Assembly: GCA_003134995.1 (NCBI GenBank)
Contig: PLDC01000017.1
Location: forward strand, 62,001-126,000
From: Acidobacteriaceae bacterium
GTDB taxonomy: Bacteria; Acidobacteriota; Terriglobia; Terriglobales; Acidobacteriaceae
DNA: 64,000 bases
Direction of reading: 5' to 3'
In this document: positions 1 through 64,000 of the stretch, one piece after another
Position numbering within the stretch: position 1 is the stretch's first letter
Layout: every line of letters begins with the position of its first letter
Made by a program: the position numbers and the translations under genes
Notes under the pieces: model-generated
What the model was told of the DNA's origin: nothing
The model's input: only the letters and a program-made list of their open reading frames with translations
Database searches by the model: none

Positions 1-280
1 GCTATTCCGTGCTTTTGCGGCTCGCTTCGCTCGCCGGACAGCCGAGGCGGCTGTCTCCACATAAGCATCTGGATTGACTGGTTACTCGGGGTTCCAAACG
101 GTTACTGTTTTTATAGGAAGAAAGACTCTTGTTTTTTTAGTAACTTTGTAAGATATTGCATAGCAAGAGTTTTACGGTTTTATTCCCCCACAAAAATTCT
201 GGCACCCGGCGAGTGGAAAGCTGCGCGCATGGGTTGCTGCATACGGTTGGATTCGGCGACCGTAGAGGGAAGATTCTGCC
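1..280. other. Intergenic leader region of the first gene
   Basis: No gene is visible. Positions 37-55 hold a perfect 8-bp hairpin (GACAGCCG, loop AGG, CGGCTGTC) followed by TCCACATA; a related element lies at 9468-9521. An imperfect inverted repeat (ACTCTTG near 125 and CAAGAGT near 165) sits in an AT-rich stretch. An AGAGGGA ribosome binding site near 265-271 precedes the ATG at 281. Confidence 0.5.
37..55. repeat. Hairpin element GACAGCCG-AGG-CGGCTGTC
   Basis: An 8-bp perfect stem with a 3-nt loop, followed by TCCACATA. The element at 9468-9521 has the same outer arms (GGACAGCC and GGCTG...TCCCCACATA) around a longer loop, so this looks like a dispersed intergenic family. Function unknown. 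Confidence 0.55.
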
Positions 281-3196
281 ATGGGTCGTTCTCGTCTTTT
301 AAGGTTTTGTGGTGTTGCTGTTGGCCTGAGCGCATTGCTGCTTGTCCTTAGCAGTTGTGGCGGAGGGGCGTCCTCGTCGGTGATAACGCCGCCAACGCCG
401 AGCTATTCGCTTTCTGCTACGGCTCTGACGCCGAATTCATTCGATATTGGAAGTACGTCTACTTCCACGGTGACGGTGACGCCTGCGAATAGCTATACCG
501 GAACTGTTTCGCTCTCATGCAGCGTTGCTGCCATCAGTACGAGTGGAACGACTCCTGGTTGTTCTTTTACTCCTGCCACGCTGTCGATAACCGGCACAAC
601 GTCTGCGACGTCTTCGTTAACCTTGACTGCGCCCTTGGGCACTGCCGGCGGAAGCTACACGGTCACTGTCAGTGCGACCGACGCCAACAAATTGGCTCCG
701 AGCAACGGCTCTCAGAAGCTCTCGTTCTCCGTGGCCTTGCCCAGCTATACACTTAGCGCGACGGCATTGAGCCCAGCTTCGGTAGTGGTAGGAAACACGG
801 CTACCTCGACGATCACAGTGACGCCGGTGCTTGGGTATACGGGCACCGTTGCGCTTTCCTGCAGCAGCATTACGGGTGGAACTCCGGCTCCTACTTGTAA
901 GTTTAGTCCGTCGTCGGTCACGATCAGCGGGACGTCTGCGGGAACTTCGACGCTGACTGTGTCGACCACGGGAAGTCCTGCTGCCGCCTATTCCGTCAAC
1001 GTTACCGGAAGTGATGCTAATAGTTTGGCGCCCAGCAACGGGGCGCAGGCGCTGAGCCTGACTGTGACGGCAACGGTGGTGCCTGGTTACACTCTTGCTG
1101 CCACGGCATTAAGCCCCAATTCTGTAGTGACAGGAAGTACGTCCACGTCGACAATCACGGTGACGCCTGCGAATGGATACTCCGGGGCGATCACGTTTTC
1201 TTGCAGCAGTGTTACTGGTGGAAGTCCGGAGCCGACTTGCGGGTTCAGTCCGTCATCGGTCACGATCAGCGGAACGTCAGCGGGCACTTCGACTTTGACT
1301 GTGTCGACTACGGGAAGCCCCGCGGACATCTATTCCATAACGGTTACTGGGAGCGACGCTAACCATCTTGCGCCCAGCAATGGTCCGAAGGTGTTGAGCT
1401 TGACGGTTACAGCGACCGCGACGCCTAGCTACTCGCTGGGCGCGACGGCGCTGAACCCGGCACAGGTTACGGCCGGCGGTACATCTACTTCCACGATCAC
1501 TGTGACTCCGGCGAATAGTTATACGGGGACCGTCACGCTTTCCTGCAGCAGCGTTACTGGTGGGACGCCGGCGCCGACTTGCAGCTTTAATCCGGCTTCG
1601 GTTGTGATCAGCGGAACTTCTGCGAAGACCTCGACGCTGACCGTCTCAACTACGACTGCCACTCCGGGTGGACCCTACACGATTAAGGTGACGGGCAGCG
1701 ATGGTAATAGTTTGGCTCCGAGCAATGGTCCGCAGACGCTGACGCTTACTACGGCGGCTGTAGTGACGAACGTGGTTATTATTTTCCAGGAAAACCGCTC
1801 CCCGGATAATCTCTTTTATGGTTTGTGCATCCCGCCTTACGGATCGGCGAGTATGTGCGGTTCGCCTGCAACCTCGACTCAGTTCGAGATTCAGACCAGC
1901 AACTGGTTGAACAATCAGGTTGCTGGCGGCGTCACGCAGCCCCAGGCGATTGACCTGGGCACGACGGGGGAACTCGGCAACTTTGACAACTACGATATCG
2001 GCCATACGCATGCTGCGTTTAAGGACCTTTGCGATCTGAACACGGTCACGAATCAGTGTGCGATGGATGGTGACAACCTGATTGCAACGTCGTGTACTAC
2101 AGGGGCAATGAATTGTCCTCCGCCGCCGAACCCGGGATTTTATTATGTGTATCCGGAGGACGTGGCACCGTATCTGGCAATGGCGCAGACGTACACATTT
2201 GCCGATCACACGTTCCAGACTAACCAGGGCCCGAGCTTTCCGGCGCACCAATTTATTTTCGGTGGGACTTCGGAGCCGTCGTCGACGATCGACCTCGGTG
2301 ATTTTGTTTCGGAAAACGTTTTGCCAGACAATGCTGACGCCGGTTGCCTTGCACTTTCGACCACCACCAACAAGCTGATCAGTCCCCTTGGAATTGAAAC
2401 AACGCTCGATAACACCACCGGCCAGCTTTGCAACGACCATGCGACGCTCTCAGACTCGCTGGACAACGCGAATCCGCAAATCAGTTGGCGCTACTATGCG
2501 CCTTCGGCAGGAAGCATCTGGACCGCTCCCAGCGGAATCCAGCATATATGCGTTCCCAATCCGGCGGCGCCGAATGCTACTTCGTGCTCGGGACCGGATT
2601 ACACCGATCTGAATCCTAAGGTCGTGCTCAACCAGACGCAGCTGAATGGCCAGATATTTACCGACATTACGGGCGGGACGCTGCAGCAGGTGAGCTGGGT
2701 GATTCCTACGGGCGCGGATTCCGATCACGCCAAGGGCAATGCCGGCTGCGGTCCGTCGTGGGTTACGGAGATTGTGAACGACATCGGCAACAGCCAGTAC
2801 TGGGCGAACACTGTGATCATCCTCGCGTGGGATGACTGGGGCGGCTGGTACGATCACGTGCCGCCGGCGAAGGTAGTGAATGACGGCACGAGTTGGGGAT
2901 CGGGTTACGTGTACGGTTTCCGTGTGCCAATGGTCGTGATCTCTCCGTATGCGAAGAAGGCATACATTTCGAAGACGGAGCATGATTTTGGGAGCATTCT
3001 CAAGTTCATTGAGAATACTTACAACCTGCCATCGCTGGGTGCCGCGGATGCGAATGCGCTGGACGGGCCGAACTCGTTGAGCGACATCTTCCAGTTCACC
3101 AGCGCGCCGACCACATTTACGCCCTTCACCGTGCCGTGGAACGATGCTACGTGTAAGGGGGATGCGAGTCCGCCTAGCGATCCGGATGATGATTAG
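281..3196 (+). CDS. Lipoprotein with four Ig-like repeats and a C-terminal phosphoesterase (acid phosphatase/phospholipase C family)
   Basis: 971 aa. The N-terminus is a lipoprotein signal with lipobox LSSC at Cys26, so it is probably exported and lipid-anchored. Residues about 40-495 are four roughly 110-aa repeats, each opening YxLxATAL-P and containing T(V/I)TVTP and SCS(S/V), giving an all-beta Ig-like stalk. From about residue 498 comes a PF04185-type phosphoesterase with VVIIFQENRSPDNLFYG, DIGHTHAAF, TNQGPSFPAHQF and WDDWGGWYDHVPP, the motifs that carry metal and phosphate ligands in AcpA/PlcC relatives. The four minus-strand phosphoesterases at 9.9-16 kb share these motifs but lack the repeats. 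The ATG has a good ribosome binding site. Substrate (phosphomonoester, phospholipid or other) cannot be told from sequence. Confidence 0.88.
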   Translation: MGRSRLLRFCGVAVGLSALLLVLSSCGGGASSSVITPPTPSYSLSATALTPNSFDIGSTSTSTVTVTPANSYTGTVSLSCSVAAISTSGTTPGCSFTPATLSITGTTSATSSLTLTAPLGTAGGSYTVTVSATDANKLAPSNGSQKLSFSVALPSYTLSATALSPASVVVGNTATSTITVTPVLGYTGTVALSCSSITGGTPAPTCKFSPSSVTISGTSAGTSTLTVSTTGSPAAAYSVNVTGSDANSLAPSNGAQALSLTVTATVVPGYTLAATALSPNSVVTGSTSTSTITVTPANGYSGAITFSCSSVTGGSPEPTCGFSPSSVTISGTSAGTSTLTVSTTGSPADIYSITVTGSDANHLAPSNGPKVLSLTVTATATPSYSLGATALNPAQVTAGGTSTSTITVTPANSYTGTVTLSCSSVTGGTPAPTCSFNPASVVISGTSAKTSTLTVSTTTATPGGPYTIKVTGSDGNSLAPSNGPQTLTLTTAAVVTNVVIIFQENRSPDNLFYGLCIPPYGSASMCGSPATSTQFEIQTSNWLNNQVAGGVTQPQAIDLGTTGELGNFDNYDIGHTHAAFKDLCDLNTVTNQCAMDGDNLIATSCTTGAMNCPPPPNPGFYYVYPEDVAPYLAMAQTYTFADHTFQTNQGPSFPAHQFIFGGTSEPSSTIDLGDFVSENVLPDNADAGCLALSTTTNKLISPLGIETTLDNTTGQLCNDHATLSDSLDNANPQISWRYYAPSAGSIWTAPSGIQHICVPNPAAPNATSCSGPDYTDLNPKVVLNQTQLNGQIFTDITGGTLQQVSWVIPTGADSDHAKGNAGCGPSWVTEIVNDIGNSQYWANTVIILAWDDWGGWYDHVPPAKVVNDGTSWGSGYVYGFRVPMVVISPYAKKAYISKTEHDFGSILKFIENTYNLPSLGAADANALDGPNSLSDIFQFTSAPTTFTPFTVPWNDATCKGDASPPSDPDDD

Positions 3197-4123
3197 GCCT
3201 TGGGATGGAACGGAATAACCGCACTTCAGCCCCGAAGGGGCGGCGTGAGAACTAGATTCGCGCCCTGCCGGTGGAATAAAGTTCGGTTCAGCCGCGAAGC
3301 GGTGCCAGAATGCAGCCCACGGCGTAAGCCGTGGGTAGAATGTGGGAGATTAGCAAGCCCCGGAAGGGGCGCAAGAGCAGTTCTCACCCACACTCGAGGA
3401 GGCGGCATGCGAAAGCCGGCACGGAAGTGCCGGGTTGAAGTGGTCAGACGGAACAAGTCCCGGAGCTCACTCCTCAGCCCTCGAGATCCTAACCTCATAC
3501 CCGCAGCGAAGTTTTGAACAGCCCCCTTGTGACATCTGACCTTGCGCCCCGATCCCGATTCATCTCATACTAAATCCAAATCTCTACCCGCTCTTTGACA
3601 ACCGAACCGGACCACCTAAGTCCCATCGATCCAGGATTTTACAGCTAAATTCTTTCGATTCAATATTTTAGCCGGATTCATTGTAGATCGAAGCCCGCAA
3701 GCTGCTGATTCAAAGGATTTTAGGGGCTTCGAGCCGCAAAATTTTTCATCGGATTTGGAGGCAACAACGGTAGCGGATCGTAGCAAGCTCCAACTATTTT
3801 TTGAGCCAGCAAATGTGAAAGTCAATCAGCCGCGAAGCATTGCAAGAATGCAGCCGAAGAGCGTAAGAGGACGTTACGAAACTCGATTGCGATTCCGCAA
3901 GGGGAACAATCCCTGCTCCAGTCGCGAAGCGACGGCATGTGAAAGCCCGGCACGGAAGTGCCGGGAAAGCGACAGTGGAACCAGCCGAGTCCGCTTCAGC
4001 GGACGGCACGAGTTTCGTAACCGCCTCTTGCGCTGCATTCTTGCCGCCGCTTCGCGGCCAAACCCGGAGATTCCATCCCACGGTGTGAAGCAGCTGGGAC
4101 GGTGGCGCTACCGTCCCGCTGCT
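3197..4123. repeat. Intergenic cluster of small GAA/GNAA-loop hairpins
   Basis: No convincing gene in 0.9 kb; open frames here are translations of repeats. The stretch contains at least nine perfect short hairpins, for example GCCCC-GAA-GGGGC (~3231), CCACGGC-GTAA-GCCGTGG (~3317), GCCCC-GGAA-GGGGC (~3356), CCGGCAC-GGAA-GTGCCGG (~3416), GTCGC-GAA-GCGAC (~3921) and CCCGGCAC-GGAA-GTGCCGGG (~3947). A unit around CCGCGAAGC and AGAATGCAGC occurs at ~3295 and ~3830 and inverted at ~4035-4058, so 3829-4058 is a roughly 230-bp inverted repeat with similar 60-nt arms. Positions 3520-3690 hold AT-rich unique sequence and an 18-21-nt match to 40.75 kb. Confidence 0.7.
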
Positions 4124-5740
4124 TCAGTCTCCCGCGATGGTTGCTGGGGCTGGTGCGGGTTTCGATCTGGAATCCCACCATGCTCCCATGCCTTGCTTCA
4201 ACAGCTTTGAAATCGTGTGGCGGTTCTCGGAGATTACTTTCAGCCAGGCGAAGCGGCCTAGCATCGGGAAATAGATTCCGCGGAAGCAGACGCGCGCTAT
4301 GAAGATGTTGACGCGGTAGCCGAGCGGCTGGTCGGCGATCGAGTCTACGGCTTGGGCGATTGCTTCCGCGCCGTACGCTTGGGACCAGCCGTAGTTCACT
4401 TCGGCGTGGGCTTCGGCGACGGTCATCCTCAGCGGAGTGTGCGCCATGGCGAAGGGGATGAACTCCTGCCAATGTTTGGGACGGGTTAGGCGGCCGGCGG
4501 CTTCGAGACGCTTCAGCAGCGGAGTTCCGGGCAGCGGTGTGAGCAAGCCGAAAATCGGCAGGCCCGGCGGCCAGGTGCGAACCTGCGCCAGCGTGCGCTC
4601 GGCCGCGCCTACTGTGTCGTTATCCATGCCGAAGATGAAGGACGTGATGGCATACACGTTGCGCTGCGCGAGACGCTCGAGCACGGCCGTGTATTCTTCC
4701 GGCTTGTTGAAGCCTTTGTTGACGTCTTTCAAATTAACGGGATCGATCGACTCCATGCCGATGAAGATCCATTTTCCGCCGGAAGCGGAGATGAGGTCGA
4801 CGAGTTCCTGATCGCGCAGCAGGTTGGCGCTGATCTGCGCGACCCAGTTCACTTGTGCTCCGGCGGCGATGATATCGCGCAGCAAAGATTTGGTGCGCTT
4901 GATGTTGATGGCGAAATTATCGTCGATAAAAAAGACGGCAATCTGGCCGCGCTCTTTGCGGGCTCGCGCCTTCAGCAGCAGGAGTTCGTTGACCACACTC
5001 TCGTTGGTGCGGAAACGGATGGAATCGCCGAAGAATCCGGTGACGGTGCAGAATTCGCAACCGTAGGGGCAGCCGCGTCCTGACTCGACGGGCACGAGAC
5101 GGAAAGTTCCCCAGCCCTCGCCAATCTTCTGCAGCCAATGCTTGAACACATTGGGCACGAGGTTGAACTGGTTGAGATCGATGGTGTCCCAAGGAATGAC
5201 GGGATAAGGTTTTAGGGAGGGCTTGAGTTCTTTGCCGAAGGGATCGGTCGGTGAGTAAATATCTTTCAACTGGCCGCAGGCGGCGTCTTCCACAATGCAC
5301 GGCCAGGTGTTATCGGCCTCGCCGAGAGCGACGGCGTCGGCGTGGCGCGGACCGCCATCGCGGCCGAGGGCTTCGTCGGCCATTTCTGTAACGTGAGGGC
5401 CACCCATCACAACTGGCACGCCGACGGCACGAACCGCGTCAGCCATGCGATAGGCTTTGGCGATCATGCGAGTCATGGCGCCGATGCCGACCAGATCGAT
5501 CTTTTGTTCGATGACGTAACGCGCGATGCCCGCTTCGTCCATGGGCTGGGCATTGCCGTCGATCAGCACAACTTCATGGCCCGCCGGGGTTAAAGATTTC
5601 AGAAGGAACATCCAGAGGTGGGGCATGAAATTGCGCGTAACCCCGTTGTCGGGGTTGTAGAGTAGGATTTTCACGATTTTCCCTGATTTCTCTAGCGTCG
5701 GAGAGGATACGCTTTTATGTGCGGTGACGTACGTAGGCAT
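4124..5740 (-). CDS. B12-binding-fold radical SAM protein
   Basis: 538 aa, soluble. Residues about 23-150 form a Rossmann-like B12-binding-type domain (KILLYNPDNG, LVGIGAMT, PVVMGGPHVTE, VALGEADNTWP). It has no DxHxxG motif, as in many class B family members that may not bind cobalamin through a His ligand. The radical SAM motif CPYGCEFC (Cys224, 228, 231) binds the 4Fe-4S cluster that cleaves S-adenosylmethionine. FGLLTPLPGTPL and the C-terminal helical part resemble the DUF4070 region of this family. Family members include hopanoid and lipid modifying enzymes (HpnP/HpnJ-like), but the substrate is not deducible. A GTG at residue 23 (5674), just before KILLYNP, is an alternative start. Flanked by the hairpin cluster on its 3' side. 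Confidence 0.85.
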   Translation of the reverse strand: MPTYVTAHKSVSSPTLEKSGKIVKILLYNPDNGVTRNFMPHLWMFLLKSLTPAGHEVVLIDGNAQPMDEAGIARYVIEQKIDLVGIGAMTRMIAKAYRMADAVRAVGVPVVMGGPHVTEMADEALGRDGGPRHADAVALGEADNTWPCIVEDAACGQLKDIYSPTDPFGKELKPSLKPYPVIPWDTIDLNQFNLVPNVFKHWLQKIGEGWGTFRLVPVESGRGCPYGCEFCTVTGFFGDSIRFRTNESVVNELLLLKARARKERGQIAVFFIDDNFAINIKRTKSLLRDIIAAGAQVNWVAQISANLLRDQELVDLISASGGKWIFIGMESIDPVNLKDVNKGFNKPEEYTAVLERLAQRNVYAITSFIFGMDNDTVGAAERTLAQVRTWPPGLPIFGLLTPLPGTPLLKRLEAAGRLTRPKHWQEFIPFAMAHTPLRMTVAEAHAEVNYGWSQAYGAEAIAQAVDSIADQPLGYRVNIFIARVCFRGIYFPMLGRFAWLKVISENRHTISKLLKQGMGAWWDSRSKPAPAPATIAGD

Positions 5741-5976
5741 ATTATAGCCAGTTGAGGCTGCCGCAGTAATTTATTTCTGGACGCGAGGATAAGGCCGTTC
5801 CAACTTGATCACTGGGCTAGTACCTTTGGTTGGACTTGGGACCGTTTGGTTGGCTTAGAATAGGGGAACTGGGTAACGGGAAGGCTTAGACCTGCATCTA
5901 AAATTGCAAGACGCAGGGAAAATCCCGTTCATTATTGTAGGGTTTCAGGAAAATCTTTTTGAGGGCTGAGGCAGTT

Positions 5977-6927
5977 ATGAAGAGCGTAAAGGCTTGTCTG
6001 GCTTTAGGAATGATGGCTGTGCTTTTTGGAGGGATGGCGAATGCGATGCCGCTGAATTCGTCGGCGCGCGGAGTGATTCCGGCGGATTTGCAGCAGTTGA
6101 TTTCCGTGGATTACCGGGCGATGAAGGACTCGCCCACCGCGGCTGCGCTGAAGCAACAACTGATGGCGGCGCAGGAAAACCTGCAGCAGTTCGAGGGCGC
6201 GCTGAAGGGCGTGGGTATCAATCCCGACAAAGATATCGACACGCTGGCCCTGGCGTCGTTTCGTACGCCCAAGCAGGGGGTCAAGACGATCGGGATCACT
6301 ACCGGTCCGTTCAACATGAAGCTGGTTATCAAGAAACTGACGCTGGCGAAGATTAAGCCGACGAAGTACCATACTGCGAATCTTTATCCGATGGACGGCG
6401 GCTTCGTGATGACTTTTCTCGACGACAGCACGCTGTTGTTCGGCGAGCCTTCGTCGGTAAAGCTCGGGCTCGACGCAAGCAACGGGGAGATTCTTAATTT
6501 GGATTCGAACCAAACCATGTCAGACATGGTGAGCAGCGTGGATGCTGCATCTTTCTGGAGCATTCTCGACCAGGCGGGCACGCAGAACATGGTGCGGTCA
6601 GCGTTGGGCGATGCGGCGAAAATCGCCGACTACGAGAGCGTCAAGAAGCGCGTGATGGGCTCCTATTACACGATGGACTTTACCAGCGGAGTGAACTTCG
6701 ACTTGACGGTAGTGACCTCGGATTCAGTGACTGCGGGGACGCTCTCGATGGTGATGAAGGCGGCCATCATGTACAAGAAAACCAGCGCAACTCCGGTGGA
6801 GAAAGCAGCAATGGACATGGCCACGGTCGATTCCGACGGGTCAAAGTTTATGGTTCACTTCAAAGATAGCGACGCGCAGTTTCAGTCGCTGATGCATTCG
6901 CCGCTGTTTGCTGCGGTTTCGCACTAG
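5977..6927 (+). CDS. Secreted hypothetical protein
   Basis: 316 aa from the ATG at 5977, preceded by GAGG; an in-frame TTG at 5959 would add six residues. A signal peptide ends around the Ala in MANA. The rest is soluble: an N-terminal helical part (DLQQLISVDYRAMKDSPTAA), then GVNPDKDIDTLALAS-like text resembling periplasmic DUF-type proteins of acidobacteria that compare quantities over residue pairs. No catalytic motif is recognised. It is monocistronic, with repeat-rich DNA immediately downstream. Identity is unknown; export is the only firm inference. Confidence 0.75.
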   Translation: MKSVKACLALGMMAVLFGGMANAMPLNSSARGVIPADLQQLISVDYRAMKDSPTAAALKQQLMAAQENLQQFEGALKGVGINPDKDIDTLALASFRTPKQGVKTIGITTGPFNMKLVIKKLTLAKIKPTKYHTANLYPMDGGFVMTFLDDSTLLFGEPSSVKLGLDASNGEILNLDSNQTMSDMVSSVDAASFWSILDQAGTQNMVRSALGDAAKIADYESVKKRVMGSYYTMDFTSGVNFDLTVVTSDSVTAGTLSMVMKAAIMYKKTSATPVEKAAMDMATVDSDGSKFMVHFKDSDAQFQSLMHSPLFAAVSH

Positions 6928-6939
6928 AAGAAGTAAAAT

Positions 6940-7046
6940 CCACCACAGAGGCACTGAGACACGGAGAATCCGGTCTTAGTGCTTTTGTTTTTCAGGGCAG
7001 TTTCTTCTCCGTGTCTCCGTGTCTCCGTGTCTCCGTGGTGGATGCA
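6940..7046. repeat. Facing tandem-repeat element (CACGGAGA type)
   Basis: Left arm CCACCACAGAGGCACTGAGACACGG (two parts) and right arm with three copies of GTGTCTCC followed by GTGGTGG face each other around a roughly 45-nt centre. Transcribed, it would fold into a long hairpin. The same type recurs at 56788-56876. The right half is translated as the C-terminal tail of GlmU. Confidence 0.7.
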
Positions 7047-8475
7047 TGGCGGCCCGTTTCTGGCGGGCCCATCCTTCTTTCACCACTTGCTGACCTCGCC
7101 CGATTGCTAAGGCGTCTTCCGGAACATCGTTGGTGATACACGATGCTGCACCCACGTAGGCGCCCTTGCCTATGCGCACTGGCGCTACCAATGTTGTGTC
7201 GCTGCCGATGAAGGCTTCGTCTTCAATTACTGTTTTATGCTTGTTCACTCCGTCGTAATTGCAGGTGATGGTTCCGGCTCCGATGTTGACGCCGGCGCCG
7301 ATTTCGGCGTCGCCGAGATATGTAAGGTGGTTTGCCTTCGATCCCTTGCCGAGTTTGATTTTCTTGGTCTCGACAAAGTTGCCGACGTGCGCGCTTTCTC
7401 CAATGTCGCTGCCGGGGCGGAGATGAGAATAGGGGCCGAGGATGGCGCCGGGGCCGATGCGGGCTTCGTCGAGAATGCAGCCGGGACGGATCAGCACGCC
7501 GGGGCCGATCTCGGAATTGCTGATCACAGAATACGAACGAATGCGGCAGGCAGCGCCGATGCGCGACTTTCCAAGAATTTGCACGAAGGGTTCGATCACC
7601 GTGTCGGGGGCGATTCTTACGTCGCTATCGATCACGCAGGTGGCGGGGAAGAAGATGCTGACGCCCTCCGCCATGAGTTCGTGGCATTTGCGCATGCGCA
7701 TCTGGTAGTCGATGTAGGAGAGTTCGGCGCGGGTGTTGGCGCCGAGAACTTCGCCGGGGTAATCGGTTTTCCAGACGACGACACGCTGCCGGGCCTGGCG
7801 CAGCACCTCGGCCATGTCAGTGAGGTAATACTCGGCATGGGGGTTGGCCGTGGAGAGTTTTGTGATGTGCGAGAAGAGTTGAGGTGTGGCGAAAACGTAG
7901 AAGCCGGCGTTGATCTCCTGAATTTTTTTCTGTGCGGGAGTTGCTGACTTTTCTTCGACGATGGCTTGGACTTCGGCGCTGCCCGCACCTTTGCGAATCA
8001 CTCGACCGTAGCCGGTGGGATGGTCGAGATCGGCGCTGAGCAAGGTCATGGCGGCCTGCTCATCGAGATGGAAGTTGAGCAGGGAAGCTATAGTTTGGGG
8101 CGTGATCTGCGGGGCGTCTCCTGAGAGAACGATGACGTGATCGTAATCAGAGAGCGACGACTGCGCGACCATGAGCGCGTGGCCGGTGCCGCGCTGCTCC
8201 GGCTGCAGGATGAAGTTGACGCCGGTGCTGGCGACGGCTTCGCGCACTCGGTCGGCTTCGTGGCCGATGATGGCGAAGACGTCTTGGGGCGGAACTACCT
8301 TGGTGGCTGCGGCGATGACATGCGCGAGCAACGGCTTGCCGCCTACTTCATGAAGCACTTTTGGAAGCTGCGATTTTAGGCGCGTGCCTTTGCCAGCGGC
8401 CATGATGGCTACCGCGACGCGGGGAGCCGCGGTTGTGGGAGTGTTCGAAGATGCGGTGTTGGCGGATTTCTTCAT
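6976..8475 (-). CDS. glmU: Bifunctional UDP-GlcNAc pyrophosphorylase / glucosamine-1-phosphate N-acetyltransferase
   Basis: About 499 aa. Catalyses acetylation of GlcN-1-P and uridylylation to UDP-GlcNAc, the precursor of peptidoglycan and lipopolysaccharide. The N-terminal pyrophosphorylase carries the signature AAGKGTRLKSQLPKVLH, with QRGTGHA and NAGFYVF-type motifs. The C-terminal left-handed beta-helix has the expected hexapeptide repeats, NFVETKK, HLTYLGDAEIG and NIGAGTITCNYDG. The last roughly 25 residues (HPPRRHGDTETRRR...) exceed the usual length (~455-460 aa plus a short tail) and are encoded by the intergenic repeat at 6940-7046, so the stop was lost into the repeat. The ATG at 8475 is preceded by TATAGT only 7 nt upstream, which could make a leaderless transcript; GTG 8484 is an alternative start. 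Confidence 0.95.
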   Translation of the reverse strand: MKKSANTASSNTPTTAAPRVAVAIMAAGKGTRLKSQLPKVLHEVGGKPLLAHVIAAATKVVPPQDVFAIIGHEADRVREAVASTGVNFILQPEQRGTGHALMVAQSSLSDYDHVIVLSGDAPQITPQTIASLLNFHLDEQAAMTLLSADLDHPTGYGRVIRKGAGSAEVQAIVEEKSATPAQKKIQEINAGFYVFATPQLFSHITKLSTANPHAEYYLTDMAEVLRQARQRVVVWKTDYPGEVLGANTRAELSYIDYQMRMRKCHELMAEGVSIFFPATCVIDSDVRIAPDTVIEPFVQILGKSRIGAACRIRSYSVISNSEIGPGVLIRPGCILDEARIGPGAILGPYSHLRPGSDIGESAHVGNFVETKKIKLGKGSKANHLTYLGDAEIGAGVNIGAGTITCNYDGVNKHKTVIEDEAFIGSDTTLVAPVRIGKGAYVGAASCITNDVPEDALAIGRGQQVVKEGWARQKRAAMHPPRRHGDTETRRRNCPEKQKH

Positions 8476-8557
8476 TCGCCTCACTATACCTTGAGGCTAG
8501 AGAGTAGAGAAAGAGCGATGCCGGAACCCGGCTTCGTTCCCTCTCTCGGATCGGACA

Positions 8558-8604
8558 TTGAATCGCGGAGGATGCGGAGAACTTCCGCGGAGGCGCGGAG
8601 GAAA
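8558..8604. repeat. GCGGAGG-type repeat fragment
   Basis: Between glmU and the SDR gene, GCGGAGGATGCGGAG and CCGCGGAGGCGCGGAGG are short imperfect tandem copies, similar in build to the CACGGAGG elements at 6940 and 56788 but diverged and single-armed. Confidence 0.35.
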
Positions 8605-8646
8605 CCTTACCTCGGAACTTTCCCGGAAATCGCTTGGCCGTGATCG

Positions 8647-9423
8647 TTAGAGCCCCAGCCCGCCGTCGACGGCTAGAATCTGGCCGGTAATAAATTGAGG
8701 CGCGGTGGCGAAGAAGAGGACGGCTGCCGCGATTTCATCTCCTCTTCCGTTTCTTTGCATGGGAGTTTCTTTCGCCATGCGCTTCATGAACGCGGCGGCT
8801 GATTTTTCGCCGAGGTCGATCATTCCGGGGGCGACCGCGTTTACGGCGATTTCGGGGGCCAGCGCTTTTGCCATCACTTTGGTGAGCATGTGCAGAGCTG
8901 CTTTGGAGGAGCAGTAGTGCGCATGAGTTGGCCACGGGCGCAGGCCGCCAAGCGAGCCCATGTGAATGATTTTGGCTTCCAGCTTTTCTGAACATTTTTG
9001 TCCGGTGCGCTTTCGGCGCATCCACTTCAGGGCTTCGCGCGAGATTAGAAATGGTCCGCGCGTGTTTGAAGCGAACATCCCATCCCACTGGCGAACGGTG
9101 AGGCGTTCGAAGTCAGCGGTGGCGTAGTTGGCGGCGTTGTTGACGAGGATATCGATGCGGCCGAGTTCGCGGCCGGCGTCTTTCATCATGGATTTAACGC
9201 TGGCTTCATCGGTGATGTCGCAGTGCAGGGCGAAGGCGCGCACGCCGAAGCTGGAAAGGTCTACGACGGTCTGCTGGGCGTCGCGGGCGGAATTGCGAAA
9301 GGTGATGGCGACATCTGCGCCGGCACGGGCGAGAGCCAGGGCGGAGGCGCGTCCCAGACGTTTTGCGCCGCCGGTGATGAGGCAGGTTTTGCCGGTCAGA
9401 GGTCGGGAATCGAGAGAATGCAT
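8647..9423 (-). CDS. SDR-family oxidoreductase (pteridine reductase-like)
   Basis: 258 aa. Classical short-chain dehydrogenase/reductase: the NAD(P)-binding TGGAKRLGRA near residue 18, NNAANY, catalytic Ser in MGSLGG, and Y-C-S-S-K as the active-site YxxxK. The C-terminus FFATAPQFITGQILAVDGG is typical. The TGGAKRLG variant and general length resemble FolM/PTR1-type pteridine reductases, so dihydropteridine or dihydrofolate reduction is one option; 3-oxoacyl-ACP reductase-like activity is another. NADPH preference is plausible from the Arg after the glycine motif. Transcribed alone, convergent with nothing; substrate remains open. Confidence 0.85.
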   Translation of the reverse strand: MHSLDSRPLTGKTCLITGGAKRLGRASALALARAGADVAITFRNSARDAQQTVVDLSSFGVRAFALHCDITDEASVKSMMKDAGRELGRIDILVNNAANYATADFERLTVRQWDGMFASNTRGPFLISREALKWMRRKRTGQKCSEKLEAKIIHMGSLGGLRPWPTHAHYCSSKAALHMLTKVMAKALAPEIAVNAVAPGMIDLGEKSAAAFMKRMAKETPMQRNGRGDEIAAAVLFFATAPQFITGQILAVDGGLGL

Positions 9424-9467
9424 TGTCGGATTTTACTCCTGACGCAGAAGAGGTCGAGCTGCGCTCG

Positions 9468-9521
9468 AACGGACAGCCCCTTCGGCTTTGCTCAGGGCAG
9501 GCGGGGGCTGCTGTCCCCACA
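9468..9521. repeat. GGACAGCC...GGCTGTCC hairpin element
   Basis: Arms GGACAGCCCC and GGGGGCTGCTGTCC enclose TTCGGCTTTGCTCAGGGCAG and are followed by CCACATAG. It resembles the shorter element at 37-55 and sits between divergent genes. Confidence 0.55.
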
Positions 9522-9544
9522 TAGTATTTTGAGGGACTGCACCA

Positions 9545-9892
9545 TTGTCGAACGTTGCTGCCGAAGCGGGAAGGCTATTTTGCGGCGTGAGTGGTAAGTG
9601 CGGTTTTTTCTTGCCAAAGGGTGCGGAGGTGGCGGAAAATCGCGGCGTGCCAGAGTCCCGTCAGGTCGTGGTTTACTCGCGCAAGGGATGTCATCTCTGC
9701 GAGGTAGTAAAGGAGAGCCTTTCCAAGCTTTCGCGGCGCGGCGGGTTTACCTGGCAGGATGTGGACGTGGATAGCGACAGCGAACTGCGGCGTAAGTTCA
9801 GCGACGAAGTCCCGGTTGTATTTATCGATGGGCGCAAGGCGTTCAAATATCGCATGGACGAACGGGAATTTCTGCGCAAGCTCGCGAGCTAG
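9545..9892 (+). CDS. Glutaredoxin-family (DUF836-like) protein
   Basis: 115 aa from a TTG; in-frame GTGs (for example 9588 or 9627) are equally possible starts, so the first ~35 residues are doubtful. The conserved core is a thioredoxin fold: VVVYSRKGCHLCEVV with the redox motif CHLC, a DVDVDSDSELRRKFSDEVPVVFI segment containing the cis-Pro, and a final DEREFLRKL helix. Known relatives are small cytosolic thiol-disulfide proteins. No partner is encoded nearby; upstream is a hairpin element and downstream a convergent phosphoesterase. Confidence 0.8.
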   Translation: MSNVAAEAGRLFCGVSGKCGFFLPKGAEVAENRGVPESRQVVVYSRKGCHLCEVVKESLSKLSRRGGFTWQDVDVDSDSELRRKFSDEVPVVFIDGRKAFKYRMDEREFLRKLAS

Positions 9893-9936
9893 AGCGTCAG
9901 CTAGATTGCCGTGAAGCGCCGCTCTTCCACGTGATT

Positions 9937-11370
9937 TCAATCGCTGTCTGGGTCGGTTGGGGGTTCTTTGTCGTTGATGAAGTAGTTTGCATCGAGCGGA
10001 GCCGGGATGGTTTGAAACACGCGAGGCACTTGCTTGAGATTGAAAAACGCACTGAGATTCGTGGTCGCGCGTGCATCGGCAAAATTCAGTGCGCCTTCGG
10101 TGATGCCGAAGTTGTTCTCCATGAAGCGCAGGATGGTGCCGAAATCCAGCCGCAGATTGCTGACGTAAGCTGCCGGTGTGTAGGCGGAGACTACAATCAT
10201 TGGGACCCGGATGCCGTACTGGTAATCTCCCTCAACGCCTGCCAGAAAAGTGGGCGGCTCGTGATCGTACCAGCCTCCCCAATCGTCCCAGGTAATGATG
10301 ATGGCGGTGTTGTCCCAGTAAGTTTCACCGTCCTTGCACTTGGGATTGTTGCCGATTGCATTCACGATGGAAGCAACCCAGGATGGTCCGCCGCCCTTAT
10401 TGCTGCCTGCGTGATCGGAATTCTGACCACTCGGAATCACCCAACTCACCTGCGCCAGTTTGCAATCGCTAATGTCGGTTAACACCTGCGAAGGTTTGAT
10501 GACTACATCATTGACCCAGTCGGAACCCGTGCACACTCCGCCGGTCGGCTTGCTCGGCACGCAGATGCTGTCGATCGCGTTGGGCGCCGTCCAGATGGAG
10601 GTTGTGCTTGGAGTGTAATACTTCCAACTTACCGAGATGGCGTCGAAGAGATCGGCCATGGTCTCGTGCTCGAAGCAGGGATAAATAGTTTGGTTCTCAC
10701 CTGTAGTGTCGATCAATTCGACCGTGGTGGTGGAGAGCGCGACGCACCCGGCAGCCGTAGCGCCCACTTCTGGAGAAACATTCTCGGCGGCGAAGGTGCC
10801 GGCGGCATCGTCGGCAGCGCTGGGCGCCGATGTTCCTCCGAAGAGGAATTGATGGGCGGGAAAGCTCGGGCCCTGGTTGGTTTGAAACATATAGTTTGCC
10901 CAGCCGTATGACGTGGCGAGAGTGAGATAAGGATTCAGGATCGAACTGGTATTGGTTACGTAGTGGTACGGAGGTTTGGTGGGGCACGTACCGGTGCAAG
11001 CGTTGTTGGCGCCGCCGTCCATCCGGCAGACGCCGGAGGAGTTCACGTCGCAGATGTCAGTGAATGCGGAGTGCTTATGGCTGGGATCGTAATCATTGTC
11101 GAGCGCGACGGTGCTGGGATTTGTCGTGCCAGTCGACGAGGTCTTGTCATACCATCCGCTGGTTTGAATATCGTATTGCGAGCTGGTAGGGGTGATGCTG
11201 CAGGATTTGCTGGTGCCAAATGGCGAGCTGCAGAGGCCCTGGAAAAGATTATCCGGGCTGCGGTTTTCCTGAATGACCACGATAACGTGCGTAAAAGTCG
11301 TGATTTGCGCGTGCGCGAGCATGGCCCCGCAAAAAATTAGAAGTAACAAAACCTTGATGGTCGATTTCAT
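9937..11370 (-). CDS. Secreted phosphoesterase, array copy 4 (last)
   Basis: 477 aa from ATG 11370 (upstream in-frame codons to 11406 lack a better start). Signal peptide MKSTIKVLLLLIFCGAMLAHA. Mature protein is one PF04185 domain with HVIVVIQENRSPDNLFQG, DYDPSHKHSAF, TNQGPSFPAHQFLFGGTS and TWDDWGGWYDHEPP; GQNSDHAGSNKGGGPSW is also conserved. These motifs mark the AcpA/phospholipase-C-like metal-dependent phosphohydrolases. It lies 42 nt downstream of copy 3 and has no evident promoter, so it is probably co-transcribed with it. The C-terminus PPTDPDSD is acidic as in the other copies. Confidence 0.88.
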   Translation of the reverse strand: MKSTIKVLLLLIFCGAMLAHAQITTFTHVIVVIQENRSPDNLFQGLCSSPFGTSKSCSITPTSSQYDIQTSGWYDKTSSTGTTNPSTVALDNDYDPSHKHSAFTDICDVNSSGVCRMDGGANNACTGTCPTKPPYHYVTNTSSILNPYLTLATSYGWANYMFQTNQGPSFPAHQFLFGGTSAPSAADDAAGTFAAENVSPEVGATAAGCVALSTTTVELIDTTGENQTIYPCFEHETMADLFDAISVSWKYYTPSTTSIWTAPNAIDSICVPSKPTGGVCTGSDWVNDVVIKPSQVLTDISDCKLAQVSWVIPSGQNSDHAGSNKGGGPSWVASIVNAIGNNPKCKDGETYWDNTAIIITWDDWGGWYDHEPPTFLAGVEGDYQYGIRVPMIVVSAYTPAAYVSNLRLDFGTILRFMENNFGITEGALNFADARATTNLSAFFNLKQVPRVFQTIPAPLDANYFINDKEPPTDPDSD

Positions 11371-11412
11371 ATTTATCCTTTGCAACTGTTGCCCTGGCGG
11401 ACTCACGAGAGT

Positions 11413-12849
11413 TCAGTAGTCATCCGGTTCGGTCATGGGCGATGGGTCGTTGATGAAATAGTTTGCGTCCAGGCGAGCCGGGATGGTCTGGAACACTCGA
11501 GGCACCTGTTTGAGATTGAAAAACTCCGAGAGATTGCCGGTAGCGCGCGCGTCCGCAAAGTCGAGCGAGCCCTCAGCGATGCCGAAATTGTTTTCGACGA
11601 AGCGCAAGATAGTGCCGAAATCCATCCTATTGTTGTCCACATAAGCCGCCGGAGTGTAGGCGGAGACGACCAGAAAGGGGACACGAAAACCATACTGGAA
11701 ATCGCCTTGAGCGCCGGCCAGTATAGTGGGCGGTTCGTGATCGTACCAGCCTCCCCAATCGTCCCACGTGATGAGGATGACGGTGTTGTCCCAGTAGACT
11801 TCGTCGTCCTTGCACTTGGGATTGTTTCCAATCGCATTGACAATCGAAGCCACCCAGGAAGGGCCGCCGCCGGTATTGCTGTTGGCGTGATCGGAATTAG
11901 CTCCGGAGGGTGTAACCCAGCTCACGCCGGCAAGTTTACAATCCGTAATATCGGTTAATACTTTCGAGGGTCTGAAGTTTACGCTACTCGTCCATTCGGA
12001 ACCGGTACAAGTTCCGCCATAGGTCTGACTGGGCACGCAAATATGATCGATGGCGTTGGGCGCGGTCACGATTGAGTCTGAGCCCGGGTTGTAGTACTTC
12101 CAAGTGACGTCAATGTCATCGAGCAAGTCCGAGAGAGTTTCGTGCTCGAAACACGGGTATGTTTGCCCGCTCTTCCCATCCGCCTCAACCAGATTGACAT
12201 GGATGTTTGAGGGAGCGATGCATCCCGCGATGGGATTGTTCGCGGAGGGGTTCATATTGCTGTCGGAGAATGTGGCGATAGCGTCGTCGGCCGCGCTGGG
12301 CGCTGAAGTCCCACCGAAAAGAAACTGGTGGGCGGGAAATGTCGGGCCCTGATTGGTCTGGAACATGTAGTTCGCCCAGCCATAGGAAGTAGCGAGAGTG
12401 AGGTAGGGATTCAGGATCGAAGTCGAGTTGTCTACATACTTGAAGTGAGGATTGGAGACGCCGCTGCATCCGGTGCAGGAGGTCTCCGCGGCGCCATCCA
12501 TACGGCAAGTGCCCGATGAATTTATGTCGCACGTCGTGGTGAAGCTATCGTGCGAGTGGCTCACGTCATAGTCATTGGCGAGAGGAATGCTAGTAGGCTG
12601 AGTGACGCCCGACGACGAGGTTTTATCCAACCAGTTGCTGGTTAGAATGTCGTATTGGGAGCTCGTAGGTTTTGTGCTGCATGAGCTGCTTTTTCCGAAC
12701 GGCGCGCTGCACAAATTGTAAAACAGATTATCAGGCGTGCGGTTTTCCTGGATGACAATGATGACGTGCTGAAAACTGGAAATCTGAGCTTGCGCCAATA
12801 TTGTCCCGCAGAAACCAAACACAAGCAGGCATTTGAAGATCAGTTTCAT
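11413..12849 (-). CDS. Secreted phosphoesterase, array copy 3
   Basis: 478 aa with signal peptide MKLIFKCLLVFGFCGTILAQA. Same PF04185 architecture: QENRTPDNLFYN, DYDVSHSHDSF, TNQGPTFPAHQFLFGGTS, TPSGANSDHANSNTGGGPSW and TWDDWGGWYDHEPP. It heads a transcription unit: TATAAT on the minus strand at 13002-12997 and a ~140-nt leader in which a C-tract near the 5' end can pair with the G-rich Shine-Dalgarno at 12862-12854. Cys pairs in CNTCRM-like positions (CDINSSGTCRMDG) suggest disulfides and extracytoplasmic location. Confidence 0.88.
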   Translation of the reverse strand: MKLIFKCLLVFGFCGTILAQAQISSFQHVIIVIQENRTPDNLFYNLCSAPFGKSSSCSTKPTSSQYDILTSNWLDKTSSSGVTQPTSIPLANDYDVSHSHDSFTTTCDINSSGTCRMDGAAETSCTGCSGVSNPHFKYVDNSTSILNPYLTLATSYGWANYMFQTNQGPTFPAHQFLFGGTSAPSAADDAIATFSDSNMNPSANNPIAGCIAPSNIHVNLVEADGKSGQTYPCFEHETLSDLLDDIDVTWKYYNPGSDSIVTAPNAIDHICVPSQTYGGTCTGSEWTSSVNFRPSKVLTDITDCKLAGVSWVTPSGANSDHANSNTGGGPSWVASIVNAIGNNPKCKDDEVYWDNTVILITWDDWGGWYDHEPPTILAGAQGDFQYGFRVPFLVVSAYTPAAYVDNNRMDFGTILRFVENNFGIAEGSLDFADARATGNLSEFFNLKQVPRVFQTIPARLDANYFINDPSPMTEPDDY

Positions 12850-13087
12850 AGTTCTCCCCCACGCGATTAATTTCGCTTCAACATGGTGAAACGTGCTGGC
12901 GGACCTAGGCCCAAGGGCAACCGCACACCGGGAGCTAGGCTAACTTTGGATTGCAAGACTCAACGGGGGAAGGAACCAGCCTTTTGTAACGCGACCATTA
13001 TAGCGCCGAAAGAACAGAATTTCATCAATAAAATCTGCCAATTCCCGCGTCCGACGCGGCTTTTGCGCCCTCCAGGGATCCTTGGCT
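12850..13087 (-). promoter_or_regulatory. Promoter and structured leader of phosphoesterase copy 3
   Basis: Minus-strand TATAAT at 13002-12997; no clear -35. The leader begins near 12990 and contains UUCCCCCG (12973-12965), GAGTCTTG (12961-12954) and the G-rich site GTGGGGGAG (12862-12854) just before the ATG. The C-tract and the G-tract can pair and hide the ribosome binding site. GAGTCTTG and the C/G-tract pair also occur in the leader of copy 1. Confidence 0.45.
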
Positions 13088-14530
13088 TCAATAATCGTCC
13101 GGATCTGTCGGTGGTGTCTTGTCGTTGATGAAGTAGTTTGCGTCCAGGCGGCTCGGAATGGTCTGGAACACCCTTGGAACCTGGTTGAGGTTGAAGAACT
13201 CCGAGAGATTGCCGGTGGCGCGTGCATCGGCGAAGTTAAGTGCACCCTCGGCGATTCCGTAATTCTGCTCGATGAACCGTAAGATGGTGCCGAAGTCCAT
13301 CCGATTGTTGTCCACGTAGGCTGCGGCAGTGTAAGCCGACACAACGATGAACGGAACGCGAAAACCGTATTGATAATCGCCTTGAGCGCCGGCCAGGAAG
13401 GTGGGCGGCTCGTGATCGTACCAGCCTCCCCAATCGTCCCAGGTGATGAGGATGGCCGTGTCATTCCAATAGATCTCGTTATTGTTATTCTTGCACTTGG
13501 GATTGTTGCCGATGGCGTTGACGATCGATGCTACCCAGGATGGTCCGCCGCCCGTGTTGCCTTTCGGATGATCGGAATTGGCGCCAGTCGGGATAACCCA
13601 GTTCACTTGCGAAAGCTTGCAGTCGACGATATCGGTCAGCACTTGCGAGGGCTTGATGACCACATAGTCAAGGTAGTCCGAACCGGTGCAGGTTCCTCCG
13701 GTGGGGGCGCTGGGCAGACAGATATGTTCAATGGCGTTGGGCGCGGTCCAAATAGAACCGTTGCTCTCGGTGTAGTATTTCCAACTCACTCCGATGTCGT
13801 CGAAAAGATCGGACATGGTTTCATGGTCGAGACAGGGATAGACCGACCCTTTTTCACCCTTAGTGGTGACCAGCTTGACGGTGACGCCAGCAAGAGCGAT
13901 GCAACCGGCATCGGGAGTGGTGTAGGGAGTCATATTCTCGGCGGCGAATGTGGCGATGGCATCGTCGGCCGTGCTGGGCGCCGAAGTTCCTCCGAAAAGA
14001 AATTGATGCGCGGGGAAACTTGGTCCCTGGTTGGTTTGGAACATATAGTTGGACCAACCGTAGGAAGTCGCGAGCGTGAGGTAGGGATTCAGGTTCGACG
14101 TAGAGTTGCTCACATACGCGTAGGCCATTTTAGTCGGACAATCGCCAGTGCAAGTGTCACCGGCGGCGCCGTCCATCCGGCAGGCTCCCGTTGTAGTGTT
14201 CAGATCGCACGAGGTCGTGAATGCCAGATGGGTGTGGCTGGGATCATAACTGTTATCGAGTGCGACGGAAGTCGGCTGAGTTGTTCCGGTGGAAGATGAC
14301 TTATCCAGCCAGTTGCTGGTGAGAATGTCGTACTGGGAGCCGGTCGGAGTGATGCTGCAGGAACTGCTGGTGCCGAACGGCGAAGTACACAAGCCCTGAA
14401 AAAGATTATCGGGCGTGCGGTTTTCCTGGATGACCACGATCACATGCTTGAAACTGGAGATCTGAGAATGGGCGAGGATTGCCCCCCAGAGACTGAATAG
14501 ACATAGAATCTTGAGCGTCGGTTTCATCAT
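13088..14530 (-). CDS. Secreted phosphoesterase, array copy 2
   Basis: 480 aa (ATG-ATG start). Signal peptide MMKPTLKILCLFSLWGAILAHS. PF04185 motifs QENRTPDNLFQG, SYDPSHTHLAF, TNQGPSFPAHQFLFGGTS, TGANSDHPKGNTGGGPSW and TWDDWGGWYDHEPP are all present. It follows copy 1 by 58 nt without a recognisable promoter, so the two probably form one unit. A short insertion (KCKNNNNEIYW) distinguishes it from its neighbours. All catalytic motifs are intact, so the copy is not obviously degenerate. Confidence 0.88.
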   Translation of the reverse strand: MMKPTLKILCLFSLWGAILAHSQISSFKHVIVVIQENRTPDNLFQGLCTSPFGTSSSCSITPTGSQYDILTSNWLDKSSSTGTTQPTSVALDNSYDPSHTHLAFTTSCDLNTTTGACRMDGAAGDTCTGDCPTKMAYAYVSNSTSNLNPYLTLATSYGWSNYMFQTNQGPSFPAHQFLFGGTSAPSTADDAIATFAAENMTPYTTPDAGCIALAGVTVKLVTTKGEKGSVYPCLDHETMSDLFDDIGVSWKYYTESNGSIWTAPNAIEHICLPSAPTGGTCTGSDYLDYVVIKPSQVLTDIVDCKLSQVNWVIPTGANSDHPKGNTGGGPSWVASIVNAIGNNPKCKNNNNEIYWNDTAILITWDDWGGWYDHEPPTFLAGAQGDYQYGFRVPFIVVSAYTAAAYVDNNRMDFGTILRFIEQNYGIAEGALNFADARATGNLSEFFNLNQVPRVFQTIPSRLDANYFINDKTPPTDPDDY

Positions 14531-14588
14531 TTTTCCAGTCGCGCTTCGTTCGATCTACTTTCACCATTCTGGTGAGACTCATACGAAC

Positions 14589-16016
14589 TCAGTAGTCGTC
14601 CGGGTCCGTGGGTGGTCTCGTGTCGTTGATAAAGAAGTTTGCGTCCAAGGGCGCGGGAATAGTTTGGAATACCCGGGGTACTTGGTTGAGGTTGAAAAAC
14701 TCGGAGAGGTTTCCGGTGGCGCGCGCATCTGCAAAGTTGAGCGCACCTTCGGCGATGCCGAAGTTCTGCTCAAGGAAGCGCAGCGTGGTGCCGAAGTCCA
14801 TCCGATTGTTATCTACATACCCAGCCGGAGTGTAAGCGGAGACAACCATAAACGGTACGCGAAAGCCATACTGATAATCGCCCTGAGCTCCGGCGAGGAA
14901 GGTTGGAGCTTCGTGATCGTACCAGCCTCCCCAATCGTCCCAGGTAATCAGAATCGCTGTATTGTCCCAATAAACTTCTTTGTCTTTGCACGCCGGGTTG
15001 TTACCGATGGCGTTGACGATGGAAGCGACCCAGGCGGGACCGCCGCCTGTGTTGTTATTAGGATGATCTGAATTCTGGCCGGTCGGAATCACCCAGCTCA
15101 CCTGCGCAAGATCGCACTTGCTGATGGCGGTCAGCACGTCCGCCGGTCCCTTGATTACGTCGCTGACAAAATAGGTACCGGTGCACGTGCCACCTGTAGG
15201 TTGGCTCGGCACGCAGATGTGCTCGATGGCGTCGGGCGCGGTCCACACCGAACCAAAGCCCGGCGTGTAGTATTTCCAACTGACATTGATGTCATTGAAC
15301 AGATCAGCCATGGTGTCATGATCGAAACATGGATAGATGCTTTGGTTCTCACCCGTGGTGCTGATCAGTTCCACGGTTGTCGTCGAGATAGCAATGCAGC
15401 CCGCCAGCGCTAAACTCGGATAGACATTTTCAGCAGCGAAGGTACCCGCGGCATCGTCGGCCGCGCTGGGCGCCGACGTTCCTCCAAACAGGAATTGATG
15501 GGCAGGGAAGCTGGACCCCTGGTTGGTTTGAAACATATAGTTCGCCCAGCCGTACGAAGTCGCGAGAGTGAGGTAGGGACTTAAGATCGACTTTGTATTC
15601 TGGACATAGTGAAATGACGCCCGGGTCGGGCAAGTGCCCACGCAGCCGTTATTTGCTGCGCCATCCATCCGGCAGGTTCCGGTTGAATTCAAGTCGCACT
15701 GGCTGGTGAAATCCACATGGGCATGATTGGGGTCGTAATCATTATCGAGTTGGACGGTGGCGGGTGGAGTGGTGCCGGTGGATGAGGTTTTATCGAACCA
15801 TTTGCTGGTTTGAATGTCGTATTGGGATCCGGTGGGGGTGATGCTGCAGGACTTGCTGGTGCCGAAGGGCGAGCTGCACAATCCCTGAAAAAGATTATCC
15901 GGCGAGCGATTTTCCTGGATGATTACGATGACATGTTTAAAACTCGAGATTTGGGCGTGGGCAAATATCACGCCACAGAAACCCAGCAGAAACAGAGCCT
16001 TGGCAGTCGGCTTCAT
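14589..16016 (-). CDS. Secreted phosphoesterase, array copy 1 (first transcribed)
   Basis: 475 aa from ATG 16016; GTG 16028 is an alternative. Signal peptide MKPTAKALFLLGFCGVIFAHA. Contains HVIVIIQENRSPDNLFQG, DYDPNHAHVDF, TNQGSSFPAHQFLFGGTS, TGQNSDHPNNNTGGGPAW and TWDDWGGWYDHEAP. The usual E in DHEPP is kept while P becomes A-P, the only notable change. It has its own TATAAT (16171-16166, minus strand) and a ~140-nt leader with a 9-bp long-range pairing that covers the Shine-Dalgarno region. Confidence 0.88.
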   Translation of the reverse strand: MKPTAKALFLLGFCGVIFAHAQISSFKHVIVIIQENRSPDNLFQGLCSSPFGTSKSCSITPTGSQYDIQTSKWFDKTSSTGTTPPATVQLDNDYDPNHAHVDFTSQCDLNSTGTCRMDGAANNGCVGTCPTRASFHYVQNTKSILSPYLTLATSYGWANYMFQTNQGSSFPAHQFLFGGTSAPSAADDAAGTFAAENVYPSLALAGCIAISTTTVELISTTGENQSIYPCFDHDTMADLFNDINVSWKYYTPGFGSVWTAPDAIEHICVPSQPTGGTCTGTYFVSDVIKGPADVLTAISKCDLAQVSWVIPTGQNSDHPNNNTGGGPAWVASIVNAIGNNPACKDKEVYWDNTAILITWDDWGGWYDHEAPTFLAGAQGDYQYGFRVPFMVVSAYTPAGYVDNNRMDFGTTLRFLEQNFGIAEGALNFADARATGNLSEFFNLNQVPRVFQTIPAPLDANFFINDTRPPTDPDDY

Positions 16017-16171
16017 TGTTATCCCCACGGTCTTCCGAAGTTGCGCTCCAACTGGAGCGTTCTAGTGGAACTTGGCAAAATAGACACACGTAACCCAAGA
16101 CTCTTATTTGTTGAATGGGTTTACGATGCCAAACCGTGGGGGAGTACATCTAGCGTGGCGGAGCGATTATA
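16017..16171 (-). promoter_or_regulatory. Promoter and structured leader of phosphoesterase copy 1
   Basis: Minus-strand TATAAT at 16171-16166. In the transcript CCCCACGGT (16141-16133) is perfectly complementary to ACCGTGGGG (16031-16023) next to the ATG, closing a ~110-nt domain that also contains the hairpin CGCTCCA-GT-TGGAGCG (~16045-16060) and GAGTCTTG (16103-16096), which is shared with the copy 3 leader. Confidence 0.45.
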
Positions 16172-16295
16172 CCCGTAAAACGGCGAGTTCGGCCCAAAGA
16201 TTTTTTTGATGTATATAAGCCACTTAGCTAAAAGCCTTGCCAAGATGGGCATCCCGGTGCATCGCCAGAAGTTTCCGATACAATCGCTCCCGGCC

Positions 16296-17894
16296 ATGTT
16301 GCGCACCGAGCTTTACGCTGATCCCGCGAATGTCTTTGTCCACGATGCTGTGCTGACTTCGTGCCGGCGGCATCCGGATAAAACAGCGCTCGTAGATACT
16401 TCGTGCGGGCGACGGCTTACGTATTCGGAATACGGCGAGACCGTGGAAGCTCTGGCGCGCGGGTTGGTTGCAGCGGGACTGAAGCCTGGAGAAGTGGCCG
16501 CGATTTTTCTCGCGAATTCGTGGGAGTTCTGTGCGGCTTACCACGCGGTGACGTTGGCTGGCGGAATCCCGACGCTGCTGAACCCGACTTATCGTGAAAG
16601 GGAAGTGCGGCATCAGTTGGGGAATTCGGGCGCGGCGCTGCTGATCACTGATCGAACGAACATCGAAGGAATCAATCTTGCGGGGCTGCCGAATCTGCGG
16701 CGCGTATTTTGCACGCGAGAGCAGGGAAGCGGAAGCGAGCCGTTTTCGAATCTACTGAAGCCGGTGAGTGGTTCCACGATTTTACCTGCGCCAAATCAGG
16801 GGTCGGAAATTACTTTGGCCGCTTTGCCTTATTCCAGCGGCACGACCGGACTGCCGAAGGGTGTAATGCTTTCGCATTCCAACCTGGTATCGAACGTGTA
16901 TCAGTTTCTGGGGCCGCACGCGAGTCCGCTGAATTCTGATGACAATATTCTTTGCTTCCTGCCCCTGTACCACATCTATGGCCTGAACGTGATGCTTAAC
17001 CCGGCGCTGATTCTGGGCGCGACGCTCGTGCTGATGCCGCGGTTCAATGTATCGCAGCTGACATCACTGCTGATTACGGAATCGATCACCATGATGCCGC
17101 TGGTGCCGCCGGCGATGAATGCGCTGTGCCTGACAGCGGAGGCCGGAGAGTTTCCTAAGAATCACAGTGTGCGCTGGGTGAAGTCCGGAGCGGCGCCGCT
17201 GGCGCCGGATCTGCCGCGAAGGTTCACCGCGCTGACGGGGATTGTTGTGTGCCAGGGCTACGGAATGACGGAAGCTTCGCCGGTGACGCATGTGGGTTAC
17301 CTGGAGCCGGTTCTTTACCGGCCGGATTCGATCGGGCATCCAATGGCGCGAACGGAGTGCCGGATCATTGGTGTCGACAATCTGCTTGCTGCAGCCGAGA
17401 GTGCCGAAGATGTTCCCACGGGCGAGCCGGGAGAGTTGGTAATGCGCGGGCCGCAATTCATGCTGGGCTACTGGAAAGAGCCGGACGCGACCGCTGCCGT
17501 GCTGCGCGATGGATGGTACTGGTCCGGCGACATTGTCACGCGCGATGCCGAGGGCTTTTACCGAGTCGTCGACCGGCGCAAAGAAATGATTAAGTACAAG
17601 GGATTCCCGGTGGCGCCAGCGGAGGTAGAAGCCGTGCTTCTCGAACATCCCGCGGTGCGCGAGTGCGGAGTGGTCGGCAGGGCCGATGCGGCGGCCGGCG
17701 AAATTCCGGTGGCGTTCATCGCGCTGCGCGAAGGGTTTTCGACTTGCAAAAAGATGGAAGACGAACTATGCGCGTTCGTCGCCGATCGTTTGACCCGCTA
17801 CAAGCAGCCGCGCGAAGTCCATTTTGTGGAAGTTATTCCGAAGACTGCGTCGGGCAAGATTCTGCGGCGCGAGTTAAGAAAGTTGATCCAGTGA
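16296..17894 (+). CDS. AMP-dependent synthetase/ligase (4-coumarate-CoA ligase-like)
   Basis: About 532 aa from ATG 16296 (MLRTELYADP); the frame is open to ATG 16209, but that start overlaps the promoter of the divergent phosphoesterase unit. Adenylate-forming enzyme: P-loop-like YSSGTTGLPKGVMLSH, YGMTEASPVTH, GWYWSGDIVTRDAEGFYRVVDRRKEMIKYKG and the catalytic Lys in TASGKILRREL. Such enzymes activate a carboxylate with ATP and transfer it to CoA. The overall pattern is that of 4CL/long-chain acyl ligases; a plant-phenolic or fatty acid substrate cannot be decided. It has no operon partners. Confidence 0.88.
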   Translation: MLRTELYADPANVFVHDAVLTSCRRHPDKTALVDTSCGRRLTYSEYGETVEALARGLVAAGLKPGEVAAIFLANSWEFCAAYHAVTLAGGIPTLLNPTYREREVRHQLGNSGAALLITDRTNIEGINLAGLPNLRRVFCTREQGSGSEPFSNLLKPVSGSTILPAPNQGSEITLAALPYSSGTTGLPKGVMLSHSNLVSNVYQFLGPHASPLNSDDNILCFLPLYHIYGLNVMLNPALILGATLVLMPRFNVSQLTSLLITESITMMPLVPPAMNALCLTAEAGEFPKNHSVRWVKSGAAPLAPDLPRRFTALTGIVVCQGYGMTEASPVTHVGYLEPVLYRPDSIGHPMARTECRIIGVDNLLAAAESAEDVPTGEPGELVMRGPQFMLGYWKEPDATAAVLRDGWYWSGDIVTRDAEGFYRVVDRRKEMIKYKGFPVAPAEVEAVLLEHPAVRECGVVGRADAAAGEIPVAFIALREGFSTCKKMEDELCAFVADRLTRYKQPREVHFVEVIPKTASGKILRRELRKLIQ

Positions 17895-18072
17895 ACCGGT
17901 TCGGTCAGCGGTGGAGCCAGCATCGGGGCATGCGACACGAAAATGACAATCCCTTGACAATTCCTTGACAAGTTTCTCTTCGTAACATCTCACACTACTC
18001 CTCGTCGCAGCTGCGGCCATTTCCGCCCCGCTCTGCTCCGTTCAAGGTATGCACTCCCAGGAGGGATCCTTC

Positions 18073-19173
18073 ATGAAATTGTTTGCTGAAATCAAAACTT
18101 GCGCCACTGTAGTTCTTGTGGTCGCCGTTTGCGGCCTCTCTGCTTACGCTCAACATTCCAATCTCACAAACGTCTCCACGATCGCATCCACAGTTCCCGC
18201 AAATGGGGACGTGAACCCGTACGGCATCGCGCGCGTGCCGAAGAGTAATGGCTCGCTGACTGAGGGCAACATTCTGGTCAGTAATTTCAACAGCAGCGCA
18301 AACCTGCAAGGTACTGGAACGACTATTGTGCAGATCACTCCGAGTGGCACAGTCAGCTTGTTCGCCCAGATCAACGCCAGCGCCTTGCCCGGACCTTGCC
18401 CCGGCGGCATCGGCTTAACCACGGCGTTGGCAGCGTTGAGCAGCGGATGGGTGATCGTAGGCAGCTTGCCGACTACTGACGGAACGTCAGCAACCGCGCA
18501 GGCTGGCTGTTTGCTGGTGTTGAATAGCAGCGGCAGCGTGGTCGAAACATTTTATGGATCATTGATTAATGGCCCGTGGGATATGACAGCGCTTGACGCG
18601 GGTAGCACCGCGAATCTATTCGTCACCAACGTTCTGAACGGAACTGTGGCTGCGGGCGGAAACGTGGTTTGGGGTGGAACCGTGGTGCGCCTGAATCTCA
18701 CCGGTTTGTCCGGAGCGATGCCGACTCTGGAATCGATCACCACGATTGGCTCTGGGTTTGCTGAGGAAACCAATTCAGCAGCGCTGGTGATTGGGCCGAC
18801 GGGCGTTGGCCTGAGTCCCGACAGCAGCACGATTTACGTCGCCGACAGCATCAACAACCGGGTGCAATGGATTTCCGATCCAGTGACGCGCACGACCTCT
18901 GGCGGAACGGGCACGACTCTGACTGCGGACACGACGCTTAACGATCCTCTCGGGCTCACGGTGCTGACAGATGGCAGCGTGCTGACAGTAAACGGGAACA
19001 ACGGATACCTCCTGGGATTTTCAACCAGCGGCTGGCAGCAGGAACAGAAGCTGCTGGACGACAACGGCACTCCTCCGGGAAGCGGTGCGCTGTTCGGGTT
19101 AGTGCATGTGCCGGGGCAAGGGCTTTACTACGTGGATGACGCCACCAACACTCTGAATCTGTGGCTGCAGTAA
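18073..19173 (+). CDS. Secreted NHL/beta-propeller-type protein
   Basis: 366 aa from ATG 18073 with an AGGAGGG ribosome binding site. Signal peptide to about AYAQ. The mature part has repeated blades with YGIARVPKS, GVGLSPDSSTIYVADSINNRVQWI and DPLGLTVLTDGSVLTVNGNNGYLLG, resembling NHL or six-bladed propellers that bind ligands or proteins. No active site is visible. It is monocistronic and ends before a strong intrinsic terminator at 19202-19247. Confidence 0.8.
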   Translation: MKLFAEIKTCATVVLVVAVCGLSAYAQHSNLTNVSTIASTVPANGDVNPYGIARVPKSNGSLTEGNILVSNFNSSANLQGTGTTIVQITPSGTVSLFAQINASALPGPCPGGIGLTTALAALSSGWVIVGSLPTTDGTSATAQAGCLLVLNSSGSVVETFYGSLINGPWDMTALDAGSTANLFVTNVLNGTVAAGGNVVWGGTVVRLNLTGLSGAMPTLESITTIGSGFAEETNSAALVIGPTGVGLSPDSSTIYVADSINNRVQWISDPVTRTTSGGTGTTLTADTTLNDPLGLTVLTDGSVLTVNGNNGYLLGFSTSGWQQEQKLLDDNGTPPGSGALFGLVHVPGQGLYYVDDATNTLNLWLQ

Positions 19174-19201
19174 AGCAGGTTCCGAGTCAGCACATACTTT
19201 A

Positions 19202-19247
19202 CCGCCCGCCTCGTCGCAACACGCGCGAAGGCGGGCGGTTTTATTTT
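19202..19247 (+). terminator. Intrinsic terminator after the propeller gene
   Basis: CCGCCCGCCT pairs with AGGCGGGCGG, followed by TTTTATTTTT. It is placed 29 nt after the stop at 19173. Confidence 0.85.
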
Positions 19248-19283
19248 TGAAGCAAGTTAGAACAAGCAATCGAGGATAACGAT

Positions 19284-19311
19284 GCGGGCCATTGGTTTTT
19301 CAGTGGCCCGC
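19284..19311. other. Hairpin upstream of the TrkA-N gene
   Basis: GCGGGCCA and TGGCCCGC form a perfect 8-bp stem around a 12-nt loop, 40 nt before the start at 19353. Without a T-tract it is not a terminator on the plus strand; role unknown. Confidence 0.4.
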
Positions 19312-19352
19312 ACGTTGTTCCGCAACTAGACTTGCGTTAGTATCGCTCCCTC

Positions 19353-20105
19353 ATGCTGCGAGTCCTGCTGTTGTTCTTGCGCCGGCTGTGGCTGCCGCTG
19401 GTGGTGTTTGCCGCATTCAGCCTGATGTGTGTGCTGGTATACCAGCGGTTGGAAGGTTTGAGCTGGCAGGATGCGCTGTTCTGGATGATTCAGCCGCATG
19501 CCATCGATCCCAAACACGTTCGCAACGCAACCAAGATATTTTCGCTGTTCGTGTATATGGGCGTGTTTGCTTTTCAGATCTGGGTGGCGGAGCGCGTGGC
19601 CGTCACCATCTTCCACCGGCAAGGGATGGAGGTATGGAGAACCATGGTGAACGACGTCAGCATCGAAAAACTGCAAGATCATTTCATTATCTGCGGCTAC
19701 GGGCAGGTGGGGCGAACGGTGGTGGACCAGCTCAATCGCCTCAAGATTCCTTTTGTGCTCATCGAAACCAATGAGGGACTGTGCCGCGAACTGCTTAAAG
19801 ATAAAGTGCTTAGCATTCAGGGCGACGCGAAGCGGCACGACGTGCTGCAGTCTGCCGGAATTAAGCGTGCGCGCGGAGTGTGCATTGTGATCGACAACGA
19901 CGCCGACAATCTCTACATCACGGTGACTGCGAAAGCGCTCAACCCCAAAGCGCGCATCATTACGCGGGCCGGGCAGTCGCGGTATGCGCAGGCCATGCGC
20001 AACTCGGGCGCGGACGAAGTAATCATTCCAGAATATGAAGGCGGACTGATGACCGGGCGCATGATCGCGAAGTTTTATCCGGATGCGCACCCGAATCTGG
20101 AGTGA
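19353..20105 (+). CDS. TrkA-N (RCK) domain membrane protein without a channel filter
   Basis: 250 aa. Two predicted transmembrane helices (residues about 8-28 and 64-84) precede an NAD-binding RCK/TrkA-N domain with HFIICGYGQVGRTVVDQL (GxGxxG) and IVIDNDADNLYITVTAKALNP. This is the layout of two-TM potassium channels (Kch/MthK-like), but the linker reads DALFWMIQPHAIDPKHVRNATK and contains no TxGYGD filter. It may therefore be a membrane-anchored NAD/nucleotide sensor rather than a pore. The C-terminus lacks a full TrkA-C domain. It ends 9 nt from the convergent esterase-fold gene. Confidence 0.8.
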   Translation: MLRVLLLFLRRLWLPLVVFAAFSLMCVLVYQRLEGLSWQDALFWMIQPHAIDPKHVRNATKIFSLFVYMGVFAFQIWVAERVAVTIFHRQGMEVWRTMVNDVSIEKLQDHFIICGYGQVGRTVVDQLNRLKIPFVLIETNEGLCRELLKDKVLSIQGDAKRHDVLQSAGIKRARGVCIVIDNDADNLYITVTAKALNPKARIITRAGQSRYAQAMRNSGADEVIIPEYEGGLMTGRMIAKFYPDAHPNLE

Positions 20106-20114
20106 GAGAAGTAA

Positions 20115-21197
20115 TTATTTTCCCGTGTCACCCGCGATCTTCTGTGTAGAGAGGAAGCCCCAGATAATCTCGTTGGCATTCAGGTTGCTGGTCTTGCCGA
20201 CTTCTTTTTCGCTCATATATTGTTCGCCACCGGGCCAAGTGTCGCCACCGCCTTTGATGCTGTATAGAATGACCTGTGCGTCGGCCTGGCAGCCGCTGAA
20301 GGTGAACGTTTTGATTTCCTTGCCTTTTTCTGAGGATGGCAGTTTGCCTTGCGCGGGCTTTTCTCCACAGCGGTCGAACTTGGCCCACGCCTTGGCGCTG
20401 TCTTCGGCGGAGAGCACGGCGAAGCGGCCAGGTTTGTAGGTGCCTCCATTGTAAGAATTGATGGGGTCCTCTGTGCCTTCCATATACAACGCGGGAACCG
20501 GACGCGAGGGCAGGCAGATCATGGTTTTCGGCAGCGTCGCGCTGACCGCAGCCACGGCGGCCACGCGATCTGCGATGGAGCATCCGGTCCGCAATGCCAT
20601 GAAGCCGCCATCTCCCAGGCCTGTCGCGTAAATGCGGCGAGGGTCAACGGAGTACTTCAGTTCTAGTTGATCGAGCATTTGAGTAAGAAAAGCCACATCA
20701 TCCGCAGGCTCAGGCTTCTTCTTAGTATCGTCATCGGGATTCTGCCCGCCGCTTCGTCCGCCCCCTGGATATCCACCGCCGCCACCGGGATACCCTCCAC
20801 CGCCGCCGGGATAACCGAACCCTCCGCGACGTCCGCCACGCGGGCCCATCGCGGTGGATGTCGACTCAGGCCGCACTCCGATATTCCAATCGGCGCGCGC
20901 GGCATTGGGATACACGGCAATCACGCCGTTCTTATCGGCGAGCTGGTTGAAGTGGCTAAGCCGCGCCATATCGTCGGCACTCTGGTTGCGTCCGTGAAAA
21001 AGGATGACCACCGGGTAGTGTTGCTGCGCGTCGTAGCCCTTGGGCAAGTGCACCAAGAAGTTGCGGGAGACGTCATCGACCGTGATCTTTTCCTGAAGGT
21101 CCTGCGCTCGCAATGGAACGATGGACAGGAACACGGAGAACAAGCACGCCTGGTAGAACCGGCGGCACATGAGGGCTTTCGCGGTTTTGAACTTCAT
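20115..21197 (-). CDS. Esterase/PHB-depolymerase-fold protein with lost catalytic residues
   Basis: About 360 aa from ATG 21197 (the frame opens at 21227). Signal peptide through VPLRA, so exported. It follows the LpqC/PHB depolymerase family: PVVILFHGRNQSADDM (oxyanion region), IAVYPNA, then a nucleophile elbow that normally reads GLSNGG but here reads GLGDGG, and a region normally GGGHTWPGG that reads GGGDTWPGG. Ser and His of the triad are thus replaced, while the Asp region EGTEDPINSYNGG is kept. A low-complexity GGGYPGGG insertion (residues ~130-160) interrupts the fold. Probably non-hydrolytic, perhaps binding; a ferulate-esterase-like activity is not supported. Confidence 0.8.
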   Translation of the reverse strand: MKFKTAKALMCRRFYQACLFSVFLSIVPLRAQDLQEKITVDDVSRNFLVHLPKGYDAQQHYPVVILFHGRNQSADDMARLSHFNQLADKNGVIAVYPNAARADWNIGVRPESTSTAMGPRGGRRGGFGYPGGGGGYPGGGGGYPGGGRSGGQNPDDDTKKKPEPADDVAFLTQMLDQLELKYSVDPRRIYATGLGDGGFMALRTGCSIADRVAAVAAVSATLPKTMICLPSRPVPALYMEGTEDPINSYNGGTYKPGRFAVLSAEDSAKAWAKFDRCGEKPAQGKLPSSEKGKEIKTFTFSGCQADAQVILYSIKGGGDTWPGGEQYMSEKEVGKTSNLNANEIIWGFLSTQKIAGDTGK

Positions 21198-21312
21198 TAT
21201 TACTTCTGACCGTCTTTCTATTGGCATAAGAATCTTAAGTGTAAGGCCGGGTTGCTATGGAAACGCCAGAGTTTTGCAAAGATTTGTAAGCTGCGCCCGA
21301 AGCGTTCAGCGA

Positions 21313-22776
21313 TCACGCAGCGGGCAAGTCGAACGAAAATACCGAGCCGCGGCCGAGCTGGCTGGTCACGCTGACCGATCCGTTGTGAGCTTCGACTATG
21401 GCTTTTGCGATGGCGAGTCCCATGCCAGTGCCTTGCACGCTGTACCGCTGGTCGCGCCCTCGGTAAAACTTATCGAAGACCATGGATAGCTCGAAATCGT
21501 CAATGCCGGGGCCGTGGTCGGTGACGCTGGTGACGACGCGGTCTCCCTTGCACTCGGCGGTAATGGCGATGGGCGAGGTGGGCGGCGAATACTTGGCGGC
21601 GTTCTCCAGCAACTGCTTGAGCACTTCGGCGATGCGGTCGGAATCTACACGCACCTTGGGCAGCGAAGGAGCTACGCGCACCTCGAGCGGATGCTGAGCC
21701 AGAACCGTTCTGGATTCTTCGACCGCAGACTCGATCACGGTGGCGATATCCACGGAAGCCATGTGGAGTTCAACCTTGTGCGCATCGAGCTGAGCCATCT
21801 CCGTGGCTTCGCCGACCAGGCGGTCGAGGCGATCGGTTTCTTCATTGATGACAGTCAGCAATTCCTTCCGCTGGGCTTCGTCGAGATTGTAGTCTGAGAG
21901 CAAACCGGTGACTGCGGCCTTGATTCCAGTGAGCGGTGTACGCAGCTCGTGAGTTACGGAATCGAGCAGGACGGCGCGCAGGTTTTCGCTCTGGTGCGCA
22001 GCTTCGGTCTGCGAAAGCTTTTCAATGGCGCCGGCGCGCTCGATGGCGATGCCGATCATGCTGCCCAGAGCTTCCAAAGTGGCGCGCGAGAGGGCTGGTC
22101 CGGCGATGCCGACAGATCCAGTGGTGCGCGTTCCCAGATGCAACGGAGTCAGAGAAACTCCGCGCTTGGAATCGATCACCGGCTCGCCGCGCGAGCTAAC
22201 CATCTGAAGATCCTGCAAGGCAAGCCAGGTGGCATTGGGGTCGGTGCGATAGACCTGCTGCGAACTGAGCAAGTAGATGGCGGCGGCTTTGGCGCTGAAT
22301 CCCTCGCACACGTAGGCAGGAATCGCATTCAGCAACTCGGCTACGTTGTCGGTGGCGAGCAGGCGCTGGCTGAAAGCGTATAGCCTCTCCACGTCGCGGC
22401 GGCGCTGATTGGCATCGGCAGTCTGGCGGCGGGCGCGGTCTGCGAGCTGGCTCGCGATGCCGGCCGTCACAAGAAATGCGAATAGCGCGACCCAATTCTG
22501 CGGATCGGCTACGGTGAACGTTCCGATGGGGGGAAGAAAATAATAATTGAAGGCTAGCGTGGCAAGTATCGCGAGAAAAACAGAAAAGCGAAATCCCCAA
22601 TACGCCGCAAGCCATAACACCATCAGCAGGAACGTCAGGGCCACGGTGGTGGGATTGACGTGGATGAGGTGACGGTAGATCTGAACTACCACTCCCGTCG
22701 CTACTATGCAGGCGGCATAGCGAAACACATGTTGAGGCCAGCGGGCTTTCACGGGCACGATTGTAACCGGAATCAA
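21313..22776 (-). CDS. KdpD C-terminal-type sensor histidine kinase
   Basis: 487 aa. Residues ~17-110 hold the DUF4118 four-helix membrane region of KdpD, ~130-250 a GAF-like region, then HisKA with SVTHELRTPLTG (phospho-acceptor His276) and HATPase motifs LLENAAKYS, DHGPGID and GTGMGLAIAKAIV. It matches the kinase half of KdpD, but the usual N-terminal KdpD sensor/USP region is absent and is encoded separately on the opposite strand at 22899. It presumably phosphorylates the KdpE at 24078, controlling kdpFABC. Divergent from that gene pair. Confidence 0.85.
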   Translation of the reverse strand: MIPVTIVPVKARWPQHVFRYAACIVATGVVVQIYRHLIHVNPTTVALTFLLMVLWLAAYWGFRFSVFLAILATLAFNYYFLPPIGTFTVADPQNWVALFAFLVTAGIASQLADRARRQTADANQRRRDVERLYAFSQRLLATDNVAELLNAIPAYVCEGFSAKAAAIYLLSSQQVYRTDPNATWLALQDLQMVSSRGEPVIDSKRGVSLTPLHLGTRTTGSVGIAGPALSRATLEALGSMIGIAIERAGAIEKLSQTEAAHQSENLRAVLLDSVTHELRTPLTGIKAAVTGLLSDYNLDEAQRKELLTVINEETDRLDRLVGEATEMAQLDAHKVELHMASVDIATVIESAVEESRTVLAQHPLEVRVAPSLPKVRVDSDRIAEVLKQLLENAAKYSPPTSPIAITAECKGDRVVTSVTDHGPGIDDFELSMVFDKFYRGRDQRYSVQGTGMGLAIAKAIVEAHNGSVSVTSQLGRGSVFSFDLPAA

Positions 22777-22850
22777 GGTTTCAGAGTTTCAAAGTTTCAA
22801 GGTTTCACAGCGGCGATGGCCTTGGAAACCTTGAGACCTTGAAACCTGCT
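22769..22850. repeat. Facing tandem-repeat element (GTTTCAAG type)
   Basis: Left arm repeats AAGGTTTCA-GAGTTTCAA-AGTTTCAAGG; right arm has the inverse CCTTGGAAACCTTGAGACCTTGAAACC. It lies exactly between the two divergent halves of kdpD and would fold into a long hairpin. Confidence 0.65.
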
Positions 22851-22898
22851 TTCGTTCCGATTCGACAATTTCTGCTCCGGCGTGGACAATAAGCGGCG

Positions 22899-24014
22899 AT
22901 GACCAAGAGTCCTGAAGAATGGCTTAAGGAATGCGATACCGCCAAGCGCCCGGCGGTGTTCAAGTTGTTTCTGGGCTACGCCCCCGGCGTGGGAAAAACC
23001 TACGCCATGCTTAGCGAAGGCGTGCGCCGGGCAAGCCGCGGCGAAGAAGTGGTGATCGGCGTGGTGGAAACGCACGGGCGCAAACCGATTGTTGAGCTTT
23101 CTTCGCGGCTGGAAACGGTTCCGCGCAAGAAGCTCGAATACAAGGCGACCGTTTTTGAAGAGATGGATGTCGATGCGATCCTCGCGAGCAAGCCGCACGT
23201 TGTGCTGGTGGATGAACTGGCGCACACCAACATTGAAGGCAGCAAGCACGCGAAACGCTATGAAGATGTGTTTGAGTTGCTGGATGCGGGGATCGACGTT
23301 GTTTCCACGCTGAATGTGCAGCACATTGAGAGCCTGGCGCCGACGATTCGAGGCCTGACTGGAGTGCAGGTGCGCGAGACCGTACCGGACTGGGTGATCC
23401 GGCGCGCGGGCGAAATTGTGATGGCAGATCTCACTCCGCAAGCGTTGCAGACGCGCATGAAGCGCGGCGACATTTATCCGCTGGAACGAGTGGAACGGGC
23501 ACTGGCGAATTTCTTCCGGAATACAAACCTGGTGGCACTGCGAGAGTTGGCTCTGCGGCAGGTGACGCAGGCCGTCGACCGCACGCTTTCGGAACTCAAG
23601 AACGAAGACGGACAACTGTTGCAGGTCCGGGAACGGATTGCAGTCTGCATCAGCTCGAACCCAGCGGCACAGTATCTGATCGCGCGCGGCGCGCGCATGG
23701 CTCAGGCGCTCGATGGCGACTTGTATGTGCTTTACATCGACACCGGTGCCGATGAGAGTGACGAGAACCAGCGAACGCTGGCCGACAATGTGCGCTTTGC
23801 TGAGAGTGTGGGCGCGAAGGTGGTGAAGACTGAGGGGAAGGTGGTCGCGGAAAAAGTTGCGGAATTCGTTCGCGAAAATCACATCACTCAGGTCGTTTTC
23901 GGACGCTCCGCGACGAAGGGGTGGAAAAGATATTTTTATCTTTCGGCGATTCACAAGTTTCTGCGCGATACTCCCGCGGTGGACGTGCACATCGTGACGC
24001 AGGAAATGCGATGA
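22899..24014 (+). CDS. kdpD: KdpD N-terminal sensor domain protein (kdpD split half)
   Basis: 371 aa, soluble. Carries the KdpD sensor domain with Walker A GYAPGVGKT (residues 26-34), HGRKPIVEL, VDELAHTN and DVVSTLNVQHIESL, followed from about residue 245 by a USP-like domain (RIAVCISSNPAAQYLIARGARMAQ). In E. coli KdpD these are the N-terminal halves of one protein with kinase; here the polypeptide ends before any membrane or kinase domain. It is 63 nt upstream of kdpE. The kinase half is at 21313-22776 in the other direction. Presumed role: sensing K+/ionic strength and modulating the kinase. Confidence 0.9.
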   Translation: MTKSPEEWLKECDTAKRPAVFKLFLGYAPGVGKTYAMLSEGVRRASRGEEVVIGVVETHGRKPIVELSSRLETVPRKKLEYKATVFEEMDVDAILASKPHVVLVDELAHTNIEGSKHAKRYEDVFELLDAGIDVVSTLNVQHIESLAPTIRGLTGVQVRETVPDWVIRRAGEIVMADLTPQALQTRMKRGDIYPLERVERALANFFRNTNLVALRELALRQVTQAVDRTLSELKNEDGQLLQVRERIAVCISSNPAAQYLIARGARMAQALDGDLYVLYIDTGADESDENQRTLADNVRFAESVGAKVVKTEGKVVAEKVAEFVRENHITQVVFGRSATKGWKRYFYLSAIHKFLRDTPAVDVHIVTQEMR

Positions 24015-24077
24015 GCGGGGTTGGCGAACGCGATTGGCTAAGGCGGGACTGACGAAAGCGCGATTGACGAAAGAAAG

Positions 24078-24773
24078 ATGACGACCGAGCACAAGCGAAT
24101 CCTGGTGGTCGATGACGAAGCGCAGATTACGCGGGTGCTGCGCACCACGCTCTCGGCCCAGGGATACGACATTCGCGTGGCCAATGATGGCGAGATGGCG
24201 CTCGAGTTGATGAAGAACTGGACGCCACATGTGGTGGTGACAGACCTTGCCATGCCGAATCTCGACGGCGTCGAATTGTGCCGGAGCGTGCGCAAGATGT
24301 CGCAGGTGCCGATCATCGTCCTCTCGGTGCGCGGGCAGGATCGTTCGAAAGTGGAAGCCCTGGATGCCGGCGCCGATGACTACGTCACTAAACCTTTCAG
24401 CATGAACGAACTGCTGGCGCGCATCCGCGCACAGTTGCGACGGACTCCAGCGATCGAGGAGCATCCCACCAAAATTACGGCTGGCGATTTTTCCATTGAC
24501 CTGGATGCGCGATCCGTCAAAGTGACCGGGCATGAGGTTCATCTCACGCCGAAAGAATTTGATTTACTCGTGTATCTGGCGCAACGTCCGGGAAAAGTAG
24601 TGACGCATCGCACACTGTTGGCCGCCATCTGGGGGCCTAATAGCACAGAGCAGCCGGAATATCTGCGCGTGTTCGTGGGACAACTGCGTAAGAAAATAGA
24701 GACCGATCCTTCCTCGCCGAAGTACCTGCTTACCGAACCCTGGGTGGGCTACCGTTTCGAGCCCGGCTCGTAA
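24078..24773 (+). CDS. kdpE: Response regulator KdpE
   Basis: 231 aa OmpR-family regulator. Receiver with VVDDEAQ and phospho-acceptor Asp56 (VVVTDLAMP), Lys in DYVTKPFS; winged helix from about residue 130 (HLTPKEFDLLVYLAQRPGKVVTHRTLLAAIWG, RVFVGQLRKKIE). The final LLTEPWVGYRF is typical for KdpE. It sits directly after the KdpD sensor half. Direct repeats just downstream (24816-24848) and at 25305-25337 resemble KdpE-type boxes. Confidence 0.9.
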   Translation: MTTEHKRILVVDDEAQITRVLRTTLSAQGYDIRVANDGEMALELMKNWTPHVVVTDLAMPNLDGVELCRSVRKMSQVPIIVLSVRGQDRSKVEALDAGADDYVTKPFSMNELLARIRAQLRRTPAIEEHPTKITAGDFSIDLDARSVKVTGHEVHLTPKEFDLLVYLAQRPGKVVTHRTLLAAIWGPNSTEQPEYLRVFVGQLRKKIETDPSSPKYLLTEPWVGYRFEPGS

Positions 24774-24815
24774 GTTCCCAACCTGCTTCGATCGCCTGCT
24801 TCAATAATCCGAAGC

Positions 24816-24848
24816 CTTTATAAACATTTAATGAACCCTTTATTCGGA
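24816..24848 (+). promoter_or_regulatory. Candidate KdpE-type direct repeats, site 1
   Basis: Three 11-bp units CTTTATAAACA, TTTAATGAACC and CTTTATTCGGA follow the kdpE stop and precede the small gene at 24932. The 11-bp period and TTTA cores are those expected of OmpR-family operators. Confidence 0.4.
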
Positions 24849-24931
24849 TTTTCTGCGATTCCGTGTCCAATGATTAAGGGCCGCAAAACAGTCTTGAACT
24901 TCATCGAATGCGGTTCGTGGAGATCAATCTT

Positions 24932-25183
24932 ATGTGGGTTAATGAAGTTGCGCCGGAGCGGTTAGCAGAACTCTTCCATCACTATCATCAGGCATTGACG
25001 CCGGAGACATCGGGTAAAGGCAGCGAGAGCCACGACTCATGGAAGGAAGTTTCTCCCCAGTTAAAGAGCAGACTGGTCGCGGCCGCGCGGTTGGCATTGC
25101 TCGAACTGCAATCGATGACCAGCGAACGGGCAGTGTCCCGGCAGTATTTTGCCCAGCCGGGCGAAGCTGAGTGGGGCTGCTAG
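24932..25183 (+). CDS. Small hypothetical protein
   Basis: 83 aa from ATG 24932 with GGAG 10-13 nt upstream; TTG/ATG 24908 is a possible longer start. No signal or membrane segment. The sequence (LAELFHHYHQALTPE, SWKEVSPQLKSRLVAAARLALLELQ) is mostly helical and charged, ending EWGC. No family recognised. It lies between kdpE and the porin and could be regulated with kdp through the repeats at 24816-24848. Confidence 0.55.
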   Translation: MWVNEVAPERLAELFHHYHQALTPETSGKGSESHDSWKEVSPQLKSRLVAAARLALLELQSMTSERAVSRQYFAQPGEAEWGC

Positions 25184-25304
25184 GTTTCGTTGACCAGAGC
25201 GCCGAGAGATTGCGGATTCTGGTCGTCGAGGCAAGGTCGGCGTTGGGGCATCCACTTTTTCCACCGATGTAGGAATGTTGTCATTGCGGGAACAACCTTT
25301 GCGC

Positions 25305-25337
25305 CTTTACGAATTCTTTAGGAATCTCTTACCCCCT
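25305..25337 (+). promoter_or_regulatory. Candidate KdpE-type direct repeats, site 2
   Basis: CTTTACGAATT, CTTTAGGAATC and TCTTACCCCCT repeat with an 11-bp period. E. coli KdpE boxes, as recalled, read TTTATAC...TTTACACCCC, which is similar including the trailing C-run. It lies ~100 nt before 25409 and ~340 nt before the porin-kdpFABC cluster. Confidence 0.5.
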
Positions 25338-25408
25338 TCTTATGCCTGAAATGTTTTACTGAGGCGCTGGTGCAGCAGACCGCGCATTAATGTGTTGGAG
25401 GCAAGGCT

Positions 25409-25771
25409 ATGTGGGCAGCCTGGATCGTTGCAGCCATCGCGTTAGCAGGGGCTGCGTTCATGCTCAGAGTTCTGATTGCCTTTCTGGGTGAGCGTGCGCC
25501 ATCGGTTTGCTACTTGGTAGTGCCGGCCCGAACTGAAGCGCTTCGAGAAGTTGTTGGGGCTTGGAGCGACGACTATGTGGAAGATGATTCCCGGACAGCG
25601 GAATGCAAGTGCGGGGAATATTACGAGGAGTTATTGGAGAACGGAAATTATGCGAAGAAAGAGTGCTCTTCGGGTCTTATCGCTCTCGATGTTCGTCCTG
25701 CTTCTGGGGACTTGGGCCGGCGCTCAATCCGCCCAAGGCCAGGCTACTTCTTCCGCGAGCACCGGCCCTAG
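25409..25771 (+). CDS. Possible small membrane protein overlapping the porin start
   Basis: 120 aa. A good ribosome binding site (GGAGG 8 nt before ATG) and an N-terminal transmembrane helix (MWAAWIVAAIALAGAAFML...) support initiation. The C-terminal ~40 residues overlap the porin's reading frame in a different frame, starting at 25650. The cysteine pair CKCGEYY is notable. It could be genuine with a poorly constrained tail, or an open-frame artefact of the leader; no family is recognised. Confidence 0.4.
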   Translation: MWAAWIVAAIALAGAAFMLRVLIAFLGERAPSVCYLVVPARTEALREVVGAWSDDYVEDDSRTAECKCGEYYEELLENGNYAKKECSSGLIALDVRPASGDLGRRSIRPRPGYFFREHRP

Positions 25772-27521
25772 TTCGTCTGCATCCAGCGAACGGCAGGAAA
25801 TGCGCGATGAGTTGAAAGCATTGCGAGCCGAGGTGGAGCGCCTGCGCGCGGAAGTGGAGGGGCAGAAGAGCCCGGCGTCGTCATCCAATGGCAACGAGGC
25901 GGCGCCAGCGCCAGACAAGACCGTGTCTGGGCCGACCGTTCCCGCTGTCACTGCGTCGAACTTCGCCCATGCCCCTGTCGCTACTAGCGCTGCTCCCTCC
26001 ACTGCCGCACCTAGCGAGTTGGTAGCGCAAACTCCAACTCCTTCTTCCGATGCCGCGCCGGCAAAGAAGGGAAAGATCGTGCCCTTCTCGGACTGGGACT
26101 GGACCTGGCTGAACGGCAACCCGCGTAACAAAGACACGGCTTTCGATTCAAAGTTCTTCACGCCTGAAATCAGGGCCGACGTCACCTATAGCTATTCCTT
26201 CAACAAGCCAGTCGATGACTCGATGGGCGGATCGAGCGAACTGTTTCGCTCGAACGAAATTCAGTTGGAGCAACTCGGCCTCGGCGGCGATTTTCATCTC
26301 GACAACGTTCGCGCCAGGTTTATGACTCAGTTCGGAATGTATTCCACGGCGACGATTCGCAATGATCCCAGCTACTCCAAGGGGCAGTGGAATATCGCAG
26401 ATGCAGATCGTTATTTAGCGGAAGCGTACGGCGGTTATCACCTTGACGTGTTAAATGGCATTAATATTGACGCTGGTATTTTCATGTCGTATGTCGGTCT
26501 CTTCAGTTATTACAATTTCGATAATTGGGCCTACCAGCCGTCCTATGTCTCCTCAAACACGCCCTGGTTTTTCGAGGGCCTGCGGATACAGATTTTCCCG
26601 ACTCCCCATCTGAAGATTGAGCCTTGGATCATCAATGGTTGGCAATCGTATGGCTCGGCCAATTCGAGGAAGGGGCTGGGCGGGCAGATTAAATGGACGC
26701 CGTATCCCTGGATGAACATCCTCTCGAACGATTACGGCCTGGGTCATGACGATCTGTACATACCGAACCGCGGCCGCCTGCACACTGATAACAGCATTGA
26801 GATCAAGTATTACGATCATCCGGAGAAGGCTCTCGACAAGATGGCGTTCACGTTTACGGGCGATTTGGGTTGCGAATTCGGCCCCAGCACGACCACATTG
26901 GCGGGCGTGAGTTGCCATGGCAACAAGAGGGACCCACTGGCGCAAGCGAGCGCTAATTTTCCGCAGGGAGGAATCGATCCCAAGCAGAGCTTTGTCGGCT
27001 ACATGCTTTACGACCGTACCTGGTTCAAAAAGGACCGGTACGCTGTGACGATTGGCGGCGGGCAGATTAATAATCCCGGTCGCTATCTGGTTCTGGATCC
27101 TCCTATCAATGGCGAAACCGCATCCTCGGCGGCGATTAACGCGCCATACTTTACGGGGAATCCTGGCGACAGATTCAAGGCCTGGGATATGTCGCTTACC
27201 TACGATTACATGCCGCGGCAGTGGCTGACGTTTCGCTGGGAGTACGATTACCGGCATGCGAGTGTGCCTTACTGGTCTGGCAAGGGCGGAGTTACGCCGC
27301 CGGGTTCGGGAGGAGTTCCCTATACGAATAACGGATCTCCTCAGTTCTACGCGTGCATGAACGGAGGCAACACTGGCTTTGGGGACAATTCGGGGCTGTC
27401 ACTGTCAGCAAACGAAGAGCTCGCGCAAACCGCCTGCGCATCCCAAGGCAGCAGCCTCTGGACGCCCGATCTGAGACGCGACCAGCAGTTGATCGACATT
27501 GATATCATGGTCAAGTTCTAA
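25650..27521 (+). CDS. Outer-membrane porin-like beta-barrel protein of the kdp cluster
   Basis: About 623 aa from ATG 25650 with GGAG upstream. Signal peptide ends at AGAQS. Residues ~40-70 form a coiled coil (ERQEMRDELKALRAEVERLRAEVEG), then a Pro/Ala-rich linker, then a long aromatic-rich beta-barrel (DWDWTWLNGNPRNKDTAFDSKFFTPEIRADVTYSY..., LTFRWEYDYRHA) ending in alternating hydrophobics IDIDIMVKF. Similar barrels precede kdpFABC in acidobacteria-type loci. Its position suggests passage of K+ or small solutes across the outer membrane under low K+, an inference from context. Confidence 0.8.
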   Translation: MRRKSALRVLSLSMFVLLLGTWAGAQSAQGQATSSASTGPSSSASSERQEMRDELKALRAEVERLRAEVEGQKSPASSSNGNEAAPAPDKTVSGPTVPAVTASNFAHAPVATSAAPSTAAPSELVAQTPTPSSDAAPAKKGKIVPFSDWDWTWLNGNPRNKDTAFDSKFFTPEIRADVTYSYSFNKPVDDSMGGSSELFRSNEIQLEQLGLGGDFHLDNVRARFMTQFGMYSTATIRNDPSYSKGQWNIADADRYLAEAYGGYHLDVLNGINIDAGIFMSYVGLFSYYNFDNWAYQPSYVSSNTPWFFEGLRIQIFPTPHLKIEPWIINGWQSYGSANSRKGLGGQIKWTPYPWMNILSNDYGLGHDDLYIPNRGRLHTDNSIEIKYYDHPEKALDKMAFTFTGDLGCEFGPSTTTLAGVSCHGNKRDPLAQASANFPQGGIDPKQSFVGYMLYDRTWFKKDRYAVTIGGGQINNPGRYLVLDPPINGETASSAAINAPYFTGNPGDRFKAWDMSLTYDYMPRQWLTFRWEYDYRHASVPYWSGKGGVTPPGSGGVPYTNNGSPQFYACMNGGNTGFGDNSGLSLSANEELAQTACASQGSSLWTPDLRRDQQLIDIDIMVKF

Positions 27522-27536
27522 GCCGAGAGGTTTGCG

Positions 27537-27623
27537 ATGGAAGATGCGATTTTCCTGACGGTGACGATTTTATTCTTTGTAGTGTCGCTCGCCTATTTGA
27601 TTTTCTGCGAGCGGGTTCGCTGA
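27537..27623 (+). CDS. 28-aa single-helix membrane protein upstream of kdpF
   Basis: Start ATG 27537 with GAGAGG 8 nt upstream; stop TGA 27621. The peptide starts MEDAIFLTVTILFFVV and ends CERVR: one transmembrane helix with a charged C-terminus. It ends 7 nt before kdpF. Similar unannotated short proteins upstream of kdpF are, as I recall, seen in other phyla; function not established, possibly a Kdp accessory subunit. Confidence 0.6.
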   Translation: MEDAIFLTVTILFFVVSLAYLIFCERVR

Positions 27624-27630
27624 GGCCGAT

Positions 27631-27720
27631 ATGAATTCTGGACCGATCATTATGCTGGTCATTTGCGCGGGGCTGCTGGCGTATCTCGTATACGCCATGT
27701 TGCGGCCGGAGAAATTCTGA
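27631..27720 (+). CDS. kdpF: Potassium-transporting ATPase subunit KdpF
   Basis: 29 aa: [19 protein letters not shown]... ending LRPEKF, the typical KdpF end (LxPEKF). Single transmembrane helix that stabilises the KdpABC complex in E. coli. Its TGA (27718-27720) overlaps the kdpA ATG (27720-27722) by one base, implying translational coupling. Confidence 0.9.
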
Positions 27721-29528
27721 TGACGGCAAATGGATGGCTGCAAATTCTGTTCTTGCTGCTTGTCGTGTTGCTGGTCACGAAACCGCTGGGCGGGTTCATG
27801 GCGCGGGTGTTCGGCCGCGAGCGCACGTGGCTCGATCCAGTGATGCGGCCGGTGGAGCGAATTCTTTACAAGCTTACGGGCGTGGACGAAAGTCACGAGA
27901 TGGAGTGGAAGGAATACGCCCTAGCCCTGCTTTTGTTCAGCGGGGTTTCGATGATCCTGCTGTATGTGCTACAGCGGGTGCAGTTGTGGCTGCCGTGGAA
28001 TCCGCAGAAGCTTGCGGGAGTGGCTCCGGCGCTGGCGTTCAACACCGCGGCTTCGTTCACCACAAACACGAACTGGCAGAACTACGTGCCCGAGACCACC
28101 ATGAGTTATCTGACGCAGATGGTGGCTCTGGCGTATCACAATTGGGTTTCGGCAGCGGCAGGCATGGCGCTGGCGATTGCTTTTATTCGCGGGATTGCGC
28201 GGCGCGAACAAAAGACGATCGGAAATTTCTGGGTCGATCTCGTTCGCGGGACGTTGTGGGTGCTGGCGCCGCTCTGCCTCATTGGGGCGTTGGTGCTGGT
28301 TTCGCAGGGCGTGGTGCAGAACCTGAAGCCTTACGACACGGTGCAGGTTCTCGATCCGTACCAGACGCCGCAACTGGGCGCCGATGGCAAGCCTGTGAAC
28401 GGACCTGACGGTAAACCATTGATGCAGACGGTAAGTCAGCAAGTGATCGCGCAAGGACCGACGGCTTCGCAGGAGATTATCAAAGAGCTGGGCACCAATG
28501 GTGGTGGCTTCTTCAATGTGAACAGCGCGCATCCGTTTGAAAATCCCACGCCGTTCACGAACTTTCTGGAGATGTTCTGCATCCTCGCGATTCCTTCCGC
28601 CTTTACTTACACGCTTGGGAAGATGACGGGTTCGCCGCGACATGGATGGGCGGTGTGGGCAGCGATGGCGTTGTTGTTTCTGGCGGGAGTCACCACGGCG
28701 TATTGGGCCGAAGCGCGAGGCAATCCTCTGGTCACGGCCGCGGCGCAGCACAGTACTCAGCATTCGGCTTCGGTGCAGGCCACGGGCAACCTCGAAGGGA
28801 AAGAAGTGCGCTTCGGTGTGGCGAACTCTGCACTGTTCGCGACGGTGACGACTGACACGAGTTGCGGCGCGGTCAACGCCATGCATGATTCGTTCACTCC
28901 GCTGGGTGGAATGATTCCGCTGATCAACCTCATGCTCAGCGAAGTGATCTTCGGCGGAGTGGGCGCCGGGATGTATGGAATGTTGGTCTTCGTCATTCTT
29001 TCCGTCTTTATTGCAGGACTGATGGTGGGGCGCACGCCGGAGTATCTAGGCAAAAAGATCGAAGCCTACGACGTGAAGATGGCGATGCTCGTGATCCTGA
29101 TATTCCCGCTCGCCATTCTAGTGTTCACCGCAATCTCGGTTTTATATAGCTTCGGCACTTCCGCCATGTCGAATGCAGGCCCGCACGGATTCAGCCAGGT
29201 GCTGTACGCCTTCACCTCTGCCGTGGCTAACAACGGCTCGGCTTTCGGCGGATTTAGCGGGAACACGCCCTGGTACAACACGTCGCTCGGTATAGCGATG
29301 CTGCTGGGGCGCTTCATGATGATTCTGCCGATGCTGGCGATTGCCGGAAGTCTGGCCGGCAAGAAACAGGTTCCCGCAACGCTGGGGACGTTCCCCGTGA
29401 CCGGGCCGTTGTTTACGGTTCTGCTGATCGGCGTGGTGGTGATTGTGGGCGCCCTGACATTTTTCCCGGCACTGAGTCTCGGACCGATTCTCGAACACCT
29501 GCTGATGATGGCAGGGAAGACTTTCTAG
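27720..29528 (+). CDS. kdpA: Potassium-transporting ATPase subunit KdpA
   Basis: 602 aa from ATG 27720 (an in-frame extension to 27663 lies within kdpF and is not used). KdpA is the K+-binding, channel-like subunit of the high-affinity K+ pump. The four filter-like loops are visible: [54 protein letters not shown] and [17 protein letters not shown]. About ten membrane helices. It starts kdpABC proper in the order F-A-B-C, coupled to kdpF and 19 nt before kdpB. Confidence 0.97.
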
Positions 29529-29547
29529 ACAGGTTTACTAGGTAAAT

Positions 29548-31590
29548 ATGGTAAGCAAGAAATCAAAACGCAGCTTGTGGGATGTGAATATCGTGCGTCG
29601 CGCGTCGTGGGATTCGCTGGTAAAGCTGCATCCCGTGACCATGATGCGCAATCCGGTGATGTTCGTCGTCGAGGTCGGCAGCGTCGTAACTACCGTGCTC
29701 CTTATTGTGGAACGAATGCACGGTGAGCCTGGATTCGGATTCAATCTCCAGATCACGCTGTGGTTGTGGTTTACCGTGTTGTTCGCAAACTTCGCCGAGG
29801 CCATGGCGGAAGGCCGTGGCAAGGCGCAGGCCGATGCGTTGCGCCGCGCGAAAGCCGAGACCATGGCGAACCGCCTGCTTCCGGACGGAAAAACGGAGAC
29901 CGTGCCCGGTTCAAAATTGCGCTCGGGAGATATGGTTCTGGTAGAGGCCGGAGAATTCGTTCCCGGCGATGGCGAGATTGTGGAAGGCGTGGCGTCTGTG
30001 GACGAGTCGGCGATCACGGGCGAGTCGGCGCCGGTAATTCGTGAAGCGGGCGGTGACCGCTCGGCAGTCACGGGTGGAACACGCGTGCTTTCGGACTGGG
30101 TGAAGATAAAGATCACCTCGAATCCCGGAGAAACTTTTCTCGATCGTATGATCGCGCTGGTTGAAGGCGCGGAGCGGCAAAAGACTCCCAACGAAATTGC
30201 GCTGAACATTCTGCTGGCGGGGCTGACGATTGTGTTTCTGCTGGCCGTGGTCACGCTGCAGCCGTTTGCGATTTATGCGGGCGCGCCGCAAACGGTGTTT
30301 GTGCTGGTGTCGCTGCTAGTGTGCCTGATTCCAACCACAATCGGCGGCTTGCTTTCCGCGATCGGCATCGCGGGCATGGACCGCCTCGTGCAGCACAACG
30401 TGCTGGCGATGTCAGGACGCGCGGTAGAAGCTGCCGGCGATGTGAATACACTTCTTCTCGATAAGACTGGCACCATCACGCTGGGCAATCGCCAGGCCAC
30501 CGAGTTCGTGACCGCGCCGGGCGTAACCGAAGCGATGCTGGCGGATTCGGCTCAGCTCTCTTCGCTGGCGGACGAGACTCCCGAGGGACGCTCGATTGTG
30601 GTTCTCGCCAAAGAAAAATATGGATTGCGCGGGCGCGAGATGAGTTCGCACGACGCCGAATTTATTCCCTTCAGCGCGATGACTCGCATGTCCGGCGTGA
30701 ATCTTGACGGGCGCGCCATCCGCAAAGGCGCGACCGAGGCAGTTGCCAAGTATTTGGAAGACCAGGGTGGTTCGCTTCCCGCAGAAGTGCGCGCCGCGGT
30801 GGAGGTGATTTCGCGAGCGGGAGGAACTCCGCTGGTAGTGGCGGAAAACGGCCGGGCAATGGGCGTGATTCAACTCAAAGATATTGTGAAAGGCGGCATG
30901 CGGCAGCGTTTCGATCAGCTGCGCGCGATGGGAATCAAGACGGTGATGATCACGGGAGACAATCCGTTGACGGCGGCGGCCATTGCGAGCGAGGCCGGGG
31001 TCGATGACTTTCTGGCGCAAGCTACGCCGAAAGACAAGCTGGACTTGATTCGACGCGAGCAAGGCCAGGGCAAGCTGGTTGCGATGACTGGTGATGGCAC
31101 CAACGATGCGCCGGCTCTCGCGCAGGCCGACGTAGGCGTCGCCATGAACACCGGCACACAGGCGGCGAAAGAAGCCGGCAACATGGTCGACCTCGATTCG
31201 AATCCGACCAAGCTGATTGAGATCGTGGAAATCGGCAAGCAGTTGCTGATGACGCGGGGCGCGCTCACCACGTTTTCGATTTCCAATGATGTGGCCAAAT
31301 ATTTCGCGATCATCCCCGCGATGTTCGCCGGAACATTTCCCGTCCTGCAGGCACTCAACGTGATGCGGCTAGCCACGCCGCAATCGGCAATCTTATCTGC
31401 CGTCATCTTTAATGCGCTAATAATCGTTGCGCTGATTCCTCTCGCGTTACGCGGAGTGAAATATGTTCCGCAGGGCGCGGCCGTGCTGTTGCGCCGCAAT
31501 CTGCTGGTCTATGGCTGTGGCGGAGTGATCGTGCCGTTTATCGGAATCAAGCTGATCGACTTGCTGATTGTGCGGGCTGGTTTAGCGTAA
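29548..31590 (+). CDS. kdpB: Potassium-transporting ATPase subunit KdpB
   Basis: 680 aa P-type ATPase subunit. Phosphorylation motif DKTGTIT with Asp305, A-domain motif [11 protein letters not shown]-binding region KGAT, and hinge [20 protein letters not shown]; membrane motif PTTIGGL. All key residues of an active pump are present. ATP hydrolysis here drives K+ transfer through KdpA. Preceded by a modest ribosome binding site (AGGTAA), and 23 nt before kdpC. Confidence 0.97.
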
Positions 31591-31613
31591 TAACGACCGG
31601 CGTAGAGGCAATT

Positions 31614-32195
31614 ATGAAGAAGAATCTGATCACGGCAGTATTGATGACGGTGGTGACCACAATATTCTTCGGTCTGTTGTTTCCACTGTTAATCACCGCG
31701 CTCGCGCAAGTTTTGTTTCCGAAGCAGGCCAACGGAGAGTTGCTCACGCGAAATGGAAAAGTCGTGGGATCGCGATTGATCGGGCAGTCATTCACCTCGC
31801 CGGGATATTTTCACTCGCGTCCATCGAGCGCCGGGACGGGCTATGACGCGGCCAATTCCAGCGGATCGAACCTTGGGCCCACAAATCAATCGCTTATCGC
31901 GCGAGTGCAGGGCGATGCTGACCGGCTGCAGGCAGAAAATCCCGGTGCCGCAATCCCAATGGATTTGCTAACCACGTCAGGCTCCGGCCTCGATCCGCAC
32001 ATCTCGCCGGAGGCCGCAGAATTCCAAGTGCCGCGCATCGCGAAAGAACGCAAGCTAAGCGACGATGTAGTTCGCGAAGCCGTACGCCAGCACACAGAGT
32101 CACGTCAGTTCGGATTTCTCGGCGAGCCGAGGGTGAACGTCCTGGAATTAAATCTCACGTTGGATGAAATCTCGGCGAAGCCAGCGGCACACTGA
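31614..32195 (+). CDS. kdpC: Potassium-transporting ATPase subunit KdpC
   Basis: 193 aa with one N-terminal transmembrane helix ([27 protein letters not shown]) and a periplasmic/peripheral domain: [56 protein letters not shown] and LNLTLDE. KdpC supports nucleotide affinity and links KdpA to KdpB. A good ribosome binding site (AGAGG) precedes it. It is the last structural kdp gene before a second regulatory pair 110 nt downstream. Confidence 0.97.
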
Positions 32196-32305
32196 TCAAG
32201 ATGTCCGCGCCTGTAGGTCGCACTGACTCCCTAGCATAAGAACATTGACGCGAAGCGCCTGCCTGCGGTCTGATAGGTTCGCACGTGCTGCAAGGTGCTA
32301 CTGCC

Positions 32306-33583
32306 ATGAGCGAACCGAAGCGCCCGGCGATCAACTGGATGGACGTGCTCTGGCTAGTGTTACTGGCCTTACTCGCCGTCCTGCCGCCCGTGCGCGAATA
32401 TCACAAGCAGCTGATCTTGCTCGGTTTCGGCATTCTTCAATTCAACGAAGGCCGGTTCATCGCGCGGCTTCCACGCCGCGGCCCGGTTTACGTCGTCATG
32501 TTAAAGATCGCCCTCGCCACATTGTTGCTCGATCACACGGGCGAGATCCCCATCAACAGCTATTACTATCCCATCTACTACCTGCCCGCAGTCACGGCGG
32601 CAGAATATTTCGGTCCATGGGCCACGCTGCTATGGACTTCGCTGGCCTCTGGCGCCTACTGTTCGTATCTTTATCCCGCGTTGCAGGAGTACGAGATCAC
32701 CGCGGAAGACTATGGGCGACTTGCCATCCGAATCGTTTTTTTCTTTCTCGCGGCGATGGTCGTCAACCGCTTTGTAGTCGAGAGTAGGCGCCAGACTCAG
32801 CGCTATCAGGAATTGGCCGGGACTCTCGCGGAAACCAACCGCAGACTGGAGCAGGCGCAGGATGAAGCTCGACGTTCAGAACGTCTGGCCGCGCTAGGAC
32901 AAATGTCCGCCGGGCTGGCGCATGAAATTCGCAACCCGCTGGGCGTGATCAAGGGTTCGGCTGAGATGCTTCATCAGAAGTTGGGAGAATCGAATCCGCT
33001 GGCCAGCGAACTCGCCGGTTATATTTCCAGTGAGACCAACCGCTTGAGCGCGCTGGTGACGCGCTTCCTTGATTTCGCGCGGCCGCTGCATGCCGAGCTG
33101 TCTCCGGCTGAAATTACTGCGGTGCTCGAACGTGCGCTGCACGATGTCGCATTAATGCACCAGGACGGGCCGGTGCGAGTGGAACGACAGTTCGAAGCGA
33201 ACTTACCGCTCGTTCCATTGGACGAAAGTCTCAGCGAGCAGGCGTTCGTGAATCTGATTCAAAATGCTTATGATGCAATGGGCAGCAGTGGTGGAACACT
33301 GCGGGTGGTGGCGACGAGGGCGACGAATTCAGGTCGCGACGGAGTGGAAGTGCGAATTGAGGACTCAGGGCCGGGAGTTCCAGGGGAACTGCGGGAGCAG
33401 ATCTTCAATCCGTTTGTGACCACCAAGAAAACCGGCGTGGGCCTCGGTCTCTCGATTGTCTCTAGGATTATCGACGGCCATCATGGAACGATTCGCGTTG
33501 AAGCCGCCGGAAGCGGTCAGCAGGGCGCCAGCTTTGTGGTATTTTTTCCCGCAGGCGGCGAAGCGGCCCAGCAAGCATCTTAG
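32306..33583 (+). CDS. Membrane sensor histidine kinase (kdp-linked)
   Basis: 425 aa from ATG 32306. Several N-terminal membrane helices (VLWLVLLALLAVLPP, LATLLLDHTGEIPINS..., IVFFFLAAMVVNRFVVESRR), coiled-coil linker, HisKA GLAHEIRNPLGVIKGSAEML with the phospho-acceptor His, then HATPase LIQNAYDAMGSSGG, DSGPGVP and GVGLGLSIVSRIIDGHHG. Paired with the NtrC-type regulator 36 nt downstream. Its place after kdpC suggests it either helps regulate potassium transport or was inherited as a neighbour. Confidence 0.88.
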   Translation: MSEPKRPAINWMDVLWLVLLALLAVLPPVREYHKQLILLGFGILQFNEGRFIARLPRRGPVYVVMLKIALATLLLDHTGEIPINSYYYPIYYLPAVTAAEYFGPWATLLWTSLASGAYCSYLYPALQEYEITAEDYGRLAIRIVFFFLAAMVVNRFVVESRRQTQRYQELAGTLAETNRRLEQAQDEARRSERLAALGQMSAGLAHEIRNPLGVIKGSAEMLHQKLGESNPLASELAGYISSETNRLSALVTRFLDFARPLHAELSPAEITAVLERALHDVALMHQDGPVRVERQFEANLPLVPLDESLSEQAFVNLIQNAYDAMGSSGGTLRVVATRATNSGRDGVEVRIEDSGPGVPGELREQIFNPFVTTKKTGVGLGLSIVSRIIDGHHGTIRVEAAGSGQQGASFVVFFPAGGEAAQQAS

Positions 33584-33619
33584 TTCGTAGCCCATTGTTC
33601 GAAGCGCATTTGCAACGGT

Positions 33620-34990
33620 ATGCCAACGATCTTAATTGTCGAAGACGAAGCCAAGATGCGGCGCCTGCTCGAATTGAATCTCGGCGAGGACGGCTTCACC
33701 ACGCTCTCCGCCGGCGACGCAGAGTCTGGGCTGAAACTTCTGCGCGAAAACACAGTTGACCTCGTGGTCACCGATCTCAAGCTGCCGGGCATGAACGGCC
33801 TGGAATTCCTGCAAACAATAAAACGCCAAAACGCGGCGATGCCAGTGGTGGTAATGACGGCCTTTGGTTCGGTAGAGACGGCCGTCGAAGCCATGAAAGC
33901 CGGAGCCAGCGACTACGTGCTGAAACCATTTTCGCTCGGCGAGATGCGCATGGTGATCCGCAAGGAACTGGACGTCCACAACCTGCGCGAGGAAAATCGG
34001 TCGCTGCGCGAAGCGCTGGGCAAACGCTACGCGCACCCAAACATTGTGGCGCGCAGCCCGAAGATGCAAGAGGTGTTGGCGATGCTTGAGCGCGTCGCGC
34101 CCACAAATTCGACGGTGCTGCTCGGTGGAGAGAGCGGCGTTGGCAAGGATTTGATTGCTCGCGCTATTCATGAGAAATCGCGGCGTGCGTCGGGGCCGTT
34201 TATCAAGATCAACAGCACAGCTATTCCTGAGAATCTCTTGGAGAGCGAACTGTTCGGATACGAGAAGGGCGCCTTCACCGGGGCAAACAACAGCAAGCCA
34301 GGAAAGTTCGAGCTGGCTGACAAGGGGACTTTGTTTCTCGACGAGATTGGCGATGTGCCGCCGGCGACTCAAGTGAAGCTGCTGCGCGTGCTGCAAGAGC
34401 GTGAGTTTGAACGGCTGGGTGGCACGCGCACGGTGAAGGTGGACGTCCGGCTGATTGCGGCCACCAACCGCGATCTGCGCGAGGCGCTCGAGCAAGGTAC
34501 GTTTCGCGAGGACCTTTATTATCGCTTGAACGTTGTCCCCATCGACATCGCGCCGCTCCGCCAGCGCAAGGAAGACATCCCGGAGCTCGTGAATCTTTTT
34601 ATCTCGCGCTTCGCCGCAGATTCAGGCAAGCCCGTGAAAAGCATTACGCCGGAGGCGATGCAAATTCTGGTGAACTACCACTGGCCGGGAAATGTGCGCG
34701 AGTTGCAGAACATCATCGAGCGCGCCTGCGCACTCGCAAAGGGCACGGTACTCGAAGCGGCGGACATTCATCTGGACGTGCGTCCGGCCAAGGCCGCGAA
34801 CGGTACGAGCGGATTCCTTCCCGAGGGTATGACGCTGGAGCACTGGGAAGATGAAATGATCCGCGAAGCGCTGCGGCGAGCAAATGGAAATAAGAGTCAG
34901 GCAGCGCGGTTGCTAGGCTTGTCGCGCAATGCGCTGCGCTATCGGCTGTCGAAGATTGGGATTGCGGATGAGGGGGAGAAAGAAACTTAG
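33620..34990 (+). CDS. Sigma-54-dependent response regulator (NtrC family)
   Basis: 456 aa. Receiver with Asp52 ([12 protein letters not shown]) and Lys in [11 protein letters not shown]+ domain with Walker A GESGVGKD, the sigma-54 contact GAFTGA (~217-222), and [11 protein letters not shown]-terminal Fis-type helix-turn-helix ([27 protein letters not shown]). It activates sigma-54 promoters when phosphorylated by the kinase upstream. I found no convincing TGGCAC-N5-TTGC promoter in this locus, so targets are probably elsewhere. Confidence 0.92.
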
Positions 34991-35089
34991 TTCGAGGTCC
35001 TGTTTCGGGACAGTTCCGAGTTCGAAATAACAGATTGTCGTCAGCTCTGGTTTGCTTGCACATACAATCGTTTCTGAGAGGCAATGTCT

Positions 35090-35182
35090 GGAGAGTGTTG
35101 CCAGTGGGTACTGGACGCTGTTTTTCACACCAGTCGAGTGGCTTAGTCAGCCACTAGGGTTCGACTCCCTCGCTCTCCGCCA
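35090..35182 (+). tRNA. Class II tRNA with 8/4 acceptor/T-stem (allo-tRNA or tRNA-Sec-like)
   Basis: 93 nt with encoded CCA. Acceptor stem GGAGAGTG/CGCTCTCC is 8 bp (35090-35097, 35171-35178), discriminator G, CCA at 35180-35182. T arm is AGGG-TTCGACT-CCCT: 4 bp, with the TTCGACT loop seen in E. coli selC. The D arm is CCAGT-GGGT-ACTGG with a 4-nt loop, as in selenocysteine tRNAs. A 7-bp variable arm AGTGGCT-TAGTC-AGCCACT is strong. The anticodon arm (~35116-35136) is irregular: 3 bp CTG/CAG closing a 10-nt loop TTTTTCACAC. A bulged fold gives a 7-nt loop with UUC; alignment to selC would give UCA. Canonical tRNAs have 7/5, canonical bacterial tRNA-Sec 8/5. Acidobacterial 8/4 tRNAs were described by Mukai and colleagues (2017, from memory). 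Confidence 0.75.
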
Positions 35183-35206
35183 GTCACTCGACGACATATT
35201 AATTGC

Positions 35207-35234
35207 TTGACAATGCTGCTGTTGGAGTTATGCT
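35207..35234 (+). promoter_or_regulatory. Sigma-70-type promoter
   Basis: TTGACA (35207-35212), 16-bp spacer, TATGCT (35229-35234). Near-consensus, with expected start around 35241. It drives either a short RNA ending at 35310 or, with read-through, the FecR-domain gene at 35564. Confidence 0.7.
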
Positions 35235-35240
35235 TGGGGT

Positions 35241-35310
35241 GTGTGAAGGACAGCGTCCGGTACTAGTTTTCTATCGTGGCCCCGACTGACTATCGGGGCC
35301 TCTGTATTTT
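35241..35310 (+). ncRNA. Candidate ~70-nt small RNA or attenuated leader
   Basis: Between the promoter and the hairpin GGCCCCGA-CTGACTA-TCGGGGCC (35278-35300) followed by TCTGTATTTT no open frame of note is seen. A small GGAC-AGC-GTCC hairpin lies in the 5' part. It is 25 nt beyond the unusual tRNA. No known RNA family recognised. Confidence 0.5.
35278..35310 (+). terminator. Intrinsic terminator-like hairpin
   Basis: 8-bp perfect GC-rich stem with 7-nt loop and a moderately T-rich tail TCTGTATTTT. Confidence 0.6.
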
Positions 35311-35563
35311 CGAGCCTCGCGGCTTTTGTAGGCCGCGAGTCTTGACTACCGCTGGCTGAAAACCACCACCTTGGCTCAGCGTAGCCACCGCCTCAAGCTT
35401 AACGTTTGTACTTCCATCAAGCGCCGCGCTTTTTCTCCTGAAAACAAAAGAGTTACCGAGCGTTTCCGCACCGCACTTTTGGCATGGCACTTGCTTTGAA
35501 CCATTGAGGCAATCCCTTAGTTTCAGTTTCAATCACTCTGCGACAGTTCGGGGGGAGGTAATT

Positions 35564-37816
35564 ATGAAAAGTAAATTCATAGCAAGCTTCGCAGTCTTGA
35601 CGCTCGCGCTGGCAGGCGCGCTGTCAATTAGCGTGAGGGCTCAAACCACGCAGGAAGGCGCCGGACCCTCCGAGCAGCCCAGCGCTCCGATGGAAATCGG
35701 ACAGGAGAAATCCGCGCAACCAGCCCAGGCCGCACCAACTCAACCCGCGCCTGTCGCGCCGGATGCCGACGCGCCGAAAGCGGCAGACGATAGCAAAGCA
35801 CTGCCGTCTGGCGAAGCGCCTGCTAAGTCCGATAAGGGTGTGGGCCGCGTCAGCATGATTCATGGCGAGGTCTCGACGCAGCGCGGAGACTCGGGCACAT
35901 GGTCCGCGGCTATTTTGAATCAGCCCGTGCTGACCGGCGACAAAGTTTCCACTGGCGCTGGCGCACGAGCCGAAGTGCAACTCGACTTCGCGAACATTGT
36001 CCGCTTGGGATCGAACGCACAAGCGACTATCGCGCGCTTCACCGACAAATACATTCAAGTTCAAGTCGGGCAGGGCTTGGCGAACTACTCCGTCTTTGGC
36101 GAGAGCGAGGCTGAACCCGAAATCGACACGCCGAATGTCGCGGTTCATCCCGCGCACAAAGATGGCATCTTCCGCATTGAGGTTCGCCCCGATGGCGACT
36201 CGATCGTGATCGTCCGCAAAGGTGAAGCTGAGATTTCAACTCCGCAGGGCATTGGCCAGGTGAAGGCGGGCGAGATGGCGACGGTCCGCGGCTCCGGCGC
36301 CGACGCAAAGTACAAAATCACTCCCGCTCCCGAACGCGATGATTGGGATCGCTGGAACATCGACCGCGACCGCATGATTCACGAAGCTGCGGCGTGGAAA
36401 CATACCAACAAGTATTACGTCGGCGCCGAAGACCTCGACGCCAACGGCAAATGGGAAGACGCCGCTGACTACGGCCAAGTCTGGGTGCCGAATGAGCCCG
36501 ACGGTTGGGTTCCATACCGCGATGGCAACTGGGTATGGGAACCCTACTACGGCTGGACATGGGTTGGCTACGAGCCTTGGGGTTGGGCTCCTTACCATTA
36601 TGGCCGCTGGATGTGGTATGGCGGTGCGTGGGCGTGGTGGCCGGGACCGGTGTGGGGCGGGTTCTATCGTCCATTCTGGGCTCCGGCTTATGTGTCGTTC
36701 TTCGGATTCGGAGGCGGTTGGGGACTTGGCTTTGGATGGGGAGGTTGGGGCGGTTTTGGGTGGCTGCCGATTGGGCCTTGTGACCGTTTCTTCCCGTGGT
36801 GGGGCGGATATGGCGGACGCTTTGGTGTTGTCGGCGTCAACCGATTCGGCACGCTGAACCGCTTCGGTGGCGTTGCGCCTTTGCATGCTGGGACTGCGTA
36901 CTCGAATGTGGCGCATCTCAATGATGCGCATGTTGGCGGCGCGCTCTCGAGCGTGGCTGCTGGCAAGTTCGGAGCTGGTCGAACAACCGCTGTTGCAGCT
37001 ACTCACGCGCAGTTAAGTGGCGCGCGCATGATGACCGGCAACATGCCCGTGGTTCCTTCGCGCGCGAGCTTATCGGCCAGCGGACGCGCTGCTGCGCCTT
37101 CCACAATTCATGGCAGCGCGGCGCAGCACTTCTATGGGACGCAGAGCACGTCGCATACAGAATCATTCCAGCAGCAGACGGCGCGTTTGCAGCAATCCAT
37201 GCAGCAGGCGCACTTCTCGCCAGTTGCCGCTGGCGCGCGCGCGACAGGTCCAAGCTCTGCGGCAGCAGGATCGGCAACGGGAAAGACCGGCGCTTCAACT
37301 GCGTCGAGTAAAGAGACGAATAGTTCTGCCGCGAAAAGTGCCGCGACTCAGGCTCCTGCGAGTGAAAATGAAAATCGCAGCGGGTCTTCGAACGCGGCTG
37401 CTGGCGCGGCATCTGATGCGAAGGGAGCGGAGTCGGCCTCTGCTCACACTGAATCGAATAGCGGCGAGTGGAAGTCGTTCACGCCGGAATCGCACAGCAA
37501 CGAATCTGCGACGCGTGGCGAGAACGGCACCGAATCAGCGGGCCGCGCCGAGAGTGGGAGCTTTTGGAATCGAACCGCCTCAAGCTCGAACTCCTCGCGC
37601 GAATCCGGCGCGACCGGACGCAACGGCTACTCCCGCCCGCAGCTCAACATGAGGCAGCCCATCGCGCAGCCGCGCGGCTCGGGAGGCTACGGCGGCAGCC
37701 ACGGCAGCTCTGGCGGAGGTTCGCATAGCGCGCCGAGCGGTGGTGGCAGCCATCCCTCCAGCGGAGGCGGCGGACATTCGGGCGGCGGTGGTGGTGGTGG
37801 CGGAGGGCATCACTAA
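35564..37816 (+). CDS. Secreted FecR-domain/DUF6600 protein with Gly/Ser/His-rich tail
   Basis: About 750 aa from ATG 35564, which follows a GGGGGGAGG ribosome binding site; the longer frame at 35504 is unlikely. Signal peptide ends near VRA. After an Ala/Pro-rich linker comes a FecR-type beta domain (residues ~95-240; GRVSMIHGEVSTQRGDSGTW, TGDKVSTGAGARAEVQL, VNAGEMATV-like). Next is the W/Y/P/G-rich DUF6600 block with repeated DGxWxWxPYYGW. The C-terminal ~45 residues are almost only Gly, Ser, His and Pro. FecR domains bind ligands or partners in the periplasm; the rest is of unknown function. Likely extracytoplasmic structural or adhesive protein. Confidence 0.75.
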   Translation: MKSKFIASFAVLTLALAGALSISVRAQTTQEGAGPSEQPSAPMEIGQEKSAQPAQAAPTQPAPVAPDADAPKAADDSKALPSGEAPAKSDKGVGRVSMIHGEVSTQRGDSGTWSAAILNQPVLTGDKVSTGAGARAEVQLDFANIVRLGSNAQATIARFTDKYIQVQVGQGLANYSVFGESEAEPEIDTPNVAVHPAHKDGIFRIEVRPDGDSIVIVRKGEAEISTPQGIGQVKAGEMATVRGSGADAKYKITPAPERDDWDRWNIDRDRMIHEAAAWKHTNKYYVGAEDLDANGKWEDAADYGQVWVPNEPDGWVPYRDGNWVWEPYYGWTWVGYEPWGWAPYHYGRWMWYGGAWAWWPGPVWGGFYRPFWAPAYVSFFGFGGGWGLGFGWGGWGGFGWLPIGPCDRFFPWWGGYGGRFGVVGVNRFGTLNRFGGVAPLHAGTAYSNVAHLNDAHVGGALSSVAAGKFGAGRTTAVAATHAQLSGARMMTGNMPVVPSRASLSASGRAAAPSTIHGSAAQHFYGTQSTSHTESFQQQTARLQQSMQQAHFSPVAAGARATGPSSAAAGSATGKTGASTASSKETNSSAAKSAATQAPASENENRSGSSNAAAGAASDAKGAESASAHTESNSGEWKSFTPESHSNESATRGENGTESAGRAESGSFWNRTASSSNSSRESGATGRNGYSRPQLNMRQPIAQPRGSGGYGGSHGSSGGGSHSAPSGGGSHPSSGGGGHSGGGGGGGGGHH

Positions 37817-37853
37817 GCCCGACGATTTCGATAGCGTAAGGGTTGGCGGTGAG

Positions 37854-37882
37854 AAGGGCGTGCTAAACGGCGCGCCCTTTTT
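37854..37882 (+). terminator. Intrinsic terminator after the FecR-domain gene
   Basis: GGGCGTGC and GCGCGCCC (one G-U pair) around TAAACG, then TTTTT; the AA before the stem can pair with the first Ts. Confidence 0.8.
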
Positions 37883-38085
37883 CATGCTGCTACGCTTTGC
37901 TTCTCCTCGAATCTCGGGGGCGTGCTGCCGGTACTCGCCGATGAGCCCTTTTGATCTCTGCTCGAAAATAAATATTCGGCGAGCACGATGGAAGCTCCGG
38001 ATCGGTTGCGGGTCGGGGCCGAAATCGTAAAATCTAGTGATGGCCCCCCCTCCCCACCTTTTTGCAAAATCTCTGGAATCATCAC

Positions 38086-38093
38086 TTTAGCGG
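38086..38093. repeat. Target-site duplication, left copy
   Basis: TTTAGCGG, identical to 40614-40621, flanks the transposon exactly. Confidence 0.9.
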
Positions 38094-38118
38094 GGCACTA
38101 ATAGACTTGCCTTACCCA
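38094..38118. repeat. Terminal inverted repeat, left
   Basis: Begins GGCACTAATAGACTTG and matches the right end in 19 of 25 positions. Confidence 0.85.
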
Positions 38119-38159
38119 AACTTACCCGAACCCCGTGCTAGTTCTGAAGGGTGGTTTCC

Positions 38160-38918
38160 TTATTTGAAAATCTTGAGCCGTCTGCACTCCGCTTCCATAG
38201 CGGTCAGGACGCGCTCGACTATGCTGCCAAACTGAGGGAGGATTGTGAGAATTGGCTTACCGTCAATGAGCGCGATTTCGTTAAACGCTACAAAAAATGT
38301 GAAATCGAAATCGTAGTCGCACTCCGCACCCGGCCCGAGTTCGAGAATTACCATCTCATTTTTCGTTCGATCCCAGACAGGAGGATCGGGAATACTGACA
38401 AACCCCCGACCCTGAGCGCTGGCCCGGTTGCGGACGAATCCTTGGCCGATGGGAACCACGACTTTATGCTTGTCGGTAATCGCTACTTGGTTGAGTGCCC
38501 AGAGAAGGTCATTCCCTCCTTTGTAAGGTTGGAACCCGCAAAAAAGAGAGTGGATTGGCTCAGGAATATCCTTGGCCCGTCCGAGGGCATTTGGCATTTG
38601 AGTGAGAGTTCCTGCGAACGGGAACGCGGAGTTCTTCGGCTCCTTAACGCCCGCCGCGACCGCGATGGCATACCCGGCATTATCGAGGGCGCTGCGGAGA
38701 CTGCTCACGATGTCGGCGGTTGTGTCCGCGATGACTGGTGGGAGTTCTTCAGTCATCTTGATCTTGAAAATAAAGTGCCCCGGTTTGTCAGGATGCGGCT
38801 CAGTCACTCTTTTGTACGGCTGTTTCTGGCCGAAGGCTTCGATCTCCCTTTCGAGATCGGCGAAATGTTTCTCAGCCCGTGCGAACTTCTGCCGTGAACT
38901 TGCGAATGGGGCTGACAT
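38160..38918 (-). CDS. Passenger hypothetical protein
   Basis: 252 aa from ATG 38918 (the frame opens at 38999). No signal or membrane helix. The N-terminus is helical (SSRQKFARAEKHFADLEREIEAF); the centre contains ADTTADIVSSLRSALDNAGYAIAVAAG and ALNQVAITDKHKVVVP; the C-terminus is beta-rich (CDYDFDFTFFVAFNEIALIDGKPILTILPQF). Composition and helical Ala-rich part argue for a real, soluble protein; similar hypothetical proteins are scattered in mobile DNA of soil bacteria, as far as I recall. No enzymatic motif seen. No strong ribosome binding site. It is the largest passenger of the element. Confidence 0.75.
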   Translation of the reverse strand: MSAPFASSRQKFARAEKHFADLEREIEAFGQKQPYKRVTEPHPDKPGHFIFKIKMTEELPPVIADTTADIVSSLRSALDNAGYAIAVAAGVKEPKNSAFPFAGTLTQMPNALGRAKDIPEPIHSLFCGFQPYKGGNDLLWALNQVAITDKHKVVVPIGQGFVRNRASAQGRGFVSIPDPPVWDRTKNEMVILELGPGAECDYDFDFTFFVAFNEIALIDGKPILTILPQFGSIVERVLTAMEAECRRLKIFK

Positions 38919-39080
38919 AAAAAGTAAAAGCCCCGATGTCAGTCGGAGCTTAGTAGGTCTGCGTTGGACACTCAGATCATGCCATAGGAGTGTGTTCAAT
39001 GCAAGAACGAATCGTTACCGGGCGAACTGAGCAAATGTGGCGGGATGCTCAAGAAGTATGGCACTTCAACGAACCTGCGC

Positions 39081-39299
39081 TCACTTTTTCAGCAGAGCAT
39101 CTAGCTCAGATTGTGTCAGCGCGGTCCACTCGTAACCAAGATACTCTCGCCACTGACCGGGATTCTCGGGACACTCAACCTTCCCTTCCAGTGGCATCGT
39201 GTTCTCCAGATAAGTCCCAGAATGCGGAATGATGGGTTGGCCCATGTGTACCTTGCCGCAGATTTTGCAGTGGACAACCCAGAATCGTTGCTCTTCCAT
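39081..39299 (-). CDS. Passenger small Cys/His protein
   Basis: 72 aa from ATG 39299. Contains CKICGKVHMGQP (a CxxC plus His) and later ECPENPGQW, so a small zinc-binding fold is plausible. It ends TQSELDALLKK. Not recognised. Same strand as the 252-aa passenger and 163 nt upstream of it. Confidence 0.65.
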   Translation of the reverse strand: MEEQRFWVVHCKICGKVHMGQPIIPHSGTYLENTMPLEGKVECPENPGQWREYLGYEWTALTQSELDALLKK

Positions 39300-39357
39300 A
39301 GAAGCTACCAGAGGTCGCATCTCGCCGCGAATTATACGCCGATGCTATGATGAGCGC

Positions 39358-39564
39358 ATGAAAGCGAAACTCGATCCCACGACTACGCCAGAGCAAAAGT
39401 TCTCGCGCTTCCAGAACGCACTTCGCCGCGTGCTCACAGTCTCGAAAGACGATCTAACCCAGAGGCTTGCCGATGCCGAGAAAATACGACGCCAGGTAAA
39501 ACGAAAACCCGGACCTAAGCCGGGTTCTTCCGTTTCGGGCCGCGTTGCCGATAGTAAGGCTTAG
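39358..39564 (+). CDS. Passenger small basic helical protein
   Basis: 68 aa from ATG 39358. Sequence TPEQKFSRFQNALRRVLTVSKDDL is helical; the end KRKPGPKPGSS is strongly basic. Its stop overlaps the transposase stop by 4 nt, tail to tail. Could be a nucleic-acid-binding or antitoxin-like protein, but nothing decides this. Divergent from the 72-aa passenger with a 58-nt gap. Confidence 0.65.
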   Translation: MKAKLDPTTTPEQKFSRFQNALRRVLTVSKDDLTQRLADAEKIRRQVKRKPGPKPGSSVSGRVADSKA

Positions 39565-40565
39565 AACGGTATTTCCTTGTCCTTACCTGTGAGTTCGGCA
39601 AACGTGAGACGCTTCCCGGCAACTTGCGAGAGTGCCAGCAGAAAGCGGTCTGAGTCCTTGAGTGGATTGTCTTTCGTGGCTCGGTTGTTATAGCGGAAAA
39701 CCTGCTCATCAACGTATCGCTCAAGGTGGAACGGCTCCACGCAAACGTAGGTGCCTTTGAGATTCCGTTTCAGCAGACTCCAGAAGTTTTCCAGCCCGTT
39801 TGTGTGAACCTGTCCGCGAACATAGGTCTCCGCATGGTTCACGACTTCGTGGATATATTTCCAATTCAAATTATCGTATGGAACGGCGTTGTCGGTGTAG
39901 ACCTTTGAGCCGTATTTTACGTTCTTCATGATGGCAGTTTGTAAAACTTCGCGCTTCACGTTCGGCACCACCTGTGCGCGAATCTTGCGCTCGTCGCGGT
40001 CAAGCATTCCGACTACGATTGTTTTGCCAGTTGCGCCGCCAGTGTGACCGGACTCAGCCGCGAAACGTGCGCGACGATCACGGTGCATGTTCCGAAGTTT
40101 TCCACCAACGAAAGTCTCATCGACTTCTACGCCGCTACCATCCTTGCCACCGAGTTTGTAGTTTGATTCCGCAGCGGGAGATTTAAGCGCGAGTCTCAGA
40201 CGTTGCAGCATGAACCAAGCGGTTTTCTGTGAGACTCCCAGAGCGCGATGGAGTTCCCAGCTAGAGATACCGTTCTTACAGGCAACAAGCATCCACATTG
40301 CGGGAAGCCACTTCTGCAATGAGATGGGCGAGTCCTCAAAGATCGTGAACTTCTTGACCGAGAACTGATTCCGGCAAGAACGGCACTTCCAGCGCTTCGC
40401 GGCCTTGAGGTAGTAGGGATTTTTCGCATCTTCCCCGACACAGTAGGGGCACCGTGGGCCATCGGGCCATCGCATCAAAGCAACGGCATCAATGCAGGTC
40501 TGTTCGTCGCTAAAGTATTGAATCGCTTGCTGTAAGGTCTGAGGGATGCCGTTGACGTTTTCCAT
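39561..40565 (-). CDS. IS1595-family transposase
   Basis: 334 aa. N-terminal zinc ribbon with Cys39, Cys42, Cys61, Cys64 (CPYC...CRSC) and the typical FSVKKFTIFEDSPISLQKWL; helix-turn-helix-like ALGVSQKTAWFMLQRLR; DDE/DDN-type catalytic residues VEVDETFVGG (Asp149), VYTDNAVPY (Asp225) and HTNGLENFWSLLKR (Asn256, Glu259). Length matches the family. No frameshift or stop. It is read toward the passenger genes, with the right inverted repeat 24 nt upstream of its ATG. Confidence 0.95.
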   Translation of the reverse strand: MENVNGIPQTLQQAIQYFSDEQTCIDAVALMRWPDGPRCPYCVGEDAKNPYYLKAAKRWKCRSCRNQFSVKKFTIFEDSPISLQKWLPAMWMLVACKNGISSWELHRALGVSQKTAWFMLQRLRLALKSPAAESNYKLGGKDGSGVEVDETFVGGKLRNMHRDRRARFAAESGHTGGATGKTIVVGMLDRDERKIRAQVVPNVKREVLQTAIMKNVKYGSKVYTDNAVPYDNLNWKYIHEVVNHAETYVRGQVHTNGLENFWSLLKRNLKGTYVCVEPFHLERYVDEQVFRYNNRATKDNPLKDSDRFLLALSQVAGKRLTFAELTGKDKEIPF

Positions 40566-40588
40566 ACCAGAAGCATATCAAATTGGCG

Positions 40589-40613
40589 TGGGTAAGTCAA
40601 GTTACTTAATACC
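40589..40613. repeat. Terminal inverted repeat, right
   Basis: Reverse complement begins GGTATTAAGTAACTTG. Flanked by the duplication TTTAGCGG. Confidence 0.85.
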
Positions 40614-40621
40614 TTTAGCGG
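40614..40621. repeat. Target-site duplication, right copy
   Basis: TTTAGCGG, identical to 38086-38093; overlaps the palindrome CGGGAAATTCCCCG. Confidence 0.9.
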
Positions 40622-41020
40622 GAAATTCCCCGTAAGATCCGGATGTCAAAGAACTTAGATACTAAGATCTTTCGAATCAATGCCTTGGCGCGTGGCGATT
40701 TGCCCTGGAGCCAACCGTCACTGCCTCGAGCATGATTGCGCGATTTAATTTTGCGCGCAAGGTCAGATGTCACAACGGCCCTGTGGAAATCTTTTGGGAG
40801 GCGACGAAGTCTCTAGTAAGGCAAATGAGCGTAACGAGGATGTTTACGCCAATCATTGCCTAACGCATGATTCTCGGTGTCGAAACATACCTGTGTGACG
40901 AAGGTGCCATTCCCGAATGTTGTTTGCGCTCCAATTGGCCTCATGATAAATTTCCCCTTGCAATAAGGCCCCGGCACTACTCCCCCCTTTTCAATCTTGA
41001 ACTTCCCAGAGGTACGTACG
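40614..41020. other. Intergenic region after the transposon
   Basis: No gene. At ~40757-40777 is the inverse of an 18-21-nt sequence also present at 3520-3540 (core GTGACATCTGACCTTGCG). CTTTCGAATCAATG near 40670 resembles CTTTCGATTCAATA near 3652, so both regions may derive from the same dispersed family. Confidence 0.5.
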
Positions 41021-43498
41021 ATGCGCAGATGTATGCCAGATTGTCTTGTCCAAATCCTCCTCGCGACCGTCGCCCTGATTTTCGTTTCGTCGGGCTCCGC
41101 CTTCGCCCAGGAAGTGATCCTTCACCGGTTCGTCAATCTCGCGCAGGGTGCGTTTCCGGGAGGCACGATGGTTGCCGATACTTCAGGCAACTACTACGGC
41201 ACAACGACCTATGGAGGTTCTTACGGCTTCGGCGTTGTTTTTGAGTTGACGCCGAAATCTTCCGGTAAGTGGCAGCAAGAAGTTGTATACAACTTCACCG
41301 GTTCGACCGATGGCGCGCAGCCCAATAGCCTGGCCATCGACGCCGATGGCAACCTGTTCGGGACTACATCGGGCGGCGGCGACGGTACGGCGACCTTCGG
41401 CAACGGTGTCGCATTCAAGCTTTCCCGCGGCGCGCATAACGCCTGGACCGAAACGGCGCTTCATGTCTTTCACAACTACACCGACGGCTACAACCCGGGC
41501 GGAACTGTACTCGATTCGGCGGGAAACGTGTACGGCACTGCCGGCGGCGGCATCTTCAACAACAATTCCTGCCTCGGCTACTGCGGACTCATTTATCGTC
41601 TCAGCCCGTCGGGCAGTGGCTGGGCCGAAACCGTCCTGTACAAGTTCCGAGGCCAACACGACAGCGGCTTCCCCAGGCCACAGTTGGCGATCGATGCGTC
41701 CGGGAATCTATATGGGTCGACCGAGGCGGCGCCAAATGCAACAGTATTTGAACTGAGCCCTGGCTCAAGTCAATGGACGGAAACCACCCTCTTCTCCTTC
41801 AACGATAACGCCGCTGCCAACTTCGTGCTGCTTGATTCTTCCGGCAACATCTACGGAACTTCCACTCAGGGCGGGGGCTCTGGGCTCGTTTTCGAACTGG
41901 TTCGCGGATCGAGCGGGCAGTGGACCGAGTCCATCCTTTACACGTTTGGGGGCGGGGCGAGTGGGACCTTTCCAAATGGAATCACCTTCGACAGAGCCGG
42001 GAATCTGTACGGCACAAGCGTTTCGGGCGGCTCCGGATGCTCGACCTGCGGCACCGTTTTCAAGCTCACGCCCAGCGCCGGTAGCTGGACCGAGACCATA
42101 CTTCACAACTTCACTGGCGGAACTGACGGCCAGTTGCCCGAGGGACCGGTGCTTCTCGATTCTGCCGGAGATGTGATCGGCACCACGTATGAGGGCACAG
42201 AGGCCAATGTCGGCAGCGTCTTCGAACTCGCCGCCGGCACTTACGCGGAGACCCAGACTTATAGTTTTCCGGCAACCGACGGCGACGACATCCTAGCCGG
42301 TCTGGTGGCCGATTCAGCCGGAAATCTTTACGGCGTTGCCGCCGAAGGCGGCGTCAATCAATGTCCTGACGGCGGTGGGATCGGTTGCGGTTCTATCTTT
42401 AAACTCTCTCGTCTTGCCAACGGAACCTGGCAGCGTACGGTGCTCCACAACTTCACTGGCACGCAACACGGAGACGGCGACCTTCCCTATGGCGGCCTTG
42501 TATTCGATCCGGCTGGCAATTTATATGGGACAACGTCGAACAGCATTTACGGGGGTGGCACCGTCTTCGAGCTGTCGCCGACGGCGTCAGGCGGGTGGGA
42601 CTTCCACACGATCTACACTTTCGGCTCGTATCCTAACGACGGGACTAACCCGTGGGGTACGCTGGTTGTCGATACGGCCGGCAATCTCTACGGCACAACC
42701 ATCGGCGGCGGAAATGGCGGCTACTGCGCGACTGGCTATTGCGGCACCGTGTTCAAGCTGTCTCCGGGTAAAGGCAATAAGTGGACGGAAAGCATCATCC
42801 ACAATTTTCAGAGTTCGCCCGATGGCTTTTTCCCCACTGCAGGATTGACCATAGATGGCGCAGGAAATCTGTACGGCACAACCTCGGAGGGTGGGCTTTA
42901 CGGAGGCAATGGCCTTGGCTATGGCGTGGTCTTCGAGCTTTCCCCGAATTCCAATGGCACCTGGACGGAAGGCATTCTCTACAGTTTCACGGGCGGCAGC
43001 GATGGCAACGGGCCTTACGGCGGCGTGATTCTTGATTCGTCGGGAAATCTCTACGGCACAACCGTTTGGGGTGGGCCTGAGCCTGCCTGCGGCGAGGGAT
43101 GCGGAGTTGTCTACGAACTGACGCCCGCTGGCGGTGGGTCCTGGAACGAGACCGTGATCTACTCGTTCGCCGGCTATCCGGATGGGTATGGACCGCGCGA
43201 CACCCTGACCTTCGACGCCGCCGGAAACCTGTACGGAACGACGTCGGGAGGAGGCACTTCAGGCACCAGCCTTTGCTCTTACAGCGGCTGCGGCACGGTC
43301 TTCAAACTCACACCGTCCGCGTCAGGCTGGAACGAATCGGTTCTCTACAGCTTCAAAGGTCCGTTTGCAGACGGCAGCACGCCGTACGGCGGCGTCATTC
43401 TCGACGCTGGCGGAAACATCTACGGAACGACCAACACGGGCGGGGTGAACGGAGAGTATCCCGGAAGCGGCGGGATTGCCTTTGAGATCACGCAATAA
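41021..43498 (+). CDS. Secreted GloVer-repeat protein
   Basis: 825 aa from ATG 41021 (AGAGG upstream); TTG 40997 is less likely. Signal peptide ends near AFAQ. The mature protein is about fifteen copies of a 40-60-aa unit with ILHNFTGGTDG...P(Y/E)GG and DSAGNLYGTTxxGG, the TIGR03803 GloVer repeat, forming presumably a multi-blade propeller or solenoid at the cell surface. No catalytic motif. Cys pairs (CSTCG, CLGYCG) in several repeats suggest disulfides. Function unknown; carbohydrate or surface binding is speculation. Confidence 0.88.
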   Translation: MRRCMPDCLVQILLATVALIFVSSGSAFAQEVILHRFVNLAQGAFPGGTMVADTSGNYYGTTTYGGSYGFGVVFELTPKSSGKWQQEVVYNFTGSTDGAQPNSLAIDADGNLFGTTSGGGDGTATFGNGVAFKLSRGAHNAWTETALHVFHNYTDGYNPGGTVLDSAGNVYGTAGGGIFNNNSCLGYCGLIYRLSPSGSGWAETVLYKFRGQHDSGFPRPQLAIDASGNLYGSTEAAPNATVFELSPGSSQWTETTLFSFNDNAAANFVLLDSSGNIYGTSTQGGGSGLVFELVRGSSGQWTESILYTFGGGASGTFPNGITFDRAGNLYGTSVSGGSGCSTCGTVFKLTPSAGSWTETILHNFTGGTDGQLPEGPVLLDSAGDVIGTTYEGTEANVGSVFELAAGTYAETQTYSFPATDGDDILAGLVADSAGNLYGVAAEGGVNQCPDGGGIGCGSIFKLSRLANGTWQRTVLHNFTGTQHGDGDLPYGGLVFDPAGNLYGTTSNSIYGGGTVFELSPTASGGWDFHTIYTFGSYPNDGTNPWGTLVVDTAGNLYGTTIGGGNGGYCATGYCGTVFKLSPGKGNKWTESIIHNFQSSPDGFFPTAGLTIDGAGNLYGTTSEGGLYGGNGLGYGVVFELSPNSNGTWTEGILYSFTGGSDGNGPYGGVILDSSGNLYGTTVWGGPEPACGEGCGVVYELTPAGGGSWNETVIYSFAGYPDGYGPRDTLTFDAAGNLYGTTSGGGTSGTSLCSYSGCGTVFKLTPSASGWNESVLYSFKGPFADGSTPYGGVILDAGGNIYGTTNTGGVNGEYPGSGGIAFEITQ

Positions 43499-43663
43499 TT
43501 CTCAAGCTACGTCGCGGTACTTTCACCTGTTTTTGAATGTCCGGAAGGATTAGCAGGGCCGCAAGTGTGTGAGTGCTCAGGCAAGTCATGGGAAATTGGT
43601 GCAGTGGGATGTTACGTCAACTAATGCGGGCCCAGGAGGAACGCATCTTATCGCTTGTCATTC

Positions 43664-44272
43664 CTATTGCTTGTAGACGAGCGGAGGCCCGCTGACCTTG
43701 TGGGCCTTGAGGGCGACCGATACCTCGACGCGGTCGCCGATCTTTACGAACGGGATGCCTTTGTTCATCCCGAAGTCTTTACGGTCGAAGGTCATCGTCC
43801 CTTGAACGCTGCCTTCGCCTGTGCCCTTGCCGGAAAGTGTAAGGTGCAGCGTCTCGGGTTTGGAAACACCTCGAAGAGTGAAGGTCCCCGGCACATCAAA
43901 GGTGGTGGGACCGGTCTGCACAACCTTGGTGGAGTGAAACGTGATGTACGGATCTTCAGTTGCGTTGAAGAAGTCTTTGCTCTTTAATTTGTTGTCTTTC
44001 ATGCCGCTTCCAGTATCCACGGAGTCGGCAGAAATTTTGACGTCAAGTGTGCCTGAAGTCACGTCCGTGGACGGAAAGGTCAACGTGGCTTCCCAGTCGT
44101 TAAACTTACCTTCGATGGCGACGGAAGCCTTCACAAAGAATTTAACGTCGCTTTCTTCGGGGGTGATGGCGAAGACGGGACCTTGTGCCTGGGCTAACGC
44201 CGGCAATAGCGCCAACGCCAAAAGGCAGACGACTGTGAATCGCACGAAATCCCTCCTGCAGGTAAACGGCAC
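43664..44272 (-). CDS. YceI-family periplasmic protein
   Basis: 202 aa. Signal peptide FTVVCLLALALLPALAQA. Mature domain with ITPEESDVKFFVKASVAIEGKFNDW, LDVKISADSVDTGSGMKDNKLKSKDFFNATEDPYITFHSTKV and TFTLRGVSKPETLHL, the YceI lipocalin-like beta-barrel that binds polyisoprenoids or lipids. The NAxxxP and STKV blocks are conserved. Monocistronic. Possible role in quinone or isoprenoid handling or stress response. Confidence 0.9.
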   Translation of the reverse strand: MPFTCRRDFVRFTVVCLLALALLPALAQAQGPVFAITPEESDVKFFVKASVAIEGKFNDWEATLTFPSTDVTSGTLDVKISADSVDTGSGMKDNKLKSKDFFNATEDPYITFHSTKVVQTGPTTFDVPGTFTLRGVSKPETLHLTLSGKGTGEGSVQGTMTFDRKDFGMNKGIPFVKIGDRVEVSVALKAHKVSGPPLVYKQ

Positions 44273-44375
44273 AGCGAATCTAGATTGCGTTTAGGCTATC
44301 ACTCGCGCCCGTCAAACCGGAAGGGCACAGATCAGTTCAGCAAGCCGGTCGCTATCGCGCGGCCAACCGTTGTAT

Positions 44376-44537
44376 TCAGGCAATGCACGTTTTGAGTGGG
44401 CAGGTTTTGATGGTCTTGCCTCCGCAGAGATCGCACGTGGTTGAGGCATGGGGACTGTCTTTGGCTCCGCCCACTTGAGCGAGACTTGTAGTAGCCAACA
44501 TTGTGAGAAATGTAATAAGGACAACTCGTTTTCGCAT
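44376..44537 (-). CDS. Possible small secreted Cys-rich peptide
   Basis: 53 aa from ATG 44537. Signal peptide RKRVVLITFLTMLATTSLAQ, then a short mature part with CDLCGGKTIKTCPLKTC: four cysteines in two pairs. Weak ribosome binding site. The region is open in other frames as well, so reality is uncertain. Confidence 0.4.
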   Translation of the reverse strand: MRKRVVLITFLTMLATTSLAQVGGAKDSPHASTTCDLCGGKTIKTCPLKTCIA

Positions 44538-44595
44538 CGAGTCTCTGAGTAGAAGCATTCTACGAGGTATGGGAAGGTTGGCGGAAATCGGCGTC

Positions 44596-44630
44596 GAAAA
44601 AGCCCCCGTCTAAGCTGAGCTTGGACGGGG
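44596..44630 (-). terminator. Intrinsic terminator (minus strand)
   Basis: On the minus strand CCCCGTCCAAGCT and AGCTTAGACGGGG form a long stem followed by GCTTTTTCG. It lies downstream of the 44705-45124 gene. Confidence 0.8.
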
Positions 44631-44704
44631 CGCGCTCGAGAGTGAGCAAAGTTTAGGCTAAAGTGGGCCAGCCCCGGACGGACCGCCCAGGGCGAACTCA
44701 CCTA

Positions 44705-45124
44705 TTAATGACCCACGACCATCGCTGTTTCGACTGGAGAGGTTTTGCTCCGCGCCAGCTCCATTTCATGTTTGCCTTGGAGCAACTGCCAGCCGGTGTT
44801 CTGTCCCGGGGTCCAGATCGTCTCCAGGAAGTAATCGCTGCCGTAGCGGTGAAAGATGAAGTGCGCTTCCTTCATCGTCACTTTGCCCTGCGTGGGCAGA
44901 GCCAGAACTGTTGCCGTGGTGCGACCGTCGTTGTCTTGTATGCGTAGCGCGCCGTTCGCTGCGCGCTGAATCGTGTAATCCCCGGCGTGCAGGCGATTGT
45001 TTTCCACGACGAAGTCAAAGGGCACCTTTACTTTAATCGGTCCGGATTCCTGCGCTGACAACGAAACTACGGCACCCATCGCCAGGATTGCCACCACCAC
45101 CGCTGCTGCTAAATTCTTTTTCAT
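44705..45124 (-). CDS. Secreted hypothetical protein
   Basis: 139 aa from ATG 45124 with a strong AAGGAGGAG ribosome binding site. Signal peptide ends near SLSAQ. The mature part (IKVKVPFDFVVENNRLHAGDYTIQRAANGALRIQDNDGRTTATVLALP, FHRYGSDYFLETIWTPG) looks like a small beta-sandwich; it is a frequent conserved protein in acidobacteria. No function known. Ends before a good terminator, so monocistronic. Confidence 0.8.
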   Translation of the reverse strand: MKKNLAAAVVVAILAMGAVVSLSAQESGPIKVKVPFDFVVENNRLHAGDYTIQRAANGALRIQDNDGRTTATVLALPTQGKVTMKEAHFIFHRYGSDYFLETIWTPGQNTGWQLLQGKHEMELARSKTSPVETAMVVGH

Positions 45125-45429
45125 AACTCCTCCTTGAATTTTGTTTTCTCGCAGCGACTTGGGCTGCGCTCTGATTCGCATTCCATGACAGGTCAGAGGA
45201 AATGGAAATAGTCCTGGGGTGAAACGTGGCCAGTTTGCGGGTGATCGTGCAATCTACTGAAAAGGCGATACTTAAATTGTCAGGTGACTTATGCCGGAAA
45301 GCTTTCGTAGTTCGCCCTCGGAGGCCCTCTGCGTCCAAATCAGAGGGGTGAATCAATTGTGGAACTTCATTAGGCTGCGGCGCGTAGGACTTTGTGGCAG
45401 ACTTTATAAAGCCGAGAGGATGGTAAACT
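45125..45429. other. 305-bp intergenic region
   Basis: Divergent promoter region; no repeat, hairpin or clear promoter recognised. Confidence 0.4.
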
Positions 45430-47685
45430 TTGCCTTCGGAGCAGTCACAGTCACAATCTCAATCGCAGGACTCACGCGTGCCCACGGACAGCGCTGGATC
45501 GAACGGCCATGCTTTGCGCTTCTCAAGCTTCGAGCTTGACTTGCGCGCTCGCGAATTGCGGAAGCACGGCGTCCGGATCAAGCTGCAGGATCAGCCATTC
45601 CAGATTCTGGCTCTCCTGCTGGAGAAGCCCGGCGAGATTGTTACCCGCGAAGAGCTGCGCGACCGCCTTTGGCCGGCCGACACTTTTGTTGACTACGATC
45701 ACAGCCTGAACAGCGCAGTGAAGAAATTGCGTCAGGCGCTGAGCGACGACCCCGACGTGCCTCGCTTCATCGAGACGCTGCCGCGGCGCGGTTATCGATT
45801 TATCGCACCGGTCGGTGACGGCTCTTCTCGCGCTTCTGCGGAGCTTGAAATCCCAAGCTCAACGAGTAGCCCAGAACAAAGTCCAGTTGAGCTTTCGCCC
45901 GTGGCCGTTTCTCCGGCAGCGCCCAGGTCTCACCATTGGAAACTTTGGGCTGCGGGCATTGCCGGGTTTGCGCTTGCGCTCGCATTCGCTGCCTGGTTTC
46001 GGCTTCCGCGCGCCGGAAATTTCCGCGATCTTGCTTCGGTGCGGCTGGTGCCGCTCACGGCATTCTCGAACAGGTTTACCAAAGCCTCGTTCTCTCCTGA
46101 CGGCAACCAGATCGTCTACCAGTGGGATGGCGGCGTACAGTCTGAGGGGATTGACATTTACGTCAAACAGATCGGCAGCGAAAAACCGCTGCAGATTACA
46201 CATGACTTCGGTTACAACTTTCTGCCTGTCTTTTCACCGGATGGCCGCTACATCGCTTTCTTCCACTGGAAACGCGACGACCGGCCCGGCTTGTTCATTG
46301 TTCCTGCCTTGGGTGGTCCACCGCGCAGGTTGATGGATTTTTCCCCGAGCCTTGATTGCAGATCCGGGCTGAGCTGGTCTCCCGATGGCAAGTTTCTGAT
46401 TTTTCCCGACGGCTCTACGGATCAGCCTTGCAGTGTGAGGCGGCTCACGGTCGAAGACCTCAGCGCGGTCCAAATTTCTTTTCCTCCCGTTCCATCCACC
46501 GGCGATTGGGACGCGCAATATTCGCCGGACGGCGCGAGCATCGCGTTCATCCGCAACACCAAAGACGTCGAAGATATCTACATCATGCCGGCCGCGGGAG
46601 GCACACCGCGCCGCGTGACTTTTGATGACCGTCTGATGTCTGGGCTCGCCTGGACTGCCGATAGCGGAGCACTTGTCTTCTCATCCAATCGCGGCGGTTC
46701 CACCTGGGGATTGTGGCGCATTGCTGCGGCAGGCGGGACACCTGAGCGCTTGTCGGTGGGATCCGAACACGCTTATTTTCCTACCATCAGCCTGAAGGGA
46801 AACCGCCTCGCCTATGCCAGCGGGCTGTGGAACGAGAACATATGGCGAGCTTCGATCGGCCCGGACCATCGCCTCGGCAAACCTGAGCGCTTCATCACTT
46901 CGAGCATGCAGGAAGAGGGACCGCAATACTCGCCCGATGGCAAGCGCATCGTGTTTCAGTCGACGCGCTCTGGCAACTTCGAAATCTGGCGGGCTGACGC
47001 CGACGGAAGCAACCTGGTCCAGTTAACTTTCTTCGGTGGACCGCTCACGGGCACGCCGCGCTGGTCTCCGGATGGGCGGCAGATTTCCTGCGACACTCGC
47101 CCTGGCGAGCATCCCAACATCGACATCTTGAGTGCGGACGGGAGTCCTCCGCGCCGGCTTGAAGACGACATCGCTGACGATGGCGTTGCCAGTTGGTCGG
47201 ACGACGGGCGCTGGCTGTATTTCGCTTCCAACCGCAGCGGGAAATGGCAGGTCTGGAAAAGAACGGTCGAGGGCGGGGATCCAGTGCAGATCACCAAGGA
47301 TGGTGGGTTCGCGGCGTTCGAATCGCCGGACGGGAAGTCCATCTACTACGCCAAGTTTAACGAGGACGGCATTTTTCAGGTCGCGGTTGACGGCGGCGCG
47401 GAAAACAAAATCGTCAGCGAACCGCCGGGAGGAGGTTGGGGTTATTTTGGCGTGGGTCGCGATGGATTGTACTTCTTGGGAAACACCGGAACGCCGGGGA
47501 AACGCCGCGCTGGCTTCAAGTTCTTCGACTTTGTCACCCGAAAAATCACGGTGATGGGAGACATGGAGAAATCTCCCTATGAAGGCGCGCCCGGCCTATC
47601 GGTTTCTCCGGATGGAAAATATCTTCTGTATGTGCAACTCGACGAGTCCCGCAATAACCTGATGATGGCGGAAAACTTTCGCTGA
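45430..47685 (+). CDS. Winged-helix transcriptional regulator with PD40/TolB-like propeller
   Basis: 751 aa (TTG start at 45430; GTG 45478 is an alternative). Residues ~30-125 form a CadC/ToxR-type winged-helix domain (LRFSSFELDLRARELRKHG, REELRDRLWP, DHSLNSAVKKLRQALSDD, RFIETLPRRGYRFI). A single membrane helix at ~175-195 (WAAGIAGFALALAFAAWF) separates it from a periplasmic seven- to eight-bladed PD40 propeller with repeated FSPDG, WSPDGR and YYAK. The design is a one-component membrane regulator in which the propeller senses a ligand. Very common in acidobacteria. Target genes unknown. Confidence 0.88.
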   Translation: MPSEQSQSQSQSQDSRVPTDSAGSNGHALRFSSFELDLRARELRKHGVRIKLQDQPFQILALLLEKPGEIVTREELRDRLWPADTFVDYDHSLNSAVKKLRQALSDDPDVPRFIETLPRRGYRFIAPVGDGSSRASAELEIPSSTSSPEQSPVELSPVAVSPAAPRSHHWKLWAAGIAGFALALAFAAWFRLPRAGNFRDLASVRLVPLTAFSNRFTKASFSPDGNQIVYQWDGGVQSEGIDIYVKQIGSEKPLQITHDFGYNFLPVFSPDGRYIAFFHWKRDDRPGLFIVPALGGPPRRLMDFSPSLDCRSGLSWSPDGKFLIFPDGSTDQPCSVRRLTVEDLSAVQISFPPVPSTGDWDAQYSPDGASIAFIRNTKDVEDIYIMPAAGGTPRRVTFDDRLMSGLAWTADSGALVFSSNRGGSTWGLWRIAAAGGTPERLSVGSEHAYFPTISLKGNRLAYASGLWNENIWRASIGPDHRLGKPERFITSSMQEEGPQYSPDGKRIVFQSTRSGNFEIWRADADGSNLVQLTFFGGPLTGTPRWSPDGRQISCDTRPGEHPNIDILSADGSPPRRLEDDIADDGVASWSDDGRWLYFASNRSGKWQVWKRTVEGGDPVQITKDGGFAAFESPDGKSIYYAKFNEDGIFQVAVDGGAENKIVSEPPGGGWGYFGVGRDGLYFLGNTGTPGKRRAGFKFFDFVTRKITVMGDMEKSPYEGAPGLSVSPDGKYLLYVQLDESRNNLMMAENFR

Positions 47686-47710
47686 AATCGAGTGCCTTTG
47701 AGAGATTGCT

Positions 47711-47989
47711 TTAGTCCACAGGCGGGAGCAATGTTTTTTGCGAACTGGGTGGATGAGATGGGGTTGTCGACCCAGTCTGCGCAGTGATGGTGACTTCTAC
47801 TGGCGAACCCAACTTGAGGCTAACTTTGTCGCCGCTTGCATTGGTCAGCGCGTTCTCAATGCGCACCTCTCGATACAGGTTGTGAGGCGTATCTACACTG
47901 ATCTGTACCTTGCCTGCTTCGTTTGGGAACAGCGAAGGAATAATTTTGTCCACCGTCCCCGGCAAGGTGATGCTGGGATTTTTAGGCAT
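47711..47989 (-). CDS. Small hypothetical protein
   Basis: 92 aa. TVDKIIPSLFPNEAGKVQISVDTPHNLYREVRIENAL looks like a small beta domain, with a Pro/Ser-rich tail. No signal peptide. Resembles a short conserved protein seen in acidobacteria; no function. Single gene between convergent neighbours. Confidence 0.6.
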   Translation of the reverse strand: MPKNPSITLPGTVDKIIPSLFPNEAGKVQISVDTPHNLYREVRIENALTNASGDKVSLKLGSPVEVTITAQTGSTTPSHPPSSQKTLLPPVD

Positions 47990-48064
47990 TTTTGAATGAC
48001 CTCTGTTCTGACCTTAGCCTAATCTCCGTGTAGAAACTGAGCGATAGTGACCGTTCAAATGGGG

Positions 48065-48826
48065 CTAGGGCCGTGCGTAGGCCGGGCTGTTGGGTTCGGG
48101 GCGGTCGTAGTCGCGGTTGTATTTGTTCTTGTGGGATGCGTCGATGTTCGATTCGGTTAGCGTGATGGTTCCCAGGAATGTGTCGCCTTGAGTTACAGTG
48201 ATTTCGCGTTCCGCGGCGTGCAGCGCTTCTGGCGAGACAGAGGGATGAAAGATGTGCATCTGGTAGCGGCCCGGGATTACGTTGGCGACGGTAATTTCGC
48301 CGCGCCAGTTCGATTGGGAATAGTACGGCGTGTTTAGCGCGATCACTACCGCGCTCATCTGAGCGTGGATATTGCAGAAGATGAAAGAAATTCCGGGCTT
48401 GTCGAACTTTACGAATTGAGTGGTGCCGCTCTCGTAGAGTCCGAGATCGAAGCGTTTGCCGTCGAACAACGAAAAGACATTGTGAAAGAACGGATCGCGG
48501 TTGGGGAATTCGACCTGTCCTCCAGCCGGAATTACCAACAGCGAAGGCTGAAAACTTTTACCTTTCTGCACGAGTTGGGGAATTGGGGTTGACTGCTGCG
48601 GAGGAGCGGGCGCAGGCGTTGCGCCGAGAGGAGTTAGCCAGACCACAACTTTCGATGCGTCGCTTACGTGGTGTCCGTTTCGGGTGAGCTGGACTTTACC
48701 TTTGAGCTCCACATTTTGCGCCGAAGCAAAGGCCGTGACAAAGATCGAGGCGAAGACACACGCGCGCAACAGCGCGAACGTTGCGGTCCGTCGACGTTCG
48801 AAGAGGCGATGAGCGAAGCGAGGCAT
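48065..48826 (-). CDS. Cupredoxin-like secreted protein
   Basis: 253 aa. Signal peptide ends near FASA. After a variable Pro-rich part, a cupredoxin-like domain: PAGGQVEFPNRDPFFHNVF (His115), then FIFCNIHAQM giving Cys151, His154 and Met157. The His, Cys, His, Met set is that of type 1 copper proteins (plastocyanin/auracyanin). The C-terminal part (ITVANVIPGRYQMHIFHPS, REITVTQGD) looks like a carboxypeptidase-regulatory-like beta domain. The stop-start gap to the porin upstream is 2 nt, so it is the last gene of the operon. Electron transfer or copper binding in the periplasm is likely. Confidence 0.8.
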   Translation of the reverse strand: MPRFAHRLFERRRTATFALLRACVFASIFVTAFASAQNVELKGKVQLTRNGHHVSDASKVVVWLTPLGATPAPAPPQQSTPIPQLVQKGKSFQPSLLVIPAGGQVEFPNRDPFFHNVFSLFDGKRFDLGLYESGTTQFVKFDKPGISFIFCNIHAQMSAVVIALNTPYYSQSNWRGEITVANVIPGRYQMHIFHPSVSPEALHAAEREITVTQGDTFLGTITLTESNIDASHKNKYNRDYDRPEPNSPAYARP

Positions 48827-48828
48827 GT

Positions 48829-50439
48829 TCAGAACAGTACTCCCATTGCAAGATTGATTTGATTGGTCACGCTGGCGCTGTCATAGATTGGAAACGTGTG
48901 CAGACGCCTGAATTCGGCGGAGAGCAGCAAGTCCGACCTTGGCCGGTAAACCAGATTGCCGAGCGCACCGCGATTGCGTCCGAGGATGGGGCCGAAGTTG
49001 TTGGCGTCGGTGGCGTAGCCGCGAACGTCGCCGGCAAACGCGTCATCTTCGGAGTAGACACCGTTCAGTTCGAGCTTGCGCGTGAGTTGGAACTTCAGCT
49101 GAGTCCAGCCTCCGGCGGAATCAAGTCCGCGAAGCCCAGTTGTGGAATAGGACGGATTGCCGCCGAATACAATCGTTTGGCCGACAGCGCCGCCTAGGCC
49201 CCCGATTGCGCGGCCGCGATAGAACTCACCGGAAAGAGTTAAGCGAATAAGAATCGGAATCTGCCAGTCTGTCAGTGCGGCCCAGGCGTCGACGTTGCGG
49301 TTCCACTCGGTCCAATTCTGGCGGCCGTAATAGCCAGCGGCAGCAATCGTCAAGAAATGATCGAACACTGGCCGTGACCACGCGGTGCGCATAGCGTAAG
49401 CCGGTTGACCCGAGAGTTCGCCGGCCTGCGCCGAGCGATAAAACGGATTGCTGGGAGTTTCCCAATCGAGGTTATCGAGGATTCCTGCCTGTACCGTGAG
49501 AGTTTGCTGGTCGGCGAGATCGAAGCGGCGCTCGACGCGAACCTGAGGAGTCCAGCCCCATAGATTCCCGGAATAAGCGAAGGCGGGGATCGCGAGCGAT
49601 GCGAACGATGTCGGCGAAAGCGGCGAGAAGAAGAGCGCATCCTGTCCGGCAACTACGGACGTGTTTTTCCAATCGAGGCGCAGGCTTGCAGTCTGCAGGC
49701 GCGCAATGCCAAAGTTGACGCCGTTATTGGTGGCGGGAAATCCTCCGGCGAAGTCGAGCTGAATGTTGGCTGAACTTTTCGCGCCGGCTAATGTGGGACC
49801 GAAAATTTCCAGGCCGATCTCGCTTTGCCGCAGCGTCGCTCCAAAGCTGGTCTGGGCGAGACCCGGCGCGGCTGGCGGCTGTGCGTAGTCGGGCAGGTCC
49901 AAGTTGTCGGACGCTCCCACATTGTGAAAAGCATTCATCAAAACTATTCCGGAAAGCCTCGCGCGGTATTTCGCGGCGGTTTCTACCTTGGTCTGGTATT
50001 GCTCGTCGATCTTCGAGCCCAGCAACTGAGTGGATTCTTCGAGGCTCTGAACGCGGTTCGCGAGATCGGTAGACGTCGACGAAAGTGCGCCGGTTGAATT
50101 CGCGAAGGGCTGAGTGGATCCTACGGTCGCCGAAGAAGTCGAAGAAGATGCGCCAGCATTCGCTGCCACCGCGAGCGGAGCGAGAGCTTTGCGGGTTTGC
50201 TGCAGTTCCTCGCGGAGTTCCTGCATCTCGGCGCGCGACTGCGCATTTTCGCTTCGCATCTGCTCGATCACAGCGCGCAGTTCGCGCAGTTGCGACGCCA
50301 TATCGCGCAGCGACGCGTCGCCCGGCTGAGACGCGGCCATGGGCACGCTTTCCTGCGCTCCGCAAAGACTCAAACTGCACATGCAAAGGACGAACACGGC
50401 TGCCATCAGGGCACCCGTACGAAGTTCAGGGTTCTTCAC
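48829..50439 (-). CDS. Outer-membrane porin-like protein with N-terminal coiled coil
   Basis: 536 aa. Signal peptide ends near SLCGA. Residues ~45-90 are a coiled coil (DMASQLRELRAVIEQMRSENAQSRAEMQELREELQQTRKAL), then a 16-strand-type barrel rich in alternating aromatic residues (YRARLSGIVLMNAFHNVG, SLRLDWKNTSVVAGQDALFFSP, WTQLKFQLTRKLELNGVYSED) ending LAMGVLF with terminal Phe. Such coiled coil-barrel proteins are related to OprP/DcaP-type porins. Co-transcribed with the two-component pair and cupredoxin. Confidence 0.78.
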   Translation of the reverse strand: MKNPELRTGALMAAVFVLCMCSLSLCGAQESVPMAASQPGDASLRDMASQLRELRAVIEQMRSENAQSRAEMQELREELQQTRKALAPLAVAANAGASSSTSSATVGSTQPFANSTGALSSTSTDLANRVQSLEESTQLLGSKIDEQYQTKVETAAKYRARLSGIVLMNAFHNVGASDNLDLPDYAQPPAAPGLAQTSFGATLRQSEIGLEIFGPTLAGAKSSANIQLDFAGGFPATNNGVNFGIARLQTASLRLDWKNTSVVAGQDALFFSPLSPTSFASLAIPAFAYSGNLWGWTPQVRVERRFDLADQQTLTVQAGILDNLDWETPSNPFYRSAQAGELSGQPAYAMRTAWSRPVFDHFLTIAAAGYYGRQNWTEWNRNVDAWAALTDWQIPILIRLTLSGEFYRGRAIGGLGGAVGQTIVFGGNPSYSTTGLRGLDSAGGWTQLKFQLTRKLELNGVYSEDDAFAGDVRGYATDANNFGPILGRNRGALGNLVYRPRSDLLLSAEFRRLHTFPIYDSASVTNQINLAMGVLF

Positions 50440-50496
50440 GACATCCTCCTGCGCGACATGCGGATCCGGATGAAAATCGAGAAAATGGGAACGGGG

Positions 50497-52389
50497 CTAC
50501 GTGTCCGAATGTCGAATTGAGTTTTGCGTCGCTCGATCGTTCTCTACCGGCAAAAAAGTGTTGGTGGCCGGCTCGTCTTCTCCGGCTTCTGCCGCGGTTT
50601 GTGGAGCCCGTCCGGGAAGCGTGATGCAAAACATCGTGCGAGCGTCCTCGGTGCGTTCCTGAAAAACTTCTCCTCCATGATCCTGCACAATCTTCTGCAC
50701 TACCGTCAGTCCAAGTCCGGTACCGTTCTCTTTGCCGAAGCTCACAAAAGGATGAAACAGCTTGTCGCGAATTGGCTCGGCGATGCCGGGACCGTTGTCG
50801 GAGACGGTAATCATCATCGAAGGACCGGTGCGGTCGATGGTGACCAGGACTCGGCCGTCTCTGCCCGGCGCGGCTTCGCAGGCATTGAGGAGCAAATTGT
50901 AAAGGGCGCGCTCCAGTTTGCGCGAGTCAAACCAGGCGAGACTCTGGCCGTGGCTGCGAACTTCGATCAGAGTGCCTTGATGGCGCGGATGAAGGCGAAC
51001 CGCCTGCATGGCTCGCTGAACCGTCTCGTTGAGACTGGCGTAGGTTGGGCTTAGAGATTCCCTGGTGCGGGCGAACTCGAGCAGGGAATCGATGAGGTCC
51101 GTCATCTGGTTCACGCCGGTGCGGACCTCCTGATAAAGTTCTTCGCGCTGCGCTGAAGTCAGACGGCCGTCGCAAAGAAACTCAGAGTTCGCGACCACGG
51201 CGGCGAGCGCGTGACGCAAATCGTGAGAGATGGAACTGGCCATGCGGCCGATCGTGGCCAACTGCTCGGATTCGAGCAGCGCCTGTTGGGTTTTGAGCAA
51301 ACTGGCGCGCATGCGATCGAAAGCGGAGGTGAGTTCTGCGACCTCGTCGCTGCCGCGCGGATCGAGGGGGTGATAAAAATCTCCATGCTCCAGGGCGCGG
51401 ACGCCTTCCACCAGCGTCGCCAGCGGGCGCGTGAAGGTATAGGAGATGAGGAACACGAGCGCGCTGCCTACTAGAACGGCCGTGAAACCTAACAACAGTA
51501 AGAGACGGTTGAGGTTGTCGAGAAACTTTGCGGCTTGATCGTAGGATCCGAGCACGGTCAAGCGGACTGGGATTTCCTGCTGGCCTGAGAGGTCGAGCGA
51601 AGTCGCTACAAAATTCTCCTTGCCGACTTCAATGTTACGAGGCGCGGTCTGCGATGATCCAGTGGCTAACGTGCGCAGGCCCGCGCTTTGAGCCTGGCCG
51701 GGAGGCAAAGTGGTCGCGACAATTTCATCTCCATAGGAGAACGCAACCTGGCTGGCTGAGACCTTGCCGACTTCGCGGGCGAGACGATCATCGATTTCAT
51801 AGCCAATGATAAGAAAGCCTAGCAACGGTCCTTCCGTCTTGGAGCCGAAGTAAACCGGTTGGACAAAAGTTTGGTAGAGATGGTGGCTGCCAAACCACCA
51901 GTGGCTTGAATCCTCTTCATTCAACGATCGCTCGAAGTATTTCTGCGCGGCCTCGCGAGTTAGTCCCTCTGATTTTGTATGCAGGGCTACCACCTTGCCG
52001 CTGCGGTCGGCGAGCACAAGAAGATCGCTGCCGGTTAATTGCCACACATCTTTCGAGGCATCCTGAATCGTAGCCGGATCGTGAGCCGTCATGATGGCTC
52101 GCGTGATGGGCAGGTAGGCTACCAACTCCGCGGAGTGGGTCAACATGACTTCGCGATCGTGCTGAAAGTTTTGGAATGTGGTGACGGAATTCCGCAGGTT
52201 CTGCACAATGCCTTCGCGGACGTGGCCTTCCATACTGTGGCGTACCACCAACAGGCTCAACGCGGTGAGACCGGCGGTGATGAGCACCATGGAGAGCAAG
52301 AAGCGCGTGCGCAGGCGCGTTCGAGGCACCATCGTACCCGCGGGGGGTTCTGGGAGAGTTTGCGAGACGGGTTCTGATGGAGGGGCCAA
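50497..52389 (-). CDS. Membrane sensor histidine kinase
   Basis: 630 aa. TM1 at ~30-48, an extracytoplasmic Cache-like domain to ~290, TM2 at ~296-318, HAMP (TRPLATLVEGVRALEHGDFYHPL), HisKA with SISHDLRHALAAV (His389), HATPase LLLNACEAAPG, DNGPGIAEP and GTGLGLTVVQKIVQDHGG. Canonical in all motifs. Starts 6 nt after the response regulator stop, so they form one transcript. It probably controls the porin and cupredoxin genes 57 nt downstream. Confidence 0.9.
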   Translation of the reverse strand: MAPPSEPVSQTLPEPPAGTMVPRTRLRTRFLLSMVLITAGLTALSLLVVRHSMEGHVREGIVQNLRNSVTTFQNFQHDREVMLTHSAELVAYLPITRAIMTAHDPATIQDASKDVWQLTGSDLLVLADRSGKVVALHTKSEGLTREAAQKYFERSLNEEDSSHWWFGSHHLYQTFVQPVYFGSKTEGPLLGFLIIGYEIDDRLAREVGKVSASQVAFSYGDEIVATTLPPGQAQSAGLRTLATGSSQTAPRNIEVGKENFVATSLDLSGQQEIPVRLTVLGSYDQAAKFLDNLNRLLLLLGFTAVLVGSALVFLISYTFTRPLATLVEGVRALEHGDFYHPLDPRGSDEVAELTSAFDRMRASLLKTQQALLESEQLATIGRMASSISHDLRHALAAVVANSEFLCDGRLTSAQREELYQEVRTGVNQMTDLIDSLLEFARTRESLSPTYASLNETVQRAMQAVRLHPRHQGTLIEVRSHGQSLAWFDSRKLERALYNLLLNACEAAPGRDGRVLVTIDRTGPSMMITVSDNGPGIAEPIRDKLFHPFVSFGKENGTGLGLTVVQKIVQDHGGEVFQERTEDARTMFCITLPGRAPQTAAEAGEDEPATNTFLPVENDRATQNSIRHSDT

Positions 52390-52395
52390 GGGATT

Positions 52396-53139
52396 TTAGC
52401 GAACGAATTTGTAACCCATTCCGTGTACCGTGCGGAAGTGTACCGGACTGGCGGGGTCGCGTTCCAGTTTCTGGCGAAGCTTGAGGATGTGATTGTCGAC
52501 GGTGCGTGTCGAGGGATAATTCTGGTATCCCCAGACTTCGTTCAGCAATTCGTCGCGGCCAATCACGCGGTCGGCGTTTTGCACGAGAAATTGTAGCGTC
52601 TTGAATTCCTGCGCGGTCAAAACTACAACGTTGCCTTCGCGGATCACCTCCATCTTCTTGAAGTCAATCGAGATGCCGTCGAAACTCACCAGATTGACAG
52701 ACGCTGTCCTCGAGGTATGGCGCAGCGCTGCGCGCACGCGGGCAAGCAGCTCGCGGGGACTGAAAGGCTTGGTCACGTAGTCGTCCGCGCCCAACTCGAG
52801 CAATAGAACTTTGTCGGAAACATCGCTGGTTGCGCTGAGAACCACGATGGGCAACGTGGGCGCTTGCGCTTTGATTTCTTTGCACACATCGCCGCCGGAA
52901 AGCTTGGGCAGGCGCAGGTCGAGAATAATAACGGCGGGCGGCGCAGCCTGAAAGCTCTCGAGCGCCGACTTTCCGTTCGATTGAACTTCAACCGTGTATC
53001 CCTCGCCCTCGAACAGGCGCCTGAGCGCTTTTTGGACGGCGGGATCGTCCTCGACTACGAGAATTCTTCCCATCGGTCGCGTGGAGTTCATCGAATCTAC
53101 CGATCTTGCAGTGCTGACTGGTGTGGCGATTTGACCCAT
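52396..53139 (-). CDS. OmpR-family response regulator
   Basis: 247 aa from ATG 53139; ATG near 53091 (MNSTRPMGR) is an alternative. Receiver with LVVEDDPAV, phospho-acceptor in VIILDLRLPK, and DYVTKPFSP; winged helix with VVLTAQEFKTLQFLVQNADRVIGRDELLNEVWG and TRTVDNHILKLRQKLERD. First gene of the four-gene minus-strand operon. A palindrome TTACAC-GGCG-GTGTAA lies 140 nt upstream and could be its operator. Confidence 0.9.
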   Translation of the reverse strand: MGQIATPVSTARSVDSMNSTRPMGRILVVEDDPAVQKALRRLFEGEGYTVEVQSNGKSALESFQAAPPAVIILDLRLPKLSGGDVCKEIKAQAPTLPIVVLSATSDVSDKVLLLELGADDYVTKPFSPRELLARVRAALRHTSRTASVNLVSFDGISIDFKKMEVIREGNVVVLTAQEFKTLQFLVQNADRVIGRDELLNEVWGYQNYPSTRTVDNHILKLRQKLERDPASPVHFRTVHGMGYKFVR

Positions 53140-53279
53140 AAAGCTATCCTCGATTCGGGCCCGTCTTCGAACTGGGAAGGCTTTGCTGGATGCTCCAGCT
53201 TGGCCTGCCACAAAGGGAAGCTTACATGGTTTCCGTCCATTTTCAGGCTAGGGGCAAAGGTTTGACAAATTTTTTACAA

Positions 53280-53295
53280 TTACACGGCGGTGTAA
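53280..53295. promoter_or_regulatory. Palindrome TTACAC-GGCG-GTGTAA
   Basis: A perfect 6-bp inverted repeat with a 4-bp spacer between divergent genes (response regulator and methyltransferase). TTGACA at 53262 lies nearby. It could be an operator; no factor is assigned. Confidence 0.35.
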
Positions 53296-53353
53296 AAAGG
53301 GGTTGCGGCAAGAGGCTTGCTGGGAGTGCGGACTGCCGTAGAATACGAACAGA

Positions 53354-54130
53354 TTGCCGCCTTCTTCTGAACTCGATGGTTTGCGCGTCGTCCTGGTGGA
53401 CGTGCGCAATCCCCTTAATATTGGAGCCGCTGCCCGGGCGATGAGCAATTTTGGATTTCGGCACCTGCGGGTGGTGAACCCGTACGATGTGGCATTTGAA
53501 GGCGCTCGCTCGGCCGTGGGAGCCGCAGATGTGCTGGCCAGCGCCGAAAAATATGAAACCATCGCGGAAGCGGTTGCCGATTGCTCGCTGGTGGTGGGAA
53601 CCACCGCGGTTGGGCCTCGCGATTTGCAGCATCCCATCCAGCGACTCGAAGCGGGCGCGACGCTTATTCGCGCTCATCTTTCTTTTGTGTGCGATCGAGC
53701 TTCCGTGTCCGATCATTCCGCCGACGCCGGCGGCGCTTGCGCGCTGATGTTTGGTTCGGAAAAATACGGACTCTCCAATAAGGACATGAGCCATTGTCAC
53801 TGGCTAATGCGCATCCCCACGCGTGAAGAACATTTTTCGATGAATCTCGGGCAGGCAGTGGCAATTTGTTTGTACGAATTGATTCGTGATTCGGCGGCGA
53901 CGCCGGAGCCGGAGAAGGGAAGTCCCGCTTCGGCGGCGGAGGTCGAGCGAATTCATGAGACGTTGCTCACTGCGCTTCGCGCCAGCGGTTATCCCAAGAT
54001 GAATACGTCGGATACTTTTGAGGGTGCGGTGCGGCGTTTAGTGGTGCGGCTGCGTCTGCAGAGCGGTGACGCAGAGTTTCTGCTGGGCATGTTGCGGCAG
54101 ATGGTCTGGAGAATGAAGACGAAAGAATGA
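53354..54130 (+). CDS. TrmJ/SpoU-family RNA methyltransferase
   Basis: 258 aa from TTG 53354. SPOUT fold: motif 1 LVDVRNPLNIGAAARAMSNFGF, SLVVGTTAV, motif 2 LMFGSEKYGLSN and motif 3 IPTREEHFSMNLGQAVAICLYEL, with the SAM-binding knot. The length and C-terminal dimer helix (MLRQMVWRMKTKE) match TrmJ, which methylates 2'-O of nucleotide 32 in tRNA. Note it is only 1.5 kb from a tRNA-Lys gene but 18 kb from the unusual tRNA; no functional link is claimed. Confidence 0.9.
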   Translation: MPPSSELDGLRVVLVDVRNPLNIGAAARAMSNFGFRHLRVVNPYDVAFEGARSAVGAADVLASAEKYETIAEAVADCSLVVGTTAVGPRDLQHPIQRLEAGATLIRAHLSFVCDRASVSDHSADAGGACALMFGSEKYGLSNKDMSHCHWLMRIPTREEHFSMNLGQAVAICLYELIRDSAATPEPEKGSPASAAEVERIHETLLTALRASGYPKMNTSDTFEGAVRRLVVRLRLQSGDAEFLLGMLRQMVWRMKTKE

Positions 54131-54168
54131 ATACCAAAGGATAGCGCCGCGGCCGAATACTTTGGCGG

Positions 54169-55518
54169 TTAAGGCTTTGTTTCTGCCGGAAATACCTGCG
54201 TGGACCCACGTCCAAATTCAAAGCGAAGAATCCACTCGCTGGCGGAGGCTTGCCCGTCGACCTGCGGCGGAGTGAACTTCCAGGTACGCGCCGCCGCCAG
54301 CGCGCGCTCCGCGAAGTATTTACTCGGTCCGGCAGAAACGAATTTAGCCTGTGAGACGTTTCCGTAAGGGTCTACCGAAACTTGCACGCTGACTTTTACG
54401 TGGCCATTGATCGTACTCTGCGCGCTGCGCGAGACTTCTGGCGAAACCTGATGCAACACGCTGCCTCGTACGAGTCCTTTCGGCGCGGGTTGTTTGCTTT
54501 CTGAAATCGGCGCCGGCGACTGAGTAGCCGGAGAAGTAGCGGGGGGCGGAGCGCTTGCGGTCGGAGTCTCAGCTGCGGGAACCGTGGGCTTGTGTGTCAC
54601 GAACTTGCTGCCGAGCCACGCTATGAGGACAACTGCCACGATCAGAATTGGTATGATGAAGCGCTTCTTGGATGGTTCTTTCTGCGAATGTTCGTTTTTC
54701 CAAGGTGCTTCGGAAACCCTCGCGGTGATAGGAACTTCGGCCTTACGGTTTAGAATTTGGGGCCGGCCGAGAATGTCGGCCGCTGTGCAGCGTTTTTGTG
54801 GATCAAGGTCCAAGCAACGCCGCGCGAGATCGCGGAAGGGCTGCGGAATTGTTTCAGGGACAAGGACTGCGCGATCTCCATTCGTCAACTTGGGTTCGTT
54901 CTGAGTCAAGACGGCAAGCAGCGTGATTCCCAGCGACCACATATCGGCAGCGGGGGATACTCCGGTCGTTGCGACTTCAGGCGCATCGTAGGCGCTGGGC
55001 ACGCGCCCGGCATCGCGCACGCCAGCCTTGCCGAATCCGTCGGCGGAAATCTTCAACTGGTTATCGACCGCCATGATGTTCGAGGGCCGGATGCGGCCGT
55101 GCGCAAGACCGGACCGGTGCAGGTAATCGAGCGCTTCGGCAGTTGGGTGAAGCATCTCCGAAGCTTCCGGTGGAGCGAGCGCGCGCAAGGGAAGAATCTC
55201 CGCTAGATTCTCTTCGGCGAATTCCATAACGACGTAGAGCAGGCGCGTGCCGTCGATCGTGCAGGTTCCACAATCAAACAACCGCATCAAGTGAGGATGG
55301 AAAAGCTTCGCGGCCGTGGCCCAGGAAGAAAGTTGAGCACTCTCATCGAGATTTTCCGCAAGGATGAGTTTAATAACGGACTTCCGCGATCCCGCGCCCG
55401 TTTGTTCGGTGAGAAAAACCGCACTGTGATCGGAGCCGCCCAGCCACTTCCGTAGCGGAAATTTGTTATCCGCAACGAGGCCTTCCCAGTTTTTCCAAAA
55501 TTCCGTCGGACTGCTCAT
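54169..55518 (-). CDS. Pseudokinase-like Ser/Thr kinase domain fused to TonB C-terminal domain
   Basis: 449 aa. Residues ~20-255 follow a Hanks-type kinase: a VIKLI lysine (Lys50), APE in YDAPE, and DMWSLGI. Catalytic elements are altered: the HRDxKPxN loop reads HGRIRPSN (140-147), so the proton-acceptor Asp becomes Arg; DFG reads ADGFG with an inserted Gly. A transmembrane helix (~286-304) leads to a Pro/Ala-rich periplasmic linker and a TonB C-terminal domain (VSVQVSVDPYGNVSQAKFVSAG, AARTWKFTPP) from ~360. TonB domains contact outer-membrane receptors. A cytoplasmic binding/regulatory pseudokinase linked to the envelope is the plain reading. Confidence 0.85.
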   Translation of the reverse strand: MSSPTEFWKNWEGLVADNKFPLRKWLGGSDHSAVFLTEQTGAGSRKSVIKLILAENLDESAQLSSWATAAKLFHPHLMRLFDCGTCTIDGTRLLYVVMEFAEENLAEILPLRALAPPEASEMLHPTAEALDYLHRSGLAHGRIRPSNIMAVDNQLKISADGFGKAGVRDAGRVPSAYDAPEVATTGVSPAADMWSLGITLLAVLTQNEPKLTNGDRAVLVPETIPQPFRDLARRCLDLDPQKRCTAADILGRPQILNRKAEVPITARVSEAPWKNEHSQKEPSKKRFIIPILIVAVVLIAWLGSKFVTHKPTVPAAETPTASAPPPATSPATQSPAPISESKQPAPKGLVRGSVLHQVSPEVSRSAQSTINGHVKVSVQVSVDPYGNVSQAKFVSAGPSKYFAERALAAARTWKFTPPQVDGQASASEWILRFEFGRGSTQVFPAETKP

Positions 55519-55621
55519 AAGTTAAGATTTGGCGAATCGCTATTCTAATCCAGGCTCGGCCTTTAGCGCTCTGTGAAATCGCCGGCAAAGGCGAATACGG
55601 GCGCGGCCACAGCTCCCACGG

Positions 55622-55649
55622 TTGTGCAATAAGCGCGTATGAATATGTT
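55622..55649 (+). promoter_or_regulatory. Promoter of tRNA-Lys
   Basis: TTGTGC (55622-55627), 16-bp spacer, TATGTT (55644-55649), with the tRNA 5' end 17 nt downstream. Confidence 0.45.
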
Positions 55650-55665
55650 AGATTGAAAGAACGGC

Positions 55666-55741
55666 GGGCGCGTAGCTCAGTTGGTAGAGCAATGCCCTTT
55701 TAAGGCATGGGTCGAAGGTTCGAGCCCTTCCGCGCTCACCA
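55666..55741 (+). tRNA. tRNA-Lys (UUU)
   Basis: 76 nt with encoded CCA. Acceptor GGGCGCG/CGCGCTC, D arm with AGCTCAGTTGGTAGAGC, anticodon loop CTTTTAA in the stem ATGCC/GGCAT giving UUU, and T arm with GGTTCGAGCC. Standard 7/5 layout, in contrast to the tRNA at 35090. Confidence 0.97.
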
Positions 55742-55756
55742 GAAAATTCAAATTAA

Positions 55757-56767
55757 TTACATTACCGCAGCACGCCGCAGCGGCTCTGCTATCGCTTTCA
55801 TCACCTTCTCGAATCCGGCGAAATCGAGCGATTGGGCTCCATCGGAGAGCGCGCGCTCGGGGCAGGGATGCACTTCAATGATGAGTCCATCGGCGCCGAC
55901 GGCAACAGCGGCGCGAGAGACTGCTGCGATCAGGCTCTGCTTGCCGGTTCCGTGCGAGGGGTCGGCGATCACCGGCAAGTGCGAGAGATCGCGCGCCAGC
56001 GCTACCGCGGCGAGATCGAACGTATTGCGCATCTCGGTCTCGAAGGTCTTGATGCCGCGCTCGCAGAGCACAACCTGACTGTTTCCTCCGGAAAGCAAAT
56101 ACTCCGCTGCGAGCAACCACTCTTTCACAGTCGCTGATGGACCGCGCTTCAACAGTACCGGCATGTTCACCGTCGCCAGCCGCCGCAGCAACGCGAAGTT
56201 CTGCATGTTGCGCGCGCCGACCTGCAGCATGTCGACATGCTCGCAGATGACGTCCACATCTTCGGTGCTCATCACTTCTGTCACCACCGGCAAGCCTGAT
56301 TGCTCGCGGGCTTCGCGCAGAATTTTCAAAGCTTCCAGGCCGAGTCCCTGAAAATCGTAGGGAGACGTTCGCGGCTTGTAGGCTCCGCCGCGGAGCATGG
56401 TCGCACCGGCGCGCTTTACCGCGCGCGCTGTGCTGAGCAATTGCTCGCGCGATTCGACGGAGCAGGGTCCGGCGATGATTACGACGCCGGGTCCGCCGAT
56501 GGCGGCGCCGCCTACGTTTACAACTGTGCGCTCGGGCTTGACTTGCCGGCTCACCAGTTTGAAGGGTTGCGCGATCGCGACTACGTTGTCCACGCCGGGC
56601 GCAACTTGCAGCGCCTCGATTTCGTGGCGGCGTCCGTTTCCCACGGCGGCGACGATGGTGCGTTCGACTCCGCGCGTGACGTGAGGCTGGTAGCCGGCCT
56701 CGCGAATGCGCTCGATGATGTGCGCAATCTCCTGTTCGGTGGCTTTCTCCGACATGTTGACGATCAT
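55757..56767 (-). CDS. aroF: 3-deoxy-7-phosphoheptulonate synthase (DAHP synthase)
   Basis: 336 aa. First step of the shikimate pathway: PEP plus erythrose 4-phosphate to DAHP. N-terminal ~75 residues form an ACT/ferredoxin-like regulatory domain ([27 protein letters not shown]); the barrel carries [43 protein letters not shown] and DPSHGTGK, the AroF type I-beta (Thermotoga-like) set. Ends 15 nt from the tRNA-Lys gene, convergent. Upstream is a CACGGAGG repeat element. Confidence 0.95.
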
Positions 56768-56787
56768 TGGTTGTCTCCCGAATAAAT

Positions 56788-56876
56788 CTTTTCACCACGG
56801 AGGCACGGAGAAGACGAAAGGAAAATGAGGATAGATAGAGCTTCTTCTCCGTGTCTCTGTGCCTCCGTGGTGGAAG
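56788..56876. repeat. Facing tandem-repeat element (CACGGAGG type)
   Basis: Left arm TTCACCACGGAGGCACGGAG (two tandem CACGGAG copies), right arm CTCCGTGTCTCTGTGCCTCC-GTGGTGG. Same family as 6940-7046. Confidence 0.7.
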
Positions 56877-57102
56877 TCTTCTTCCCAAAAAAGCCAAGGC
56901 CGCGATTTTTAGAATCGCGGCCTGTGGATGAACCTTGCTGAAATCTAGGCGATCATGGCTGACTCGATCTCCTCGCAAGTTCCGCCGCAGCCGCTACTGG
57001 GGTAAATCCGCAATAGCGAAACGGCATGGTAAACGAGGTAAATCGCATCATGAAAAGCAATCCGATCACGCGGCTTTTACTTTGTGATGCCAGCCGACAA
57101 CA
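56877..57102. other. Intergenic region downstream of the Flp pilin
   Basis: Contains the terminator at 56898-56922. A 22-codon minus-strand frame, starting only with TTG and ending SGCGGTCEEIESAMIA (57002-56946), is noted as an oddity without support for translation; a 16-codon ATG frame exists on the plus strand over the same DNA. Confidence 0.3.
56898..56922 (-). terminator. Intrinsic terminator (minus strand)
   Basis: GGCCGCGATT/AATCGCGGCC, a 10-bp stem with 5-nt loop, followed on the minus strand by TTGGCTTTTTT. It would end transcription coming from the Flp pilin gene. Confidence 0.75.
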
Positions 57103-57267
57103 TTATTGTATCGAACTGGCGACTGAGGAGAACGCATTATTTGCGTTCGACCCTATCAGGCGTATGGTGCCTACGACCAAAACCAGGATTACCGCCAGCA
57201 TGACCGCGTACTCGGCGATATCCTGCCCCGAATCTTCCTGCCAAAGCTTCTGAATGAATTTTGACAT
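57103..57267 (-). CDS. Flp-family type IVb pilin
   Basis: 54 aa; ATG 57267 follows a strong GGAGGG 6 nt upstream. Starts MSKFIQKLWQEDSGQDIAEY and continues AVMLAVILVLVVGTIRLIGS: the short leader ending in G, the conserved Glu-Tyr (E-Y) at positions 5-6 of the mature protein and the hydrophobic helix of Flp/TadA pilins. The usual tad/cpa export genes are not in this window. It has its own terminator at 56898-56922. Confidence 0.88.
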   Translation of the reverse strand: MSKFIQKLWQEDSGQDIAEYAVMLAVILVLVVGTIRLIGSNANNAFSSVASSIQ

Positions 57268-57587
57268 TGTATCCCTCCAAAGTCACGACATCTATCCCCT
57301 GCGAGAGGGAAGAACGAAATGGGCGACCCAATAATGCCGCACCGTATGGCGCTTGTCAATTGTGGAAATCTCGTAAATCGTGCAAAAAGTTTAGGAAGCA
57401 GTTCTGAGTGCAGTTCTCGGTTCTCAGTTCTCAGTTCTCAGCTTCCAACCGGCGCTGCCCCTAGATAGTTATTCCGCGAAAAGGCTTGACAGGCCTGCGC
57501 CTGTCGACTTTCGCTTTTTCTGAGAACTGAGAACTGAGAACTGAGAACTGAGAACTGCACTCACAACAGCCTTGCTACAATCTCTGC
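57268..57587. other. Intergenic region between the Flp pilin and ubiA-like gene
   Basis: Contains the inverted tandem GAGAACT repeats at 57412-57556 and a 7-bp hairpin GACAGGC-CTGC-GCCTGTC near 57489-57506; otherwise AT-rich with no open frame. Confidence 0.5.
57412..57556. repeat. Facing tandem-repeat element (GAGAACT type)
   Basis: Left arm AGTTCTC-GGTTCTC-AGTTCTC-AGTTCTC and right arm GAGAACT repeated five times in a row (57519-57556) face each other around ~75 nt. A transcript would form a long, easily sliding hairpin. Confidence 0.75.
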
Positions 57588-58451
57588 GTGGCCGTCTTCC
57601 ACAACCTGCGCGTCACGCTGGAAATGATTAAGTGGGAGCACTCGATCTTCGCTCTCCCTTTCGCTCTCTGCGGAGCGATGCTGGCGGCCTCTGGCATTCC
57701 CACCGGCCATCAACTTCTTTGGATCGTAATCGCAATGATCTCTGGCCGCTCTGCCGCTATGGCTTTCAACCGGCTTGCCGATGTCTCGATTGACGCCGCC
57801 AATCCCCGCACTCGTACTCGCGCTCTGCCAGCTGGACATCTCTCGCCCGCCTTCGTCGCTGCCTTTGTCATCGTCTCGTGCGCGATTTTTATTCTCGCTG
57901 CTGCTCAGTTGAATCGGCTCACGCTCTGGCTTTCGCCGGTTGCGCTCGCCGTGCTGCTTCTCTATTCCTATACCAAGCGATTCACCCTTTGGTCGCACCT
58001 CGTTCTCGGATTTGCTCTCGGTATCGCACCGGCCGCGGCTTGGATCGCCGTTCGCGGCACGCTCAATCCTCGCATCCTAATTCTCACCGCCGCCGTCACG
58101 TTCTGGGTTGCTGGCTTCGACATTCTCTACGCCTGCCAGGATTTCCAATTCGATCGCGATGCCGGACTCCACTCCATCCCACGCTACGTCGGCATCCATC
58201 GCTCTCTTTGGATTGCTCGCGTTTTTCACCTGATCATGCTGCTCCTGCTGATCGCTTTAATCCCAGCGTTCGCTCTGGGCAAGCTCGCGGTCGCGGGCGT
58301 CGTCGCTGTCACTCTACTGCTGCTCTACGAGCATTCTCTGGTTAAGGCTGACGATCTCTCCAAACTCAACGCAGCCTTCTTCACCATGAACGGCGTAATC
58401 TCAGTGGTTTTCGCGGTGTTCGTAGCGGCGGATCTTCTCCTGCGAAGATAG
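57588..58451 (+). CDS. UbiA-family prenyltransferase
   Basis: 287 aa from GTG 57588, eight or nine membrane helices. The prenyl-diphosphate binding NRLADVSID (Asn61-Asp69) stands for the NDxxDxxxD site, and a second acidic motif is [12 protein letters not shown]. 4-hydroxybenzoate octaprenyltransferase-like; MqnP of the futalosine menaquinone route is an alternative and is more likely in acidobacteria. It prenylates an aromatic acid at the membrane. No neighbouring menaquinone genes are seen here. Confidence 0.85.
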
Positions 58452-58754
58452 AAACAAAAGAAGCATCGGAAGGCTCTGCTCTAACCCTGATTGGGCCGCC
58501 CAGTTGAAGCAACCTACACAGCTCCTTCACGATCTTGCGAGCCTCGCACGTCCTTGTGCGTGGTGCCCGGACCATCCCTCGGCTCATGTGCCGACCTGGG
58601 CGAAGATCAGATCAATGAAGTCTCCGAAGCAATTTTGCGGCAACCCATTTTGGGACAAAACCAATGGTTGATGTCGATGCGAGCATGATGAATATGGCCC
58701 GATAGATGCAGCGCAAATCGGCAGAGCGAGAGCAAGCATGGTGAGGTTTCGCGT
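58452..58754. other. 303-bp intergenic region
   Basis: No gene seen; a weak CGCAC...GTGCG hairpin near 58547. Nothing else recognised. Confidence 0.4.
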
Positions 58755-60728
58755 TTGATAGACACAGGGGTTGAGGCAAACAAGCCGCAAGCGAAGGAGT
58801 CCATTTGCAGTGATGACGATGATCGTTGCCAGTGGCTTCGTTCAACCGCGGTGATCCTGAGTTGCGCGGCATTGCTGGTTCCACACACGGGCTGCGCGAG
58901 CAGCAGTCGATCGATTGCGGTTGTAGTTACCAGCGACGATCAGAGTCAGCGGCTGGCCAAACAGCCTGACATCCACTTCATTTGTTCTGAGCTGGGCAGC
59001 GGCGGAAACATAATATATGTTGACGAACATCAGACCTATCAGCAGATCGAAGGCTTTGGAGCAGCTTTCACCGACTCTGCCACTTACCTGCTCAACGAGG
59101 TCGCGTTGCCTTCAGCCCGCGACACGGCCCTGCGCGATCTGTTTACCCGCGCAGGCGATGGCATCGGGCTGAGCTTCATGCGCAACCCCATGGGCGCTAC
59201 CGACATTGCGCGTTCGGTTTACTCCTTTGACGATAATGATGGTCAGGCCGATCCGGATTTGAGCATGTTTTCCATTGCCCATGATCGAGTAGACATCATC
59301 CCAATTATTCTGCAAGCGAAGGGCTTCAATCCCCAACTCAGGATCATGGCGAATCCCTGGAGTCCTCCGGGCTGGATGAAAACGTCGGGAACTATGCTGG
59401 GCGGTTCGCTTCTTCCGAATATGAATTCAGTATTTTCCGACTACTTCATTAAGTACTTCCAAGCCTATGCGGCAGAAGGCATTTCCATCGATTATCTTTC
59501 TTTGCAGAATGAGCCACTCTATGACGTAACGCTAGATCCAAATCCTTATCCTGGCATGTTGATGGACCCAGCCACGCAGTCGGCAGTGCTGCACGACTAC
59601 CTATTGTCCGCTTTAGCCGCCAACGGAATTGGCACGAAGGTTCTGATTTACGATCATCGCTGGACTGACCCGTACTATCCAGAGGACGTTTTCGGGGATC
59701 CGACGGTATTGAATTCGAGCGAGGTCGTCGGAATCGCATGGCACGGTTATGCGGGGACACCCGGCGTCATGTCCCCGATGCAGAACCTTTATTCCGGCAA
59801 AGGTCAGTATTTGACGGAACATTCTGGTTTCACCACAGACTCCGATCATGTGCGACTCGACTTTGAAAATATCACCCAAATCATGCGGAACTGGAGCAAG
59901 ACCTACGTGAAGTGGAGTGTCGCTCTGGATCAGAATCAGGGCCCCCATACCGGTGGCTGCGCAACCTGCACTCCGCTGGTGACCGTGGAGAACCCTTCGG
60001 GCATCGTCTCTTATACGATCGAGTATTACACCATGGGTCATTTCAGCAAGTATGTGCTGCCCGGGGCGATCCGAGTGTACTCGAATAACGCCGCAGGAAT
60101 TATAGACGTAGCGTTCCTGAATCCCGACACCTCCAAAGTTTTAGTGGCGTTCAACGACACGACCATGACTCGCTCCTTTGAAGTGCAATGGGGAGACCAG
60201 TCTTTTTCCTACACCTTGCCGGGACTGAGCGGCGCAACGTTTATATGGGAAGGCGGGCAGGAAGGCAGTTACACAGTCAGCGCCAGATCGCAGATACAAG
60301 CCTCCAGCTTCAACAGCACGGGCGGAGACAGCCAGTCGACCATTGAAACGACCTTTGGACTGCAAACAGAAAATACCAGTGACGCTAACGGTGGTTACGA
60401 TGTTGGATCCTCGAACGATGGCGACTATGCCGTTTATAACAACATAGACTTTGGGTCGTCGGGAGTCGGAGTGGTTAATGTTCGCCTGGCCTGTGACGTG
60501 AACAACGGGGGAAACTGCGGAGGGACCGTTGAATTCCACCTCGATAGTCTCGATGGATTGCCGGCCGGTTCCGTGAGTATTCCCGCGACCGGAGGTTGGC
60601 AAGTGTGGTCAACCGAAACGGGAACTGCATCCGGTGCAACCGGCGTTCATGACCTATATGTGATTTTCCGATCTCCCGCGAGCGGCACTACGAATCTTGG
60701 CAGCATGAACTGGTTCCAATTCAACTAG
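58755..60728 (+). CDS. GH30-family glycosyl hydrolase with C-terminal CBM6-like domain
   Basis: 657 aa (TTG start at 58755, no convincing ribosome binding site). N-terminal hydrophobic segment with Cys47 suggests export, possibly a lipoprotein but the lipobox is poor. Catalytic domain ~90-500: YQQIEGFGAAFTDSA, SFMRNPMG, PWSPPGWMKTSG, SLQNEP with acid/base Glu253, and YLTEHSG with nucleophile Glu355. GH30 enzymes act on beta-glucosides, glucosylceramides, xylans or beta-1,6-glucan. The last ~130 residues form a beta-sandwich with AVYNNIDFG and WFQFN like CBM6/CBM35. Plant or fungal polymer degradation is likely. Confidence 0.88.
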   Translation: MIDTGVEANKPQAKESICSDDDDRCQWLRSTAVILSCAALLVPHTGCASSSRSIAVVVTSDDQSQRLAKQPDIHFICSELGSGGNIIYVDEHQTYQQIEGFGAAFTDSATYLLNEVALPSARDTALRDLFTRAGDGIGLSFMRNPMGATDIARSVYSFDDNDGQADPDLSMFSIAHDRVDIIPIILQAKGFNPQLRIMANPWSPPGWMKTSGTMLGGSLLPNMNSVFSDYFIKYFQAYAAEGISIDYLSLQNEPLYDVTLDPNPYPGMLMDPATQSAVLHDYLLSALAANGIGTKVLIYDHRWTDPYYPEDVFGDPTVLNSSEVVGIAWHGYAGTPGVMSPMQNLYSGKGQYLTEHSGFTTDSDHVRLDFENITQIMRNWSKTYVKWSVALDQNQGPHTGGCATCTPLVTVENPSGIVSYTIEYYTMGHFSKYVLPGAIRVYSNNAAGIIDVAFLNPDTSKVLVAFNDTTMTRSFEVQWGDQSFSYTLPGLSGATFIWEGGQEGSYTVSARSQIQASSFNSTGGDSQSTIETTFGLQTENTSDANGGYDVGSSNDGDYAVYNNIDFGSSGVGVVNVRLACDVNNGGNCGGTVEFHLDSLDGLPAGSVSIPATGGWQVWSTETGTASGATGVHDLYVIFRSPASGTTNLGSMNWFQFN

Positions 60729-60862
60729 GCCGGTCCAGATGGATCGAATACCTTCCTTTCCAATGTTGCGCTCCTACTCATAGGAGCATGATCGCTTGCG
60801 TCCGTTCAGGAGTAAACTAATCCCCGCAACGCGCCACAATCAAATCAATGCAAAGGATAATC

Positions 60863-62935
60863 ATGAAAGCGCGATCTTCCGTATGTGTAGCGACGGCACT
60901 CATACTTCTCTCAATGCTTTGCGGGCCGCTTGCCGCTCAGACCCAGTCTCCTGCTCCTTCGCAGAATCCTCCACTCCCCCCCGGATTGGATACTCGCTTC
61001 ATCGATACCACCGCCGACCCGTGCGTCGATTTCGCCCAGTACGCGTGCGGCAATTTCAATAAACTCTATCCCATCCCCAACGATCGTTCTGGATACGGGA
61101 CTGGCGCGATGGTGGGCGAGCACACTGAAGTGATCCTGCAGAGCCTGATCGAAACAGCCGCTGCTGGTGGCGCAAAGCGCACAGCCAACGAACAGAAAAT
61201 CGGCGATTATTATGCTTCCTGCACCGACATTGCGGCGATCGACAAAAATGGATTGAAGCCGCTGCAACCTGAACTCGACCGCATTGCGGCCTTAACCAGC
61301 AAAGATCAATTGCCCGAACTATTGGCTCACTACCAGCTGATTAACGACGGCGCTTGGTTCAACTTCGGCGAACAGCAGGATTTCAAAGACGCCCGCAAGC
61401 AGATTGCAGTCGTTGACCAAGGCGGCCTGGGATTGCCCGAGCGCGACTATTACTTCCGCACCGGCGACGTCGCTGAAAAGACGCGCGCCCAATATGTCCA
61501 GCACATCACCAACATGCTCAAACGTATGGGCGAACCCGAGGGCAAGGCCGCATCCGACGCGCAGAAGATCATGCAGTTGGAAACCGCCCTCGCCAAAGTG
61601 TCCATGGATATCACTTCGCAACGCGACCCCAAGAACATCTACCACCTCATGCCTGTATCGCAACTCGCCACGCTGGCGCCGGGAATCGCGTGGGATCGTT
61701 TCCTCAAGGCGGCAGGCACTCCGCCGGTCACAGAGTTGAACGTTGCCAACCCGGATTTCTTCAAGGGGATGAACGCGCTGCTTGCTTCCACCGATCTGGA
61801 AACGTTGAAGACCTATCTGCGCTGGCAACTGATTCATGCCACGCCCGGCCTGGTTCTACCGCAAGCTTTCGATGACGAAGTCTTCGACTTCTACCGCCGC
61901 AAGCTCGCCGGGCAACCGGAGAAACGTGCGCGCTGGAAACGCTGCGTTCAAGATACGGACGGTGCATTAGGCGAGGCGATCGGCCAGGTCTACGTCGCGA
62001 AGGAATTTCCTCCCTCGAGCAAGCAGGCCACGGTTCAGATGGTGCATGACATTGAGGCGGCCATGAATCAGGAGATCGACACTCTAACCTGGATGGGCGC
62101 CGCCACGAAAGCCCGTGCCAAAGTAAAACTGCATGCCGTCGCCGATAAGATCGGCTATCCCGACCGTTGGCGCGATTATTCGAAACTCACCATCGTGCGC
62201 GGAGACGCGTTCGGCAACTCACAGCGCGCGGTTGAATTTGAGAACCGCCGGCAGCTCGCTAAGATTGGAAAGCCCGTCGATCGCGGCGAGTGGGGCATGA
62301 GTCCGGCGACCGTCGATGCCTACTACAGCGCAACCATGAACGACATCAATTTTCCTGCCGGTATTCTCCAGTCTCCGTTTTACGATCCGCACGCGACCGA
62401 CGCCGAAAACTATGGCCACGGCGGCGCCATTGTGGGCCACGAGTTGACGCATGGCTTTGACGATCAGGGCCGTCAGTTCGACGCGAACGGCAATCTCGAC
62501 GACTGGTGGACGCCCGAGGATGGCAAGAAGTTCGACGAGATGACCGAGTGCGAAGTCAAAGAGTACAGCAACTTCGTCGTCGTGGATGATGTGAAGGTGA
62601 ACGGCAAGCTGACTTTAGGAGAGAACACCGCCGACAACGGCGGCCTTCGCCTGGCCTACCTCGCATTCCTTGCCGACGCGAGTCGAAAGAAAACTGACCT
62701 CACCAAGAAGCAGGACGGTTATACGCCTGTGCAGCAATTCTTCGTAGGCTTTGGGCAGGATTGGTGCGGCGACACGCGTCCCGAGCAGCTCCGCCTGCAG
62801 GTGCAGACCGATCCCCATTCGCCACGCCAATTTCGCATCAACGGAGTCGTCCAGAACATGCCGGAGTTCGGCCGGGCCTTCGGCTGCAAAACCGGCCAGC
62901 CCATGATGCCGGTGAACGCCTGTCGTGTCTGGTGA
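60863..62935 (+). CDS. M13-family metallopeptidase (neprilysin/PepO type)
   Basis: 690 aa from ATG 60863 (AAAGGA upstream). Signal peptide ends near LAAQ. Zinc motif HELTH (His526-His530) with downstream GENTADNGGL supplying Glu587; also NFPAGILQ and the CRVW C-terminus. Complete domains for the M13 fold with two lobes. Acts on peptides of less than ~40 residues in the periplasm or outside. A small hairpin terminator follows. Confidence 0.92.
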   Translation: MKARSSVCVATALILLSMLCGPLAAQTQSPAPSQNPPLPPGLDTRFIDTTADPCVDFAQYACGNFNKLYPIPNDRSGYGTGAMVGEHTEVILQSLIETAAAGGAKRTANEQKIGDYYASCTDIAAIDKNGLKPLQPELDRIAALTSKDQLPELLAHYQLINDGAWFNFGEQQDFKDARKQIAVVDQGGLGLPERDYYFRTGDVAEKTRAQYVQHITNMLKRMGEPEGKAASDAQKIMQLETALAKVSMDITSQRDPKNIYHLMPVSQLATLAPGIAWDRFLKAAGTPPVTELNVANPDFFKGMNALLASTDLETLKTYLRWQLIHATPGLVLPQAFDDEVFDFYRRKLAGQPEKRARWKRCVQDTDGALGEAIGQVYVAKEFPPSSKQATVQMVHDIEAAMNQEIDTLTWMGAATKARAKVKLHAVADKIGYPDRWRDYSKLTIVRGDAFGNSQRAVEFENRRQLAKIGKPVDRGEWGMSPATVDAYYSATMNDINFPAGILQSPFYDPHATDAENYGHGGAIVGHELTHGFDDQGRQFDANGNLDDWWTPEDGKKFDEMTECEVKEYSNFVVVDDVKVNGKLTLGENTADNGGLRLAYLAFLADASRKKTDLTKKQDGYTPVQQFFVGFGQDWCGDTRPEQLRLQVQTDPHSPRQFRINGVVQNMPEFGRAFGCKTGQPMMPVNACRVW

Positions 62936-62949
62936 AGCAGCGCAAAATT

Positions 62950-62989
62950 AAACCGGCGTCCCCACCCCCTGCGGCGGGAACGCCGGTTT
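62950..62989 (+). terminator. Hairpin after the M13 peptidase gene
   Basis: AAACCGGCGT and ACGCCGGTTT form a 10-bp stem 14 nt after the stop at 62935; the following T-run is short, so termination strength is doubtful. Confidence 0.45.
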
Positions 62990-63107
62990 CCCCATTCCCT
63001 CTCGGTGACGGAGGGCGTGAAGATCGACATGAATACCGCTCAATCATCCTCCACCCACCGTCGCCGTTTGTCAGAGCAATGTAAATAGTTTGTAAAAACT
63101 GTCGGGC

Positions 63108-63172
63108 TTTCTTCGTCACCCTCCTTCGTCACCCGCGTTCATCACCCATGCTCGTTACCCCTCTTCATCACA
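63108..63172. repeat. Imperfect 13-bp direct repeats
   Basis: Five units, CTTTCTTCGTCACC, CTCCTTCGTCACC, CGCGTTCATCACC, CATGCTCGTTACC and CCTCTTCATCACA, just upstream of the receptor gene. Could be regulator binding sites or a simple repeat. Confidence 0.45.
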
Positions 63173-63251
63173 TCCTGCCGAACACCGTTTCCTTCGTAAC
63201 TCAATCTCACGACGCGAAACTGATAGCATAAAGATTCCCCCACTCAACAGC

Positions 63252-64000
63252 GTGCGCTCACTAGTCCACCTCGGCCTTCTCTTTCTCGTTCTGCCGCTCG
63301 CCCTTCGCGTCGACGCGCAGAGCAACGCCGGAGAACTTCGCCTGAAAGTCACCGGCCCGGACGGCCTGCCAGTCAAGGCTTCCGTCGAACTTCTCAGCCA
63401 GGGCAACGAGTACCACCACACCTTCACGACGGACGATCAGGGCAACCTGAGTGCTCGGCGCTTGCCCTACGGTATGTACCAGGTTCAGATTCAAGTCGAG
63501 GGCTTTGCTCCGGTTTCGGAGCCAGTTGAAATACGTTCCGCGCTTCCCTTGGATCGCACAATTCGGCTGAAACTCATTTCAGCTTCCGAATCCGTGACGG
63601 TCAGCGCCGCCGGCACACTGGTCGATCCCTATCGTGCTGGCTCAGTCAATGAGATGGGTTTGCAGACGATCGAGAATCGATTGACCGCGCTCCCCGGCCG
63701 CTCCATGCAGGAGTTGGTGAACTCAGAACCCGGCTGGCTTTACGAAGGTAATGCGGTCCTGCATCCGCGCGGATCCGAATATCAAACTCAGTTTGTCGTC
63801 GACGGAATTCCCATCACCGACAACCGTTCGCCAAGCTTCGGCCCCGAAGTCGAAGCCGATGACGCCGAATCTCTCAAGATTTATACCGCAGGCATTCCCG
63901 CGGAATTCGGCAGGAAGTTGGGCGGAGTGGTTGAGGTCAACACACTCAAGAGCGCAGATCCGGGGTTCCACGGACAGCTCACTTTGTTCGGCGGCACTTA
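63252..64000 (+). CDS. TonB-dependent receptor, N-terminal part (truncated by window end)
   Basis: Open frame from GTG 63252 to the window end (249 codons). Signal peptide LVHLGLLFLVLPLALRVDAQ, then a carboxypeptidase-regulatory-like beta domain (LRLKVTGPDGLPVKASVELLSQG, GMYQVQIQVEGFAP), a linker with SVTVSAAG, and the start of the plug domain (TALPGRSMQELVNSEPGW, FVVDGIPITDNR, ESLKIYTAGIPAEFGRKLGGVVEV). This is the acidobacterial type of OM receptor; the ligand is unknown. Start is uncertain since no ribosome binding site is evident. Confidence 0.85.
   Translation, partial: MRSLVHLGLLFLVLPLALRVDAQSNAGELRLKVTGPDGLPVKASVELLSQGNEYHHTFTTDDQGNLSARRLPYGMYQVQIQVEGFAPVSEPVEIRSALPLDRTIRLKLISASESVTVSAAGTLVDPYRAGSVNEMGLQTIENRLTALPGRSMQELVNSEPGWLYEGNAVLHPRGSEYQTQFVVDGIPITDNRSPSFGPEVEADDAESLKIYTAGIPAEFGRKLGGVVEVNTLKSADPGFHGQLTLFGGT

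What the first reader, a model, noticed from the sequence alone, without database searches (positions are those of the whole stretch)
35090..35182. A tRNA-like gene with an 8/4 acceptor/T-stem and an irregular anticodon arm
Seen: 8-bp acceptor (GGAGAGTG/CGCTCTCC), 4-bp T stem (AGGG/CCCT) with the selC-type loop TTCGACT, short-loop D arm, a 7-bp variable arm and encoded GCCA. Ordinary tRNAs are 7/5 and bacterial tRNA-Sec is 8/5. The anticodon arm pairs only CTG/CAG cleanly, with UUC or UCA as competing readings. Known: 8/4 and 9/3 tRNAs were reported from acidobacteria as possible suppressor or regulatory RNAs. Inference: an allo-tRNA that may misread a codon or have left translation.
Basis: partly seen in the sequence, partly recalled or inferred. 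Interest (0 to 1): 0.88.

Follow-up and report, generated by a model that had tools for sequence, protein, structure and literature searches.

The report
tRNA-like gene with antisense RNA partner
A soil acidobacterium carries an oddly built tRNA-like gene followed by a tiny second gene whose predicted RNA is complementary to the tRNA's anticodon region; relatives keep this match while its sequence changes, so these bacteria seem to control an unusual tRNA with its own partner RNA.

Summary
The tRNA-like gene (TL, 35090-35179) is real: its 8-bp acceptor and 4-bp T stem are supported by compensatory changes across 57 homologues, and it resembles the published acidobacterial 8/4 allo-tRNAs. The "irregular" anticodon arm is a 5-bp stem with one extra C and a UUC loop; the encoded CCA is coincidental (4 of 68 relatives).

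About 60 nt after TL, behind a sigma70-like promoter and ending in a terminator, lies a predicted ~70-nt RNA whose 5' end (35241-35263) is complementary to TL's D-loop/anticodon region (20 Watson-Crick, 3 G-U). The layout recurs in three families of the class. The match holds while the sequence changes (237 double-sided changes, shuffled maximum 91). In 13 genomes with several cassettes, own partners beat strangers in 48 of 48 comparisons. Leader and trailer carry further complementary segments.

Best reading: an RNA pair in which a probably serine-accepting tRNA with a non-serine anticodon is silenced by a dedicated antisense RNA. Pairing is strongly supported; expression, silencing, charging and mistranslation or toxicity are inferred. 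My open-access searches showed no report of the partner; the primary allo-tRNA paper was unavailable.

The parts
35063..35068 (+). -10-like hexamer TACAAT, possible TL promoter (no convincing -35)
   Evidence: Sequence. Over 67 relatives a -10-like hexamer (>=5 of 6) lies here in 30, null rate 0.084; the full sigma70 score is not above chance (7.36 against 7.09).
35076..35088 (+). Leader segment GAGAGGCAATGTC just before TL, complementary (with G-U) to TL anticodon arm
   Evidence: Cognate leader-arm pairing 10.03 of 12 (67 loci) against 8.54 for non-cognate (2486 comparisons).
35090..35179 (+). TL: tRNA-like gene, 8/4 (or 9/4) acceptor/T, long variable arm, position 73 = G
   Evidence: Fold; covariation over 17 and 57 homologues; 103.9 bits with model R1 (the window copy is one of the model's sequences).
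35108..35130 (+). Region of TL (D loop to anticodon loop) complementary to the 5' end of the small RNA
   Evidence: 20 Watson-Crick and 3 G-U pairs with 35241-35263.
35124..35126 (+). Anticodon-like triplet UUC in the 7-nt loop UUUUCAC
   Evidence: Alignment with relatives.
35133..35142 (+). GTCGAGTGGC, 3' side of anticodon arm and 5' side of variable arm, complementary to the trailer
   Evidence: Sequence and trailer test.
35183..35192 (+). Trailer GTCACTCGAC, complementary to 35133-35142
   Evidence: Own trailer pairs 9 of 9 (G-U allowed) in 47 of 59 loci; non-cognate with a different segment 22 of 992.
35207..35234 (+). Predicted promoter of the small RNA, TTGACA (35207-35212), 16 nt, TATGCT (35229-35234)
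   Evidence: 52 of 60 relatives score >=8 of 12 here against 342 of 1200 shuffles; >=10 in 24 of 60 against 8 of 1200.
35240..35311 (+). Predicted antisense small RNA, about 70 nt
   Evidence: Promoter, complementary 5' end, non-conserved linker and terminator in orthologues. No transcript data.
35241..35263 (+). X: 5' end of the small RNA, antisense to TL 35108-35130
   Evidence: no other match with fewer than 3 mismatches in the own genome apart from TL itself.
35278..35310 (+). Terminator hairpin GGCCCCGA-CTGACTA-TCGGGGCC followed by a T-rich tract
   Evidence: Terminator-like hairpin after X in 49 of 60 relatives, shuffled rate 0.003.

Best explanation
The locus is a two-gene RNA cassette. 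Gene 1 is a Sec-like 8/4 (possibly 9/4) tRNA with a long variable arm and a non-serine anticodon (here UUC). Gene 2, about 60 nt downstream, makes a ~70-nt RNA from its own sigma70-like promoter; its first ~23 nt are antisense to the D loop, D-stem 3' strand, anticodon stem and anticodon loop of gene 1, and the rest is a linker and a terminator. Most likely the small RNA binds the tRNA (or its precursor), opens the D and anticodon arms and keeps it out of aminoacylation and translation; complementary leader and trailer would help to hold the precursor inactive. When small RNA falls short or TL is induced, free TL, probably charged with serine by SerRS, acts in translation as a missense tRNA (Ser at Glu codons for this copy). 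Shown: fold, complementarity, its co-evolution, orthogonality, promoter-like and terminator signals. Inferred: transcription, direction of control, charging, physiological effect.
For: TL fold conserved. X present: 31 of 37 same-genus TLs above 60 bits, taken without regard to X, match their own arm at >=12 of 17, and 3 of the 6 others match with gaps or wobble; non-cognate arms reach 12 in 136 of 2486, shuffles in 19 of 670. Co-evolution: 90.4% paired and 237 double-changed cells against a shuffled mean of 60.2, maximum 91. Inside the arm G-U outnumber A-C mismatches 27 to 11, p 0.014, as expected for RNA pairing. Own partner stronger in 48 of 48 within-genome comparisons in 13 genomes, mean -28.4 against -14.3 kcal/mol. 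In the own genome X's only matches with fewer than 3 mismatches are itself and TL; 3-mismatch sites are at control level. Promoter and terminator signals. Linker not conserved while X and terminator are, which suggests X is the small RNA's functional part. 33 tRNA-Sec/Ser-type hits examined have no such complement (best 11 of 14). Serine identity: the first six acceptor pairs and G73 equal those of the host tRNA-Ser(GCU), with a long variable arm; A3-U70 in 55 of 56 rows, G2-C71 in 55 of 56; that these are SerRS elements is recalled. No Ser or stop anticodon in 56 loops.
Against: No expression data. The TL promoter is weak by consensus. C33 in 17 of 56 and G33 in 1 and missing CCA (64 of 68) fit poorly with ordinary decoding. 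Three of 37 TLs (G036C211, G067C335, G067C83) have no recognisable X; G036C211 has Ns just downstream. The window's precursor with leader and trailer still folds as a cloverleaf, and only 26 of 67 precursors form the leader-arm helix by MFE. Allo-tRNAs of the UAU class were inactive in E. coli translation according to PMC7609411. 13 of the 68 cassettes were kept because X was seen, so 60 of 67 is not an unbiased rate; 31 of 37 is.
Confidence: 0.6

Rival explanations
1. TL is a sponge or antagonist of the small RNA: the small RNA is the effector on other mRNAs and TL titrates it.
For: The same pairing would result. TLs are probably not ordinary decoders: CCA in only 4 of 68, C33 in 17 of 56.
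Against: The linker of the small RNA is not conserved between orthologues and X has no further target above control level in the own genome. A sponge need not keep acceptor, D and T arms under strong covariation.
Confidence: 0.13
2. The pair is an autoregulatory or co-transcript switch: TL and small RNA are made as one transcript that folds back on itself, and mature TL or free X acts on the TL leader to set TL dose, without toxicity or mistranslation.
For: Leader and trailer are complementary as well. The window's read-through transcript folds into one long hairpin, -101.5 kcal/mol. [quoted passage not shown]
Against: The promoter-like signal with X starting about 5-6 nt after its -10 argues for an independent small RNA.
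Confidence: 0.15
3. DNA-level inverted repeats: arm, leader, trailer and X are kept alike by template switching or are recognition sites of a mobile element (a Y1/IS200-like transposase gene lies before one copy), without RNA function.
For: Inverted repeats can be homogenised. One of the copies has a Y1_Tnp gene upstream (G001C117).
Against: Promoter and terminator signals are kept. The G-U excess (27 to 11) fits RNA pairing. Cassettes sit at the same place in several species: ntrC in 4, before xdhC in 6, before hemC in several. No match in the phage or plasmid collections and none of an 18-mer in IMG/VR.
Confidence: 0.08
4. Decayed tRNA-Sec or tRNA-Ser copies with no function.
For: ARAGORN misses the gene; some relatives are truncated or decayed (L089, L265-L267).
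Against: 180 double-changed cells with 97.7% pairing. The genome has its own tRNA-Sec candidate of 72.3 bits, SelA and SelB matches.
Confidence: 0.02

Closest known systems
8/4 allo-tRNAs of Acidobacteria (Mukai et al. 2017, seen only through the review PMC7609411, section 7)
   Same: 8/4 acceptor/T stems, long variable arm, Sec-like D arm, non-serine anticodons with GUC and GCG frequent, same bacterial group, serine identity proposed.
   Different: A linked, co-varying antisense small RNA and complementary leader and trailer. The review section mentions no partner RNA; the primary paper could not be read.
Bacterial tRNA-Sec (Rfam RF01852)
   Same: 43.6 bits, long D stem with 4-nt loop, selC-like T loop.
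   Different: Below threshold, anticodon UUC rather than UCA, and the genome has a separate 72.3-bit tRNA-Sec candidate.
RNA-RNA (type VIII) toxin-antitoxin pairs such as SdsR/RyeA and CreTA (recalled)
   Same: Both partners RNA, neighbours, complementary, several orthogonal copies.
   Different: Toxicity not tested; the effector here would be a tRNA.
hok/sok type I systems (recalled)
   Same: Small antisense RNA from its own promoter; precursor with self-complementary ends.
   Different: No toxin ORF: the target is a structured tRNA-like RNA.
T-box riboswitches (recalled)
   Same: An RNA that reads a tRNA by pairing with its anticodon loop.
   Different: Here ~20 nt of antisense pairing; the downstream gene is often on the other strand, so X is not a general mRNA leader.

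Membership tests
Acidobacterial 8/4 allo-tRNA | 12-bp acceptor branch arranged 8/4 | tested here: met
   a 9th pair (-1:73) in 50 of 56 rows leaves 9/4 open.
Acidobacterial 8/4 allo-tRNA | Long variable arm and serine identity elements with a non-serine anticodon | tested here: met
   Variable arm and acceptor conserved; acceptor compared with two host tRNA-Ser; no Ser anticodon among 56 loops. Identity elements are recalled; charging not tested.
Acidobacterial 8/4 allo-tRNA | Accepts serine and inserts it in vivo | not testable with these tools
   Needs aminoacylation and reporter assays.
tRNA-Sec | Rfam gathering score and UCA anticodon | tested here: not met
   43.6 against 47 bits; UUC in the aligned loop.
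Antisense RNA / target RNA pair | Complementarity maintained by compensatory change | tested here: met
Antisense RNA / target RNA pair | Separate transcription of the antisense RNA | tested here: inconclusive
   Promoter and terminator signals only.
RNA toxin-antitoxin (type VIII) | One RNA is toxic and the other neutralises it | not testable with these tools
   No expression experiment possible.
RNA toxin-antitoxin (type VIII) | Orthogonal neighbouring pairs, several per genome | tested here: met
   48 of 48 cross comparisons in 13 genomes.

The most novel reading that the evidence does not exclude
A new class of RNA-only module: a deliberately mis-charged tRNA (serine at Glu, Asp, Arg, Gly or Leu codons) serves as a regulated mistranslation agent or toxin and is restrained by a cognate antisense RNA made next door. 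The pairs diversify in sequence and stay orthogonal within a genome, with TL leader and trailer as built-in locks.
Probability: 0.25. Interest if true: 0.95.

Novelty: new variant of a known kind. Interest (0 to 1): 0.77.

Why it matters
What allo-tRNAs are for is open. A partner RNA that co-evolves with the anticodon region gives a direct handle: it predicts that these tRNAs are normally kept silent and names the exact bases to mutate. If right, it would show dedicated antisense control of a tRNA and perhaps regulated mistranslation or a tRNA-based toxin. It also warns annotators: ARAGORN calls some copies tRNA-Glu, tRNA-Leu or tRNA-Thr.

Tried and rejected
Rejected: a decayed tRNA (covariation); a genuine tRNA-Sec; an mRNA leader as the general role of the small RNA, because the largest downstream ORF is often on the opposite strand (ORFs are mechanical), although hemC and xdhC groups have the gene on the same strand close by. 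The primary paper on allo-tRNAs is not held (ids recalled), so its text was not seen.

Set-up of the numbers: 68 cassettes = 37 same-genus TLs above 60 bits, 18 non-duplicate loci of the exact-pattern scan and 13 divergent ones kept because X was seen (one search lists them). Dropped before counting: three mid-score places without X (G000C23, G029C18, G014C162), L251 (cut by Ns, has X by eye), L254-L264 (tRNA-type) and L265-L267 (decayed or cut), L103, L115, L116 (contig ends), and nine class-level loci without X by eye (L268, L270, L273, L276, L278-L282). In one search, 36 cassettes were compared after three incomplete ones and three mid-score ones were left out; cognate mean -45.3 against -31.7 kcal/mol there, a comparison raised on both sides by conserved D-arm letters. 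One search failed on a script error and was rerun.

Full report
What is there. The reported gene is present as described. Acceptor 8 bp, T stem 4 bp, D stem 5 bp with the 4-nt loop GGGU, variable arm 7 bp, T loop UUCGACU. The anticodon arm aligns to relatives as a 5-bp stem with one extra C on its 3' side and the 7-nt loop UUUUCAC. ARAGORN does not call it and Rfam tRNA-Sec gives 43.6 bits against a threshold of 47.

It is a family. A BLAST search with the locus found close relatives in the same genus. A covariance model from 17 of them found 37 copies above 60 bits in 24 of 45 same-genus genomes; two more genomes (G003, G022) carry divergent copies with the same layout, making 26 of 45. The own genome has three: the window copy, one before xdhC (contig C6) and one before hemC (contig C22). 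Records with names that match this family are mostly Candidatus Sulfotelmatobacter and other Acidobacteriaceae/Terriglobales assemblies. In the wider class, copies with the partner were seen in three families: L269, L271, L272, L274, L277, L275 and L285-L288, the last with only 11 of 14 matching. These class and phylum scans sampled 299, 399 and 297 genomes, scored only 10-14 candidates per genome and used strict filters, so they undercount. Among hits from outside the class I examined 23 (L299-L314, L316-L322); none showed a complement above 11 of 14 and by eye they are tRNA-Sec or tRNA-Ser-type genes.

The fold is selected. Over 57 matches 97.7% of cells pair, 17 of 28 pairs change on both sides, 180 cells are double changes against 45.6 after shuffling, and sliding the partner by one column drops pairing to 39-45%. 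The alignment was fitted to the model's structure, which leans towards it; the independent MAFFT alignment of 17 gives the same result. Adding position -1 to 73 gives a further pair in 50 of 56 distinct rows.

The partner. Downstream of TL, after a TTGACA-N16-TATGCT promoter-like sequence, lies X, GTGTGAAGGACAGCGTCCGGTAC (35241-35263), complementary to TL 35108-35130 by 20 Watson-Crick and 3 G-U pairs. A terminator hairpin follows. Of 67 cassettes with enough flank, 60 match their own arm at 12 or more of 17 positions; the seven below are G010C363, G024C326b, G067C335, G036C211, G062C319, G067C83 and GC_L121. Four of these seven still align with gaps or wobble; G036C211, G067C335 and G067C83 do not. 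In the unbiased subset, 31 of 37 reach the threshold. Controls: arms paired with other loci's downstream regions (arms less than 10 of 17 alike) reach 12 in 136 of 2486, and shuffled downstream regions in 19 of 670.

Co-evolution and orthogonality. Over 54 distinct arm/X pairs 90.4% of positions pair with 237 double changes; dealing partners out anew gives 65.6% and 60.2, never above 69.9% and 91 in 500 shuffles. Inner positions show 27 G-U against 11 A-C mismatches, p 0.014, a modest sign that RNA pairing and not DNA identity is selected; transversions are 36. In the 13 genomes with two or more cassettes, the own partner was stronger in all 48 ordered comparisons. In the own genome X occurs once exactly, matches TL with 2 mismatches that are G-U in RNA, and has three 3-mismatch sites where the reversed control pattern has four matches in all.

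Signals. A sigma70-like pair scores 8 or more of 12 before X in 52 of 60 (shuffles 342 of 1200) and 10 or more in 24 of 60 (8 of 1200); in most of the 52 X begins about 1 to 7 nt after the -10. A terminator-like hairpin follows in 49 of 60, shuffled rate 0.003. In three ortholog groups X and terminator are kept while the linker changes. TL's own promoter is unclear: a -10-like hexamer in 30 of 67 (null 0.084) but no sigma70 score above chance.

Leader and trailer. The leader just before TL pairs with the own arm better than with others (10.03 against 8.54 of 12; 11 or 12 in 31 of 67 against 84 of 2486). The trailer pairs with the anticodon 3' side and variable arm at 9 of 9 in 47 of 59, against 22 of 992 for loci with a different segment. 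By minimum free energy 65 of 67 mature TLs keep at least 6 of 8 acceptor pairs, but only 32 of 67 precursors do; 26 form the leader-arm helix and 26 the trailer-arm helix. The window precursor itself still folds as a cloverleaf, but its read-through transcript with the small RNA folds as one long hairpin. This step is prediction only.

What TL may do. The anticodon loops have 7 nt in 56 of 57; A37 in 55 of 56, U33 in 38, C33 in 17, G33 in 1. Anticodon-like triplets: GUC 14, GCG 11, GCC 10, UUC 7, AUC 5, GAG 5, and CUC, GAU, GAC, CAG once each: none is a serine or stop anticodon. The acceptor resembles host tRNA-Ser genes: the first six pairs and G73 of the window copy equal those of tRNA-Ser(GCU). 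With the long variable arm this fits serine identity as proposed for allo-tRNAs (PMC7609411 section 7); that A3-U70, G2-C71 and the variable arm matter to SerRS is recalled. The genome has SelA and SelB matches and a separate tRNA-Sec candidate, so TL is not needed as tRNA-Sec, though SelA could touch its D arm. Against decoding stand C33 and missing CCA.

Context. Same-place groups: ntrC-type regulator (Sigma54_activat, Response_reg) before and a DUF6600 protein after the window copy; XdhC after another group; GlutR (hemA) before and porphobilinogen deaminase (hemC) after a third; sigma70 factor and chaperonin genes before others. Pfam was run on one representative of each of these; a gyrA-like neighbour was named by eye. 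The variety of neighbours, the orientation of downstream ORFs and the vertical inheritance argue for a stand-alone cassette.

Verdict. I hold the pairing as close to certain as sequence can make it, silencing of TL by the small RNA as likely, and mistranslation or toxicity as open.

Noticed in passing
window 3290-3335 and 3920-3965, minus strand: Two Acido-Lenti-1 RNAs (RF01687), 45.6 and 54.3 bits.
   Followed up: no
L088 (own genome C23:28102-28191) and L268, L270, L273, L280-L282: Another 8/4-like class, with encoded CCA in L088 but not in the others listed, mostly CUUAUAA-type loops (ARAGORN: tRNA-Ile UAU in L088) and no downstream complement by eye; in L088, L268 and L282 a short ORF that looks coiled-coil begins downstream. 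Probably the published allo-tRNA-UAU class.
   Followed up: partly
L265 (G030:C58:31479-32562): Decayed TL whose downstream RNA seems to carry two X segments in tandem before one terminator; the second resembles the X of another TL type.
   Followed up: no
G001C117 (L053): A Y1/IS200-like transposase gene (Y1_Tnp) ends 141 nt before the TL; 14 cassettes share a CTACTTTCGTGGG-like motif about 60 nt upstream.
   Followed up: partly
G000:C22 group (L087, L248-L250, L252, L253): Cassette between hemA and hemC, that is next to a tRNA-using enzyme of tetrapyrrole synthesis (Pfam for one representative, L252). Whether the cassette touches heme synthesis is unknown.
   Followed up: partly
L116, L118, L115: TLs with a different stretch inserted between variable arm and T arm (103-158 nt matches).
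   Followed up: no
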